In this document: one piece after another, positions 1 to 64,000 of the stretch
How the letters are laid out: each line of letters starts with the position of its first letter
How positions within the stretch are numbered: the stretch's first letter is position 1
From: Richelia intracellularis HH01
GTDB taxonomy: Bacteria; Cyanobacteriota; Cyanobacteriia; Cyanobacteriales; Nostocaceae
Length of the DNA stretch: 64,000 nt
Assembly: GCF_000350105.1 (NCBI RefSeq)
Contig: NZ_CAIY01000012.1
Span: 13 to 64,012 of the forward strand
Reading direction: 5' to 3'
Program-made: the position numbers and the translations under genes
Notes under the pieces: generated by a model
Databases searched by the model: none
What the model saw: only the letters and a program-made list of their open reading frames with translations
What the model was told of the DNA's origin: nothing

Positions 1-394
1 TTTTTTTAGCTGAGGTTCTCAAAATTGTCATCATGATAACTTAACCTAAAACAATTGTATACATGAACTACATCTAATTGAAGTAAATCTTGGCTTTCAC
101 TCTTTTACTTCAATTTTGCTTCAATTGTATATCTTTAGGTTTATCACAAATAATTAGAAATTATATGACAAGCCTGTCAAGAAGTATATATTCAATATTT
201 TATTGAGGAATGATTAAATTGAATACAATATTAAATAATAAAGTACAAGTTATTATCTTAGTCAAAGTAGTATTAACTGTAAGAATCAAGAAAGGTGAAA
301 ACGCTACTTATCTTAAATCTTAGGATTTAAGGTCTCATATCTATTACCTTTAGTAAACTTCATAATAGATTAATTTTACCATGTAGATATACTT
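1..394. other. spacer without recognised gene
   Basis: This AT-rich stretch has frequent stops in all frames. It lies downstream of the decayed methyltransferase on the minus strand and may contain the unrecognisable C-terminal remains of that gene. I see no RNA gene or clear terminator. Confidence 0.5.
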
Positions 395-1200
395 ATGTGT
401 GCTTCAGGGTTTCTTCAAGTGGGTGAATTTTATTGGAAGGTGTAGCTACTGGAATAGCTTTAATAAATAAAGATTCATTATTATAATATCTTTATAAATT
501 AATAAATTCAAACCCACAAGAACAGAATAAGCGCGCCAGAGAACCAGGGGTAAAATAAGAGGTATATTCATAAGAAATATCTTAAAAGATCATATCCTTG
601 AGAACACGGGTAGTACAGGAAGTTCAAAGAATACCGGTACATGATGATAGCCAATGGAGCGGCGTAAACTATTTATAAACTCAAATGTTGGTTGAATATG
701 CTCTAGGGTATGGCAACAGTACATAAAATTACCTACATATTTAGCATGCTGCTCACCATAATAATCCTTAATAAAAGTGACTTCTTCTACTGCTTCATTG
801 TCGATTTGCACCGGTACCTCACTAGAATCTATACTTAGTACCGTTATTATTACCAAAATGACATAACAGTAACAAAAAATTACCTTTACCACATCCAATT
901 TCTAAAATATTTTTATTATGGAGATCATATATTTTAATCAAGTAATTGGCCAAATTGAGTGCAAAATCATTAAATGTAGGAGAATAACTCTGTTAATCTT
1001 CATAATTAGGAGCATCAGCTGACCACTTACAATCAAATTCAATATTGGTTATAAAGAAAAATCCCAATATAATGTCAAAAATTACCCTATCGCATTTCAG
1101 ATTATTGGTTATGTAAATCTTCTTGGCTAAATCATGACTTCATGTTTAGCATTTTTTAAATTTGAGCATCTACTTTATATTTTCTCTTATTTCCAAACCA
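395..1200 (-). pseudogene. decayed SAM-dependent C-methyltransferase-type gene
   Basis: Reading the minus strand in shifting frames recovers consecutive pieces of one class I SAM-dependent methyltransferase. Around 1050-960 the pieces read FDCKWSADAP and SPTFNDFALNLANYLIK. Around 915-870 comes the SAM-binding motif I, ILEIGCGKGNFLLLLC. After a frame change near 840 comes VTFIKDYYGEQHAKYVGNF and HTLEHIQPTFEFINSLRRS (about 800-650), then YTSYFTPGSLARLFCSCGFE (about 570-510) and AIPVATPSNKIHPLEET (about 460-405). At least three frameshifts and an in-frame stop break the gene. Related proteins usually have an N-terminal zinc-binding part and act on sugars or secondary metabolites; only a faint trace of that part is visible near 1050-1200. 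The ends are approximate. The 102-codon open frame at 590-898 is only one fragment of this gene. Confidence 0.8.
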
Positions 1201-1317
1201 CTTGATTACAACGATAAGCTACATATATAGGCTTTTTAAGGTTTTCACAGGAGAAATATTTAGGTAAGTGACGAATAATTTTGCTAGCACTACAATTATT
1301 CTTGCAACAATAAGTAG

Positions 1318-1983
1318 TCAAAAGTTCTGTAAAGAGCGTTGGGCCTCTGCAGAGACTAATTCAGCTGTATCTTGAGTCATTTTCTCCAAAATTCTTTGAG
1401 CTTCGCTACCGCCCAAATTATTTAGGGCTTGTACTAACCTAAAACGGAATTGCCAATCTGGATTATTAGTATAACGTTTTAAGAGAGGGATAGCTTCCAT
1501 ATTACCCAATTCCCCTAAAGAGCTAACCGCAGCAATTTTTATCAATTCATTTTCTGATGCCAATGCAGATTTTAAAAGTTTAAAAGCACGATTATCTCCC
1601 AATTCTCCCAAAGCTGCAATGATACTGAATTGGACAATCCATTCATTTGTAGTTTCATATATTTTCTGTAAATCAGGGAATGCTTGAGTTAATTTTAAGG
1701 CTCCTAAACAGTCTGCAGCAGAGGCTTGGATATCTGGTTCTGGATCGTTAAGCAAGTGATCACGCAATATATCCAAGGATATATCTAAATTCTGATTACC
1801 TAAGGTATCTAATTGGCTAATCGCAGAATAGCGGACACGGGTGTTCGTATCGCCAATAGCTGTTTGAATCAACTCAAAAGCTATTTTTGGTTTCAGTGTA
1901 CGGATTTGATTTACAGCGTGTAAACGTTTACCTATATCTTCAGATTTTAATAAACCTTTAACAAATTCGGGAGTAATGCTCAT
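1318..1983 (-). CDS. nblB: HEAT-repeat phycobilisome degradation protein NblB
   Basis: This predicted 221-residue protein is built of about six PBS-lyase/HEAT helical repeats. Repeat signatures such as RVRYSAISQLDTLG, DIQASAADCLGALK, IVQFSIIAALGELGD and LIKIAAVSSLGELGN run along the chain. Size and repeat pattern match cyanobacterial NblB, which helps dismantle phycobilisomes by acting on their bilin chromophores under nutrient starvation. The ATG at 1981-1983 (MSITPEFVKGLL) is preferred over an upstream in-frame ATG at 2038-2040, because the family begins at this MSITPE-like sequence. The gene stands alone, divergent from the histidine-kinase-like gene across a 1.2 kb spacer. Other HEAT-repeat lyase-like proteins share the fold, so assignment rests on overall resemblance. 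Confidence 0.8.
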   Translation of the reverse strand: MSITPEFVKGLLKSEDIGKRLHAVNQIRTLKPKIAFELIQTAIGDTNTRVRYSAISQLDTLGNQNLDISLDILRDHLLNDPEPDIQASAADCLGALKLTQAFPDLQKIYETTNEWIVQFSIIAALGELGDNRAFKLLKSALASENELIKIAAVSSLGELGNMEAIPLLKRYTNNPDWQFRFRLVQALNNLGGSEAQRILEKMTQDTAELVSAEAQRSLQNF

Positions 1984-3184
1984 GTAGTTATTTTGATAGA
2001 GAGGGGTAAAGGATGAAGGTAAAGCAAGGTAAAAATCCAAAAATAACTGGGTTTAAATAGCTGTAATTACTCAGAAAGTATTAATACAGATAAAGATTAC
2101 AACAAATTTAATCTGGAAATATTGATTTGTGAGTGTGGAGTCATACCTTATTCTTTGCTAAACAATAAATATCTTGAGAAATAACAGCAATTTACTTAAT
2201 ATCCTAAATATAAGCACTTCGTACCATATATTTTCGTGACAGAAGTTTGAATGGTTTTTCTAATGAACTCTTGATCCTGAAAATTATTTTGGATTGCATT
2301 AAATTATACATCTGCTTTAGTTTTTAGTATGTATTTTAAAGGTGAGATACTTATCTTTCAGTTTCATCTCAATTATATTAGACTAATATCCTTCAAAAAA
2401 GATTATCCTTGATAGTATTCATCCTAAAATATAGTAATTTTATACGATGGTGGTTCTAAATAAGTTTCATAAATGAGATGATTTGAACTTAAGCCTTGAT
2501 TTATTGACAAACAAAATTAATCCCTTATATTAACCAATATTAATTACCAAGCTAATCAATGGAATAAGCATATTTTACAGGTAAGATTATTTTGGAGTAG
2601 GGATTATAGTAATTTTTAATAGAAACACCCAGCAAAATGGCACCAATCATAATTGTTAATCTCCTTTTATATATGAAGATATTGAAATATACACCGCTGA
2701 TTTCTTAATCAATTATACTGGAAAAATAAATGATGCCTATATAAACAAAATCTCTCGCGAAGGAAATATTTAGATGATATTTCCTTTTGGGTATTTTTAT
2801 TATGATAACTTATAATTATTGCTTGGGCTCAAATTCACTTGTTAATGAAAAAGTTTATTTGGCTTTCTCTAAAACCCCAAAATTAAAGAATAAAATCCCC
2901 ATAGTGGAGTTTTTTTAATACCAGCCTAAAAAAAAATCTATCTCTAATGAATGCTCAATTTATGACATAATTGTACTTGTAGCTAATATTGATAGAAGAT
3001 GATTATTTAGCAATCACTACCGATGTCAAATATTTTCATAGTTCTGTGGAATAAATAGGAAATTCATACCTTTCTTGTTCGGTTCTACGACTTACAATTA
3101 AATACAAATAGACATACCCTTTTAGGTGGTGATAAACCTGCCAATATGCTTTCATGTGACTAACAAGTCAAGGGGTTAAACTCG
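1984..3184. other. divergent spacer, 1.2 kb
   Basis: This lies between the 5' ends of nblB (minus) and a histidine-kinase-like gene (plus). It presumably carries both promoters, but I recognise no coding remnant. It contains a hairpin at 2760-2786 (listed separately). Confidence 0.5.
2760..2786. repeat. orphan hairpin (10-bp arms)
   Basis: Arms AAGGAAATAT (2760-2769) and ATATTTCCTT (2777-2786) are perfectly complementary around a 7-nt loop. On the plus strand a T-rich run follows, as in an intrinsic terminator. No recognised gene ends here, since both flanking genes point away. Confidence 0.45.
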
Positions 3185-4690
3185 GTGTACAAATGGATAT
3201 TGCCAAGTCTACAAGAAATTATAATCACTAATCAGTCGACTACAATTGAGTGCTCACCAGCAAAAGCTCATCAGCAGTGGCAGATCAGTCTTGCAGCAAC
3301 AGAACAAATGCTTTTAGATAATCCTTCTAAAGATAGAGATACCAAAGATGATACTGTTCCTCCATTGGTATTTGCAGGACCAGCTTTGGTATTTAGTCAT
3401 CCTCAGCTCTCTCCCCGTCTGCAAACTGTGACTTTTACATCCAAACCATTTAACCCCTTGGCACTAATGCCATTTCAGATGCCTCATGCCGATGCTGATT
3501 TAGAGCCAGTTATATCTCTGAGAGAGTCAGTATTACCCCTACTACCTGTAGATCCTCTAGCAGATGAGCAGTTTTGCTTAATCTTCACAGAACAACTTAG
3601 ACTACTACTAGTTTTAACACCTGCAGAGAATGGTAGTTGCTATTTTATACTTTCTTTTGAGCCAGAGACCATACAACAAGTTTGGCAAACATTAGGGGCA
3701 AGGATAATGCTCACTAATCCAAATTTGCAAAAAAATTTGGAAATATTAGTCAGTAATTACAGTCAAGATCCTCCAGAGATTAGTCAGGTTTTACGGTTTA
3801 GTCAATGGTTACTGACCTGTATACCGGAACCATTAACAGAGAATATAAATAAAGAAAAGGGTGATAAAGAATCCCTTATATCTGATTCTCTCTATAATGT
3901 TAGGGGAACAGAGGTATCAGATAACAAGACCGAAAATACCTACCGTGCTAGTAATAAACAAGATATCGAACTCTTGCAAGCGTTTGCTCATGAGGTTCGT
4001 ACCCCACTGTCAACAATTCGGACTATGACACGCTTATTACTGAGGCAGAGTAATTTATCTGAAAGTGTAATTAGGCGTCTCAAAATTATTGATCATGAAT
4101 GCACTGAACAAATTGATCGTATGGAATTATTATTTCAAGCAGCAGAACTAGAAACCTGCAATATTGATAGAAGCCTCACAAAAACACCTCTTACTGCTAC
4201 ATCTTTGGATCAAGTCTTACATCAAAATATTCCTCGTTGGCAAGAAACTGCTAGTAGACGCAACCTCACTTTGGAAGTTGTGTTACCTCAACAATTGCCA
4301 ACAGTAGTAAGTAACCCTATAATGTTGGATAGAATGTTGACTGGTGTAATGGAAAATATCATCCGCAACCTACCCTCTGGAAGTGGAATTCAGGTACATG
4401 TAATTCCAGCAGGTAGTCAGTTGAAGTTGCAATTATTACCCCTACCTCAGCCTAAAACACAGGATTGCAAGTCCCCATGTACCCCGCCTATACGTAGGGC
4501 ATTAGGCCAATTGCTAACTTTTCAACCTGAAACAGGAACAATTAGTCTCAATCTTTCTGCAACCAAACATCTATTCCAGGAAATTGGTGGAAAGCTTATT
4601 GTTCGACAACGTCCACAGCATGGGGAAATATTAACCATATTTTTGCCCTTGGAAATCAAAGAAAAGCAAACTTTAAGAATAAATACTTAG
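3185..4690 (+). CDS. histidine-kinase-like protein with intact H-box but degenerate ATP-binding domain
   Basis: This predicted 501-residue protein starts with GTG. Residues 1-240 form an uncharacterised N-terminal region without a recognisable sensor domain or obvious membrane segment. A HisKA dimerisation region follows, with the H-box FAHEVRTPLSTIR; the phospho-accepting histidine is residue 269. A region shaped like HATPase_c comes next, with a weak N-box (MENIIRNLPSGSG), but the DxGxGx (G1) and GxGLGL (G2) ATP-lid motifs are absent. The corresponding stretch is Pro- and Gln-rich (LPLPQPKTQD) before a normal-looking kinase C-terminus (LIVRQRPQHGEILTIFLP). It may not bind ATP by itself. It converges with the neighbouring minus-strand gene 65 bp away, which shows the opposite defect. 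No response regulator is adjacent. Confidence 0.75.
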   Translation: MYKWILPSLQEIIITNQSTTIECSPAKAHQQWQISLAATEQMLLDNPSKDRDTKDDTVPPLVFAGPALVFSHPQLSPRLQTVTFTSKPFNPLALMPFQMPHADADLEPVISLRESVLPLLPVDPLADEQFCLIFTEQLRLLLVLTPAENGSCYFILSFEPETIQQVWQTLGARIMLTNPNLQKNLEILVSNYSQDPPEISQVLRFSQWLLTCIPEPLTENINKEKGDKESLISDSLYNVRGTEVSDNKTENTYRASNKQDIELLQAFAHEVRTPLSTIRTMTRLLLRQSNLSESVIRRLKIIDHECTEQIDRMELLFQAAELETCNIDRSLTKTPLTATSLDQVLHQNIPRWQETASRRNLTLEVVLPQQLPTVVSNPIMLDRMLTGVMENIIRNLPSGSGIQVHVIPAGSQLKLQLLPLPQPKTQDCKSPCTPPIRRALGQLLTFQPETGTISLNLSATKHLFQEIGGKLIVRQRPQHGEILTIFLPLEIKEKQTLRINT

Positions 4691-4755
4691 CACACAAGGC
4701 TATAAAACAAAAAGTAATTTTTACATTGCGAGCCCTATAAAATAATGGGCAATGA

Positions 4756-6150
4756 TTAATTTTCCTCTATGATCTTTGGCAAGTTTACAGTAAATGTAGA
4801 GCCCTCCATTAATTTACTTGTTACTGTAATGGAACCACCACCAACTTGTAATAATTGCTGTACCACAGTTAAACCTAAGCCAGCTCCTCCAGGATCTTCT
4901 GTGGTTGATAGATGCACCTGGTAAAAGCTATCAAAGATCTTCGATAATTCATTCTCCGCAATACCAATGCCTGTATCCTTGACCTCTAATTGCACATAAT
5001 TACCTTTTACCCTTGTTCTTACCCAAACTTGTCCACCATGAGAGGAAAATTTAATACTATTGGCAATTAAATTAATTAATATCTGTCTAAGTCCACCACT
5101 AACACATTGTACTGCAGGCAATTCATTTGGTATTGTGTAAGCCAGCATAATACCTTTTTCTTGAGCGAGAGGTTGATAAGTACTAATAACACCGGGAACA
5201 ACATCCGAAATATGAACTGATTCTAAATCAGTTTCATATAAATTCTTCTCTATTTGCACTAACTCTCTCACTCCATTAATCAATGCATTTTGGCGATCAC
5301 ACTGGCTATTAATCATTTGCAAATAGCGTTGACGCTGCGTTGCTTTCATAGCTGAAGAGTTTAACAAACTCAATGCGGTTTTCATATGTGTCAAGGGGGT
5401 AAGAAGTTGTTGGCAGACAAGGTTTAAGTATTCATACCTGCTAGTTAAAGAATTTTGAAGATTTTGATTTTGCTTTTGGAGTTTAGTAACTTTTTGACTA
5501 ATAACTTGACGACTAATTTCATCTTGCCTTTTAATTTGTTTGATCAATAACTTATTAATTAATTCTAGTTTAGGCGTTTCAGAAAGAATAAAGTCTCTGG
5601 AGATATTTTCTGGAGCAATTGCGTCATAAATACCATCTACCACCCGTTGAATAATTCTACTTTTAAAACAACAGGTTCCTAATAAAAAAGCCGTTTTCTT
5701 TTGACTGATATTGTTAAATTCAGGCTCTATTAATTTCTTTTCTGGACGATATGCAATAACTACACTGTATAATTCTGGTGATATGATAACAAAAAAATAT
5801 TCCCTCTTTAGTTTGCTATCTGGTTCGAGTTGTAAGTATAGGTGGTGTAATGATGAATCTTGATTTATCTCTGCAGAAACTTCTAAATTATTGTTACTTA
5901 GATGGTAACTATATATGTTAGGAATAGTATTCAATGCAGTATGATAGCGAACAATTTCAGACTGCCAAATACTTTCTGGAGGTAATTTTACCCATAAGGT
6001 AGCTGTAATTTTATATTCAATTAGTAAGTCAATTTGTGACATTACTAGTGATAGTAATGTTGCAGAAGTTAAAGGGAATACCTCAGGAGAATTCGGACCC
6101 TCCAAAGCTAATCTGTAAAAAGAAATATCCTGAGTTGGAGAAACATTCAT
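4756..6150 (-). CDS. DICT-domain sensor kinase-like protein lacking the phospho-accepting histidine
   Basis: This predicted 464-residue cytoplasmic protein has an N-terminal DICT-type sensory region (about 20-150), a coiled coil (about 205-240), a HisKA-like dimerisation region and a well-preserved HATPase_c domain. The N-box includes LRQILINLIANSIKFS (N364), the G1 box is DTGIGI (392-397) and the G2 box is GGAGLGL (421-427). The H-box position reads CQQLLTPLTHMK, so Gln247 replaces the conserved His. It should bind ATP but cannot autophosphorylate in the usual way. DICT domains are known mainly from cyanobacterial and other bacterial signalling proteins, often linked to light or GGDEF/EAL modules. 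The gene lies downstream of murE, separated by a strong hairpin. The DICT assignment comes from general resemblance, not a domain search. Confidence 0.75.
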   Translation of the reverse strand: MNVSPTQDISFYRLALEGPNSPEVFPLTSATLLSLVMSQIDLLIEYKITATLWVKLPPESIWQSEIVRYHTALNTIPNIYSYHLSNNNLEVSAEINQDSSLHHLYLQLEPDSKLKREYFFVIISPELYSVVIAYRPEKKLIEPEFNNISQKKTAFLLGTCCFKSRIIQRVVDGIYDAIAPENISRDFILSETPKLELINKLLIKQIKRQDEISRQVISQKVTKLQKQNQNLQNSLTSRYEYLNLVCQQLLTPLTHMKTALSLLNSSAMKATQRQRYLQMINSQCDRQNALINGVRELVQIEKNLYETDLESVHISDVVPGVISTYQPLAQEKGIMLAYTIPNELPAVQCVSGGLRQILINLIANSIKFSSHGGQVWVRTRVKGNYVQLEVKDTGIGIAENELSKIFDSFYQVHLSTTEDPGGAGLGLTVVQQLLQVGGGSITVTSKLMEGSTFTVNLPKIIEEN

Positions 6151-6570
6151 GAATTCAGTTTATTTAAAAAATGGAGTTATTAGTCTTTTGAAATTATTTT
6201 CGGGAAATCACCAGCTACTAAAATGCACTGATGCTATAAGTTCAGAAAATATAAATTTTGTTTTTGATATATACTACTACTGAGTTTATCAACAAAATTA
6301 CCTTACATAGTTTAAATTATTTTATAATGTCAGCGAAAATAATAATATTACTGATTAATCAATACTAGGTGGAATAAATTTTATTTGACTAGGCACTAGA
6401 GGTCAAAAAGTATACGTAAAGTTGCAATCAGCAGAAATTCTGCAAGAAGTAGAACTCTAGATGTATAGAGTTCTACTTCTTGCAGAGTAGGAATTTTATA
6501 GGTACGAGTTAACTTTGTAATTGTGTAAAACTTTTCAATGATTTTCCCTTATTACTTCCCTTCTTCCAGA
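6151..6570. other. spacer between murE and the DICT-domain gene
   Basis: This holds the strong inverted repeat at 6439-6486 and presumably the promoter of the DICT-domain gene. No coding remnant was recognised. Confidence 0.5.
6439..6486 (-). terminator. 20-bp-arm hairpin downstream of murE
   Basis: Arms 6439-6458 and 6467-6486 are perfectly complementary over 20 bp around an 8-nt loop (AGATGTAT). The hairpin starts 85 bp past the murE stop, in the direction of murE transcription and before the next minus-strand gene. There is no strong T-tract, so it may serve as a transcript 3'-end stabiliser rather than a classical intrinsic terminator. Confidence 0.6.
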
Positions 6571-8073
6571 CTATATCTTAGACAAATTTCTATTAGCTAG
6601 TGCTTGCCGTGCATGCTCTCTGTCATCAAAGTATATTTTTTCTGTGCCTAAAATTTGGTAATTTTCATGACCTTTACCAGCGATTATAACTCCGTCACCC
6701 GATTGTGCTTGAATAATAGCTTTGTGAATTGCTTGGGAGCGATCACTAATCACTATAGGGCTCCTTATATTTGGTATCCCATCAACAATATTCTGCATAA
6801 TCTTCTCTGGATCTTCTGTGCGGGGATTGTCGGAGGTTATAATAACTATGTCGGCTAATTCAGCGGCTATTTTTCCCATTTTTGGGCGTTTATTCTGATC
6901 ACGATCACCCCCACACCCAAACACGCAAATCATCTGACGAGGAATGAAAGGACGAGAGGCTTTAAGTAAATTCTCTAAACCATCTGGAGTATGGGCATAA
7001 TCCACAATTACGCTAATATCTTGATCTGGACTAATTTGCAGTTTCTCCATTCTCCCTGGTACTCCAGGAAAACTCCTGATTGCTTCTGATACTATTTGTA
7101 AATCGACCCCTAGATGTAAAACTGCTCCTACTGCTGCTAGTAAATTCTCTAGGTTATACTGACCGACCAAAGGATAAACAAAAGTAATATCCCCTTTAGG
7201 TGTATGTAATATACCACTAACTTTATTAGGTTTATATATTAAATTGCTCATATATAAATCGGCGCTACTACTATGAGTGCTGTAACTCCAAGTATTATCG
7301 TTACCTATACTTTTAATAAGGCGGCAACCATAGGTATCATCGATGTTAATAATTGCCCTACCCTGCAAATAATTGGGGTAAAATAGTAGAGATTTTGCCC
7401 TAAAATAATCTTCCATGTTCTCATGAAAATCCAGGTGATCCTGGGTAAGGTTACTAAAGACACTGGCTTGGAACTTACAGCCTAAAATCCTCCCCTGTGC
7501 TAAAGCATGGGAACTAACTTCCATTACACCGTATTTATTGCCAGCATTTACCGCTGCAGCTAACTGTGATTGTAATTCTATCGCAAACGGAGTGGTATGA
7601 ACTGCTATTTGCTCAAATCCTTGCCAGCGATGATATAAGGTCCCCATTAAGGTAATAGGTTGTTGGGCTTGCTTGAAAAAATGCTCTATTAAATGGGTAA
7701 TAGTGGTTTTCCCATTGGTTCCTGTAACGCCGATTAGTTTTAACTTTTCGGCTGGGTAATCATAAAAAACAGTAGCTAATTGGCCACAGATTTGATTCAT
7801 ATTTTGTGCTACAACAACCACACAATCTTTAGGTTGTGGGGGATTATTTTCTGCAGCTTGGGGGGAAATTATTGCCGCAATTGCGCCAGATGCAATAGCA
7901 TCATGCCAAAAATATCCACCATCAACCTTGCTTCCCGGCACCCCAATAAATACATCTCCCGCACTACAAGTATGAGAGTTAGTCTTTAAGCCTCTCACCT
8001 CAATATCTAAAGCTGGATGTATAGATAATTGAGTAATCCCTTCTATAGTGGCTAGTAAATCCCGCAATCTCAT
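6571..8073 (-). CDS. murE: UDP-N-acetylmuramoyl-L-alanyl-D-glutamate--2,6-diaminopimelate ligase
   Basis: MurE adds meso-diaminopimelate to UDP-MurNAc-L-Ala-D-Glu in the cytoplasmic stage of peptidoglycan synthesis. The 500-residue protein has the usual three Mur-ligase domains: an N-terminal UDP-binding region (ending with FIGVPGSKVDG), the central ATPase with P-loop GTNGKTT (118-124), and a C-terminal domain with DNPRTEDP near residue 415. DNPR marks specificity for diaminopimelate rather than lysine. This agrees with lysA elsewhere in the window, which consumes the same intermediate. Length is normal. The glutaredoxin-like gene lies 73 bp upstream on the same strand, so the two may be cotranscribed, and a strong hairpin follows. 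Confidence 0.95.
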   Translation of the reverse strand: MRLRDLLATIEGITQLSIHPALDIEVRGLKTNSHTCSAGDVFIGVPGSKVDGGYFWHDAIASGAIAAIISPQAAENNPPQPKDCVVVVAQNMNQICGQLATVFYDYPAEKLKLIGVTGTNGKTTITHLIEHFFKQAQQPITLMGTLYHRWQGFEQIAVHTTPFAIELQSQLAAAVNAGNKYGVMEVSSHALAQGRILGCKFQASVFSNLTQDHLDFHENMEDYFRAKSLLFYPNYLQGRAIINIDDTYGCRLIKSIGNDNTWSYSTHSSSADLYMSNLIYKPNKVSGILHTPKGDITFVYPLVGQYNLENLLAAVGAVLHLGVDLQIVSEAIRSFPGVPGRMEKLQISPDQDISVIVDYAHTPDGLENLLKASRPFIPRQMICVFGCGGDRDQNKRPKMGKIAAELADIVIITSDNPRTEDPEKIMQNIVDGIPNIRSPIVISDRSQAIHKAIIQAQSGDGVIIAGKGHENYQILGTEKIYFDDREHARQALANRNLSKI

Positions 8074-8146
8074 ATACTTGTGAACCTCTTTATAGGCTTA
8101 TTTAGGGCTTATTCTGTACTAGGTTCACTCTCTCTGACAAATACAT

Positions 8147-8419
8147 TTAGATATAAGTTTTTAAAATTTGCTCAAATTTTTGCAATGTTATCCGGGGAGA
8201 AGGACGAGGGATAGGTCTTAAATCGCTTCCATCTTCACTACGATAAAATAATGTGGGTACTTCATACTCATAAGCTATAAACCAATCATCACAGGTAGTA
8301 ATGTCACGAACTTCTAACTTAAGAGAAGGTATATTGCCAGTTTGAATAATTGTTTCCAACTTTTCCTGTAACCCCTCACACAAATGGCACCCAGGCTTAC
8401 TGTATAAAATTAGTTGCAT
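8147..8419 (-). CDS. glutaredoxin-like small protein (DUF836 type)
   Basis: This 90-residue thioredoxin-fold protein begins MQLILYSKPGCHLCE. The CHLC dithiol is at residues 11-14, and the cis-proline region reads YEVPTLFY. Members of this family are small, poorly characterised cytoplasmic redox proteins. It precedes murE by 73 bp on the same strand, and a shared transcript is plausible. Family-level identification is firm; the redox partner is unknown. Confidence 0.85.
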   Translation of the reverse strand: MQLILYSKPGCHLCEGLQEKLETIIQTGNIPSLKLEVRDITTCDDWFIAYEYEVPTLFYRSEDGSDLRPIPRPSPRITLQKFEQILKTYI

Positions 8420-10143
8420 TTGTCTCTTATAGATTACTGATCTATATAAAAATAGCTATACTAACTTAATTCATTATGGCCGAAAACTAGAGTCCAAACA
8501 AAAAATATTTATGTTATGAGGAAATTAACCAAAACCAAAGTATAAATATTCCAATTCATATTTGAATATAAATTGAAATATTTATTAAAGGCAAAAAATA
8601 TGTTGGTATACCCACTATAATAATTTTATTTACATAAATTCAAGAGATAAAATTAGCCTAATATTTAGTATATTAACTCTATATTATTAGATTAATTGCC
8701 TAGATCACATTAACCAAATATAAAGCGTAGCTTTATAACTAAATATTCTTTGAGAAAGATAAAATTATTAATTTATTGACTCATAAAACTAACTGGATAC
8801 CATAATAATTGATTCTACTGATTCTAAGGATAATGTATTTAACAATTGATGTATTTACCTAGAGGGAAATAACACCTATTTTAATACAAACTTATTTTAA
8901 ACGCATGACTTCTATATCGTATGCTTTTCATGAGAATATCTATAAATATTTTGTCAATATTATTACTGTTTTGTTTAATTTATCACCGATTCTAGTGCTA
9001 TAACACAACTAAAAAAATGCAAAATTTAATATAATAAATACTTAATAAGATAGCTACAATACAAGTAATAATTGACCCTTTATTAGAAAATATATTTATT
9101 TAAGCAATATTCTTACTCGTAAGTACTTTGAATATCAAGGAAATATTGGAATAGGAAAATTATATAGCCCAGTTCACAAATTTAATAGAAAAACATTTAA
9201 AATATACATTTAGATAAGTTGTTAAGCTCATTTCATATTTTTTCTTGGAATTTTAGTGTAAGATAAAATATATATAATATACAAGTTTAAAATAATCTTA
9301 AGTTCAAGATCACCTGAAACATCCTAATCATTAATAAAAATTCCAAATTTATATAATTAAAACTACCATAAGAGCAAAAGTATTGAATTGAGAGTCAATA
9401 CTTTTGCTGAATCAAAACTTAATGCTTGTACAAATAAAGTTTACCTCAACCAAATTTGGCAACTTTGATAATTATTTAATCTTTAGTTCTAATAGGTTAT
9501 AGAATTTTTACTTGATTACAGTTTAAAATAATCCCTCGCTAATAAATGAGATTATAAAATTAATACCCTGTGTAAATTCCCAATAAATCTAATCGTGAAA
9601 TGTTAAATCATGAGTTTCTAACCTCTTGACTGTTTATAGTATTACCATTTCAAGTCTTATACTTATACATCAATCTAAATTTGAAAGTACCCTATTAATC
9701 CACTAGTCTAACAAGAGTTTACTGATGTAGTTATCTCTAATTATTTAGGTAGTTGAATAATTTCTTGAAATACGAACAGAAACATACAAGCAAATATATA
9801 AACAAATAATAGAGTAGGTAGTATTTTTTGAAGCACTTAGATTCATCCCTACCATAATTATTGTTCATAGAAAGTCTTTCAATAAGTCGGTTGCTAGTAT
9901 TTAAACTATTGATGTTTCTGTAATATTTGATCTATTATAATTACACTGTAAATACCAGCAATTAAGTATTTGCTTTGAATCATGTATCGCTTGTGAGACC
10001 CAACCTTAATTTATTTTATTTCTCCTTGTCGTGGAAGTATTTATCACTGAATATTAAATTTGAAGACAGAAAATTTCTACATGGTAATTAAAGCTGTATA
10101 GATAAATACTGAAAATGTCACATTCAACAATCCAAAATCTAAA
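8420..10143. other. 1.7-kb divergent spacer
   Basis: This very AT-rich region lies between the 5' ends of the glutaredoxin-like gene and sbcD. No frame shows a recognisable protein remnant. Its only conspicuous structure is the hairpin at 9373-9408. It is long enough to have once held one or two genes. Confidence 0.5.
9373..9408. repeat. orphan hairpin (14-bp arms)
   Basis: Arms AGCAAAAGTATTGA (9373-9386) and TCAATACTTTTGCT (9395-9408) are perfectly complementary, with an 8-nt loop. The hairpin sits in a divergent spacer, more than 700 bp from either gene start, so it cannot terminate a surviving gene. Confidence 0.5.
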
Positions 10144-11406
10144 ATGGTTAAAATCCTCCATCTTTCTGACATTCATATGGGAAGTGGTTTCTCTCAGGGG
10201 CAGATAAACCCAGAAACTGGACTCAACACTCGCTTAGAGGATTTCATCAATACTTTATCTCGATGTATTGATAGGGCCTTAGAAGATCCTGTAGATATGG
10301 TTGTCTTTGGGGGGGATGCCTTCCCTGATGCAACACCTCCCCCGTATATACAACAAGCTTTTGCAAATCAGTTCCGTCGTCTGGTGGACGTAGATATACC
10401 CACCATCCTCTTGGTAGGTAACCATGACCAACATTCTCAAGGCCAAGGGGGTGCAAGTCTATGTATTTACCGCACATTAGGTGTACCTGGATTTGTTGTT
10501 GGGGATACGTTAGCTACTCACAAAGTTATTACTCGCAATGGGTTAGTACAGGTTTTAACTCTACCTTGGTTGACTCGTTCTGCACTTATGACTAAGAAAG
10601 AAACCAGCAGGATGTCCTTATCGGAAATCAACCAGTTATTGATTGAGCGGTTGCAATTAGTAATAGAAGGGGAAATTCGACGTCTTGATCCCAATTTGCC
10701 AACTATTCTTTTGGGTCATTTAATGACTGAAAATGCTTCTTTTGGTGCAGAGCGTTTTTTAGCAGTAGGTAAAGGTTTTACAATTCCTTTATCATTATTA
10801 ACTCGTCCTTGTTTTGATTATGTAGCATTAGGTCATGTTCATCGCCATCAGAATTTAAATAAAACCAATGACCCACCAGTTATTTATTCAGGTAGCATTG
10901 AACGAGTAGACTTCAGTGAGGAGAAAGAAGATAAGGGTTATGTAATTATTGAATTAGAACGAGGTAAAGTAAAGTGGGAATTTTGTCCTCTGCCCGTACG
11001 TAGATTCTGTACAATCACTGTGGATTTATCAAAAGAAGAAGACCCCCAGGCTGCTATTATAAAAGCAATTGCCAATCATAAAATCAAAGATGTAGTTGTA
11101 AGATTGATTTATAAGGTTTTTTCTGAACAGTTGAACTTAATTGATACACCAGAATTGCATAAGGCTCTAAGTTATTCCCATAGCTATACTATTCATCCAG
11201 AATTAATTAGCCAATTAGCTCGGCCCCGTATTCCGGAATTGAGTGCTTATAATAGTATAAATCCCATAGATGCTTTAAAAACTTATTTGAATAATCGTCA
11301 AGACTTAAGCGATATTGCCAATTCTATGATAGATGCAGCCCATAGTTTGTTGTATCATGATAGAGAAACACTGTTGCAGCAAGCAATCAAGAATAAAAAT
11401 AATTAA
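10144..11406 (+). CDS. sbcD: DNA repair exonuclease subunit SbcD (Mre11-type nuclease)
   Basis: This 420-residue calcineurin-like metallophosphoesterase carries the SbcD/Mre11 metal-binding series: LSDIHMG (about 7-13), FGGDAFPD (about 54), GNHDQ (about 98), GHLMTE (about 190) and GHVHRH (about 231). With the SbcC ATPase it processes DNA double-strand ends and hairpins. Length and C-terminal capping region are normal. No sbcC is nearby, which is not unusual in cyanobacteria. The ATG at 10144 directly precedes the conserved VKILHLSDIH. The gene is isolated, with 1.7 kb of non-coding DNA upstream. Confidence 0.9.
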   Translation: MVKILHLSDIHMGSGFSQGQINPETGLNTRLEDFINTLSRCIDRALEDPVDMVVFGGDAFPDATPPPYIQQAFANQFRRLVDVDIPTILLVGNHDQHSQGQGGASLCIYRTLGVPGFVVGDTLATHKVITRNGLVQVLTLPWLTRSALMTKKETSRMSLSEINQLLIERLQLVIEGEIRRLDPNLPTILLGHLMTENASFGAERFLAVGKGFTIPLSLLTRPCFDYVALGHVHRHQNLNKTNDPPVIYSGSIERVDFSEEKEDKGYVIIELERGKVKWEFCPLPVRRFCTITVDLSKEEDPQAAIIKAIANHKIKDVVVRLIYKVFSEQLNLIDTPELHKALSYSHSYTIHPELISQLARPRIPELSAYNSINPIDALKTYLNNRQDLSDIANSMIDAAHSLLYHDRETLLQQAIKNKNN

Positions 11407-11637
11407 TTTATTTATTCAGTAAGAATAATTTTTTATTAAAATGATAGAAATTCCGCTACTGTTAAGTATAAGTTTTAGCAATATCAATATATATTATAAA
11501 TATGACTTTAATTAAGGTTGAGATATAGTATAACATACTAATTATGTGCTAATTATCAGAATAACCAACCTTAAACTTTATTAATTAACATCCTATGTTG
11601 TTAACTGAATTATTTACTTTCATTATTTAGTGATCAA

Positions 11638-12036
11638 TTATGGTAAACTGTTCCTCAGGCGGCGTAAGCAATTTATAGATGCGATGCAATCACAGCCAAA
11701 CATTGCCACTGCTGCATCACTTTCCTCATCACTTATATTGAGTAAATCCTCTTGATTATTTAAATCAGTCGAATCGACTTCAGCATTACCTTTTTTCAAA
11801 TGAGATAATTCTTGTGCATTTGCACAGAAAAACTTCTTTAATTTTGTGTGTCTAATACAAGCTTTCTGACTTTTAAATGAAACTGTTTTCACATTTTTAT
11901 CTGGTTTTTCCAATAGCTCTATAGTTTGTATAGTTTCATTAGCTATTGCCGCTTTACCAGTTGTTAGTAATAAAGTGCTGAAAGAAATTAAGATAGCAGT
12001 AGGGCTATTTTTTAATTTAGATAATAATCCTTTCAC
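11638..12036 (-). CDS. small secreted cysteine-containing hypothetical protein
   Basis: This predicted 132-residue protein is not recognised. A positively charged N-terminus is followed by a hydrophobic run (about residues 12-32), consistent with a signal peptide. The rest is hydrophilic, with an acidic middle (NISDEESDAA) and five cysteines: one in KACIRH, one in FFCANA, and three in FGCDCIASINC near the C-terminus. The start is GTG at 12034-12036, with GAGG about 9 nt upstream, which supports translation. A spacer of about 230 bp separates its 3' end from the convergent sbcD. Export and disulphide bonding are inferences. A periplasmic role would fit the VKOR disulphide system encoded elsewhere in the window. 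Confidence 0.55.
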   Translation of the reverse strand: MKGLLSKLKNSPTAILISFSTLLLTTGKAAIANETIQTIELLEKPDKNVKTVSFKSQKACIRHTKLKKFFCANAQELSHLKKGNAEVDSTDLNNQEDLLNISDEESDAAVAMFGCDCIASINCLRRLRNSLP

Positions 12037-12960
12037 TCATTTATCCTCATAATATGGGTACCTCTGTTATAGACATATACTGAAGCAACAACTGGATAAT
12101 AATGTTGCTCATGAAGCCTCTAAACTCTATCAGATATAGCATAATTATATTTGTGCTTAATGATAGTTTTAAAATTAATTTTCAAGATACGGTAAAAGAA
12201 ATTTTAGCAAGGCTTTTTATCAGCGAGCATTAATACTTTCTACGGACTGAAAACAGTTTGTTGCTAAATTTCTCCCCATGATACTTTTTTCATGTAGATT
12301 TCATATATCTTAGTCGGCTTATATTTGCAGTTTCTAATTCACTAAGAAAAATATACAGATAAGCCTCGTTTGTTGTATACTATAAGTCTGTAAAGAGATC
12401 TAAGTTGCTAGTGTCAAATAGAATTTTTTGGTTAAAACTTTAAAACTTAGGGACTATCTTTATCATTTATTTTATTCTTTTACTGAAAAATAGCCATCCT
12501 TACTTCTTTAATTCCATTAATTAAATTTCTTGTTGCTATTATATAATCATTAATTCACGATGTTCTTACTAATTGATATTATACACATGATATTCCATCT
12601 GTTTGAGGATAATTACAAAGATAAGCTTATCAACTAATAGTATCTTCTGTGAAAAAATATTAATGATGAAGAGAGTAATACAATTAATAAATATGATAGT
12701 TACATAACAGTAAATATGGAACAATCACACTTATCATTTATAATGAAAAAAGCAAATATTAAACCCTGACTATGTAGGTAAAGATGTTAATCTTATAATC
12801 TATTATTATCATTTATGATTCGCACTTGAACAGTGCCGAGCTTAAGTCTATACATGTCACTATTGAATAATTGAATGTGGTATATATTAAGAATAAAATA
12901 GTAGATAATTAGGTGAACATTCTTATTTCTCTATACCCTTATTTTTCTACAATTTAATAA
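12037..12960. other. 0.9-kb spacer without recognised gene
   Basis: This AT-rich region lies between the small secreted protein gene and the 3' end of the Ca2+/H+ antiporter gene. I found no coding remnant, RNA or strong hairpin. Confidence 0.5.
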
Positions 12961-14055
12961 TTAACCAATACCATCTATAATAGGGTGAAAATAAAATGCA
13001 AAACCTAGTACTGCATAGGTAGCTAAAAGCAAAGTACCTTCCAACCAGTTAGACTTACCATCAGAGCTAATAGTATTAGCAATCAATACAGAAACTGCTA
13101 CAGCTACCAATTCAAAGGGATTGAAATTCAAGTCCATCGGTTGACGGAAAAAATAACCCGCGATTACTAGTACAGGAGCAACAAATAAAGCTATTTGCAT
13201 ACTTGATCCTACGGCCACAGATAAAGACAAATCCATTTTGTTTCTTATGGCAACAGTTACAGCTGTAGTGTGTTCTGCAGCATTACCAATAATTGGGATA
13301 ATAATTACCCCAGTAAATAAAGCTGTTAATCCTAGCTGTGATGTAGCCACCTCTAGGGAGTATACTAATAGCTCAGATTCTATACCTACAAATAAAGCAC
13401 AAGCTAATAAGACTACTAGCCATACCCAAACATTAGGTTTATTTTGAGTAAATAATTCTGGAGTTCCACTTCTAGCTGATCCTACATCATAAAGGTAAGA
13501 GTGAGTTCTCATGGAAAATAAGAGAGTTAAGAAATAAACCAGAATCAGAATTACTGCAACAGCAAGGGAAAGATTCTGCAAAGTTTGTTCGTCAACCCCC
13601 ACAGAAGTTGCATCTACAGCTGTGGGTATGAGAATGGAAATCACAGCTAAATTCATTGCTGCGGCATTTACTCGTGCTGTTACTGGCTGAAAAGTTTGTT
13701 CTTTGTGACGCAAACCTCCTAAAAACATTGCTAGTCCCATTACTAGTAATAAATTTCCAATAATTGACCCTGTGATGCTGGCCTTTACCACATTTACTAA
13801 ACCAGCTTTAAGTGCAGTGATCGCAATAATTAATTCGGTAGCATTCCCAAAGGTAGCATTTAAGAATCCACCTAATGATGGACCCATAATTACAGTTATC
13901 TTTTCTGTTGCTGTACCCATCCAAGCTGCTAAGGGTAAAATAGCCAAGCCAGCAGTAATAAAAATTATTAAGTCTCCCAAGTTAAAAAGCTTGGCAGCAA
14001 GGGAAACTGGTATAAAAACTAGTAGAAATAGGAAAAGGTTATTTTTATAGAACAT
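12961..14055 (-). CDS. cax: Ca2+/H+ antiporter of the CaCA superfamily
   Basis: This predicted 364-residue integral membrane protein has about 11 hydrophobic segments. It carries the two inverted-repeat ion-binding motifs of CAX exchangers: GNATELIIAI in the first half and GNAAEHTTAV in the second. The family expels Ca2+ from the cytosol using the proton gradient, and in cyanobacteria it contributes to salt and alkaline tolerance. The start is placed at the ATG at 14053-14055 (MFYKNN), because TTGAGGA lies about 5 nt upstream; an alternative TTG four codons earlier overlaps that ribosome-binding site. The gene stands alone. Confidence 0.9.
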   Translation of the reverse strand: MFYKNNLFLFLLVFIPVSLAAKLFNLGDLIIFITAGLAILPLAAWMGTATEKITVIMGPSLGGFLNATFGNATELIIAITALKAGLVNVVKASITGSIIGNLLLVMGLAMFLGGLRHKEQTFQPVTARVNAAAMNLAVISILIPTAVDATSVGVDEQTLQNLSLAVAVILILVYFLTLLFSMRTHSYLYDVGSARSGTPELFTQNKPNVWVWLVVLLACALFVGIESELLVYSLEVATSQLGLTALFTGVIIIPIIGNAAEHTTAVTVAIRNKMDLSLSVAVGSSMQIALFVAPVLVIAGYFFRQPMDLNFNPFELVAVAVSVLIANTISSDGKSNWLEGTLLLATYAVLGFAFYFHPIIDGIG

Positions 14056-15285
14056 TATTATCCTCAATTAAATATTCTTATATTTGCCAGTTATTTAACA
14101 TATATTCTATAAAATCATTAATATAAAGTTTGGTAATTTCTAATCCATTTTTGTAGACTAGAGTAAGTAGTAATATATACTTCTTTTGCTATTGGGTAGT
14201 AATATCAGTTAAGTTGATAAAAACTCTTCAATTTACTAGACATGAGAATCAAATAATCAATAAAATCCCCAATTGGATTTCAATAGAGTATATTTACTAG
14301 ATTATAGAAGTTCCACTACAGCAAAAACATTCTCATTCTCAAAAAACACACAGTACATTGATTGACTTAAATCCCAATCTCTGTTACCTAATGGCTTGTC
14401 TAATTCACGGCCTTTAGAATTTTTGTCAAAGTAGGGAGTTCGATGATTAATGATGTTGTTATTGAAGTCCAAGAAAATCCATATTCATTTCAACTGGGAA
14501 TACAATCAAGTATACTTTCTATCATGCTATTACATTTACTGGACTTTCCATGATGGGTTTTTCCAGGTTCTGTCTAAAACTAACACCCTTTTAGTCTACT
14601 CCACTACTGTCAAAGATCTGCAAATATATATTCCACTTTTTTTCTAGAAAGCCTCTATGTTTGTGTGAGTCATTGAGGGTATTCAATTAAGGTTTTTAAT
14701 CCCCAGCAACTACCACTTAATCAAACCTCTCAAAGCACCCAACAGATTTTCATACTACTGCTTAATTTTTGTTTTGGTAATTTGTTTATTAACCAATATA
14801 CATTCTGGAGTTCCATATTTTTTACTTATCCATTAATAAAATAAGCTTAGGTGTGGACTATATCTAATAGAATTTATGTCAAATGCAAAAAATGATTTGT
14901 CCTTGAGACCATTTAATCTGGTTGTATACCCTACTCTATAAATGGGTTGAGATGCTTATAAAACAACTGTTTTTCATAGACAGAAGTGAATTTTAATAAT
15001 AAAATAGATTTTTATTTTAAATCGTATCTTTGCCGATACTGGTTATCCTTAGCTAAATAATTACTTAGTTTTTATTATTTTCAAATATGGCAACTTAACT
15101 TTCTATCATTAGATAAACAAATTTGACTCTCTGCTTAGACTACTAGAGGATTAGTTTTATTCTTTCTATCTTCAGTAATGGAGTATAAGATTTGGAGTTT
15201 TAATTTTATAAATAGAAAATGGCAATATTCTTATGGATATGAGAACTCGCTAATTGACTTTCCTGGAAATCATCATCTTTTCATT
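14056..15285. other. 1.2-kb spacer with possible unidentified coding remains
   Basis: This lies between cax (minus) and the plastoquinone prenyltransferase (plus), so it is divergent. Short stretches at about 14400-14640 and 14700-14850 read as semi-coherent peptide on the plus strand in changing frames, but I cannot assign a family. The in-frame extension from 15178 to the preferred prenyltransferase start has no family resemblance. Confidence 0.4.
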
Positions 15286-16167
15286 ATGTTGAATAACTCT
15301 AATGGCAGTAAACAACCTATATGGTTGTCAATTATTCGGCTTTTAAGGTGGGATAAACCAGAAGGAAGGATTATTTTAATGATCCCTGCCCTTTGGGCTT
15401 TATTTCTAGCTGCATCAGGCAAACCTCCCTTACCTTTAGTTGTAACAATTATCCTTGGTAGCCTTACCACTAGTGCTGCTGGATGTGTAGTTAATGATTT
15501 ATGGGACCGGGATATAGACCTAAGAGTCGAAAGGACTCGTAATAGACCTTTAGCTTCACGCAATCTTTCAGTAAAGGTTGGCATTGTAGTTGCAATAGTT
15601 GCAATAGCTTGTGCTGCAGTACTTACATTATATCTCAACCTATTTACCTTCTGGTTATGTGTTGCTGCAGTACCAGTAATTTTGCTTTATCCAGGAGCAA
15701 AGAGGGTATTCCCTATACCTCAGTTGTTACTTTCGATTGCTTGGGGTTTTGCTGTACTCATTAGCTGGAGTGCTATCACTCAAACTTTACCTTTACCTGC
15801 TTGGTTACTATGGGGTGCGACAGTTCTTTGGACATTGGGATTTGATACAATTTATGCTATGAGTGATCGTGAAGATGATAGACGCATTGGCATTCATTCC
15901 AGCGCACTCTTTTTTGGCAGACATGTTGCTACTGCCGTTGGCATTTTATTTACTGGAACCGTTATTTTATTATCTATTTTGGGAATCTTTACCCATCTTA
16001 AATGGACTTTTTGGATCAGCTTAACAATAAGTTTATTAGGATGGACTTGGCAGGTTATTACCCTCAAGCAATTCAAACTACCCAAACATACCTATAGCCA
16101 AATGTTCCGACAAAATGTTTGGATTGGCTTGATATTACTTGGGGGTATGATTTATGGTAATTCTTAA
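15286..16167 (+). CDS. 4-hydroxybenzoate polyprenyltransferase for plastoquinone synthesis
   Basis: This predicted 293-residue UbiA-family membrane enzyme transfers the solanesyl chain to 4-hydroxybenzoate, an early step of plastoquinone-9 synthesis in cyanobacteria. The first Asp-rich motif is NDLWDRDID, which binds the prenyl diphosphate with Mg2+. The second is DREDD, after the fourth or fifth of about eight membrane helices. The open frame extends upstream to 15178, but the family begins close to WLSIIRLLRWDKPEG, so the ATG at 15286 (MLNNSNGS) is preferred. No other quinone genes are adjacent. Confidence 0.88.
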   Translation: MLNNSNGSKQPIWLSIIRLLRWDKPEGRIILMIPALWALFLAASGKPPLPLVVTIILGSLTTSAAGCVVNDLWDRDIDLRVERTRNRPLASRNLSVKVGIVVAIVAIACAAVLTLYLNLFTFWLCVAAVPVILLYPGAKRVFPIPQLLLSIAWGFAVLISWSAITQTLPLPAWLLWGATVLWTLGFDTIYAMSDREDDRRIGIHSSALFFGRHVATAVGILFTGTVILLSILGIFTHLKWTFWISLTISLLGWTWQVITLKQFKLPKHTYSQMFRQNVWIGLILLGGMIYGNS

Positions 16168-17192
16168 TACTAAATAGATAACTAGATTAATGCTGAAATG
16201 CTCGTTTTATATGGGGGGAAATTACAGCTAATTTGTATATTCACTATGAACTTATCCTTAAGTTTAGTTGTCCAATCAAACTAATCTGGTTAGTTTACTA
16301 GAGTTATGTATAAAATACTCGAATGTTCTTAGAATAATATGTTATAGCATAATCAGTATTAAAGACTATGAAGCTATGTAAATAAACTCATTGTACAAAT
16401 CCTGATAATTGGTTTATGATTCAAGGGTCTTTGATGAGAGAGTAACTTGTTGACGAAAGTCATTAGTCTACTTATGCCATTTATACTTTCTTAAGGCAGT
16501 TGTAATAGACTCATGGCAAGTATTCCCTAGTTCTAGGTAAAACCTAGAACTGCTAATGACCCTATCGGTATTATGTCTGCCAACTAGAGGAGAGTAAAAG
16601 CAATTTATTCACCCCTTTTTATCAAAGCAAACAGTATCTTACGACTCAATTACTAATTTATGTTTGATTGCCATGGAAAAACAACTTGCAGACCATCACA
16701 AACTAACCGAGTATGACTGCTTGTGTGACCTATTAATAAATGTGAATATCAAATCCAAGGTTTACCCATAATCACCTCAATATTATATAGGTCATTTTTA
16801 AGTTATAACAATTTTAGCCTAAAAACATTCGCAAGTACGGAACCCCTAAATGCTAGTAATAAAAATCTGTTAGTTACGATCCTGATAGCTATGGAGATAT
16901 CAATTGAGAAACTTAACTTGGAAATCACCAATTTGGCCAAACAATTATGTATGGGTGTTTGTGATTATTTAGTAGTGACTTTGACTTTTATCAAAAATTA
17001 AGTATTTAAGAGGGTTTAGTTAGCAAATCAATTTCTAAGTATTGAGATTAAAATTTAGGTATAAAGGTTACAAAGTGAATAATTGTGAAACTGGGCATTT
17101 AGAAATACCGTTCTTCACACAGCCTTATTTTAAAAATCACCGGCACATTCAAAATATATAAACTAGTTGATCAGGAAAAAATTAACACAGGC
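16168..17192. other. 1.0-kb spacer
   Basis: This lies between two plus-strand genes. A 10-bp-arm hairpin (AGTTCTAGGT / ACCTAGAACT, 16529-16551, 3-nt loop) is the only clear structure, about 360 bp past the prenyltransferase stop. No coding remnant was recognised. Confidence 0.5.
16529..16551 (+). terminator. possible distal terminator hairpin
   Basis: Arms AGTTCTAGGT (16529-16538) and ACCTAGAACT (16542-16551) form a tight hairpin with an AAA loop. There is no T-tract, so terminator function is uncertain. Confidence 0.35.
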
Positions 17193-17684
17193 GTGAATAA
17201 AAACAGGGTAGTAATGCACACCAGCAAACCAACTTACTACAACCTTTTGGGATTAGAGCCCTCAGCATCTATGCTCGAAATACGTTGTGCTTACAAGAGA
17301 TTAAGCAAATGCTATCATCCAGACACAACAGTCCTACCTATCAGCGATGCTACTGTCAAATTCCAGCATTTGAATGAAGCCTATACCACCTTGATGAATC
17401 TGGAGGATCGGTATGCTTACGATCTACAAATAGGTTATTCCAAGCGAGGAGTAATTGAGTCTCCTGTCAGCTATCATTCATCCGTTTTTTCTGGTTATTA
17501 CTCGATCAAATCACGTTGTTCTGATCCCAGCTATCGTTCTCTTTCATCTGGGGAAATTTTCGCCCTATTTATTTTATCATTGACATTTCTTGGTTGTTTA
17601 ATGTTGGTTCTTGTAATTGGTATTATCCATAGTGATTTGATGTTGTCTGCCGAATTCGCGCCATTGAGCCTTAACATACAGTAA
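17193..17684 (+). CDS. J-domain protein with C-terminal membrane helix
   Basis: This predicted 163-residue protein has an N-terminal J domain: YYNLLGLEPSAS, then the HPD tripeptide at 42-44 (CYHPDTT), then FQHLNEAYTTL and DRYAYDLQI. J domains stimulate ATP hydrolysis by Hsp70 (DnaK). After a Ser/Tyr-rich linker, a strongly hydrophobic segment (about 125-148) suggests a membrane anchor near the C-terminus. There is no G/F, zinc-finger or DnaJ_C region, so it is not canonical DnaJ. The GTG start is poorly supported; ATG at 17214 (MHTSKPTYY), preceded by AGGG, is an equally good choice. The downstream DUF3143 gene is a common cyanobacterial neighbour and probably cotranscribed. Confidence 0.82.
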   Translation: MNKNRVVMHTSKPTYYNLLGLEPSASMLEIRCAYKRLSKCYHPDTTVLPISDATVKFQHLNEAYTTLMNLEDRYAYDLQIGYSKRGVIESPVSYHSSVFSGYYSIKSRCSDPSYRSLSSGEIFALFILSLTFLGCLMLVLVIGIIHSDLMLSAEFAPLSLNIQ

Positions 17685-17781
17685 TTAAGGATATTGCTAG
17701 TTTAGCTACTACATATTCATTGAGTAGCAGGAATTTCTGTCCAGGATAATTAAATCCCTAAAATCCAAAACTTCAAATCAA

Positions 17782-18054
17782 ATGACTTTGCCTTCTCCAG
17801 ATACGCCTTTATATAGTCATCCTTTACCTGAAATTGAACAATGGTTAAGGTTGCAAGGATGTACCCAAGACGAAAAACAACTACATTATTGGTATTTAAA
17901 CAAAGACTCTTGGGAAGCTGAAATCTACTTAGATACAGATCAAATAGTTGTTGTTTATATTGAGGCAGGTAATGAAGGACAAGACATTCAACGGGCTTTT
18001 AAATATTCACTGACTCGCCAAGATATAGAGAAAGCAATTTTCTTTGGACCTTAG
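17782..18054 (+). CDS. DUF3143 family protein
   Basis: This 90-residue cytoplasmic protein of a conserved cyanobacterial family has no known function. Recognisable features are the N-terminal TPLYSHPLPEIEQWL, the central CTQDEKQLHYWY and the end RAFKYSLTRQDIEKAIF. It follows the J-domain gene by 97 bp on the same strand, an arrangement I recall from other cyanobacteria. It converges on uppS. Confidence 0.8.
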   Translation: MTLPSPDTPLYSHPLPEIEQWLRLQGCTQDEKQLHYWYLNKDSWEAEIYLDTDQIVVVYIEAGNEGQDIQRAFKYSLTRQDIEKAIFFGP

Positions 18055-18117
18055 ATAAAATTAATTATATAAGGAGAAGAAATGTTTATCTTCAACTCCT
18101 AACTATTTACTTTTTTA

Positions 18118-18870
18118 TTAAAGAACTTTTCCAAACCGACGTTCCCTCTGTTGGTAGGTACATAAGGCACGGTAAAATTCACTTCGATCAAAATCAGGCC
18201 ATAAGGTGTTAGTAATATAAATCTCAGAATAAGCCATTTGCCAAAGAAGGAAATTTGATAAGCGTACTTCTCCGCTAGTACGGATTAACAAGTCTGGATC
18301 GCAAGTTCCAGCTGTATATAAATGGCGTTCAAATATAGTTTCATCAATTTCGTGGGCTTTTAGTGAACCTTGTTCTACTTTTTCGGCAATCATACGACAA
18401 GCTTGGACGATTTCCTGTCTTCCGCCATAATTAGTTGCTACAGTAAACTGGATACTGTGATTATTTTTCGTCTTTTCCATGGAATGGGAAATTTCTTCTT
18501 GCAAAGTCCTAGGCAGGGCATTTAAATTGCCTACAAATTTGATTTGTACATTTTCCTGAATCATTTCCCTTAATTCTTGGCGCAAAACCCCTTGAAATAG
18601 GTTCATTAAAAATTCTACTTCTTCCCTTGATCTACCCCAATTTTCTGTGGAAAAAGCATAGGCTGTTAAAGCCTCAATCCCCCAGTCTTTACAACAATGG
18701 AGTAAATCTTTTAATGTGTCTACTCCCCTTTTATGACCCATAATTCGGGGTAGTCCTTGACGTTGTGCCCATCGACCATTGCCGTCCATAATCACTGCGA
18801 CGTGTTTTGGCAGTAATTCTTCCCTTAAATCAGATGGTAAATATTGTAATTGCGTTTGTTGTACTGTCAT
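18118..18870 (-). CDS. uppS: isoprenyl transferase (undecaprenyl diphosphate synthase type)
   Basis: This 250-residue cis-prenyltransferase elongates farnesyl diphosphate with isopentenyl diphosphate to the long-chain carrier lipid used for peptidoglycan and other surface polymers. Diagnostic motifs are [17 protein letters not shown] (catalytic Asp), [47 protein letters not shown] and [14 protein letters not shown]. Length is normal. Its start overlaps the end of cdaA by 4 bp (ATGA type), indicating translational coupling in a lysA-cdaA-uppS order that is common in cyanobacteria. Confidence 0.95.
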
Positions 18871-19790
18871 TTTTTATCTTGCGGAGCAGTCGATGGTAAA
18901 CCTAGTAAACGTGATAAAAATGCTAGAACCTGACTACGAATTTGACGACCTAAACTGAACAAACCAGGTGCTACAGCTTCCCGATCAACAGTAGGAGCAA
19001 AGCGAGCTTCTAAAGACTCTTTTAGTTTCGTAATTGTCAGTGGTCTGTTTAGATTTCCCCTTTCTGCTAGAGAAATAGAGCCTGTTTCTTCTGATACAAC
19101 TACGCAAATGCAATTCTCGACTCGCTCTGTAATTCCCATAGCAGCTCGGTGGCGTGTACCTAGTTGGCGTGAAGCAGTACGTCCTGAAAGCGGTAAAATT
19201 ATACCTGATGCTGCTATACGTGATCCACGTATTAATGTTGCTCCATCATGTAATAGGGTTTTTGGTTGAAAAATTGTTTGGATTAACTCCTTAGAAACCT
19301 CAGCATTTAATTTTACTCCGGGTACGGAAAAATCTCTCTCATCTACCATACCTGAGGTTTCGAGAATCAATAAAGCCCCAATACGATTTTTGGAAAGTTC
19401 CTTAACTGCGTCCACAATTTCGTCAATCACATTATCGTACTTAGGAACTACCAGGCGAGATGGTTGAAATAACTGTCGAAATTCACCTCGCCCCAATTGT
19501 TCTAAAAACCTACGAAATTCTGACTGAAAAGCCACTGCCATGGCAACAGCAGAACCAACTACTAATTTATCAAGAACAAACTTGAGTAAATTGAGTTTCC
19601 ATTGTCCGCTGAGTGCGGAGGCTAAAATTAAAAGAATGAATCCTTGTACCATCCACAATGTGCGGCGCTCATTGATCACAATTAACATCATGTAGGTGAG
19701 CGCCATTACCAATAAAATATCCAGAGCTTTCAGCAGCAAGGACTGCGACCCCATCAAGGTTATCAGCCATTGCTTCCACCAATTCCCCAT
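18867..19790 (-). CDS. cdaA: diadenylate cyclase CdaA
   Basis: This 307-residue protein makes the second messenger cyclic di-AMP from two ATP molecules. Hydrophobic helices in the first 80 residues anchor it in the membrane. The following DAC (DisA_N) domain has the catalytic HDGATLIRG and GTRHRAAMG motifs and the [13 protein letters not shown] region. Cyclic di-AMP in cyanobacteria has been tied to osmotic, potassium and night-time metabolism control. Translational coupling to uppS and proximity to lysA tie it to cell-wall synthesis, as cdaA-glmM does in Firmicutes. That functional link is inference from gene order. Confidence 0.93.
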
Positions 19791-19833
19791 GATATCTGGA
19801 TTTACGCTTTTGCCTTTATTACTTTGGTTATAA

Positions 19834-19887
19834 GTTAGTAGAGTTATTGGTTATTAGCAACTGCTAATAACCAATAACTCTACTAAC
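19834..19887 (-). terminator. 26-bp perfect inverted repeat overlapping the lysA stop
   Basis: Arms 19834-19859 and 19862-19887 are perfectly complementary over 26 bp, with only AC between them. The lysA stop (TAG at 19883-19885 on the minus strand) lies inside the promoter-proximal arm. The hairpin ends 44 bp before the cdaA start, so it lies between the two genes and could terminate or process the lysA transcript. No strong T-tract follows. Confidence 0.6.
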
Positions 19888-21280
19888 TTCTGAGTCTTTC
19901 TGGTAAGCAGTCTTTTTGAATCAAGTCTTGCAGGGTTTCCCTTTGTAAAATTAGGTTTGCCTCGCTATTTGCCACTATAATTGCTGCCGGTCGAGGCACA
20001 CGATTGTAGTTGGATGCCATACTGTAATTATACGCACCAGTTCCCATGATTACTAAAATATCTCCTGGTTCTACCTGGGGTAAGTGTGCATGTTTAATCA
20101 CTATATCCCCAGATTCACAATGTTTACCAGCAATGGTCACTGTTTCTGTAACAGGTGCTGACATACGATTGGCTACAACTGACGTATACAGAGATTGGTA
20201 AGTAATGGTACGGGGATTATCAGACATTCCCCCATCTATGGCTAGGTAGGTCCTGATACCTGGCACTATCTTATAAGAACCAATTGTATAAGCTGTTACG
20301 CAAGCTGTAGCAATTAGTGATCTTCCTGGTTCACATAATAACTTAGGTAAGGGTAAATTTGATGCCTTACAAGCTTTTTGTACTACTTCACAAATTGCCT
20401 TACTCCACTCTTCAATGCTTGGGGGATCATCTGATTCAGTATATTTAATTCCCAAGCCACCACCAACATTGAGTTGGTTAATTGATAAACCATTTTCCCT
20501 GGCTTTATTTAGCCACTGCGTCATTACCCCTGCTAAGTCCCTATGAGGTTGACATTCAAAGATTTGAGATCCAATATGAGCATGCAAGCCCACACAGTTA
20601 AGTACTTTCTGCTGTATGATTAGTCTGAATAGTTCGTCTAAATCGTTTGGATTAAAACCAAATTTGCTGTCTAGGTTTCCTGTCCGAATATATTCATGAG
20701 TATGACATTCAATACCTGGTGCAAGTCTTAGCATAATTGGTATGCCACTAAGAAGTCTTTCTTTCGCTAAATTTATCAGGGTATTTAATTCATGCCAGTT
20801 ATCAACAACAATGTTACAGCCAACTTCTAAAGCAAAAACCAACTCTGTCAGGGATTTGTTATTACCATGAAAATAAATTAGGGTTGGTTTAACCCCTGCT
20901 GTAATTGCAGTATGCAGCTCCCCAGCAGATACTACATCGATTCCTAAGCCTTCAGATGCTGCAATCATGCAAACAGCTAAACAACTCCATGCCTTAGAAG
21001 CATACAGTACTTGAGATTCACCTTGATAATAATGTTGGAAGGTATCTCGGTAACGACTACAAGAATTTCTTAAGGTGGTTTCATCCAAAATGTATAAAGG
21101 CGAACCAAATTGTTTCACAAGGGTTATCACATCACAACCACCAATTTCTAAGAAATCTTGATTAATGACTTTAGCTGTTAAGGGTAACAGCTGCTGATTA
21201 GGAGAAATCTGTGGATCATTGGTTATTGGTAAATACTTAGTACCAGAATGTTTGTTCCCAGAAGTATGAGTTGAGACCAT
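19883..21280 (-). CDS. lysA: diaminopimelate decarboxylase
   Basis: This 465-residue PLP-dependent fold-III enzyme converts meso-diaminopimelate to L-lysine, the last step of the lysine pathway. The PLP lysine lies in VLYASKAWSCLAV. Other expected elements are GIDVVSAGELHTA, YFHGNNKS, GLHAHIGSQIFE, LNVGGGLGIKY, CEPGRSLIA, and near the C-terminus GKHCESGD and MGTGAYNYSMASNYN. It is followed after a strong hairpin by cdaA and uppS. About 40 N-terminal residues before DVITLVKQFGSPLYI are poorly conserved, as is usual in cyanobacteria. Confidence 0.95.
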   Translation of the reverse strand: MVSTHTSGNKHSGTKYLPITNDPQISPNQQLLPLTAKVINQDFLEIGGCDVITLVKQFGSPLYILDETTLRNSCSRYRDTFQHYYQGESQVLYASKAWSCLAVCMIAASEGLGIDVVSAGELHTAITAGVKPTLIYFHGNNKSLTELVFALEVGCNIVVDNWHELNTLINLAKERLLSGIPIMLRLAPGIECHTHEYIRTGNLDSKFGFNPNDLDELFRLIIQQKVLNCVGLHAHIGSQIFECQPHRDLAGVMTQWLNKARENGLSINQLNVGGGLGIKYTESDDPPSIEEWSKAICEVVQKACKASNLPLPKLLCEPGRSLIATACVTAYTIGSYKIVPGIRTYLAIDGGMSDNPRTITYQSLYTSVVANRMSAPVTETVTIAGKHCESGDIVIKHAHLPQVEPGDILVIMGTGAYNYSMASNYNRVPRPAAIIVANSEANLILQRETLQDLIQKDCLPERLRS

Positions 21281-21542
21281 AGCTATAATTAAATAATGTT
21301 TGTCTTTATGGAAGTGAGGTGAATATTGGGAAAAACCAGGAGGTAAGACATTCTGATGGAGAAGTTTCCTATTATACAGAATGTATGACCAGTAGCGAGA
21401 ACAGAAGATTAGGAAATAAAAGGTACGAAAGAGACAGGAGTTAGAATTTGTTTTCCCCTGTTTATTACACTCTCTATTATTTACCTGTGCTTATTCTGTT
21501 TTCCCTGACAGATGATTCCTATTCCCAGTTTACAAATGGGTT

Positions 21543-22094
21543 GTGTTCGAGCCAACAAGTGTGAATACATTTAATCTCAAATTAAAACTACTGACAACAA
21601 AAAATCTTTATGAGATAGTGGCTTTAGATAAAATTTGCTTTGGGGGACTTTGGAGTTGGGAAACTTACCAAAAAGAGTTAGATAGCTCCAATTGCAAACT
21701 GCTGGGTATTTTTTCTAATAGTTATTCAGAATATTTGTTAGCAATGGGTTGTTTCTGGGCAATTCTAGAAGAGGCACATATTACAATACTGGCTGTTAAC
21801 CCTCAATATCAACGTCAAGGCTTGGGACAAACACTATTATATTTTTTACTCAAGGTTGCGGTTGATTACGGTTTAGAAAGAGCCACACTGGAAGTGAGAA
21901 TTTCTAACCTGGCAGCAATTTCCTTATATCAAAAGTTTGGTTTCAAAATAGCAGGTAGACGGTCTAAATACTATGAAGATGGTGAGGATGCATTGATCTT
22001 ATGGTTGAGTGACATCCATCAACCTGAATTTAAAAATAATTTAAATAAGTGGCATGGGAGGATTTGCAAGTGTGTTAACACTTTGGGGGATTGA
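21543..22094 (+). CDS. rimI: ribosomal-protein-alanine N-acetyltransferase
   Basis: This 183-residue GNAT-fold protein has the acetyl-CoA binding motif A ILAVNPQYQRQGLGQTLL (R/Q-x-x-G-x-G/A) followed by ERATLEVRISNLAAISLYQKFGFK, the pattern of RimI. RimI acetylates the N-terminus of ribosomal protein S18. The N-terminal DKICFGGLWSWETYQKELD fits cyanobacterial RimI. A tail of about 25 residues extends past the GNAT core. The GTG at 21543 is used because no ATG precedes the conserved core. It is divergent from lysA and upstream of clpC. Confidence 0.85.
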   Translation: MFEPTSVNTFNLKLKLLTTKNLYEIVALDKICFGGLWSWETYQKELDSSNCKLLGIFSNSYSEYLLAMGCFWAILEEAHITILAVNPQYQRQGLGQTLLYFLLKVAVDYGLERATLEVRISNLAAISLYQKFGFKIAGRRSKYYEDGEDALILWLSDIHQPEFKNNLNKWHGRICKCVNTLGD

Positions 22095-22571
22095 GGGGAA
22101 ATATTCAGATAATTTAAAACTTACTTTCTCTTTACATATCCTAGCCAATTGGAAGAATCAATATGACATATGACAAATTACACAGGAAATTATTTTCCTG
22201 ATATTATTCAATCATGATGTAAAAACAAATTTTTTTACATTATTTTAGTTTGTTTAAAGATAACATAATTATTATTTATTTTTAAACAATATTGACGAAG
22301 TAATATGTTCTATGTTAGTTTCTCTCGTGGAATTTGACTTCACCTCTGGGAAGCTAAATGTCTAGTCATATATGGCTTTAAACCACATGCTAAAAAAAAA
22401 TAATCTTATGTATTCATTGTACTGATGCATTGATAGTATAAATAGATTCTAAAATATTCTAAGTAGCCTTTCCAATTGTGAGGGGTATCCGCCTATTTGT
22501 AAAGGCATTGCTCCAGTTAGGCTGTGCTAAAATCAGCGTACCGGCACGACGCAGGTGATGGGATAAATGCC
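22095..22571. other. upstream region of clpC
   Basis: This 477-bp non-coding region presumably carries the clpC promoter. No CIRCE-type operator (TTAGCACTC-N9-GAGTGCTAA) is visible despite hrcA being nearby. The in-frame extension of clpC from 22524 is not conserved. Confidence 0.5.
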
Positions 22572-25040
22572 ATGTTTGAACGCTTCACAGAAAAAGCCAT
22601 TAAGGTAATCATGTTAGCCCAGGAAGAAGCACGCCGCCTGGGCCACAACTTCGTTGGTACTGAACAGATCCTCCTGGGTCTTATTGGAGAAGGTACTGGC
22701 GTGGCGGCTAAGGTTCTTAAATCTATGGGTGTCAATCTCAAAGATGCTCGGATTGAAGTTGAAAAGATAATAGGTCGGGGTTCAGGTTTTGTGGCTGTGG
22801 AAATTCCATTTACGCCACGGGCAAAGCGAGTCCTGGAACTATCTTTGGAAGAAGCACGCCAGCTTGGGCACAATTACATTGGTACTGAGCATTTGCTTTT
22901 AGGTCTGATCCGAGAAGGTGAAGGTGTAGCAGCCAGGGTTTTAGAAAACTTGGGTGTAGATCTATCTAAGGTAAGAACCCAAGTAATTCGGATGTTAGGA
23001 GAAACAGCGGAGGTTACTACAGGCGGCTCTTCTCGCGGGAATAAAACTCCAACATTAGATGAATTTGGTTCAAATCTAACCCAGCTGGCGCTTGATGGTA
23101 AACTTGACCCAGTAGTGGGGCGTGCCAAAGAAATTGAAAGGGTGATTCAGATTCTTGGTCGCCGTACCAAAAATAATCCTGTTCTCATTGGGGAACCAGG
23201 TGTTGGAAAAACAGCGATTGCAGAAGGTTTAGCACAAAGGATTTCTAATAAGGATGTCCCCGACATATTAGAGGAAAAACGTGTAGTAACTCTGGATATT
23301 GGTTTATTAGTTGCAGGAACCAAATATAGGGGAGAATTTGAGGAACGCTTGAAGAAAATCATGGATGAGATACGTCAAGCGGGAAATGTAATTTTAGTGA
23401 TTGATGAAGTTCATACCTTAATTGGTGCAGGTGCTGCAGAAGGTGCTATTGATGCAGCAAATATTCTAAAGCCTGCTTTAGCTAGGGGTGAATTGCAATG
23501 TATTGGTGCCACTACCCTAGATGAGTACCGCAAGCATATTGAACGGGATGCTGCCCTAGAACGTCGTTTCCAACCAGTAATGGTAGGGGAACCATCCGTA
23601 GATGAAACCATAGAAATTTTATATGGTTTGCGCGAACGCTATGAGCAACACCATAAATTAAAAATCTCTGATGAGTCTCTAGTGTCAGCTGCAAAGTTAT
23701 CAGATCGTTATATTAGTGATCGTTATTTACCAGATAAAGCAATTGACTTGATTGATGAAGCAGGTTCTCGCGTCCGTTTAATTAATTCACAACTACCACC
23801 CGCAGCTAAGGAATTGGATAAGGAGCTGCGTCAAATTCTTAAGGATAAGGACGATGCAGTTCGTTCCCAGGACTTTGACAGAGCTGGGGAGTTACGTGAT
23901 CGAGAAATGGAAATTAAAACCGAAATTAAGGCGATTGCTCAAAGTAAATCTAATACTGCTAAAACTGATGGTGATGAACCAATAGTGACAGAGGAAGATA
24001 TCGCTCACATAGTTGCTTCCTGGACTGGTGTACCTGTGAATAAACTCACGGAATCAGAGTCAGAAAAACTTTTGCATATGGAGGATACTTTGCATCAACG
24101 GCTTATTGGGCAAGAGGACGCGGTTAGGTCTGTTTCTCGTGCTATTCGCCGTGCTCGTGTTGGTTTGAAGAATCCTAATCGACCTATTGCTAGCTTTGTA
24201 TTTTCTGGCCCAACAGGAGTCGGTAAAACTGAGTTAACCAAGGCTTTAGCCTCCTATTTTTTCGGTTCAGAAGAAGCAATGATTCGCCTGGACATGTCAG
24301 AATATATGGAGCGTCATACTGTATCCAAATTAATTGGTTCTCCTCCTGGTTATGTAGGCTACAATGAGGGTGGTCAATTAACAGAAGCTGTGCGTCGTCG
24401 TCCTTACACAGTAGTACTCTTCGACGAAATTGAAAAGGCACATCCAGATGTGTTTAACATGCTGTTGCAAATCTTGGAAGATGGGAGATTAACAGATGCC
24501 AAAGGTCGCACTGTTGATTTTAAGAACACATTATTAATTTTGACCTCTAATATAGGTTCTAAGGTAATTGAAAAAGGTGGGGGTGGTATTGGTTTCGATT
24601 TTTCTGAAGACCAAAGCGACTCCCAATACAACCGTATCAAGTCGTTGGTAAATGAAGAGCTGAAGAACTACTTTCGTCCTGAATTTCTCAACCGCTTGGA
24701 TGAAATTATTGTTTTCCGCCAGCTGAATAAGCAGGAGGTAACTCAAATTGCCGATATTATGCTCAAAGAAGTATTTGGTCGTCTCACTGAGAAAGGTATC
24801 AGTTTAGAAGTCAGTACTCGTTTTAAGGAGCGTTTATTGCAAGAAGGTTATAATCCTAGTTATGGGGCTAGACCATTACGTAGGGCAATTATGCGGTTGC
24901 TAGAAGACAGCTTGGCAGAAGAGATTCTTTCTGGCAGGATTAAAGATGGTGATACAGCCATTGCTGATGTTGACAATGATGGCAATATTACTGTCAGCAG
25001 AGGTCTGGAAAAAGAACTTCTAACTCCAGGAGTTGAATAG
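22572..25040 (+). CDS. clpC: ATP-dependent Clp protease ATP-binding subunit ClpC
   Basis: This predicted 822-residue Hsp100 unfoldase feeds substrates to ClpP. It has a double Clp-N repeat ([12 protein letters not shown], then a second repeat with [16 protein letters not shown]). The first AAA+ module has Walker A GEPGVGKT and Walker [14 protein letters not shown]-like coiled coil ([16 protein letters not shown]) follows, then a second AAA+ module with [26 protein letters not shown] and a C-terminal D2-small domain. ClpC is the essential, chloroplast-like Clp ATPase of cyanobacteria. The ATG at 22572 (MFERFTEKA) is the conserved start; the frame is open from an upstream ATG at 22524. A clean intrinsic terminator follows. 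Confidence 0.97.
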
Positions 25041-25101
25041 TGATATTGTAATTTCCATCCACCGCGGATGTTATCATAGTCGCTAAACTAATAAAAAAAT
25101 A

Positions 25102-25147
25102 AATAGGTGGCAGGATTTTGTATACCCTGCCACCTATTATTTTTTTG
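25102..25147 (+). terminator. intrinsic terminator of clpC
   Basis: Arms AATAGGTGGCAGG (25102-25114) and CCTGCCACCTATT (25126-25138) are perfectly complementary over 13 bp with an 11-nt loop. A run of seven T (AT7G) follows, 62 bp after the clpC stop. It is a classical Rho-independent terminator and the clearest in the window. Confidence 0.9.
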
Positions 25148-25774
25148 TAGGAGGATGAGTATATTACCTTAAGCCTGAATTAGTTTTGGAATTAAGGAAA
25201 TTAAAAATGAAATACTTTGAGATAGAATTAGACTTTTAGTATGGAGAAAACCAATTGGCTAAGAATTTACAATTGATTTTGCTACTTTAATTTTTGAAAA
25301 ATAGGATTTGCATTCTATTAATAAAATGCGATCTTGGCTATTTTATATTTGATTTTACAAACTAAATATACCTGCTTGATTATCTTCTCTTTTAAAACTC
25401 AAGTATTCTATATAGTTATCAAACCAAAAATTAGGTAATTTTATAAAAATCTTCTATTATATTTTTGCTGGTTAATATACCCTACAAAGGCTAGTAACTA
25501 TCTGAATTAATTATTTTACAGTTATACTCTAGTATAATTTTTTGGATTCTTAGATTGTTTTCTCTCCTATGCTAGACAAGCCCTCCTGATTATTATGTAA
25601 TTACTCAAATTTATAATTATAATTAATAGTGTTTATAAGCTTAGCCCATTTAATGATAGGAGACTACAATGAATGGGAAAGATGAGGAACATGAAAAATA
25701 TTAGAGTGAAGCCACTAACTTTTCATAAGAACCTCATCAACGCGGGTATTTTAGCAGGAATTACAGCCAGAGAA
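25148..25774. other. spacer between clpC and the RRM gene
   Basis: Genes converge here. A short plus-strand frame begins at about 25670 after TAGGAGACTACA, a good Shine-Dalgarno sequence, but stops after about 15 codons (NGKDEEHEKY, stop). This could be the 5' end of a decayed small gene. Nothing else was recognised. Confidence 0.4.
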
Positions 25775-25874
25775 AGATAGCTTCAGTACTAAACTAATAC
25801 TGAAGCTATCTAGTAATAAAAATACTGTAGTAAGCATCTAAGCTTCTAAATTAATAGATCTAAATTTAGAAGCT
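25775..25874 (-). terminator. two tandem hairpins downstream of the RRM gene
   Basis: The first hairpin past the RRM-gene stop has arms AGCTTCTAAATT (25841-25852) and AATTTAGAAGCT (25863-25874). The second has AGATAGCTTCAGTA (25775-25788) and TACTGAAGCTATCT (25798-25811). Both are perfect. The doubled structure suggests a transcript end or stability element for the abundant RNA-binding protein mRNA. Strong T-tracts are lacking. Confidence 0.6.
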
Positions 25875-25895
25875 GTCACTAGTGAAATTGAAAAC

Positions 25896-26189
25896 TTAGT
25901 AACGATTATTTCTGCGACCACCACCACCAAAAGAACGTCTATTATCTTCCCTGGGTTTTGCTTTATTTACTTTCAAATCACGACCCATCCATTCTGCACC
26001 ATCTAGTGCTTCAATGGCTGCAGTCTCTTCATCTTCACTACTCATTTCGACAAATGCAAATCCTCGCATACGCCCTGTCTCACGATCAGTTGGAACCTGA
26101 ACTCTTTTCACAGAACCATATTCTGCAAAAACAGAGTTTAGATCCTCTTCTGTAACTTCGTAAGAAAGATTACCTATATAAATGGACAT
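25896..26189 (-). CDS. RRM-type RNA-binding protein with short Gly/Arg tail
   Basis: This 97-residue protein is a single RNA-recognition motif. RNP2 is IYIGNLSYE at residues 3-11 and RNP1 is RGFAFVEM at about 43-50. A short C-terminal Gly/Arg tail follows (RSFGGGGRRNNRY). It belongs to the cyanobacterial Rbp family; members with a Gly-rich tail are often cold-induced, and some position mRNAs at the thylakoid membrane. GGAG lies 8 nt before the ATG. A 5' leader of several hundred bases with a 16-bp palindrome (about 26325-26340) could hold thermoregulatory structure, by analogy with cold-regulated rbp genes. This is inference. Confidence 0.92.
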   Translation of the reverse strand: MSIYIGNLSYEVTEEDLNSVFAEYGSVKRVQVPTDRETGRMRGFAFVEMSSEDEETAAIEALDGAEWMGRDLKVNKAKPREDNRRSFGGGGRRNNRY

Positions 26190-26416
26190 GTATTTTCTCC
26201 AAAATCATGGGTTTGTAGAGATGTAGATTTCGGAGATAGTCTGTGGAATACCAAAAGGAGAAATACCCATCAATACTGAAAACAAACGCAGTCGCCGAAT
26301 TAACTCTCGAGTCTTATTATTACACAATAATTAATTATTGGGATAAAACTTAGAAAAATTATAATTAATTAGTTATTAGTATTGGAATGGAAGAAAATTA
26401 AATATTATCTTTATAT

Positions 26417-26451
26417 TATCTTGATTCTATTGAAGTAATAGAATCAAGATA
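26417..26451 (-). terminator. 15-bp-arm hairpin between hrcA and the RRM gene
   Basis: Arms TATCTTGATTCTATT (26417-26431) and AATAGAATCAAGATA (26437-26451) are perfectly complementary around GAAGT. It lies nearly 500 bp past hrcA, so either it is a secondary terminator or it belonged to a lost gene. Confidence 0.45.
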
Positions 26452-26630
26452 GTATTTGTTCTGTGATAGCAAAAAGAGACAAACTTAATATTGGCAAGGA
26501 TAACCACACTGAAGAAAGGGCGGTAAATACCTTGAATTTTCTGCTTGCATTATGTTTGGTCGGCTGTAACTCTAAACATAGTTGATGTATACAAATTTCT
26601 TTTGGGATATCAACTAATAGTTCAGTATCT

Positions 26631-26672
26631 TCACAACACTCATATTTTACTTTTTAAATATGAGTGTTGTGA
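26631..26672 (-). terminator. 17-bp-arm hairpin downstream of hrcA
   Basis: Arms TCACAACACTCATATTT (26631-26647) and AAATATGAGTGTTGTGA (26656-26672) are perfectly complementary around an 8-nt loop. It begins 242 bp past the hrcA stop in the direction of transcription. Confidence 0.5.
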
Positions 26673-26913
26673 TTTGTCGTAAGTGCCATTCCAGCTGTAC
26701 GCTAATACTTTTAATAGGGATTTTAGGGAATCTATTTGGACTTAGACTGATTGCCATAATCCCATGATTAAGGAAAATACAAGTAAGTATATAGGGGTGG
26801 GATAGTATTCACTGACTATAATGACTTAAGACAAATGACTTGATGAATTTATCTACTAAGTTCGAATTTATAACAAATCAGAATTCTGATCCCACAATTT
26901 CAATATCTCAATT

Positions 26914-27987
26914 TTATGCAATACAAGCTTCGGAAAGGTAATCTGCTGCTGCAGAAACGACTGCGATCGCACTTTCATAATCTAGACGTGTAGGACCAAG
27001 TACTCCCACGCTACCAGACATACAACCGTTATGGTAGGTTGAAGAAATCAAAGAACAAGAACGAATAGGTTCCAATGGATTCTCTGCACCAATACGTACT
27101 GTTACCTTTGATTTTTTAGCATCTTCAAGATCTGGTTCTTCACAGATTAATCGCCATAGCTGTTCTTGCTCCAACTCCAACATCCTCATGATGGTTTGGA
27201 CTTGTTGAATTTCCGAAAACTCTGGTTGACAGAGGACTTGTGAAACACCACTGATCATAATTTGCGTTGTATGATGGGAAGATTTGATTTTTGTCAATTC
27301 CATCATGGTTTCGGTCAAAAAATAACTATAACGTTGGAACTCTTCATCAAGTTGACTCCAGTCTAACGTGGACAGTGCAGTCAAGTTTTGACCCCGTAAT
27401 TGATTATTGAGGAAGTTAGAAACTATTTGTAATTCATTAATTATCTCTAAATCATCCTCTGCTTCTAAGGTTATAGGTACCTTGACTTGTACAGAATTAG
27501 TCTCATAATCATCTGTTACCACAATTAACATAACCCTTCCAGCCCCCACTTGTACTAACTGCAAATGTCTTAATGTGTCAGTACTGCTTTGAGGAATAGT
27601 AATTAGGCTAATACAACCACTAAGAGTAGCGAGGATTGTTGCTGCTCGCTGTAATAGTAAGGATTCCAAGGCCTGATACTTTTGGGCGAAACTCTCTTGC
27701 AGCAATTTTCCCGCCTTTTTTATGAGAGTTGCTGATGGCTTGATTAGTCGATCCACATAAATTCGATACCCAGAGTCAGAGGGAACTCTCCCAGAAGATG
27801 TATGGGGTTGATATAATAGTCCAGACTCCTCTAGAACACCCATGATACTCCTAATTGTAGCTGAACTCATGCCCAACTTATATTCATCAACAAGGGCTTT
27901 GGAACCAACTGGTTCTGCTGTGGCAATATAGTGACGTACTGTTGCCCAAAGTATATGTTGTTGTCGGTCTGTTAATTGTACTTGCAT
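26914..27987 (-). CDS. hrcA: heat-inducible transcription repressor HrcA
   Basis: This 357-residue protein has the N-terminal winged-helix DNA-binding domain of HrcA ([65 protein letters not shown]). The GAF-like regulatory domain follows, with the conserved C-terminal [15 protein letters not shown]. HrcA represses groESL-type genes through CIRCE operators and is inactivated when GroEL is titrated by misfolded protein. No CIRCE element is visible in this window, so its targets lie elsewhere. Length is normal. Confidence 0.95.
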
Positions 27988-28529
27988 AGGGCATATATGA
28001 CTGAAGCCAAATTTTATTAATAGGGATTAATAAAATTAATTAATAAACACAAAAGTTATTAATTCAAAGTAAACTAGGGATAATATTTATTATGGGTTAA
28101 TTATTTTATTTCATGAAAATAAATCCAACAAAGTTCACATTGATTATGGAGCTCTTTGCATAGGGGCCATCTATAGTCTGAAGGGAATATAAGTACCATG
28201 TAAATATAAACTAACTCGCTATTATTAGCAGTAACTATACAGAAAACCTTGCTTCAGATTTTGATGGCATAAGAAGTCATTCAGCGCTGACTACACCTGG
28301 ACAAATCCTAACACCTTCATATTCTGTCAATATGGTACCCTTATTCTCTACTTCTGTGCAATAGTAGCCAGGCATGTTTTGAATGTATTAGGCCTGCATT
28401 TATATCTAGTGTCATTACTCTCTTGGGAATAGGAATTTAGTCAACTTATTGTTTCTACTTGTACAGGGAATATTTTCACAAACCTAAAAATATCACTGTA
28501 TTTCAAGTTACGATTTATAATTGAATCTT
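27988..28529. other. spacer upstream of hrcA
   Basis: These 542 bp lie between the hrcA start and the rhodanese stop. The region presumably holds the hrcA promoter. No remnant, RNA or strong hairpin was recognised. Confidence 0.5.
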
Positions 28530-28877
28530 CTAATACTGGGGGATTGAATTATCTATAAGACTAGAGTAAGCATGGATACCCCCAGCGATGTTTTTTACAT
28601 TGGTAAAACCTTGGGAAACTAGCCACTGGCACATCTGCGCAGAACGTATGCCATGGTGACATAGTACAAGGGTTTCCATATGGGGATCTAATCTGGAAAG
28701 TACTTCTTCTGACCATTGGGCAACTTTGCTTAGTGGGATATTTATAAAGCCATCAATCCTAGCAATAGCAATTTCTTGGGGTTCTCGTACATCTAAGAGT
28801 TGGATATTATGCCTTCCTGTATATAATAGACATTGGGCCAGTTCTTCCACAGTAGTTTCGGCAATAGGTTGATTCAT
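28530..28877 (-). CDS. single-domain rhodanese-like protein
   Basis: This 115-residue protein is one rhodanese domain: LLDVREPQEIAIARI (about 24-38), GFINIPLSKV, then the active-site loop VLCHHGIRSAQMCQWL with the catalytic Cys at about residue 73, and the end FTNVKNIAGGIHAYSS. Such proteins carry sulphur as a cysteine persulphide for sulphur transfer or redox roles. The substrate cannot be told. It stands alone. Confidence 0.9.
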   Translation of the reverse strand: MNQPIAETTVEELAQCLLYTGRHNIQLLDVREPQEIAIARIDGFINIPLSKVAQWSEEVLSRLDPHMETLVLCHHGIRSAQMCQWLVSQGFTNVKNIAGGIHAYSSLIDNSIPQY

Positions 28878-29030
28878 AATTTTAGTATCTACTACTTAAA
28901 CAGCTCTGAAAAATACAATTGTAGTTGATCAAGATGTTAACCCTGAGACATTGCAAAAATACCAAAGGACTCAAAACATTTATCAAAAATGGCAATTAAG
29001 AGAAAAGAGAGGTAGCAGTAAAGTAATTCC

Positions 29031-29171
29031 TTAGTTGATTATTATTGAAGTATTTAGGAATAGGGCATCTATAATTTTCATTTCAGCAGCCAAAAGCATT
29101 GTTGGTGGTTTTACCTGCTGTGTACTAGATAATGCCACAAAGAAAATCCCAAGGATTGCAATTATCCTCAT
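29031..29171 (-). CDS. possible 46-residue secreted peptide
   Basis: This short frame starts at ATG 29169-29171 with a signal-like N-terminus (MRIIAILGIFFVALSSTQQ) and ends in STQQVKPPTML...SIIIN. GGTGG lies about 9 nt upstream. I do not recognise it. Its length and the AT-rich setting leave chance open. Confidence 0.25.
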   Translation of the reverse strand: MRIIAILGIFFVALSSTQQVKPPTMLLAAEMKIIDALFLNTSIIIN

Positions 29172-29264
29172 TTAAATCCACCGAATCTACTCTATACTAA
29201 TTCCCAAATTCCACCTTTGAAATATTGACATAATTGTTTAGCTTCTTCTAAACTCTGCTGTTCA

Positions 29265-29305
29265 CAGGTATAGTTTGTCCATTAAAAAGGGACAAACTAT
29301 ACCTG
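29265..29305. repeat. orphan hairpin (16-bp arms)
   Basis: Arms CAGGTATAGTTTGTCC (29265-29280) and GGACAAACTATACCTG (29290-29305) are perfectly complementary around a 9-nt loop. It is in a divergent spacer, so it terminates neither neighbour. Confidence 0.5.
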
Positions 29306-29348
29306 ATATTACATATACTTTAATAATTCTAATGCCTGGTGTTCACAA

Positions 29349-29392
29349 ACATTAAGGGGTAACTTGGTTAAATCCAAGTTACCCCTTAATGT
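29349..29392. repeat. orphan hairpin (19-bp arms)
   Basis: Arms ACATTAAGGGGTAACTTGG (29349-29367) and CCAAGTTACCCCTTAATGT (29374-29392) are perfectly complementary around a 6-nt loop. It is GC-richer than its surroundings and lies 44 bp from the preceding hairpin, in the same divergent spacer. Confidence 0.5.
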
Positions 29393-29749
29393 AAGAAGTA
29401 CTCACATTTGCGTAGAGTTTCATAACTCAAAAATTCATCCCTAGTTTATAATGGGGTGGAGTTAAAGTTTCATTTAAACTATTATCTAATCAGAATTTTG
29501 CTCCATGGGGAGGGGAGACCACTAATTTTTAAAAGGTTTCCTTCCTAGTCTCTTAATATTAATATATGTGTTTACAATTTTGATAATGTACAAACGAGTA
29601 ACTGCGCTACCCCCTTATTAAGGGCTGATAGTTTTTTATACGTGGGAAAAAAATTTGTAGGCAAAATCTAATTGATACTTTGATTTGTGAGTAAAGAACT
29701 GGTTGAGACAATTAAAGTAATGTAAAAGCCAAGGTAAATCCTAAATACT

Positions 29750-30265
29750 ATGAATGTTTCCAGTAAAAAGCCCAAGTTATATGTGAGAGCCTGGGGAATA
29801 CCCCTTACATTGCCATTTATAACTTTGATCATGATGTTAATAGACAACTATTTATGCCAAAGATCACTCCTGTCGCCCATTTCACATGTTAGTGCTCAAA
29901 CAATAAGAGTAAAGAAACCTATTACGATACGTTCCGACTTTCAAGAATATGATGCCAAGTCAGAGACCGTTACAGCCAAGGGCAATGTACAAATATTATA
30001 TCCGGACCTATCCATTCAGGCAACAGCGTCACAGGTACAGTACTTTAGCAAGGATAACCGCATTGTCCTCAGCGGTGATGTTTGCATCCTACAAGATAAT
30101 AGTAACAGTATTCGTGGTGAAACAGTTACATATCTCATTAATGAAGGTAGGTTTATTGCACTACCTAAAGTCAACCAGCAAGTAGAATCAATTTACATGA
30201 TTAAGGATATTCGAGTTAAGAGATTGATAAATACGCCTGAGCAAAAAACTTCTCCTTCTATATAA
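29750..30265 (+). CDS. lptA: LptA/OstA-like periplasmic protein
   Basis: This predicted 171-residue protein has an N-terminal signal or anchor (hydrophobic run about 16-30, processing plausible near HVSAQ) and then one OstA/LptA beta-jellyroll domain: ITIRSDFQEYDAKSETVTA, GNVQILYPDLSIQA, ASQVQYFSKDNRIVLSG and IRGETVTYLINEGRF. In Gram-negative bacteria LptA bridges the periplasm in LPS transport to the outer membrane. In cyanobacteria it is typically followed by lptB and an LptF/G permease. Here both of those are present only as broken remains 0.95-1.5 kb downstream, so this gene may be orphaned. It may still work if lptB and lptF/G copies exist elsewhere. Confidence 0.85.
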   Translation: MNVSSKKPKLYVRAWGIPLTLPFITLIMMLIDNYLCQRSLLSPISHVSAQTIRVKKPITIRSDFQEYDAKSETVTAKGNVQILYPDLSIQATASQVQYFSKDNRIVLSGDVCILQDNSNSIRGETVTYLINEGRFIALPKVNQQVESIYMIKDIRVKRLINTPEQKTSPSI

Positions 30266-31214
30266 TTGATTTTTATTTATCAGTTAATTTAATTTCCTTG
30301 ATAAAAGCTTAAATTAATACTTGCACAAATATTCAATGGAATTAGTTAATAGCAAAAAATACAGGCAAGTTTGAGTTAGATTTTCGGCATTGTATTTATG
30401 AATACTTGACATTAATCAACCATTAATACATCTCTGACTTTACATTGACAATAACATAACCATAATAAATACCCTTTACCAGGAGTTCAAAACTTTGTAA
30501 TGCTCTATACTAAAAAATAAATGTTAAACAATAAGGGAAAAAATAAGAGCTATATAAAAATATTGTAATAGAAATTGCTGTTGTCATGAATAAATTGCTT
30601 GAACAGAGAAGGCTCTAATGCCTTACTAGCTATATTCGTTTTATGCACAAAAAGTATGTTCTGATTTTCTCCAATATTCTTGTAGATTAAGATGTAAAAC
30701 CTATTTACGAAGATACCAAGACGAATTGCATATTAATGTCTGTCAGAATTTTCGTTTCGACCTAGACTGTGATCAGGCTTCATTAATGAGTAAACAGACT
30801 GTAAGGAGCCTTGGAATTTTTTTTGCTTAAGAAAATAGCATTGCTAGAATATCAATTAAATATAAAGGCAGAAAGCACAAGAATTAAAATTGATATTTAA
30901 GTTGGTCAAGTTTAACTCCTCGTACAAGTATTTTTGCTGGGGTTACATGCAATGATACGGTGAGTGAGTTTATTATGATTAAACTAAAATCCTAGTGAAT
31001 GGAACATGTAGTGTTCACCATTTCTATGATTCTATATAATTTTTATTTTGATGGAATTCTAAAATAAACTTCGCAAAGTGAAATTTGTAAAACTTAAACT
31101 TTAATCCTGACTTCTCTTGACTCAAATATTAGAGCTTATTTCTTCTTAAGGTAATAAAGTGATAAAACAAGGGTATAAATAGTAAAATTCTTCCTAGAAA
31201 ATATACATAAGTTT
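30266..31214. other. 0.95-kb spacer between lptA and the lptB remnant
   Basis: In other cyanobacteria lptA and lptB are much closer. A plus-strand stretch at about 30703-30830 reads as a coherent peptide (RYQDELHINVCQNFRFDLD, then QASLMSKQT) with no family I recognise, perhaps another remnant. No hairpin or RNA was seen. Confidence 0.4.
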
Positions 31215-31450
31215 TATGAAAAAAGAATGATAATTAATCATGTGAATCTTTCAGTTACTCAAGGTGAAATATTAGGTTTACTTGGCACTAATGGAGCAGG
31301 CAAAAACACTATTCTACATAGCAACAGATCTATAAAAACCAGAAAATGACATGTCTGGTTGATAATAGTGACATTACGCCCTTGCCTATGCATAGAATAG
31401 CAAAATTAGGTAATGTCTCAAAAATATTGATCTTTTTCAATATGGGTTAA
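31215..31450 (+). pseudogene. lptB: decayed lptB (LPS export ABC ATPase)
   Basis: The frame open from 31215 reads IINHVNLSVTQGEILGLLG followed by TNGAGKNT, the ABC ATPase Walker A with the essential Thr changed to Asn (family GPNGAGKTT). It then breaks at a stop (31347-31349). After a frame change, VDNSDITPLPMHRIAKLGN follows, matching the LptB-type stretch after Walker A (family DITxLPMHxRARLGI). The rest, including the signature motif and Walker B, is missing. Position after lptA and before an LptF/G fragment supports lptB. Confidence 0.8.
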
Positions 31451-31530
31451 ATGAAATTATAGTTTCAGATACGGAAAAATGAAACCTAGGAGATAATATT
31501 TAGGATTTTTATAGTAGCACTATCTATTGA

Positions 31531-31776
31531 GTTGCTCCTGATCGCTCATATCACAATATTTTCCGCTTTAAACATCAAAAATTACAATTATCTCGTGCTT
31601 TCTTAACTTTAGCAAATAAAGGTCGGAATTATCATGAAATGAATATTACTCAAGCTAGAGAACAATTAAAATTAGAATATCTTATGGGATCCGAAATATA
31701 TTTGTCATACTTATATTTATTTATCGGATATTTAATTTATTGTTTTATATCCTATTTTTTTATACAAAGGTTTTAA
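31531..31776 (+). pseudogene. fragment of LptF/LptG-type permease
   Basis: An open stretch without a start codon reads VAPDRSYHNIFRFKHQKLQL, then SRAFLTLANKGRNYHEMNI and TQAREQLKLEY, followed by a hydrophobic run. The first part resembles the periplasmic-domain-to-membrane junction of cyanobacterial YjgP/YjgQ (LptF/G) permeases. Both ends of the roughly 380-residue protein are missing. Placement after lptA and an lptB remnant fits the usual lptA-lptB-lptF order. The family call is from memory of cyanobacterial homologues. Confidence 0.65.
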
Positions 31777-32089
31777 TTGTAGAATACTAGCATTTATTAT
31801 TTATATGTTATTATTAACATATAAATATATATTAATATACTTTCATATTGTCATGATATTCATAAATAAATGCATGGAAGAGTAGCTACTAGAATTTATT
31901 ATCTTAAGGAGTGCATTGAACTTATCTACTGGAATATAAATCTGAATAAAATATATGGTGAAAACTTGAAAAGAATAGTTGTAAGTTCTTGCTAATGAGG
32001 AATATTGCTTAATACCATTATGTAAATAGGGATATTCCCTTCCTTAGTAAAGGAAGAGACCTGTTTCACCCACTAAAATTAGGGTTAGG
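31777..32089. other. spacer downstream of metH
   Basis: This AT-rich spacer lies between the permease fragment and the metH 3' end. No structure was recognised. Confidence 0.4.
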
Positions 32090-35000
32090 TTATGCGCTAA
32101 AGTACTTAGCGGCAGGATGATAGGTGATAATTGCTGTTGTAGATTGTTCCGGGTACAACTGCTCACTTTCATCCATATACATCTTAATTCTCTCAGTTTC
32201 CAATAGTTCCAACTGCTTATACTGATCCTGAATCTTCGGACATGCAGGATAACCAAAACTATACCGGGAACCCCGATACCTCTGAGCGAGTATATCCTGG
32301 ATATTATCTGGTTCTTCCATTTCAAACCCAAGCTCTCGGCGAATTCTTGCGTGTGTCCACTCAGCCAATGCCTCTGCCATTTGTACTCCTATTCCATGGA
32401 AATATAAATAATCTGTGTATAAATTATCTGCAAATAATTTCTGAGCAAACTCTGTGACGACTTCACCTACTGTCACAGCTTGCATGGGGAATACATCAAT
32501 GATTCCTAATTCCTTGGGTGCGAAGAAATCAGAAATGCACAATCGCCCCAGAGACTTTTGCCGAGGAAAATCAAAGCTTGCAACTATTTCCGTACTATTT
32601 TTAGTACTTTTATGGTTGTATATGTGTAGGGTATTCCCTTCTGCTTGGCAAGGAAAATACCCATAAATTACCTGAGGATGCAATAATTTCTCCTCGATAA
32701 CTTGTTGCTTCCAAATCTTCAGGATGGGATATACTTTCTCTTGTAAAAAAAATTGATACTCTGCTCTTGGTTGGCCTTTTGGCTTTCTAAACTGCCACTG
32801 TCCAGCAATTAAAGCCTGTAAATCTAAATACCAGAATAAATCCTCAATGGGAATATCTTCTGGTTGTAGCAATTTGGTTCCCCAAAACGGAGGTATGGGA
32901 CGTTCAGTATCTATATCAACAGCTTTAGAACGACAAGTATCAATAATTAATGGCAACTTCTCAACTTGTACCGACATTTTCCTGTCTGACTCTGGTGACT
33001 TATTAATATTTGTAGGTTTCACCAAAGATTCTTCTGTAGTAGACCTCCCTAAAAATCCTTGAATATCATCCCATTGTTCTGCAGCTTTAGCAGTCATAAG
33101 TTCATCCATAAAATGCAGGTCAGAGAATGCGTCCTTACCATAAATCACTTTTCCCTTATAGGCTTTTTGGCAATCATTATGGACAAATTTTGGAGTTAAG
33201 GCTGCACCACCTAAAATTACGGGAATGGTAATTCCTTTATTGTTAAACACCTGCAAATTTTCTTTCATGAATGCCGTTGATTTTACCAACAAGCCACTCA
33301 TAGCAATACAGTCGGCATTATACTGATAATAAGCCTCAATAATATTTTCAACTGATTGTTTAATACCCAGGTTAATCACCCGATAGCCATTATTAGAAAG
33401 AATAATGTCTACAAGGTTTTTCCCAATATCATGGACATCCCCCTTAACGGTAGCAATAATAAAAGTTCCTTTGGAATTATCTTCTCCTACTTCATTTTTT
33501 TCCATACGGGTTTCGAGAAAAGATACGGCTGCCTTCATGGTCCCAGCTGATTGTAAGACGAATGGCAATTGCATTTGTCCAGAACCGAACAGCTCACCTA
33601 CTACTTTCATCCCATCTAATAAGTAAATATTAATAATATCTAAAGGTGGATATTTTTTAATAGCCTCTGTAAGGACATCTTCCAAGCCCATACGCTCCCC
33701 ATCAATAATATACTGCTTGAGACGTTCTTCGAGAGGAAGACTATTATCTATCCCCTTATCCTGTTTAGTAGTTACTCCTTCAAACATTTTGGTAAGTTCA
33801 GTTAAAGGGTCATAAATGCAGACATCTCCTTCAAATTTACGTTCGTCGTAAATCAATTGATGGCAAATTTCTTGGTGTTTCTTATCGATCTTGGATAAGG
33901 GTAGAATTTTGTTTGCACTAACGATAGCTGCATCCATTCCCGCTTTTATACATTCATACAAGAATACGGAGTTAAGTATTATCCTTGCAGTGGAATTTAG
34001 ACCAAAGGAAACGTTAGAAATACCCAAAACCACATGGCACTCCGGTAATTCTTTACGAATAAGATGAATAGCTTCAATGGTAGCTTTGCCATTTTTCCTG
34101 TCTTCGTCTATGCCAGTGGAAATGGGTAGGGCTAAAGGATCAAAAAAAATATCCTGGATGTGTATACCATATTCCAAGGCTTGATGGTAGGCACGTTGCA
34201 TGATCATAGTTTTTTTCTCGGCAGTTCGTGCCATACCATCCTCATCAATAGTACCAATGACTATTCCAGCACCATATTTTTTAGCTAATTCCAACACCTT
34301 CAAAAAACGAGATTCCCCATCTTCGTAATTGGTAGAGTTGATTAAACATTTACCCCCAGCTATTTTTAAACCAGCCTCCATTTTTTCCCATTCTGTAGAG
34401 TCTATCATTAGGGGAAGAGTAACATTATTTACTAATCGGGAAATCAGCTCACGCATATCCCGCACGCCATCTCGCCCTACATAATCCACATTCACATCCA
34501 AAATATGGGCACCCTCTTTAACTTGTGTTTTTCCTATGGAGACTAGTCCATCCCAATCCTCAAGTTCCAACATGGTGCGACATTTTTTGGAACCACTCGC
34601 ATTTAATCTTTCACCAATAATCAAGAAAGAATTATCTTGGTTGTATGGTTGATTGATATAGATTGAAGCAGATCCTGCTTCCAATTTTGGTTCTCTAACT
34701 TTTGGTGTTAAATCATGGACAATTTCTGCCAGGGCACGAATATGCTCTGGACGTGTACCACAGCAACCTCCAATTACTTGAACACCTAAGTCTTCGATGA
34801 AATGCATTAAATTCATCCGTAATTCCATGGGTGTCAATTTGTAATGTGCTTGACCACCAATATTTTCTGGTAAACCTGCATTAGGAATACAAGAAATAAT
34901 AAATGGTGAATGTTTCGATAGATACTTGATATGTGGCTTCATCAAGTCAGGACCAGTAGCACAATTCAATCCCAAAATATCTATATTATATGGTTCTAGA

Positions 35001-35644
35001 ATTGTTACCACGGCACTGATTTCCGTACCTATCAACATTGTTCCCATAGTTTCTACTGTCACAGAAACCATTAAGGGGCGGCGTTCACGCTTATTAGCAA
35101 ATACTTCTTCAATTGCATTGAGAGCAGCCTTAATTTGCAACACATCTTGACAGGTTTCAACTAGGAATAGATCTACATTTCCATCAAACAAAGCTTCTGC
35201 CTGCTCTAAATATGCATTTTTCAATGCATCAAAATCAATGTGCCCTAGGGTCGGTAATTTGGTTCCAGGTCCCATAGAACCTGCTACAAACCTTGGCTTT
35301 TGCGGTGTAGAAAATTCAGCTGCCACTTTCTTTGCTAATTCAGCTGCGGTTTTATTAAGGTAATAAGCTCTGTCAGCCAGATTATATTCTGCTAAGACAA
35401 TTGATGTGCTACCGAAAGTATCAGTTTCAATTACATCAGCACCAGCAGCAAGGAAACTATGGTGTACTATTTCTACTGCTTCTGGTTTAGAATGAACTAG
35501 ATATTCATTACAACCCTCATAATCTGCAAGTCCAAAATCCTCTGCTGTGAGGTTTTGGACTTGCAGATTAGTGCCCATGGCACCATCAAATATAATAACA
35601 GGTCGCTGGGGGCTATTAAGACGTTCCAAAAAAGAAGAAGTCAT
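32090..35644 (-). CDS. metH: cobalamin-dependent methionine synthase
   Basis: This 1184-residue modular enzyme transfers the methyl group of methyltetrahydrofolate to homocysteine via B12. In order: a homocysteine-binding barrel with zinc ligands in GLNCATGP and [10 protein letters not shown]; a pterin-binding barrel ([24 protein letters not shown]); a cobalamin cap and binding domain with [13 protein letters not shown], whose His is the lower axial ligand; and a C-terminal AdoMet reactivation domain ([15 protein letters not shown]). All modules are present and length is normal. It implies a B12 requirement, met by synthesis or uptake. No B12-riboswitch consensus was visible upstream. Confidence 0.97.
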
Positions 35645-36762
35645 ATTATCTCAAGTAAATGTGAATGATTTTATTGATTTTTAACTTACAAGTTTAATTA
35701 GCTATTTCGTAAAATTCATGACAGAATAGTAGCCTGTGATGAAAATAGACAATATACCAAACATTTGCAGGAAGAGAATAGTGATAACTGTTTATGTTTG
35801 ATATCAGGCATTTATACCAGGCTATTTTAAATTTTAACTCCTTGGTGTTTAAAGTTATGAGTGTCTAACCTATTAAATAGGAATTAAAAATTATACAAGT
35901 ACAGGTTTTCAATATCTGATGTTGTTGGGTATAGGGAAAGCTTTATGGTTATTTCGATAAAATCTACACAAACTGTTTTAATGTGGGAGCTAGCAGTAAC
36001 CTTCACAATATTTTTAAAGTTTGTCAACCTAGCTATTTGGTTTTACTTGAAAACCTTACATCAACTGGGGAATTCTTATTTATAAGGTTAGATTATTACT
36101 TTCGAAATCCCTATCGCTATTAGCTCAACTAAGACATCAAACTAAAATACCCAGATTAGTAGGATAAAAATATTTTTATCCTACTAATCTGGGTATTTTA
36201 AGGGAAATTCTAACAGGGCTAAGTACAAATTTAAAAACCATTTGTATAGCAAGTAAAATAATTTTCTATAGGGTTACATAGGATGAAGACCAGGTTAATT
36301 AATGACTTACACTATTGCTCTATAGAAATTAATCTCACACCTCTAACATGTATACATTTTTTTCTATTTTTTTAACCAAAAGCTTAAGGTATTACAAGCA
36401 ATATAAAACATCTAAGATATATCCTCATATTATTCTTATTTTACTAATTTAATATGTTTTATAGCCATGTTACAACTACAGAAATAAAGTATTAACAGAG
36501 CTATTATTATATTTTGGTATTTTCTTTTACAAAAATATATTTTATAGCCTAGATTAATAATAAAGCCTTACACATACAATGCCAGAACTGCTATGGGGAG
36601 TAAAGGTTTATGAAATACGACAACTAAATCTATTTTATTGTAGGCTTGCAAATACTCTCATTGAAGTACAAATTACGGATATATTCTCTTTAGAAACCAT
36701 GCTGTAAAATATTAGGAATAACAGATGAATTCGGGGGACCATTCAACTGGTCATATACATTT
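35645..36762. other. divergent spacer between metH and hflX
   Basis: These 1.1 kb contain a 58-bp perfect palindrome (36143-36200) and presumably two promoters. A short plus-strand frame near 36580 (PELLWGVKVYEIRQLNLFYC) looks coding-like but is not recognised. Confidence 0.45.
36143..36200. repeat. 58-bp perfect palindrome
   Basis: Bases 36143-36171 are the exact reverse complement of 36172-36200, with no loop. The sequence can form a 29-bp hairpin or cruciform. It lies in a divergent spacer, 500 bp from metH and 560 bp from hflX, so it ends neither gene. Confidence 0.75.
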
Positions 36763-38505
36763 ATAGAGACTATCTTCGGTAATCTTCAAGGCTTAAAATC
36801 TAACCAACTCAAGCAACTCCAGAGGCTGTATCATCAACGTGTTCCGTATAAGCGTATCATTACACACGAATTTGCCCAAAGGCTAGCGGCCATTAGTGCG
36901 AATATCAATCAAATCGTGTGTGTATATCTCAATCGTCGCGGACAAGTTATTCGTGTTGGAGTTGGTTCTCTTAAACAGACTCAGATCCCTTTACAGGAGT
37001 TGCCCCGTTATGGTGCTGGACGACTTAGTGGTATTCGTTGCATTACTACCCATATGAAGTCAGAATTTCCCAATGATATTGTTATAAATGTCATGGCGTT
37101 ACAACGACTAGATGTATTAGTGGTATTAAGTCTAACAAAATCTGGTTTTACTCGTCGTGGTGGTGGAGCTACTGGTTATGTCAAGGAAACCTACTTGGCA
37201 CACCTAATTCCCCAAGATGCACATGCCTTGATTACTAGTTCATATTCCTTACAAGCGGGAACTAGCAATATTCCCTACCCTAACTGGAGTCTATCTCCAG
37301 CTATGAGCTTGGATGTAATGGGAAAACAGGACTTTATAAGCTTAGTAGAGGGGTTAGAAGCTGAATTTCGTAGGGAATTTACTGCTCAAGAAGTAAATAA
37401 TAATGAACGAGTAATTATTGTGGGAGTAATGACTGGGAGGATAAGCAACCACTCATTTGAAGATACTTTAGCAGAACTGGCACGATTAGTGGATACTGCT
37501 GGGGGGTATGTATTACATACCATGTGGCAAAAGCGATCATTGATTCATCCTCAAACTGTGGTAGGAGAAGGGAAGGTAAATGAGATTGCCTTAACAGCAC
37601 AAACCTTGGGAGCTAATCTGGTGGTTTTTGACAGAGACCTATCCCCTGCTCAAGTCCGTAATTTGGAAGCTAGAATCGGTTTGCGGGTTGTAGATAGAAC
37701 TGAAATAATTCTAGATATCTTTGCACAACGTGCTCAATCTGGTGCAGGAAAATTACAGGTTGAGCTAGCACAGTTGGAATATATTTTACCCAGGCTTGCT
37801 GGCAGGGGTGAAGCTATGTCCCGATTGGGAGGTGGTATAGGTACTCGTGGTCCTGGTGAAACTAAGTTAGAGACAGAAAGAAGAGCTATTAAGCGTCGGA
37901 TTGCCCGCTTGCAAGGCGAGGTGAATCAACTCCAGGCACATCGAGCTCGATTACGTCAACGCAGACAACATCATGAGGTGCCTTCTGTAGCATTGGTAGG
38001 TTATACTAACTCAGGTAAGTCGACCCTACTCAATACCCTCACTAATGCAGAAACTTATACTGCTGACCAGTTATTTGCAACTCTGGACCCAACTACCCGG
38101 AGATTATCTGTTCCTCATCCAGATAGAATTCAAACGCAAGAAATTTTAATTACAGATACTGTAGGATTTATTCATGAATTACCCCCATCTTTAATGGATG
38201 CCTTTCGTGCTACTTTAGAAGAAGTTACAGAGGCTGAGGCTTTGCTACATTTAGTAGATTTGTCCCATCCCGCCTGGCTTTCGCACATTCGCGCCGTTAG
38301 GGATATCCTAGCTCAAATGCCAATTACACCAGGTCCTGCTTTAGTTGCTTTCAATAAAATTGACTGTGTAGATAGTAGCACTTTAATACAAGCACAGGAA
38401 GAATTTCCCTTGGCAGTTTTTATTTCTGCCAGTGAGCATCTGGGTTTGGAAACCCTAAGTCAAGGCCTTGGTCAGTTAGTCAATTATGCCTTAATGCCAA
38501 GATAG
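36763..38505 (+). CDS. hflX: GTPase HflX, apparently with a mutated start codon
   Basis: HflX is a ribosome-associated GTPase that splits stalled or stressed ribosomes. Motifs: HflX N-domain (GGGATGYVKETYLAHL, TVVGEGKVNEIA), a coiled coil (ETERRAIKRRIARLQGEVNQ), then the G domain with G1 GYTNSGKST, G3 DTVGFI and G4 NKID. The open frame with a conventional start is GTG 36916 (529 residues). The frame is open and family-like further upstream, reading IETIFGNLQGLKSNQLKQLQ and FAQRLAAISANINQ. The codon where homologues begin (MET/MEI-IFGNLQGL) is ATA at 36763-36765. No ATG, GTG or TTG lies between the upstream stop (36691) and there. Either ATA is used, or translation begins at GTG 36916 and loses 51 residues. 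Confidence 0.88.
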   Translation: METIFGNLQGLKSNQLKQLQRLYHQRVPYKRIITHEFAQRLAAISANINQIVCVYLNRRGQVIRVGVGSLKQTQIPLQELPRYGAGRLSGIRCITTHMKSEFPNDIVINVMALQRLDVLVVLSLTKSGFTRRGGGATGYVKETYLAHLIPQDAHALITSSYSLQAGTSNIPYPNWSLSPAMSLDVMGKQDFISLVEGLEAEFRREFTAQEVNNNERVIIVGVMTGRISNHSFEDTLAELARLVDTAGGYVLHTMWQKRSLIHPQTVVGEGKVNEIALTAQTLGANLVVFDRDLSPAQVRNLEARIGLRVVDRTEIILDIFAQRAQSGAGKLQVELAQLEYILPRLAGRGEAMSRLGGGIGTRGPGETKLETERRAIKRRIARLQGEVNQLQAHRARLRQRRQHHEVPSVALVGYTNSGKSTLLNTLTNAETYTADQLFATLDPTTRRLSVPHPDRIQTQEILITDTVGFIHELPPSLMDAFRATLEEVTEAEALLHLVDLSHPAWLSHIRAVRDILAQMPITPGPALVAFNKIDCVDSSTLIQAQEEFPLAVFISASEHLGLETLSQGLGQLVNYALMPR

Positions 38506-39403
38506 TTATACAGCAGTATCGTTATGTGAATCTGAAAGCAGAGATATAATGGTGATGAAGGAAGTTGCTACTATTATATCTCTGCACCAATTTATTATGA
38601 AAAAGTACATTTTGCTCATACTATGAGTAACATTTTAAATATTTAACTTTATAGTGTGGGAATTGTGGCTATTTCATATATCAAGAGGAAATATAATTCT
38701 ACTGAAATGACTTTGTTTAACTATGAATTTCCCGTATAAGTTTAGGCATTTATTTCCTAAGATATAGAATTTTAAATTGAATGTTAACAAGGAGAGTAAC
38801 AGTAAAAACTTGAAGCCTAATAAAGAAATCTTCAAGCTAAACTAGCTTACTTATTTATGTAGATATTAGTTACTCTTTTACAAGAGAGGGCTTTGTTATA
38901 TCCTAAATTTCCAATTTTGGCATCTAGATCATAGAGTAAATATCATTAAGTTACTGCAAATTAATAGTAATAAAAGCATTTTGGTGGATGATATGAAAAA
39001 GCCTACTTTGGAGGCCTTTAATTGTACACGATTATGAATACACAAGCGAATTTACTCCTGAAGTAAAACCAGGTAATGTATAAAGCATGTGTTGTTAGTT
39101 ATACAGATGAAGTCTTATGATATTGCTAGGAAGATGTAGATAAGAGGTTTTATCTCCAGGTTTACTATCCAATTCCTGTACAAATATGCTTCATGTAATT
39201 TACATATAAATTATCAATATATATTCTGTTTTGATGGTTTTTTCTAACAACTGTTAGAACTTTCATATTTTTATTTAGACTAATTTATCACTATGATTGT
39301 AGTATCTTATATATATTTGGAAAATATATATAATTTCCAGCTATTCAATAATTTCTGATTATTTCTGCCAGTTGGTGAATTTCAATAAGGTTGGGACATT
39401 ACT

Positions 39404-39437
39404 ACTCTAGGAAAAACTACTTTATTTTTCCTAGAGT
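39404..39437. terminator. possible terminator, 13-bp arms
   Basis: Arms ACTCTAGGAAAAA (39404-39416) and TTTTTCCTAGAGT (39425-39437) are perfectly complementary around an 8-nt loop. It lies in a convergent spacer about 900 bp from either gene end and could act in both directions. Confidence 0.4.
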
Positions 39438-39577
39438 GGTTAGTTTATGATGAAATTCTATTTCTTGAATATTTACTTTTAAGTTTATTACCTATTACCA
39501 GATAAAAATCAGAATCTTGTTAAGAAGTAAGTTATTTTTCCTATACAATAACAGTTTACCTTTTCATTATTTTATTA

Positions 39578-39617
39578 TTATCAAACAATTGATGGTGTAA
39601 CCATGATTGTTTGATAA
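39578..39617. terminator. possible terminator, 12-bp arms
   Basis: Arms TTATCAAACAAT (39578-39589) and ATTGTTTGATAA (39606-39617) are perfectly complementary around a 16-nt loop. It lies in the hflX-argG convergent spacer, 700 bp past the argG stop. Confidence 0.35.
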
Positions 39618-40314
39618 CAATAAAGATAGGCATTCAAATACAGAAAAATAATATTTGCTATTGTGTATAAATGTAAAAACTTTTAATTTTTTTGTATCCT
39701 ATTAAACTCCGAATCTGCTTCATTCATAACATATCTAAGATGTATGTCCTACCATTAGCCCTTTCTGATTTGGCCTTACTTCAAAGTAAGGTACATCTTT
39801 GCTTTAATCTACTACTATAAAATTTCTTGAGTAGATTTTTACCTTTTTCCAGAGGAATAGAATCTGCATCTTTCTGGATGCTAAGGAGCCTAATATTGAG
39901 AGTGGTCAGCCCTAAAATAAATAATAAATCTCTTACATATTGATTAATTTATATTTTGGTATTCCCATATTATTACTTAAAGCATACTGGAATATTTCCT
40001 CGCATTCTATTTACTCAATCATAGGTTTAGGTATGCTAGATATCAACTGAAGATCTTACTGAATCAAATTATGGGTAATTTCCTGAAAGAGGCCTCTGCA
40101 GATATATGCTAACGGACATAAAGCTTAAGGTAAATCAAGATACAAGTTTTGATTTAAATTATTTTTACTTTCCTAAAATAGTTTTCATAAAAATTACACG
40201 CGCATTATGCTACTATAAAAATCAAAACTTAATACATACTAATAAACTACATAGAAGTCTAAGCTACATAATAGATTGAGGTTTGTACTTTTTAATTAAT
40301 TTTCTAATCTCTTC

Positions 40315-41508
40315 CTAATGTTGTGCCCAAATTCGGGTAGGTAAGCCCCAAACATAGATAAATCCTTCCGCAGCCTTATGATCAAATTTATCCTCCGCAC
40401 TATAGGTCGCTAAGTCATGAGTGTACAGGGAGTGCCGAGAATCCCGTCCTACAATAATTGCATTACCTTTAAATAGTTTTACCTTTATATTCCCAGATAC
40501 TCGTTTCTGGGTTTGCTGAATAAAGGCATCAAGAGCCACTTTCAATGGGCTGTACCACAAGCCATTGTAAACGATTTGGCTATAGGTTTCTTGGATTTTC
40601 TGTTTGTAATGAGTTACATCTGCTGTTAACGTTAAACTTTCTAAGTCTTGGTGTACTTGAGTCAATACCATCATCGCTGGAGATTCGTAAATTTCCCTGG
40701 ATTTAATACCTACAAGACGATTCTCAATCATGTCTATTCTTCCAATGCCATGATTACCTGCTAATCGGTTTAATTCCTCAATTAGTTGTACTGGAGTTTT
40801 AACCTTATTGTTGAGACTAGTTGGAATACCGCTAGTGAAGCCAATATCAATATATTCAGGCTCATCAGGAGTATCCACAATTGCTTTAGTCATTTCGTAT
40901 ATTTCTTCTGGTGGTTCTACTGTTAGATCCTCCAAAATACCTGCTTCGATACTACGACCAAGTAGGTTTTTATCAATACTGTAAGGGGAAGACTTTTTTA
41001 CGGGGGCAGGTATACCAAACTGTTCACCATAAGCAATGGCTTCTTCCCTGCTCATCCCCCATTCACGTGCAGGAGTGAGTATTTTTAAGTTAGGTTTGAG
41101 AGCAGCAATAGAAAGATCAAAGCGTACCTGGTCATTTCCTTTACCAGTACAACCATGGGCAATCGCATCTGCATTGTATTTAGCTGCCATTTCCACTAGA
41201 ACTTTTGCAATTAGAGGGCGAGCAAGGGCTGTCCCTAGAGGGTAGCGTTGTTCGTAAAGAGCATTTGCCTGAATTGCAGGGAATGCATAATCTTTGATAA
41301 AACTATCCTTAACATCTACCACTAGAGACTCACTAGCTCCTGATTCTAATGCCTTCTTTCTAATTATCTCTAATTCATCTCCCTGTCCTAAATTTACTGC
41401 TACAGCGATTATCTCTTCTACTCCCCATTCTTTTTTTAGATAGGGAATGCATACTGAAGTATCTACTCCACCAGAATATGCCAAGACAACTTTTTTGGCG
41501 TGATCCAT
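40315..41508 (-). CDS. argG: argininosuccinate synthase
   Basis: This 397-residue enzyme condenses citrulline and aspartate with ATP in arginine synthesis. The N-type ATP pyrophosphatase P-loop is [10 protein letters not shown] (9-18). Other conserved parts are [44 protein letters not shown] and [17 protein letters not shown]. Length is normal. In heterocyst formers arginine also feeds cyanophycin storage, but nothing here ties the gene specifically to that. It stands alone. Confidence 0.96.
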
Positions 41509-42499
41509 TGGTAATTTCCCGATACTATAAATAAAACGATGAACTATTATTATCTAACTAAACTACATATATTCTCCTCCGTAATTATACTAGTTGATTC
41601 TCATTATCATGTTAGTGATAACTTACAACCTAATAAATAAAGTAAATATTAAATTCCCTTGTAATTTATACATTTATGATAAATAACATATCAAACTAAA
41701 GCCCCGCTAAATAAATAATGATGACTAATCATTTGATGTAAATAAAATGTGTAATAATTTATCTTAGAGATGTAATTACAAGGATTTCATCCTACTATAA
41801 TAGAATATAAATCTGCTGGCTATTTACAAATAATATTGTAAGCTATTAAATGTAATATCCAAGATCTTTTTATTTAGCTATATATTTATTATATTTAATG
41901 ATTATAGTTCAATTATCACTTGTAGAATTTGCAGAATGTAATAGGTCTAAAAAGCTGCAAATTCTTTTCGCTAAGGTTGCTAAGCTAATAATATCTTTTA
42001 AAGTAAATTACTCCGTTAATTTTGGCTTCTTAAATATAATTTTTTATAAGTTGAATAAAATATTATAAGCCTATCTATATCAGCTATGTATCTATAAAGT
42101 ATGATTTTTGCAAGTTTGATACATTGGTTTGAGAATGATAAAAATATCAGATAATACCAACTATTTCTTAGTATAGTTGATACTGTAATATCACTACCAT
42201 CAATTTTACTTATAAAAGCAACTCTTGTAGTAAATATTGAGGATAGTAGCATATCAAAAAAATAATTTTATAAAGATGATGAATCATAGTAAGCAGTATC
42301 CACAATTTTTTTGATTTTTGTCATAGTCTACATCAAGTTTATACGCATGGCATGATGTTTAGTGAAATGGGAAATTAATATCCTAAGTAGATTTCAAGAA
42401 TTAGAATGTTTCCTTATTTATTCATTACCAATCTAAAATTAAATTTTGAAAGAGTAATCTTATACTAGAGATAAATAATTACAATGTTATATGAAGTGA
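41509..42499. other. 1.0-kb very AT-rich spacer
   Basis: This lies upstream of argG and the glycosyltransferase remnant. Open frames such as 42016-42252 (minus) have AT-driven composition and no resemblance. Nothing else was recognised. Confidence 0.5.
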
Positions 42500-43390
42500 A
42501 TAGTATTTTTTAGTATTTTTATTCCAACCTATAATCATCTACCTATTGTGGTTAAATATCTTAAGGATTTGGAAAATCAGATACTGAGCAGTCCAAACTT
42601 ATTAAGTAATTATGAAATTGTGGTAGTAGATGATGATGTTTCAAATGATGATACTTGTCTATGGTTGGAAACCAACAAAACAGAATTCCCCTATGTTTAG
42701 ATGTTTTCAACAAGCGGACAAAAGACCAGCTATAGCAAGGAATTTGGGGAATTATCTTTACGGATAGTGATTGATAGGTAACAGAGCATTTTATTTGGTC
42801 TCATTGCAATACTTTAGTGGAAGGTAGAAAAATACTAGGCAATGATCATTTTTTCGATTATGGTGCTGTTATTAACACTTATAATTTTGATGTACTTACT
42901 TCTCTGCTGCTTTCTTTGCTACTAGAAATGTTGCTATTTATAAGCACTGGTTAGAAATTACTGGATTATTCTATACTAGTTTTCAATAGTATGGCTGGGA
43001 AAATTTAGAACTAAATATAAGGCTAAAAAGTCTTGGACTAAAGATGATAAAGTGCCCCCAGCTTTAACAGCTGTTTACTATTAGCATGCAACCTTTAGTT
43101 TAAACGAAATACCCTACTTAATTAATAAGGAAATTCAACAGGGACATATGGGAGTTTTCTTTTATAAAAAGCACCCCATATGAGAAAATCACTTGGTTGC
43201 ATCGCATATTATGGGGTTTTGTTTCCTTAAAGTGGGTTGTTAAATGAAAAAATAATGTCCCCCTTTCTAAAATTATTAATTGATTTTGGGAGGCCACAGT
43301 AGGCATTAGTAATTCTGCGAATTTTCCTCAATGAGTATAATCTGAAAGAGTGTGCGTGAAACTTATAGGAAGATAACTAGACTAAGTAGT
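42500..43390 (+). pseudogene. decayed family-2 glycosyltransferase
   Basis: Reading the plus strand through several frames recovers an almost full-length GT-A family-2 glycosyltransferase. About 42505-42700 reads SIFIPTYNHLPIVVKYLKDL, EIVVVDDDVSNDDT and WLETNKTEFPYV, then stop. About 42790-42890 reads LVEGRKILGNDHFFDYGAVI. About 42940-43050 reads NVAIYKHW, LEITGLFYTSFQ and YGWENLELNIRLKSLGL. About 43110-43250 reads NEIPYLINKEIQQGHMGVFFYKKHP and LHRILWGFVSLKWV. Further pieces near 43265-43330 (INFWEATVGISNSANFPQ) extend the match. Multiple stops and frameshifts make a functional product impossible. Such enzymes add sugars to surface glycans or glycolipids; the specific acceptor is unknown. Confidence 0.85.
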
Positions 43391-44094
43391 AAGGGAACAA
43401 GAAGAATTTTCGCTGATACTGCTTATGTGAATTACTCTGTTGATAAAAGCTACTTTATAGATACGACTCAGTAATTGGTTAATTACTACAACCAACAGTT
43501 GAAGGAAAAAAGAATAACCTGATCACCAATTAGTCGCATAACTAAAGTAATTAATAATTCATTTTCATGATAATGACCCACCTCTGGCTCTGTTAACCTC
43601 ACTACTATAGTCTTGGTTGCAAGTAAAAACATGAAAGAGGATAGGATTTTATTTATAAGATGAGTCTCTAGCTTTCCTAGCCTCCATCTTATCTCTTTAA
43701 GGAAGTGCTTTATACTAAATTGGGATGGAAATATGGTGGATTTTCTTGACAATTCTCCAAGTAGAAGTCTTAATTGAACAACATGATAAATTTGCTTGTA
43801 AATTAAGACTAGATAAAAATTTAACAACCTAATGGAGCAAATCCTGAATATTGAGTAGAGATTCAGCTCAGAATGGTTAATATGAGTAATGACTTGATTA
43901 ATTAGGAAAAACTTTCGATTCTTTTATACTTGGATGGGGATATGGAGCAAAAGTTATAAATAACTGGAGTTCAGATTCTATAACTCCAGTTAGTAAGTAA
44001 TTGTTATTTATATTTAGGCACGTGTAGGATTGCATTCTAAAGATTAAGTAATCCTACTCCTGCTCAGAACTACTTAATCTTTACCTTTTATAGT
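43391..44094. other. spacer with an unidentified open frame
   Basis: A minus-strand frame of 113 codons (43486-43827) is open, but I find no family resemblance or ribosome-binding site, and it may be chance or debris. The region ends just past the acsF 3' end. Confidence 0.4.
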
Positions 44095-45171
44095 CTAGCC
44101 TATAGCACCTGTTACCAGGGAAACATTAATTGGTTTCATAAGATAAAGTTTTAATAATTGCCAAGCATTAGAAGTATAAAGCGGCAATTTTTTAAATGTC
44201 TGCAGGAATTTGGGAGTATTAGAATTAGTGATTGTGGTTAATTTTTCATTGTTTTTGACACAAACTTCTAAGCAATCATAAAATTTTGGAGACTCTACAT
44301 TCAGTATTACGGGAAATACACGTCCAGCTGTTTCGTTGGTTTTCTTAATCACATACTTATCGTAATCCCGAGCATCCAAACCAATAGCAGCATAAAAATC
44401 ATGGCGCTGTATGTCATTGAGGTACATAGTGGCAAATACGGACAGCAGAAAAAAGCGACACCATAACCGTGCTTTCCAATCATTTAGCATCTGTGGTTGT
44501 GCTCTCATAACAGCATCAAAAAAGTCACCATGTCGGTTCTCATCTTGACACCAGTTTTCAAACCAACGGAAAATTGGATAAATTCTGTCTTCTGGATGTT
44601 TCTCCAGATGGCGATAAATTGTGATATAACGCCAATAACCAATTTTTTCTGACAGATAAGTAGCGTAGAAAATAAACTTAGGTTTGAAGAAAGTATAATT
44701 GCGGCTCTTAGTTAAAAACCCTAAATCTAGGGACATATTGAAGTCAGACATTGCCTTATTGAGAAACCCTGCATGACGAGCCTCATCACGAGACATAAGG
44801 GTAAAACATTCAGCCAAAATGGGACTTTTATTTTTTAGACGACGACCCATCTCTTTGTATAGCAAAAAGCCAGAAAATTCGGCTGTGCAAGAACGTTCTA
44901 AGAATTCTATAAATAACTTACGGGTTTTCCCATCAATATGATCCCATGACTGCTCAAACTCAGCATCTCGAACAAAGTGATGGCGGTTGTAGTCAGTGCG
45001 AAATTCTTCGAGAATAGCCCTTAACTCATCTTCATTGCAGGAGATGTCCATACGTGCCATCTCATCAAAATCTGTAGTGTAAAAACGAGGTGTTAACAGA
45101 GTTTCTTGTGCTGGGATTTTTACCCCTGGGCGCAGCTCATCAGAGCCTGATTTCTTGAGAGATTCTACCAT
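44095..45171 (-). CDS. acsF: Mg-protoporphyrin IX monomethyl ester (oxidative) cyclase
   Basis: This 358-residue aerobic cyclase builds the isocyclic E ring of chlorophyll using O2. It is a di-iron protein with ferritin-like EXXH ligands visible in [11 protein letters not shown] and [11 protein letters not shown], and further Glu ligands in [14 protein letters not shown]. The N-terminus ([19 protein letters not shown]) is typical. Only one copy is in the window; many cyanobacteria have a second copy for low oxygen. It is a single gene with 1.3 kb of non-coding DNA upstream. Confidence 0.96.
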
Positions 45172-46509
45172 ATCTTGATTGTCATGAGTGTGTTGAGAAA
45201 GCTAAAGTATTGATATGAAATAGGCGCGAAGGAAAGCCTTTAGTAGTTAAAAAATAAGAACATTCCACTGCCTGAATCCCAGTCTAACAATGCAAAGGGC
45301 AAGAAAAAGAGGGGTAAATATTAAGAGTTGCAACAATCTTTATGTTTTTATAATGATTGGCGGGATAAATCCTAAAATACTTAGGTCTCGTATTTTTAGT
45401 TTTGAACTGTGTAATATTACACGCTATCATTTTTTTACTATGAAGAAGAGTTTTGCAGTATTAAAAAATTAACTCTCATTTATAAATGGGTTGCTTCTAG
45501 GGAAAACTTGTAAAGTTTTCCTTTCTCAAATTTGTTTTTGGATTCCCCTATAAACCATAGGTTATTCCCAGGTAGTACTAAGAAATTATACTTGGTTAAC
45601 TAATATGAAAAATATGCTAAGTAGAATTTATTTATGATTTTTTTTCTGTAAAATGAATCGATAGGGTCCCAAATATATAAATAAGTTATGATAGTCAGAA
45701 TCTCAGGCTTGATAATCCTCAATAAAGTCCGCAAATATAAATTGCAATGAAACCAATGTACCATAATCCAGGAGCCTAGATACTAGGTAATAATAACCAC
45801 ATATATTAGTCTAGCAAAAACAATTCTGTTGTCAGCTTCAACCCTGCAAAAATTCATACTGTAGTGTTTTTATGAAGCTTTTTTATTAGGAAATGAAAGA
45901 AATAAAGGGACTAGTAGCTAAATGGGGAAGTACTAGATGCTAAACTTTGAGAGAATATTGAAGCAGGGTTTGCTGACTATAACCTGTAAAGGCACTAAAA
46001 CACAAAATAATTGAAAGTTTGCACAGGAATAATTCAACGTTATCATAATAAAAAGCATGCGATTTCCATTTCATATCAAAATATTTTTGGTGCAAGGTAT
46101 AACTCTTGATTACTAAGTACCCAGGGTATATTTTATATTCTGTTTCACCTTAAATTGTATCCAAAAACTTAATTTACTAGAATTTTGATTCCACAAGAAA
46201 AAGCTTTTTTACTTATTACTTAAGAAAGTTGTTAATAATGATATTGCCCGGTTATTATTGTGGTGCTATTTGCTACTCTAAATAAACTTCCAACAATTTA
46301 TGGTCGCAATAAACCCTGAGGTTTGCTGTACCATATATTATATATTTTGACTGCTTCAATTATTTTTATACGTAGGAAACTATTACTTATTTTTCTATTC
46401 TCATACTCCAACACAATATTTACTAATATGCATTCCGTATGATGAAGAGTGATAGACAACTAAAAGATATAATTTTTTAAGGTAAAGGGTAAAAGAGGTA
46501 TACCAAATT
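45172..46509. other. 1.3-kb divergent spacer
   Basis: This lies between acsF (minus) and coaD (plus). A 60-codon frame at 45290-45472 has no resemblance or ribosome-binding site. No remnant or strong hairpin was recognised. Confidence 0.5.
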
Positions 46510-47004
46510 ATGATCGCCATTTATCCAGGCAGTTTTGACCCCATCACTTTAGGACACCTCGATATTATTCGGCGTAGTGCCAGGCTTTTCGATAATGTTG
46601 TGGTGGCTGTATTGTGTAATCTCAATAAAATGCCATTGTTTCCAGTAAAACAGAGATTAGAGCAAATCCGTCTATCTACACAGAACTTACCTAACGTTGA
46701 GGCTGATACCTTTGATGGTTTAATCGTTAACTATGCTCAAATGCGACAGGCACAAGTTCTACTTAGGGGGTTGAGGGCTATTTCTGACTTCGAAGTAGAA
46801 TTACAAATGGCTCATACTAATAAAACACTTTCTACCCAGATTGAAACAATTTTTTTAGCTACCTCTAATGAATATAGTTTTTTAAGTAGTAGTGTTGTAA
46901 AAGAAATTGCAAGATTTGGCGGTTTTGTTGATCATCTAGTTCCCGAACACGTTGCTCAGGATATTTATAAACACTGTATGCCTAAACATCTAATGTCCAA
47001 GTAG
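46510..47004 (+). CDS. coaD: phosphopantetheine adenylyltransferase
   Basis: This 164-residue nucleotidyltransferase joins ATP to 4'-phosphopantetheine, the penultimate step of coenzyme A synthesis. Motifs are [16 protein letters not shown] with the T/HxGH-type signature (5-20), [19 protein letters not shown], and [16 protein letters not shown] at the family's usual ISSS position. Length is normal and the ATG is unambiguous. Spacers on both sides are non-coding. Confidence 0.96.
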
Positions 47005-47649
47005 ATTATATTAATAGGGATAAATACCCTCAAAAAATTCATGAGAGTAAGAGGTTGGCTATTAAGAAAATATTACTCTCAGTATCATGCAGATATCCTT
47101 GGTTTGCAAGACTATAATCTCTGAATGAAAACCATTATAATACTTGGATTTTATTCGGGTTGTCATTCCAGAAGCATTTTAGGAAGTATGCCAAGTATTA
47201 TCAAATAAAAAAAGGATATTTTTTAGGTTGAAGAATATGATCAATCCTTAGTTAATCCCGCACGAGCTAAGCTGCATTGTTCTGTAAGGTAAAAAATAAT
47301 GTGAAGACATGCAAGAAACCCCCACAAAAATCGATTGCCAATGATGAAGTTATTATGAGGAGTTAGAATAAACAAAACACTGAAGATTTTGTAGAAACTA
47401 TAGTTATCGAGAAATATGCTAATTGAATGTTGGAGATGATTGATGAACTTTAATAAAAATTATGTGAATAACAAGGGCTAAATGTATTCAAAAAATTTTA
47501 TGGCTAAAATATAAACCGAATTACCACATATCGATTGTAATATTCTGGTAGGGGATGTTTATTTATATGGTTTCAATGGATTTTTAAATTAAGAAATTAT
47601 TGAAATTGTATAAAATAGCATGTAAGCAAATTTGACCAGTTGATATTTA
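47005..47649. other. 0.65-kb spacer
   Basis: This lies between the 3' ends of coaD and the radical-SAM gene. It shows short semi-coherent reading but no recognised family, RNA or hairpin. Confidence 0.45.
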
Positions 47650-48978
47650 TTATGTTTTTAAGGGAAAAATACAAGTTCTCACTAGTTCTTCTGCCCCTGC
47701 AACTGGAAATATTGGTTTGCCCAACTGCTGTGATACTTCTTCAAGCTTAATATCATCTAAAAAGACAAACTCTTCATGTTTTAGCATTATTGCTGGTATT
47801 ATAACTCCATCTCCCAGATTATGTCCTCTCAACTTGGTAATTAAGTCATAACCAGTGAGCAGACCTGTGACAGTAATATTTTGTCCCCAGTAATCACTTG
47901 ATAAGGGACACATATTTATATTCAACCCTGAAACTGAATTCAACCGCTCCAGTATTGGTTGGAAAACCCTTTCAACAGCATTCCCTACTACCCAAGTCAG
48001 CTCGTGGGGTGGGACTTTCTTTGGGAGCAGGCGATCAGCAACATTCATAAATTGCTTGATAAATAAACGAATTGAGCCAACACCATTATCAATTTGGGGA
48101 TAGTATTCATACTCTGATTCACACGGTAAGTCCTCACCAGCAATCAAGAACCATTCATCTGCAAGCCAAACAAAAGTAGAACCTAAATTTTGGCGAAATT
48201 CTTGCTGTAATATTTGCACTTGTTCAATCACTTCTAGAGCTTTTTTTTCAGTTACAGGTATTAATTCATCTTCTTGTGGCCGAAATCTAGTTAATCCAAC
48301 TGGAACAACTGCAACTGAAGCCACTGTAGGTACTTCACCTATGTGGAAAGATGCCAGATCACGGAGGGTTTGCTCTAAGTGGACACCATCATTTATACCA
48401 GGACAAATAACTACTTGTGCATGTATTTGCAACCTCCTATCCTGAAACCATTTCAGTTGTGACATAATCCTACCTGCACGGGGATTTTTTAACAACTTGG
48501 TACGTATTTCTCCCTCTGTAGCATGGACAGAAACATATAAAGGAGACAAACGAATTTGTTCTATTCGCTGCCATTCTCTGTCAGACAAATTGGTCAAGGT
48601 TAGATATGAGCCATACAAGAAACTTAATCGATAATCATCATCTTTAAGATATAGGTTTTCTCTCTTTCCCGGGGGTTGTTGGTCTATGAAACAAAAGGGA
48701 CAACTATTATTACATTGAATCAAGCCATCGAATAAAGCAGTCTCGAATTCTAATCCCAGGCCTTCATCATATTCCTTCTCAATTTCTACATGGTATATTT
48801 TACCTGCTACATCTAGCACTTTTATTTCCAGAAACTCATCTGCACAGAGAAATTGATAATCAATTAAATCCCTTAGATTTATTCCATTGATACTAATAAT
48901 GGCATCACCAGAGGCGAGTTCTACCTCAGCGGCAATTGAATCTGGTAATACTTTCGAAATACGGGCAGGATAAACCAT
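47650..48978 (-). CDS. TIGR03279-type radical SAM protein with PDZ and DUF512 domains
   Basis: This predicted 442-residue protein belongs to a radical-SAM-like family widespread in cyanobacteria and some anaerobes, of unknown reaction. A PDZ-like domain (ISKVLPDSIAAEVELASGDAI) is followed by the cluster motif CNNSCPFC (CX3CX2C, binding a 4Fe-4S cluster with SAM). A radical-SAM barrel follows (YVSVHATEGEIRTKLLKNP, QVVICPGINDG) and a C-terminal DUF512 region. ATG 48976-48978 (MVYPARISKVL) is preferred because the 15 residues encoded upstream are AT-driven (LLQIYLLYLYFYL). It lies downstream of uppP on the same strand, 291 bp apart. Confidence 0.88.
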   Translation of the reverse strand: MVYPARISKVLPDSIAAEVELASGDAIISINGINLRDLIDYQFLCADEFLEIKVLDVAGKIYHVEIEKEYDEGLGLEFETALFDGLIQCNNSCPFCFIDQQPPGKRENLYLKDDDYRLSFLYGSYLTLTNLSDREWQRIEQIRLSPLYVSVHATEGEIRTKLLKNPRAGRIMSQLKWFQDRRLQIHAQVVICPGINDGVHLEQTLRDLASFHIGEVPTVASVAVVPVGLTRFRPQEDELIPVTEKKALEVIEQVQILQQEFRQNLGSTFVWLADEWFLIAGEDLPCESEYEYYPQIDNGVGSIRLFIKQFMNVADRLLPKKVPPHELTWVVGNAVERVFQPILERLNSVSGLNINMCPLSSDYWGQNITVTGLLTGYDLITKLRGHNLGDGVIIPAIMLKHEEFVFLDDIKLEEVSQQLGKPIFPVAGAEELVRTCIFPLKT

Positions 48979-49268
48979 GGTTAAATAAAAATAGAGATAT
49001 AGTAAGTAAATTTGTAAGAGCAAATATTGCAGTGAGAAAATCTTATGGGCTCTGATTTTACTTTGCTCTGTCTGACAAGGATAAAATAAAACATAGGCAT
49101 ATTTCCTGTCTCATAGAAAAATATTTCCTTAAAAAATTAGGAAAATATCGTGCACAGTAAAGCCAGTTTAATGTTTAACATTATAGGCCAACATATTGTT
49201 TCATTCTTTTTACTAGTCTCTACTTTTTTGCTCTATTTTTAAACTTTAATTAGTCAATCATTGTAATA

Positions 49269-50213
49269 TTATTGCATACCAATCATACCTAAAAGTACTA
49301 AGCCAAATACTAGCCTGTACCATACAAATACCCATATGCTTGTAGTTTGAAGAAAACGTAGTAACCAGTCAATAGCTAGATAAGAAAAGATTGCTGATGA
49401 AATTACTCCAGCAAGGACGGTAGTAATCCCCATATTTCCGATACCAGTAGTTAATAAGTCCTTCAGTTCTACTAATCCGGCTAAAGTAATCGCAGGGATT
49501 CCTAGTAGGAAAGAAAAACGAGCAGCAGTTTCTCTCGTTAAACCAATTAATAATCCACCAGTTAGAGTCAAACCTGAACGAGAAGAACCAGGAATTAAGG
49601 CTAAAGCTTGAGCTAGACCAACTAAAATGCCATCATTTATGCTTAATTCACATAAGTTGCGCTTTTGCTCACCAATTTTCTCGGCCAAGCCCATTAATAA
49701 AGACATGAAAATAGATGTGGTTGCAATGACTGCCATACTTCGTAAATTTGAATTATAAAACTGTGAGAAGAAATATTTAACCAATAATCCAAAGAAGACG
49801 ATAGGAAGGTTACCAATAATAATCCCTATGACAATTCGGAGGTTATTATCTTGGTAATCAGAACAACTAAGAGCTTTCCTTGCTCCTGTGATTACTTCTA
49901 ATAAAAAAACCCAGAAATACGACACAACAGCAACAATGCTACCCAGCTGAATCACGGCAGTGAATGTTATACCCGGATCACCCCACCCCATTATAACTGG
50001 TACTACCTTTAAATGAGCAGTACTACTAATGGGTAAAAACTCTGTTGCCCCTTGTACGAAACCCAGAAAGGCACCTTGCCAAAAATTTATTTGAGGAGTG
50101 CTAGCAGTTTCATTTACTTGACTGAGAACAGGGGTAGGCATTGTTACTGCCAGAGATAAAATGACAGATGTTACTGTTAAAAATAAAAATAATTGACTTT
50201 TCGATAGAACCAT
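49269..50213 (-). CDS. uppP: undecaprenyl-diphosphate phosphatase
   Basis: This 314-residue polytopic membrane enzyme recycles undecaprenyl diphosphate to the monophosphate for peptidoglycan and glycan assembly. The family motifs are GFVQGATEFLPISSTAHL (about 51-68) and LALIPGSSRSGLTLTGGLLIGL (about 200), which contain the catalytic Glu and Arg residues. The roughly 40-residue signal-like N-terminus before the first motif is common in cyanobacterial members. It complements uppS elsewhere in the window. Confidence 0.95.
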   Translation of the reverse strand: MVLSKSQLFLFLTVTSVILSLAVTMPTPVLSQVNETASTPQINFWQGAFLGFVQGATEFLPISSTAHLKVVPVIMGWGDPGITFTAVIQLGSIVAVVSYFWVFLLEVITGARKALSCSDYQDNNLRIVIGIIIGNLPIVFFGLLVKYFFSQFYNSNLRSMAVIATTSIFMSLLMGLAEKIGEQKRNLCELSINDGILVGLAQALALIPGSSRSGLTLTGGLLIGLTRETAARFSFLLGIPAITLAGLVELKDLLTTGIGNMGITTVLAGVISSAIFSYLAIDWLLRFLQTTSIWVFVWYRLVFGLVLLGMIGMQ

Positions 50214-50305
50214 TTATTTACTACTCTCAAAGACCAAAGAATTTTATACTACTCTTGTAGAAATAACTTTTTAAGTACATATGTATTTTTTTGTGTAAAT
50301 ATTAT

Positions 50306-50335
50306 GCATTTGGATATATAGCATTTGGATATATA
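50306..50335. repeat. 15-bp tandem duplication
   Basis: GCATTTGGATATATA occurs twice back to back (50306-50320, 50321-50335). It lies about 90-120 bp upstream of the uppP start, where it could duplicate a promoter element such as TATATA. Confidence 0.6.
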
Positions 50336-50530
50336 GTTTATTAATTTTAAGAAATCACTAACCACTATTTTCACAATGTAAATAAGCCGCAGTATAATAA
50401 ATACAATGTAATTATATTTATTATACTTGCAAGCTAATTGGAGTTATTTTTACTCACTACTAAAACTTTTTCATTTGCGATAACGTATTTTCCAGGTAAT
50501 GTAAAATTCCCGTATCAGTAAAGAGACTTC

Positions 50531-50554
50531 CCTCCTCTGGGAGGATTTTTTACC
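50531..50554 (+). promoter_or_regulatory. hairpin sequestering the ribosome-binding site of the DUF3120 gene
   Basis: CCTCC (50531-50535) can pair with GGAGG (50540-50544) across a 4-nt loop. The GGAGG is the Shine-Dalgarno sequence, 10 nt before the ATG at 50555. In the mRNA the ribosome-binding site could be masked. A T6 run follows, so it might alternatively act as a weak terminator. Confidence 0.5.
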
Positions 50555-51340
50555 ATGTATGGTATCTTAAATCAAATAACAAATATTCATATTCAGAAAG
50601 TTTTGGTTAATAACACCTTATCCTCCTATGTTCCTGGTAAATCTTCTAAGACAACCATTGAAATCCATCAAACCACCAAATTACCATGGTGGGATAAATT
50701 TACTTGCCAAACCTGGTTAGTTTTTGGGTTAGCAGTCTTTCTTGTATCTGTACCTGTTTTTATCCAGGCTCCCCTAGTACGAATATTACCTTGGTTGAGT
50801 TTAGGATTAACAGTTTTTTGGGTGTGGTTAAGCGTTTCATTAATGTCACATCCAAAAACACATATTTGGGGTGATATTTTATATGGATTTAGCTGGAGTT
50901 GGTTAGCCGGCGGAATTTACTGGGGTTGGTTACGTTGGGAACCCCTATGGCATTTGCCGGTGGAAGCAATTGGTCTCCCATTTGCAGTTGTATGCTTGAG
51001 CAAAAATTGGGCAAAAGTCGGCAGCTGGTTTTATTTAGGGTCCTTATTGGGCACAGTTATTACAGATGTTTATTTCTATATTGCTGACCTAATGTCTTAT
51101 TGGCGTCAAATCATGCGAGTAGAACCAGAATCCATCGCACCAATTTTACGACAAGCACTATTCCAAATACAACAGACTCCTGTAAATATAGGGTGGGCTT
51201 TGATCCTTGGTTTAACTTTACTGGTAGTAGGGATACTCCCTCTTCACTATAGTAAGGAACATTGGTATGCTTTCAGTGGAGCAGTTTTAAGTACTATTTT
51301 AGTAGATAGCCTTTTTTTACTAGCTGCAATTATAGCCTAA
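50555..51340 (+). CDS. DUF3120 membrane protein
   Basis: This 261-residue protein belongs to a cyanobacterial and plastid-lineage family of unknown function. About six hydrophobic segments are visible, with conserved-looking stretches WLVFGLAVFLVSVPVFIQAPLVR (about 57-79), WGDILYGFSWSWLAGGIYWGWLRWEP and GTVITDVYFYIADLM. The first 48 residues are hydrophilic and may not be conserved, but GGAGG near the ATG at 50555 supports this start. It is divergent from uppP. Confidence 0.8.
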   Translation: MYGILNQITNIHIQKVLVNNTLSSYVPGKSSKTTIEIHQTTKLPWWDKFTCQTWLVFGLAVFLVSVPVFIQAPLVRILPWLSLGLTVFWVWLSVSLMSHPKTHIWGDILYGFSWSWLAGGIYWGWLRWEPLWHLPVEAIGLPFAVVCLSKNWAKVGSWFYLGSLLGTVITDVYFYIADLMSYWRQIMRVEPESIAPILRQALFQIQQTPVNIGWALILGLTLLVVGILPLHYSKEHWYAFSGAVLSTILVDSLFLLAAIIA

Positions 51341-52317
51341 TTTACATCAGTCTTTACATTTACAGCCTTTTCAAAGGTTCATCTATAAAATTCTTTCCAA
51401 TACCAGTGTTAAGTTTAGCACCTTAACACAGTTTGAAGCTAAAATACTAGGAACGGTTTTAGGTTTATAAGTAAATTGTTTAAAGGTAGTTGTACTTTAA
51501 ACACCAAATGCTAGGCTTTATAGAGTATTTAAGGTTGCAGAGAATGCTTAATTTATCTTATTACTTTGAGTTTAAGTAACTTAATTAGGAAAAACAGTCA
51601 AAAATATGATTTCGATATATTATAAAATATACAAGGTTTAATAGGGATAAAAATTACTATTAATGAAATAATATCACGTTAGTCTTTATAAGTTTTTCTA
51701 CTGATTTATCCAGGTATAGCTTTTGAGTGAGTTTAAGTACATTAAACAAAGCCTCACAAGTCAAATTGCATACTTGCTTGTAATGCTTAGTTATTCCTAT
51801 TGTACATTTAATTCTTAAGGTTTTCCTTTAAGGACTAGCATTATTGAATAGTGACTGTACTTTTTGAATCAAATGGAAGTCTTAATACTCAATTGCTTAT
51901 TAATGGGTTCACTGAGCTGATTTGGGATTAACAATATCATATTTGCTTGAATAACTAATAAAAAAATTTACCGATCAACAACTTTATTCTTGGACCAAAC
52001 AAGTTTTACATTGACTAATGCAAAACTGTAGTAAAGAAGAATCCTAAAAAATTATTGAGGTCTGGTTATTCACATGCCGGATATTTAGTTAATAGTAGAC
52101 AAATTACATATCATTGGTTTACTTATGGGAGAATATTTGTAATTCTATAATTTGGCTTTTAAAATTTCCCAGGCATTGATTTTCATGCCATAGCGAATAA
52201 TTATTTATAAAAGATAGGTTGATGGGGCTAATATTCTAACCTACTATGCATGATGGTGGGTCTAGTAGTGTTAACAGAGAATCTGAACTTTAATTTGATA
52301 GAAAGAGGCAGAAAATA
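51341..52317. other. 1.0-kb spacer with a coding-like remnant
   Basis: A plus-strand stretch at about 51967-52090 reads FTDQQLYSWTKQVLH, stop, LMQNCSKEES, stop, KIIEVWLF in one frame. This looks like a decayed helical protein of unknown family. An 8-bp inverted repeat near 51478-51502 (GTTTAAAG...CTTTAAAC) follows the DUF3120 gene. The psbU promoter should lie at the 3' end. Confidence 0.4.
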
Positions 52318-52755
52318 GTGAAGTACTTAACGCGTTTATTAATAGTATTTAGCTTGCAAGTGGTTTGTTTTGGGTGGTTCTTCACGTCTCAGTTAGCTCA
52401 TGCTGCTAATTCCCAGAGCTTAACTTTGCCAACAGTCTCCATCTTAGGGGTTGAAGTTGGAAGATTAAGGAATCGAGCTGATGAGACTTTAGCAGATGTA
52501 TACGGGGATAAAATTGACCTGAATAATACTAATGTTCGGGCTTTCCAAAACTACCGGGGACTTTATCCTACTCTCGCAAGCAAGGTGATTAAGAATGCTC
52601 CTTATAAAAAGGTAGAGGATGTATTGAAAATTAAGGGATTAGGTGAACATCAAATACAACTTCTCCAAGATAATTTAAATAATTTCACGGTTAACGAACC
52701 AGAATCTCTCTTTAATGAAGGAGATGATCGTATTAACCCTGGTATTTATAGATAA
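52318..52755 (+). CDS. psbU: photosystem II extrinsic protein PsbU
   Basis: PsbU is the 12-kDa lumenal protein that stabilises the manganese cluster of the oxygen-evolving complex in cyanobacterial photosystem II. The 145-residue precursor has a signal peptide (hydrophobic about 7-27, AHA-A processing near residue 30) followed by the mature domain. That domain includes KIDLNNTNVRAFQNYRG, LYPTLASKVIKNAPYKKVEDVL and GLGEHQIQLL, a helix-hairpin-helix-like fold. The start is GTG at 52318. A hairpin with a T-run follows. Confidence 0.95.
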   Translation: MKYLTRLLIVFSLQVVCFGWFFTSQLAHAANSQSLTLPTVSILGVEVGRLRNRADETLADVYGDKIDLNNTNVRAFQNYRGLYPTLASKVIKNAPYKKVEDVLKIKGLGEHQIQLLQDNLNNFTVNEPESLFNEGDDRINPGIYR

Positions 52756-53559
52756 ATAGTAATTAGTCACTAATCTCATGGAACTAATTGTATCTCATTC
52801 TCATTTTACTAGGAGAGTGAGATATTTTTTGTAAAATGTGAGTAAATATCTAGTATTGATAAATAAAATCGAATTCAGAATGAATTTTAAGATTAAAAAA
52901 CTCACTTGATAGACAAATAGAAAATCAAATACACTAAATATTCTATAGAGTTTGGGATATTTAAAAGGTCTTATAAACAAACAATTACTTGATAACAATA
53001 ACTACTCCCATACCAATTATTGTAAAACTGGTATGAGAGTAGTTAAAACTAACTTGGCTCATATAATTCTTCCTATTTAGTGGGCTTATAGTAATATTGG
53101 GCTATTGCTTTGTCTATTTACGTTAACCCATTTTCTGAATCAGGTCTCAGCATAATTACAAAATTTATCAAATTTATTTAACTTTTGCTTTATTAAACTA
53201 TTCAATGTAAAACAATAAAGTTTAATTCTATGCAGGTCAAAGGGGTGTGCTAGAAATATCGAATTTTAAATCATACCTTTTCCACTATCTACCTAAGTTA
53301 GAGTAAATATATTGGGTAATGAACAAGGATGGGAATTGAACAATCAGACTAGGAAAATACTAAACATTCAATAAAGACTTAACCAGGCGGTAATGATATG
53401 GGTACTGAAACTTTCTTGAACTAAGGCTTGTCTATCTGCAAAAATCAGATACTAATTATCAATAGTCAATTATTTCCAAGACAGTATTCCCGGAAAGCAG
53501 GTTACACAGTAGGATTAATGATAGTGATTTGATTTAACCCTTCTCTTCTATATCATACC
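52756..53559. other. spacer between psbU and nadB
   Basis: This includes the psbU terminator-like hairpin (about 52793-52830) and a second imperfect hairpin at about 53000-53045 (AACTACTCCCATACCA pairs with TGGTATGAGAGTAGTT, one mismatch). No remnant was recognised. Confidence 0.5.
52793..52832 (+). terminator. probable psbU terminator
   Basis: Imperfectly paired arms ATCTCATTCTC and GAGAGTGAGAT flank a short loop and are followed by A-T6. It lies about 40-75 bp after the psbU stop, as expected of an intrinsic terminator. Confidence 0.65.
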
Positions 53560-55236
53560 TTGGCTGAAACAGATATTCCCCAACAATTTGATGTTCTTGT
53601 AGTTGGTGCTGGTGCGGCTGGTTTATATACGGCTTTATGCATTCCTAACCATCTACAAGTTGGCTTGATTACCAAGGAAACTATGTCCTTATCTGCGAGC
53701 GATTGGGCGCAGGGTGGTATTGCAGCTGCGATTGCTCCTGGAGATTCTCCCAGCTTGCATATTGAAGATACCCTGAAAGCAGGTGCCGGTTTATGTGATC
53801 ATACTGCTGTTGAGTTTCTTGCTCAAAATGCTCCTAGCTGTATTCAATCCCTAGTTAACTTAGGGGTAGATTTCGATCAACACCATGGTAATTTAGCACT
53901 AACCCTAGAAGCTGCTCATTCCCGCCATCGGGTTCTTCATGCAGCAGATACTACTGGTAGAAAAGTAATTACTGCTCTTACTACTAAAATTTTGCAATCT
54001 CAGAATATTAAGGTGATTAGAAGGGCTTTAGCTCTAGATATCTGGCTGTCTCCAAACACACAATACTGTCAAGGAATTAGCTTATTCTATCAAAACCAGA
54101 TTCATTGGATTCAAGCTAGTGCAGTCATTTTAGCCACGGGTGGGGGAGGTCAAGTATTTGCCCAAACTACTAATCCTGTAGTTAGTACAGGGGATGGTGT
54201 TGCTCTTGCATGGCGTGCAGGAGCTATACTCAGGGACTTGGAATTTATACAGTTTCACCCCACAGCTTTAAATAAACCAGGTAGTGATCGCTTTCTAATT
54301 AGTGAAGCTGTACGAGGTGAAGGAGCTCACCTAATTGATAATACAGGAAGACGTTTTGCATTTGATTACCATAAAGATGGGGAATTGGCTCCTAGGGATG
54401 TGTTGAGTCGGGCCATTTTCAATCACCTACAATACATATCTTCGGAACCAACTACTGCCCATGTTTTCCTGGATATGCGTACCATATCTCCTGAAAGAGT
54501 TCGTTACCGTTTCCCCAATATTATTCGAGTTTGTCAGCGTTGGGGTATTGATATCTTTTCTGAGCCCATTCCTGTGGCACCTGCAGCTCATTATTGGATG
54601 GGGGGAATTGCTACGGATTTGAAAAACCAAACGAATATCCCTGGATTGTACATTGTTGGTGAAACTGCAAGTACAGGAGTTCACGGAGCTAATCGTCTTG
54701 CAAGTAATTCCTTGCTGGAATGTATTGTGTTTGGAGCACGAATGGCCCATCTCAAGTTAACTCAACTACCTGTATCTTATATTTCCACGCCTATGACCAA
54801 GAAGTTAAATCTCTCTGAAAAACAATGGCAAATACAACAGGATCAAATAAATACAATACGCCAAAATTTGCCAATTCTTGTTTGGCAAAGTGCTGGTATT
54901 TGTCGTCAACAGCGAGGACTATATGATGCCATTTCAACCATCCAATCTTGGCGACAGTCTTTTGCTAATCTAACTTTAAGCCAATGTTTATTCAACCTTA
55001 AATATCAAGAGACAATTAACCTATCTATCCCATCTATGGGAAGTCGATTCAAATTGTGGGCTGAAACCCGTAATTTATTAGATATAGCTTACTTGATTGT
55101 TAATAGCGCCATTTTCAGAACTGAAAGTCGTGGGGGGCACTATCGTACTGATCACCCCTACAGCAAGGATTCTTGGTTGGTACATACCTTAATTAAAAGA
55201 GAAAAATGGTGGAAATCACCCCCAATAAAAGATTAA
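53560..55236 (+). CDS. nadB: L-aspartate oxidase
   Basis: This 558-residue FAD enzyme oxidises L-aspartate to iminoaspartate, the first step of de novo NAD synthesis. The FAD-binding Rossmann motif is VLVVGAGAAGLYTAL (12-26). The fumarate-reductase-type signatures are SASDWAQGGIAAA, RHRVLHAADTTGR, VILATGGGGQVF, EFIQFHPTAL, PVAPAAHYWMGGIATD and GLYIVGETASTGVHGANRLASNSLLE. The start is TTG at 53560, because no ATG or GTG precedes the FAD motif at a suitable distance. No nadA or nadC is adjacent. Confidence 0.95.
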   Translation: MAETDIPQQFDVLVVGAGAAGLYTALCIPNHLQVGLITKETMSLSASDWAQGGIAAAIAPGDSPSLHIEDTLKAGAGLCDHTAVEFLAQNAPSCIQSLVNLGVDFDQHHGNLALTLEAAHSRHRVLHAADTTGRKVITALTTKILQSQNIKVIRRALALDIWLSPNTQYCQGISLFYQNQIHWIQASAVILATGGGGQVFAQTTNPVVSTGDGVALAWRAGAILRDLEFIQFHPTALNKPGSDRFLISEAVRGEGAHLIDNTGRRFAFDYHKDGELAPRDVLSRAIFNHLQYISSEPTTAHVFLDMRTISPERVRYRFPNIIRVCQRWGIDIFSEPIPVAPAAHYWMGGIATDLKNQTNIPGLYIVGETASTGVHGANRLASNSLLECIVFGARMAHLKLTQLPVSYISTPMTKKLNLSEKQWQIQQDQINTIRQNLPILVWQSAGICRQQRGLYDAISTIQSWRQSFANLTLSQCLFNLKYQETINLSIPSMGSRFKLWAETRNLLDIAYLIVNSAIFRTESRGGHYRTDHPYSKDSWLVHTLIKREKWWKSPPIKD

Positions 55237-55285
55237 ATTCTACTGATGATCATTAAACACAATAAAATCTTTAATGAAATTACTA

Positions 55286-55570
55286 TTAACGAGTACCACT
55301 ACCATGCCAACTATCAGGAGCACCGTAGTTCTGGGGATTATATTCACAATTCAATGGTGCTTGCCAACCATGATATTTAATATTCCGCCCGTTTATTACT
55401 AAATGAGCAGATATATTCTGGGAGAGATTATGAGCCTTATTTTCACAGGTGGCTTGTAAGTCCCTTAAAATATTTGTTGTTTCGATAATAGTTGGTAGAA
55501 TAAAGGACAAAAATACAGAGAACACCATAAAACTCGTAATTTTGCAGCCGCGAACTACTATCCTCTTCAT
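55286..55570 (-). CDS. small secreted hypothetical protein
   Basis: This predicted 94-residue protein is not recognised. Basic residues (MKRIVVRGCK) and a hydrophobic run (about 12-30, FMVFSVFLSFILPTI) suggest a signal or membrane anchor. It continues into a hydrophilic part with two cysteines (ATCENKAHNL and LNCEYNPQN) and a Trp/Gly-rich end (PDSWHGSGTR). The ATG at 55568-55570 lacks a strong ribosome-binding site. It converges with nadB, 49 bp from the nadB stop. It resembles the other small secreted protein gene in the window only in general design. Confidence 0.5.
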   Translation of the reverse strand: MKRIVVRGCKITSFMVFSVFLSFILPTIIETTNILRDLQATCENKAHNLSQNISAHLVINGRNIKYHGWQAPLNCEYNPQNYGAPDSWHGSGTR

Positions 55571-57580
55571 AAATCGTATTTGTCTCTAGTTAAAGTCAAA
55601 TCTCTTATCCTATCAACAATTTATATTTCTACTTTCCATGCTAACTAAGTAACTTTATTCTGTATTTGGGCATTTACCAGAATTAGACTTGATGGCAAAT
55701 ATATTAGATTTCCTTATTTCACAAACCCTATGGTCAAATTTATATCATCCTAAAATCATATGTTAATTTTTTTACTCACAAAACAATTTTTGTTTACATA
55801 AATCCTGTATATCATCTGTACTACAGTAATTACGGTAGGATGCCAGGACGACTTACGAACAACAACTTGGCAGCAAACAACCACATCAGTTGTTTATTTT
55901 GGTGTTCATTGTTCAAGATTTGTTTTAGTTAAGTTCTAGTAGAGAAGATATATAAATGTCAAGTTAATATAATCTTTTGAACGGAAATAATTAATCTTGG
56001 GTTATAGAAGTAAAGACTACCAAGACGAATAATATATTTGAATTAATATTTATTGGCATCATATTCAACTACCAGGTTATATTATAAGTGCCTCTCCTCA
56101 TGATGGAATAGGAGACTTAAAGCTTATCAAAAATTGCAGTTTTGGGATTATCAACCCAATTATGAGAAGTTATATCAATCAATCTCCATCAAGTTTATTT
56201 TAAGACTAAATGTAAATCACTAGTAAAATAAGGATTTGAATTCAAACCTAAACTTTGAATTTGGTAAACTTAAATAAATAGTTTGTACAAGAGAGTAAAT
56301 AATTATCTTGATGTTTGACAAGAAAACCCAATGGTATAAAAGATTGACCATGAATTATCTTTGTAACTATTAATAGACTAGTGATGTTTTGTAGTCACTC
56401 CATTGAAAAATAATTACTATTATCTTTGCATTTTGGGAATGATAAACTTAACCAGCTAGAACATCATTGTATTTTCAATAATATGGCTATTATCTTATTT
56501 TATCTTGTTAAGTGCGAAGTTGTTAACTGCCTAGATCAATCCATAAAACAGTATAATATTCAAGTGATTCTTATTGATTTTTGACTGGATAGCTAACTAT
56601 TATCAACCAAATTATTGAAATTGACTATATTATAATAGTTTTAGGTCTGAAGGGATTCAGAGTGAATAATGACCGCAAGTATCAACCCCATAAAACAAAG
56701 CATAATTCCAAATCCCAACTGACAGAACCCAGGAATATTATTTCATCCCTTTAAGTGCTTAGGGACTTTATTCATTACGGATATTTTAATACTGATTAAT
56801 TGGTAATAATAATAGTTTGTATATTTATAAATACTGATAGTAATATTGGGGAAGAAGGGATAGTAAACAATATAAAGTAAGTAATCACATGAGGATAATA
56901 CCAAATATTGGGTAAGAATTGAAATCAGAACAATCAGGCAATAGGGAACCATACTGAAAATGAAACCCTCTCACGCCAGATTAGCAAGTTTCTGTACTAT
57001 ATTTTAATGAAAAGCTACTATATGCTCTACCTGAAATCGTTTGGGAATAATATACAATAAATGTTTGCAGTGTCCCTAAGACTAATGGTCTAAACCAGAC
57101 ACTGTTCTACAGTGTCTAGCACTACTCTCAATACTCAAATTAATTATTATTAAATGTATATACTGCAAATAATTTCTTATAGTACTTTTTCAAATCAAGA
57201 ACCTGTTGGATAACAACCTAGCAAATATTTGACTCAATAGAAACTTCAAATAATCATTTTTAGTAATTATACAACTAAGCTTTTAATTCTCCTCTAAGGG
57301 CATATTAAGTCATAACGGAATATAATTTTTGTTTGGAAGCTGCACAGAGATAAATTTGCTACTGTAATTGAGTTGAGATTTAAAAGCTTATATATTCAAT
57401 AAAATCCTTAAAGGAAATAATTAATATCAGCTCAATTTCTCCTCAGTCCCTGGTCTTTTCTTTATCTGATTAATTGATTTTCTATATTTTTATTTTTTCC
57501 CATAAACTCTATTACCGATAATCAGTGTGCGCTTTCAGTATTTCCTTTATCATCCATTTATAATTGCTGAAATCTAAAAA
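55571..57580. other. 2.0-kb spacer, longest in the window
   Basis: This very AT-rich region has one coding-like remnant (about 56050-56216) and a 9-bp hairpin near 57097-57119 (AGACACTGT / ACAGTGTCT). The minus-strand frame 56743-56952 is AT-driven and unconvincing. Nothing else was recognised. Confidence 0.5.
56050..56216 (+). pseudogene. unidentified gene fragment with a frameshift
   Basis: Two plus-strand frames give coherent peptide that would join with one frameshift near 56118: HHIQLPGYIISASPHDGIGD then LKAYQKLQFWDYQPNYEKLY. The composition (Trp, Tyr, Pro, Gly) is unlike the surrounding AT noise. I cannot assign a family. Confidence 0.3.
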
Positions 57581-59785
57581 TTAAGCAAACCTGAAACAGT
57601 TTTTACCAGATCTTTTTGCGTGATACATTGCTGCATCCGCTTGTCGAATCATAATATCTGCATTTCTGCTATTATTAGGATATATGCTAATACCTATGCT
57701 TGCAGAAATATTAGCGATATTCGTACCCAGAAGAATAGGTTCACTCAAGGTGCATAGAACCTTCTTAGAAATTGCACTAATTATTTCCATATCTGGAATT
57801 CCACTTAGTATAATTGTAAACTCATCACCACCTAAGCGGGCAACAGTATCACTATTACGTAAGATATTATTAAGGCGCTCGGCAACAGTTACTAAAAGAC
57901 GATCACCCATTTCATGACCAAGGGTATCATTTACTTGTTTAAAACCATCCAGATCAATGAATAATAAACCAAGCAAAGAATTATTATGCTCGGACCATTC
58001 TAGGGATTCTTGAAGCTTTTCAAGGAAATATTTCCGGTTAGGGAGTCCAGTTAAAGGATCATTGTAAGCCAGGTAACGGAGATAATCTTCTTGGATTTTT
58101 AATTCATGATTAGAGCGAACTAACTCTTCTGCCTTACGTTTTAGATGTTCTTCTCTTAGTTTACTATCAGTAATATCACGTATGAGTACAATTAGAAATA
58201 AATTACCAGCCCCATCCTTATGGAGTGATCTCTTTGTCGCAATTATATGAGTCTGACCAGTAGCATTAGTAAACTCTTCCTCCTGCTCCTGTGTATATTG
58301 ATTTTTAAAGACTAACTTATCTTGTAATCTAAATCTATCTGCTTGTTGTTTTGGGAAAAAATCATATTCTGATTTTTCCAATAAATCTATTTTGGGATGC
58401 CCTATTAATTTACAATAAGCATCATTAATAACAATCCACTGATGCCTTTCATTTTTCACAAAAATTGGATCGGGAATAGTATTGATTAGCTCATCTAAAA
58501 ACTCCTTAGAACGTTTTAAACCTTCTTGTATTTGAGTTGTTTGATATGTGATGGCAATTGCAGAGCCACAAAAAGTTAGGAGGCATGGTAATACAGGCAA
58601 CCATAAACCATTTAAAAATAAAATATAAGTACTGCCCATTAATAGGATACAAGAAGAAAATGTTCTAAATACGCTAGTTCCAAGGTTTTGCACCTGCCAA
58701 ATTGTAATAGCTCCTAAGTAAGCCCATGCATAAATCCATAACCATTCAACAGATTCAGGCCAAACTCTGAGTAAGGTTTTTTCCTTGTATGCAGCAGAAA
58801 TTAATTCATCAATGAAATAAGCTTGTAACTCTACCCCACTGATACTTTCACCCTTATTTTTAAATATACTGGTGTTTGGATTAGGTACAAAGCCTTGAAT
58901 ACTACTCGCTGTAGAACCGATTAAGACAATTTTATTTTTAAACCACTTACTTGGAATTTCTTTATCTAATACATTCTGCAATGATATTTGGCGGAAGTTG
59001 CAATTGCTAGATGTGTTGTTAACACAACTGATACTTGACAAATTAGACAAAATTTGGTATCCCCTATTGTCTTCTCTGATATAACTTCCATCATTTGCTT
59101 GAAACCGATGAAATATTGCTTGACCAAGCTGTATAGGTTGATTCCTTCCTAATTGAGATGGTCTAATATTATCTTCTGCTAAATATAATTTTGCTAACTT
59201 GAAAGCAAAACTATCATGAACTCGACCATTGACATGCCAGTACAATGAGTTGCGACGAACTTTACCATCAACATCAAAAAGAAGATTATTAAAACCAACT
59301 TGATGCCTTTGCTTAAGCAAAGGTGGTGGTAAAACCCGAATACTTTGTTGGGTTGCTAGTAGTTCAATACCTACTAGATTCGGTGTTGATTGATAGACTT
59401 TTTGTAGTTCATGATTACCAGGCTGTATGGGAAAATCTCGGTACAAATGTAAACCTATTGCTCGGGGTTGGCAGGCTTTTATTTTTTCAATTAAATTTGC
59501 TAATACCCCATCAGGAATAGGCCAATAACCAATATCTCGTAACGAATTTTCGTCGATGGCTATAATTGTGACCCTATCTTCTGATATTTGTGCCGGTCGC
59601 AGATGAAAAAATTGATCTAATAAAGTAAGCTCTACATGTTGTAATGTCCCCAAAGAACGTAAACTAAAAGTACACACTGCCATACAGGAAGCGGTAACCA
59701 GCTCTCTTTTTCTGCCTATTAATGATTGTCTTATATACAACCACAATCTCAATAAAGTATGACTTAGATGCTTACTCATTCCCAT
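57581..59785 (-). CDS. CHASE2-PAS-GGDEF membrane diguanylate cyclase
   Basis: This 734-residue signalling protein has an N-terminal hydrophobic segment (about 30-48) and a periplasmic CHASE2 sensor (about 50-330, with RVTIIAIDENSLRDIGYWP and KIVLIGSTASSIQGFV). Three membrane helices (about 345-415) follow, then a PAS domain (about 430-545, NTIPDPIFVKNERHQWIVIND), a coiled linker and a GGDEF domain (about 570-734). The active site GGDEF is intact (RLGGDEFTI). An RxxD inhibitory site (RNSD) lies five residues before it, so it should make cyclic di-GMP under product inhibition. There is no EAL domain. The ATG context includes a tandem repeat upstream. Confidence 0.93.
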   Translation of the reverse strand: MGMSKHLSHTLLRLWLYIRQSLIGRKRELVTASCMAVCTFSLRSLGTLQHVELTLLDQFFHLRPAQISEDRVTIIAIDENSLRDIGYWPIPDGVLANLIEKIKACQPRAIGLHLYRDFPIQPGNHELQKVYQSTPNLVGIELLATQQSIRVLPPPLLKQRHQVGFNNLLFDVDGKVRRNSLYWHVNGRVHDSFAFKLAKLYLAEDNIRPSQLGRNQPIQLGQAIFHRFQANDGSYIREDNRGYQILSNLSSISCVNNTSSNCNFRQISLQNVLDKEIPSKWFKNKIVLIGSTASSIQGFVPNPNTSIFKNKGESISGVELQAYFIDELISAAYKEKTLLRVWPESVEWLWIYAWAYLGAITIWQVQNLGTSVFRTFSSCILLMGSTYILFLNGLWLPVLPCLLTFCGSAIAITYQTTQIQEGLKRSKEFLDELINTIPDPIFVKNERHQWIVINDAYCKLIGHPKIDLLEKSEYDFFPKQQADRFRLQDKLVFKNQYTQEQEEEFTNATGQTHIIATKRSLHKDGAGNLFLIVLIRDITDSKLREEHLKRKAEELVRSNHELKIQEDYLRYLAYNDPLTGLPNRKYFLEKLQESLEWSEHNNSLLGLLFIDLDGFKQVNDTLGHEMGDRLLVTVAERLNNILRNSDTVARLGGDEFTIILSGIPDMEIISAISKKVLCTLSEPILLGTNIANISASIGISIYPNNSRNADIMIRQADAAMYHAKRSGKNCFRFA

Positions 59786-59830
59786 TACTTGGTTAAGAGT
59801 AGGATTGTTATTGGGTGATAATGGTGATCA

Positions 59831-59923
59831 ACTAATTGTGAGTTTCTAAGACTAGAAATGATAACTTCTCCCTACTAATTGTGAGTTTCTAAGACTAGAA
59901 ATGATAACTTCTCCCTACTAATT
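59831..59923. repeat. 43-bp tandem repeat, about 2.2 copies
   Basis: The unit starting ACTAATTGTGAGTTTCTAAG (59831-59873) is repeated exactly at 59874-59916, and a third copy begins (ACTAATT, 59917-59923). It lies 46-138 bp upstream of the CHASE2-GGDEF gene, within its probable promoter or leader. It is not CRISPR-like because there are no spacers. Confidence 0.85.
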
Positions 59924-60005
59924 ATGTCCACATACTTGAATTAAGGGGGCCCATTTATTGGCAATTAACAAGTCAGCAACACACCTTATTGGAAGCCTAT
60001 AAAAA

Positions 60006-60974
60006 CTATTTGAAATAGTCAGGATAATTTTTGAATTTCCTTGGTCCTTGATAATCAGATACATCAGCTAGTCTTTTTAATGGCTGTACATTGGGGTAAA
60101 GCTTACCGTTGATTTCCCAAGTTGGAAAACCTTCAATTTTAGCTGCTTGACATAAAGTAGGTGCGGCATTCTTACCTTGGGGATCACACTCGATTATATC
60201 TAACTTTTCTGTGGCTTCTTTCCCGAATAATTGCTTTTGTTCATGACAATGGGGACACCACCAGGCTGAGTATTTTTTAGCACCAATTCTTGTCAGATGA
60301 ACAGCTAATTCCAATTCTGATTCTTCGGAAGTAGTTGTAACCTCCCAGCCTATACCTCGATTGGGCTTTCCTATAGGCGCGGGTGTAGAATGAAGGCTAA
60401 TGGTTGGACTACTCACATTTGCATGTACAGCAATGGTGCCAACAACAGTTATCATGCCTACTATGATAGTGGTGAAGAAAATTTGCCCAACATCTTCCCA
60501 GGTACGCCCAACAACTGTAAGTGCGAATATACTTACAGAGAATAGGGCAGAAGCAATACAGTAGAAGCAAAGGGCCTGGATTTTAAATATCAGCAGATAT
60601 ATAAGGTATCCACTAAAGATAGTCATAGCAGTGGCACCAGCAAGAAGTATCAACCAGGTCAAATCATCTATTTTCTGATTTTGCTGCTTGTTAGTGTCTG
60701 ATTTAAGTATTAGAGGAATAACGGCACAGACTAACATGCATGTATAGGCTAGAAAGCCAAACAAAGCTAGTGGCTTACCAAAAACCATAGCCCAGGGGCT
60801 AGAGAGTACATCATTACAGTTATTGACACTAGTTTGGATGAGGCAAGCTGCTTGCTTTCCATTTAATTTTTCATAGGTGAGATATGCGGTTGTTAATGTA
60901 CCACAGGTAGTTATGGCAGCGATTATCAATCGTGACCATTTATAAATCCAGGGATTAGAGCGTCGGCGAGTCAT
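60006..60974 (-). CDS. vitamin K epoxide reductase-thioredoxin fusion
   Basis: This 322-residue protein makes disulphide bonds in exported proteins: a VKOR membrane domain (about 15-180) oxidised by quinone, fused to a periplasmic or lumenal thioredoxin-like domain (about 215-322). Key cysteines are the loop pair Cys44 and Cys53 (QAAC, NNCNDVL), the VKOR CFYC at 136-139 and the Trx-like WCPHC at 240-243. The LSSPWAMVFGKPLALFG segment is typical. Cyanobacterial homologues replace the DsbA/DsbB pair, and a plant relative is needed for photosystem II assembly. It could act on the Cys-containing secreted proteins encoded nearby; that is inference. Confidence 0.93.
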   Translation of the reverse strand: MTRRRSNPWIYKWSRLIIAAITTCGTLTTAYLTYEKLNGKQAACLIQTSVNNCNDVLSSPWAMVFGKPLALFGFLAYTCMLVCAVIPLILKSDTNKQQNQKIDDLTWLILLAGATAMTIFSGYLIYLLIFKIQALCFYCIASALFSVSIFALTVVGRTWEDVGQIFFTTIIVGMITVVGTIAVHANVSSPTISLHSTPAPIGKPNRGIGWEVTTTSEESELELAVHLTRIGAKKYSAWWCPHCHEQKQLFGKEATEKLDIIECDPQGKNAAPTLCQAAKIEGFPTWEINGKLYPNVQPLKRLADVSDYQGPRKFKNYPDYFK

Positions 60975-61058
60975 ACAAATTTGATGAAGAAAGTATTATC
61001 TTATGATTGGTAATTGGTAGTTTTTAATACCATATGTGTCTTGCAATCCATTACCTGA

Positions 61059-61922
61059 TTAATGATTACGTAACGAAGAGTGCAACTTGAATGAGGAATT
61101 CGAGTTAATATTTTCTGAAGAATTCCAACTTTGGTGTGCTACTTCAGTAAATTGATGAACACGATTAGGGTCAATGGGTAGTTCACGGCAACCATGACGT
61201 TTCAAAGAGCTAGAGACTATTACACCATCTGCCACTTGCATCAGTTCAGCAATATTTTCCCAACTTGCCCCACTACCAATCAATACAGGTGTTTCTTTTG
61301 CTGCGCTAGAGGCTAACTCTAAATCTTCCTGTGTTGGAGGGCTGCCTGTGGCCCACCCGGATATGATAACTGCATCAGCCAATCCCCGCTCTATGGTATC
61401 TTTTACTGCATTGGTAATATTCATTGTTCCCAGAGGAAGAGCATGCTTTACTAAAACATCAGCCATAATTTTGACATCACTTCCTAACTCCCGACGATAA
61501 CGTAGCAGTTGATTAGCTTCCCCTTCAATCAATCCCTGGTCTGTTACCATTACACTATTGAAAATATTGACACGGATGAACTGTGCTTTCACACAACTAG
61601 CAATTGCTAATGCACTTTGAGCATCATTCCGTAAAACATTTATGCCAATAGGAATGGTGACTAGATTTTGAATCTTTTGTACAACTATAGTCATTGCACT
61701 CACGACTGCTGGATCAACTTGGTTTTTTGTAAACGGTGCATCAAAAAAATTCTCCACAATAATGCCATCGATTCCACCACTGGCTAAAGCTGTTGCTTCT
61801 TGCTCTGCACGATCAATCACAGCTTTGAGGCTACCTCCCCAGCGGGGTGAGGTAGGAAGTGGTAGCAGATGAACCACTCCAATCACTGGTGTCTTGGTTT
61901 TAAGTAATTGATATAAATCCAC
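61059..61922 (-). CDS. btpA: BtpA-family photosystem I biogenesis protein
   Basis: This 287-residue protein is of the BtpA/FrwX family, a TIM-barrel fold peripheral to the thylakoid membrane that is needed to stabilise photosystem I reaction-centre proteins in cyanobacteria. Recognisable parts are VIGVVHLLPLPTSPRWGG, GIDGIIVENFFDAPF, IPIGINVLRNDAQSAL, GEANQLLRYRR, DAVIISGWATG and DGVIVSSSLKRHG. Length is normal. It is divergent from rimO across 818 bp. Confidence 0.92.
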   Translation of the reverse strand: MDLYQLLKTKTPVIGVVHLLPLPTSPRWGGSLKAVIDRAEQEATALASGGIDGIIVENFFDAPFTKNQVDPAVVSAMTIVVQKIQNLVTIPIGINVLRNDAQSALAIASCVKAQFIRVNIFNSVMVTDQGLIEGEANQLLRYRRELGSDVKIMADVLVKHALPLGTMNITNAVKDTIERGLADAVIISGWATGSPPTQEDLELASSAAKETPVLIGSGASWENIAELMQVADGVIVSSSLKRHGCRELPIDPNRVHQFTEVAHQSWNSSENINSNSSFKLHSSLRNH

Positions 61923-62740
61923 GTCTTTAAAAAACTATGGGGAAGAATGCATGATTTTAAATTTGTATCAATAATTGGCATTCATTAATACTGTAGTTTA
62001 GTATCCTAAGTTATTCTAGAAACCTCTTGCAGTTTGTTAATTAATGCCTATCTCCTGTAACCGTAATTTTGATCTTCCCATCCAAAAATTTTTATGTTAT
62101 TTGCTTGATAGCCTCTCTTCTAATCTAGGATTAAATTTCACTTCAAAGGCTCATAGTGTATGTTAAGATTTAATGTGGCCACTAAGAGGAGTTTACCACT
62201 CACAATAAGGGAAAACCAAGGGTTATGGGTTATAGGGCCCTGACCTGGGACATAATCCCAAGTCTGATCAGATCTGTATGGTTTTACTAATGCCTTTGGT
62301 GTCGTTGCATTAGCACGCTGTCCTGAGGATTGCAACTTCTCTACACATGCCACTGGCACTTGGCAAACAGCCAAAATGTTCCATGTGACTAGTTAATTTA
62401 GCCACTTGGGATGATTTGGTAAAGGTTCTCACAAGTGTCCAACCTAGGCTGCTTCCCACAGGGTAGATTAAAAATGCAAGTGCTGCGGTAATATAGAATA
62501 CCAACAGCAACAAGAACACTGGCAAAGTATCTCTATTTTACCTGAGATATTTTAATTATTCTCTCTAATAAAGGTTCGTATCTATATGAATATAGATCAG
62601 TTCTCCTTGCTGTTACAAATGCTAAGGGCAAGGATTGGGGGTTGAGTGGGTCTGGACTGAAACCAAGTTTCCCAAAAGTCAATGACTGTCAACAATGACT
62701 AAGTAATTATGATGAAAAGCGAAAAATAAATTTTTTGAAT
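61923..62740. other. divergent btpA-rimO spacer with a GC-rich island
   Basis: Most of it is AT-rich, but about 62210-62470 is near 46% GC and contains several short hairpins. See the separate entry. Confidence 0.5.
62200..62525. other. GC-rich island: candidate structured RNA or frameshifted small gene
   Basis: By my count the central four lines are about 46% GC, against roughly 30% in other spacers. Short stems are visible (TTGGC/GCCAA, TGGGA/TCCCA, AGGTT/AACCT, TTGCA/TGCAA). Two minus-strand frames overlap in different registers: 62310-62525 (MPVFLLLLVFYITAALAFLI, a membrane-like start) and 62138-62374 (VKPYRSDQTWDYVPGQGPI). A frameshifted small protein gene is therefore the alternative. 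It does not match tmRNA, RNase P RNA or SRP RNA motifs as I remember them. Confidence 0.4.
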
Positions 62741-64000
62741 ATGGGTGATAAGCCAACAATTGCCATTTCTCACCTGGGTTGTGAAAAAAATCGCATTGAT
62801 ACAGAACACATGCTAGGTTTACTAGCAGAGGCTGGATATTACGTAGATGACAATGAATATTTAGCAGATTATGTGATTGTTAATACTTGTAGCTTTATTG
62901 AATTAGCAAGGGAGGAATCTGTCAAGACTTTGGTGGAATTGGCAGAAGCTAATAAGAAAATCATTATTGCTGGCTGCATGGCGCAGCATTTTCAGGAGCA
63001 GTTATTAGAGGAGTTACCGGAAGTACTTGCATTAGTTGGTACTGGAGACTACCAGAAGATAGTTCAAGTTATTGAAAGGGTAGAACAGGGAGAGCGGTTC
63101 AAAGAAATTAGTCATCAACCTATTTATATTGCTGATGAAAATGTTCCTCGTTATCGGACTACTACGGAAGGTGTTGCTTATTTAAGGGTGGCTGAAGGAT
63201 GTGATTACAGTTGTGCATTTTGTATAATCCCTCATTTACGAGGTAAACAGCGATCGCGGACAATTGAATCTATTGTCACTGAGGCAGAACAACTGGCTGC
63301 TCAAGGGGTACAAGAAATAGTTCTAATATCCCAAATCACGACCAATTATGGTTTAGATATTTATGGGAAACCTCAATTAGCAGAGTTATTACGGGCATTA
63401 GGACAAGTAGATTTACCGTGGATTCGAATGCATTACGCTTATCCTACAGGACTAACCCCAGATGTTTTGGCTGCCATTAGGGAAACATCCAATGTTTTAA
63501 CCTATTTGGATTTGCCTTTACAACATTCTCACCCAGATATCCTACGGGCAATGAATCGTCCCTGGCAAGGGCAGGTGAGTGACTCAGTAATTCGGAAAAT
63601 AAAAACATTAATGCCAGAAGCGGTTTTACGAACAACCTTTATTGTGGGTTTTCCGGGAGAAACAGAACTACATTTTCAGCATTTGTTGCAATTTATCCAT
63701 AATCATCAATTTGACCATGTTGGTGTATTTACTTTTTCTCCTGAAGAGGGGACAGCTGCTTACAATCTACCTAATCAATTGTCCCAAGAAGTTATGGAGC
63801 AGCGACGGGACACTTTAATGAAATTGCAACAGCCGATTTCTCTACGTCGAAATCTTCAAGAAGTAGGTAAAGTCGTGGATGTTTTGATTGAACAGGAAAA
63901 TCCGCAAACCGGTTGTTTTCTTGGCCGTTCTGGCAGATTTGCTCCAGAAGTTGATGGACTGGTATATGTCCAAGGTGATGATATTAGATTGGGAACAATT
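62741..64000 (+). CDS. rimO: ribosomal protein S12 methylthiotransferase RimO (partial, runs off window)
   Basis: The first 420 codons are present, and the frame is still open at the window edge. RimO is a radical-SAM enzyme with two 4Fe-4S clusters that methylthiolates an Asp of ribosomal protein S12. The N-terminal MTTase domain has Cys residues in [20 protein letters not shown] and AGCMAQH. The radical-SAM motif [15 protein letters not shown] (CX3CX2C) follows, then the C-terminal TRAM region begins ([13 protein letters not shown]). ATG 62741 ([14 protein letters not shown]) matches the family start. About 20 residues are expected beyond the window. Together with rimI it gives two ribosomal-protein modification enzymes in the window. 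Confidence 0.95.

Follow-up and report, generated by a model that had tools for sequence, protein, structure and literature searches.

Convergent DICT-type kinase-like genes with opposite lesions in Richelia intracellularis: an acceptor histidine in one paralogue and an ATP site in the other

Two kinase-like genes converge across a 65 bp gap in the window (the whole 64,000 nt stretch of Richelia intracellularis HH01 DNA analysed here), one with the acceptor histidine of a HisKA kinase and the other with the ATP site. Do they form a split kinase in which the second phosphorylates the first in trans, as proposed in a preliminary description, or does each have a role of its own? Protein A (3185..4690, plus strand; 501 aa, with a conserved GTG start) comprises a cryptic DICT-like domain, a DHp domain with the histidine and a degenerate ATPase-like domain. 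Protein B (4756..6150, minus strand; 464 aa) is arranged DICT-HisKA(Gln)-HATPase_c. The motif readings of the preliminary description are confirmed for both proteins, together with coordinates and strands: A keeps His269 in FAHEVRTPL and is missing the lid glycine motifs, and B keeps DTGIGI and GGAGLGL with Gln247 in CQQLLTPL. Thus, the acceptor histidine of an active HisKA kinase is found in A, the N, G1 and G2 ATP-site motifs are not, and neither protein combines the two features. The window has a low coding density and belongs to a genome of 3.24 Mb.

The His269 codon of A (3989..3991, plus strand) lies in an H-box with the H-E-x-x-T-P DHp motif. T273, the threonine at His+4, is invariant, and the DHp surface beyond the histidine is strongly conserved (T277, I278, T280). 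In Pfam, HisKA scores 26.7 bits, just under the cut-off of 26.9, and HATPase_c reaches E=0.21 at best. Residues 336-490 (4190..4654, plus strand) are assigned to an ATPase-like fold that has neither a G1 nor a G2 box from this HATPase_c match, the alignment of the lid region and fold matches to the catalytic domains of histidine kinases. Replacing the ATP lid at residues 440-456 (4502..4552, plus strand) is a signature of the A family, LGQLLTFQPETGTISLN, conserved in the alignments; the Cyanobacteriia-wide comparison gives the lid region a signature of its own, GQLLMFQPETGSLSLN, and the 81 Nostocales copies read, nearly invariantly, PPIRKALGQLLMFQPETGTISLN. The N-box asparagine is retained in Nostocales (MEN) and replaced in deeper lineages (MEK, IER, VDR, VEY). 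Judged from these motifs, A probably does not bind ATP in the standard mode; motifs are relied on because the A model has low confidence over its C-terminal third.

Conservation of A was followed among the Nostocales and across the class. Scanning species genomes, we obtained 80 Nostocales loci with A, at 54-70% identity. The histidine is present in 81/81 Nostocales copies and in 49/49 rows of the class-wide alignment, and a G1 or G2 box in 0/81 and none, respectively; neither the Nostocales copies nor the class-wide sample included an A homologue with G boxes. The missing motifs of A are therefore family-wide, a point that the preliminary description had left to homologue alignment. Using profile A1 at E<=1e-40, A was detected in 184 of 386 phylum genomes, that is in 184 of the 186 sampled Cyanobacteriia, nearly always as one copy and also in small genomes of 1.6-1.9 Mb; the genomes sampled were not drawn independently of one another. 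The sole sampled Cyanobacteriia without A, G085 and G241, both belong to family f23, and a looser search of the two returned just generic kinases. Both retain an intact DICT kinase.

B is recognised throughout by Pfam, with DICT at 8.7e-27 (residues 10-135; 5746..6123, minus strand), HisKA at 9.5e-8 and HATPase_c at 3e-27. The ATP-site residues N364, D392, G394, G396, G422, G424 and G426 are invariant in the B alignment, including those of the G1 box DTGIGI (4960..4977, minus strand) and the G2 box GGAGLGL (4870..4890, minus strand). At the acceptor position (codon 5410..5412, minus strand), glutamine occurs in 30 of the 31 copies of the Nostocales set and histidine in one, from L043; of the 59 class-wide rows, 45 have Gln, 9 Arg, 2 Glu and 3 His, so that 56/59 have Q, R or E instead of the acceptor. 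The threonine at His+4 is missing in several B members. The H-box of the window copy (5395-5415) reads CQQLLTPL against a family consensus of CQELRTPL, with E248Q and R250L falling at near-invariant sites, and these extra changes hint at relaxed constraint in this reduced genome.

Absence of the acceptor is thus a property of the B family, as the preliminary description had asked, with the exception of L043/L104 and L253. These are the only His-bearing B homologues; they are nested among Gln copies and one base apart from them (CAC in L043/L104 and CAT in L253; CAG in relatives and CAA in L254), and for this reason they look like reversions. B forms a single clade (support 99), and the acceptor states need seven changes over the whole tree. 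The histidine of B was lost a single time, at the root of the clade, and about two apparent Gln-to-His reversions came later. The homologues with regained histidine (L043:11036-12466, L104 and L253:5771-7468) would resemble complete kinases. Raw dN/dS against nearest relatives is about 0.1 for A and for B, with dS near saturation, and both are therefore still under purifying selection. On these alignments the missing motifs of A and of B are ancient, strongly conserved, family-wide states.

The distribution of B differs from that of A. Called with profile A2 at E<=1e-60, B was found in at least 46 of the 386 genomes; counts vary with the profile cut-off, and 46 is a lower bound because additional copies came up when 77 class genomes were searched with Pfam DICT. 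All 46 B-bearing genomes also carry A, but most A genomes are without B. Co-occurrence as the preliminary description envisaged it therefore holds in one direction only, and the obligate co-occurrence expected of a split kinase is absent. Since A is near-universal, the presence of A beside B is uninformative on partnership. The same counts (46 against 184/186) imply that whatever phosphate A carries has, in the majority of cyanobacteria, another source than B.

Comparison of the A and B profiles covers the DICT, DHp and ATPase regions with a probability of 99.7 and E=5e-27. Kinase domains alone could yield such a whole-length match, and the N-terminal parts were therefore compared separately. 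In Pfam, DICT (PF10069) does not match the window copy of A and gives weak matches in 5 of 52 A homologues. Profile-profile comparison places a DICT-like domain, below the Pfam cut-off, at residues 1-180 of A (3185..3724, plus strand; best supported at 111-178). The N-terminus of A matches the DICT domain of B at E=1.5e-7 and that of an independent kinase family at E=5.1e-5; for reference, the true DICT families of B and the independent kinases match each other at E=6e-7. Controls gave 0.057 for reversed B, 0.11 for the best of 40 column shuffles and at least 0.19 for unrelated proteins. The strand-helix order of the A and B AlphaFold models, which were built on narrow alignments, agrees over the N-terminal region. 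The profile matches and this agreement together indicate that A has a cryptic DICT domain and that the two proteins are full-length paralogues: A and B are distantly related, ancient DICT-HisKA-HATPase paralogues with opposite lesions. Direct duplication of one into the other was considered and not adopted, as A, B and the intact DICT kinases each form one clade and long branches meet, so that the tree does not fix the order of duplication. Elsewhere in the window's genome (L221:1489-2813), a DICT protein is followed by an overlapping ORF of HD-type look in another frame, a possible frameshift or pseudogene.

The reading that we favour, at a probability of roughly 0.48, is that A carries phosphate on its histidine or acts as a phosphatase, in either case without using ATP itself, and that B is an optional ATP-binding accessory or modulator. 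A would be a dedicated ChpT- or Spo0B-like protein, itself independent of ATP, exchanging with a putative, widely conserved response regulator from which it would take or remove phosphate; the catalytic domain of another kinase could be an alternative source. In B-bearing lineages, B would act as a His-less ATP-binding accessory that tunes A or the putative response regulator of A, and the two might pair as a DHp heterodimer. A phosphatase role is considered because the threonine at His+4, which HisKA phosphatases need (PMC3510030), is invariant in A. A scaffold role independent of phosphorylation is an alternative for A, but the invariance of its histidine disfavours it.

Additional information can be drawn from the genomic surroundings. 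In a count made by hand from genome coordinates, 19 of the 46 B-bearing genomes, from eight families, have the two genes no more than 5 kb apart and in every case convergent; three further neighbour cases in a second sample (G388, G398 and G412) add two families. The pair considered in the preliminary description thus recurs in ten families, but at 14 of 20 loci with A far off, B lies downstream of murE and grx on the same strand. In the window, murE, the usual upstream same-strand neighbour of B, is at 6571..8073 and grx, a small glutaredoxin-like gene that usually adjoins murE, at 8147..8419, both on the minus strand. A in turn adjoins murE at loci that have no B: L074 (27 bp), L080 (79 bp) and L211. 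murE is a more constant neighbour of B than A is. Because B tracks murE-grx without A and A adjoins murE without B, the closeness of A and B is in part owed to the synteny that they share around murE. Ancestrally the order was apparently A> <B <murE <grx, with repeated loss of B or relocation of A. In picocyanobacterial and similar genomes (L127, L129, L130, L197 and L198), A directly follows rodA in a cluster mrp-rodA-A-psaD-trpE, a link to genes of cell shape and of photosystem I. As a lead only, both neighbourhoods, murE and rodA, link A to cell-wall genes.

This synteny is the ground for a second reading, rather unlikely in our estimate, in which B binds ATP and acts on a response regulator as a phosphatase or allosteric modulator, in the manner of a His-less HisKA protein or of DivL, is functionally unlinked to A, and owes its proximity to A to the murE locus. 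The position of B downstream of murE-grx with or without A, and the loci with A beside murE and no B, are as it would predict. Furthermore, HisKA phosphatase activity is not strictly dependent on the conserved histidine (PMC3510030), and the B model matches DivL (4q20). Against it stand the B members that have lost the threonine at His+4, which that activity needs. A-B adjacency in L259, where murE lies outside the stretch read, also speaks against it and for a partnership of A and B.

Such a partnership would be closest in a natural split kinase, in which A and B would pair as a heterodimer wherever a lineage has both, and the ATP domain of B would phosphorylate His269 of A in trans. We consider this unlikely, although the lesions are exactly complementary, ancient and selected, and fall in paralogues. 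It draws further on the recurrent convergent adjacency, on the presence of A in every B genome of the profile survey and on known heterodimers of histidine kinases, HrrS-ChrS (PMC9491836) and RetS-GacS (7n0e). A mirror-tree distance correlation is higher for A-B given murE (0.68) than for A-murE given B (0.51); it is uncalibrated and not relied on. However, most cyanobacteria keep A and have no B, the gene that B follows is murE and not A, convergent genes lack co-transcription, and histidine was regained in about two B lineages. As most A genomes are without B, a kinase split between the two cannot be the general mechanism of A. What is supported of the original proposal is the complementarity, age and family-wide spread of the lesions, with purifying selection on both genes, a convergent neighbourhood recurring in ten families and full-length paralogy. 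The fuller version, a natural two-gene kinase with histidine and ATP site divided between DICT kinase paralogues and A serving as a universal ATP-independent phospho-histidine hub where B is absent, seems more doubtful still. Local decay of both genes, to which the small genome and the E248Q and R250L changes of B might point, is very improbable and ruled out largely by the family-wide occurrence of both lesions in free-living relatives, together with open frames and the low raw dN/dS.

Whichever role is correct, A is a near-universal, single-copy cyanobacterial protein with an invariant phospho-acceptor histidine and no ATP site, which annotation pipelines rate under their histidine kinase thresholds. 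No description of the A family was found in a search of the open-access literature. A census of thermophilic cyanobacteria took as kinases proteins with HisKA and HATPase, or with HisKA alone beside another two-component gene (PMC9953108); these criteria would usually pass over A. If A moves phosphate, as the favoured phospho-carrier reading has it, it would provide a missing link to the many cyanobacterial kinases and regulators that are orphans; were B its donor, the pair would be a natural split kinase.

Among known systems, the solved structures nearest to A by sequence are ordinary kinase cores: ZraS, 7z8n (a "histidine kinase" entry, which is GacS) and RetS. Fold matches of the A model, whose C-terminus is weak (mean pLDDT 61), are led by RetS, through its kinase region and the RetS-GacS heterodimer crystal 7n0e, and by ZraS. 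RetS, in contrast to A, is a membrane hybrid protein, and homology between them is confined to the kinase domains as far as seen. The cyanobacterial DICT-CHASE6_C-GAF kinases, with a copy in the window's genome at G000:C3, share DICT, HisKA and HATPase with A and B but retain both histidine and ATP site and form a separate clade. CdgK (PMC9927289) was checked and is unrelated. The B model matches HK853 and DivL, and B resembles DivL, a Caulobacter pseudo-histidine kinase with tyrosine for histidine, in having its acceptor replaced within a retained kinase fold. B differs in its glutamine, its DICT sensor and an invariant ATP site; the ATPase domain of DivL is dispensable, and DivL-CckA and ChrS-HrrS are precedents for partnerships of pseudo-kinases (PMC9491836).

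A DHp domain with histidine beside an ATPase-like domain that has no ATP site, the feature of ChpT and Spo0B, is found in A, with the C-terminal fold at low confidence. The ATPase-like domain of Spo0B has no kinase activity. Spo0B of Bacillus is a two-subunit, four-helix-bundle histidine carrier, and ChpT of Caulobacter has a class-I histidine kinase fold, a histidine and an altered lid, and neither binds ATP nor autophosphorylates (PMC3433190). The likeness of A to Spo0B is one of architecture and not of sequence comparison, and A is cyanobacterial and has a sensor domain. With ChpT, A shares the DHp histidine, the kinase fold, an altered lid and group-wide conservation, and presumably the non-use of ATP; it differs in its N-terminal DICT-like sensor, canonical HisKA H-box and other lid replacement, and its phosphotransfer is a prediction. 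Of 52 A members, just 2 match HPTransfase (PF10090, the family of the ChpT C-terminus), at E 0.062 at best, which does not make A a member. Without being filed in that family, A may work like the ChpT and Spo0B phosphotransferases.
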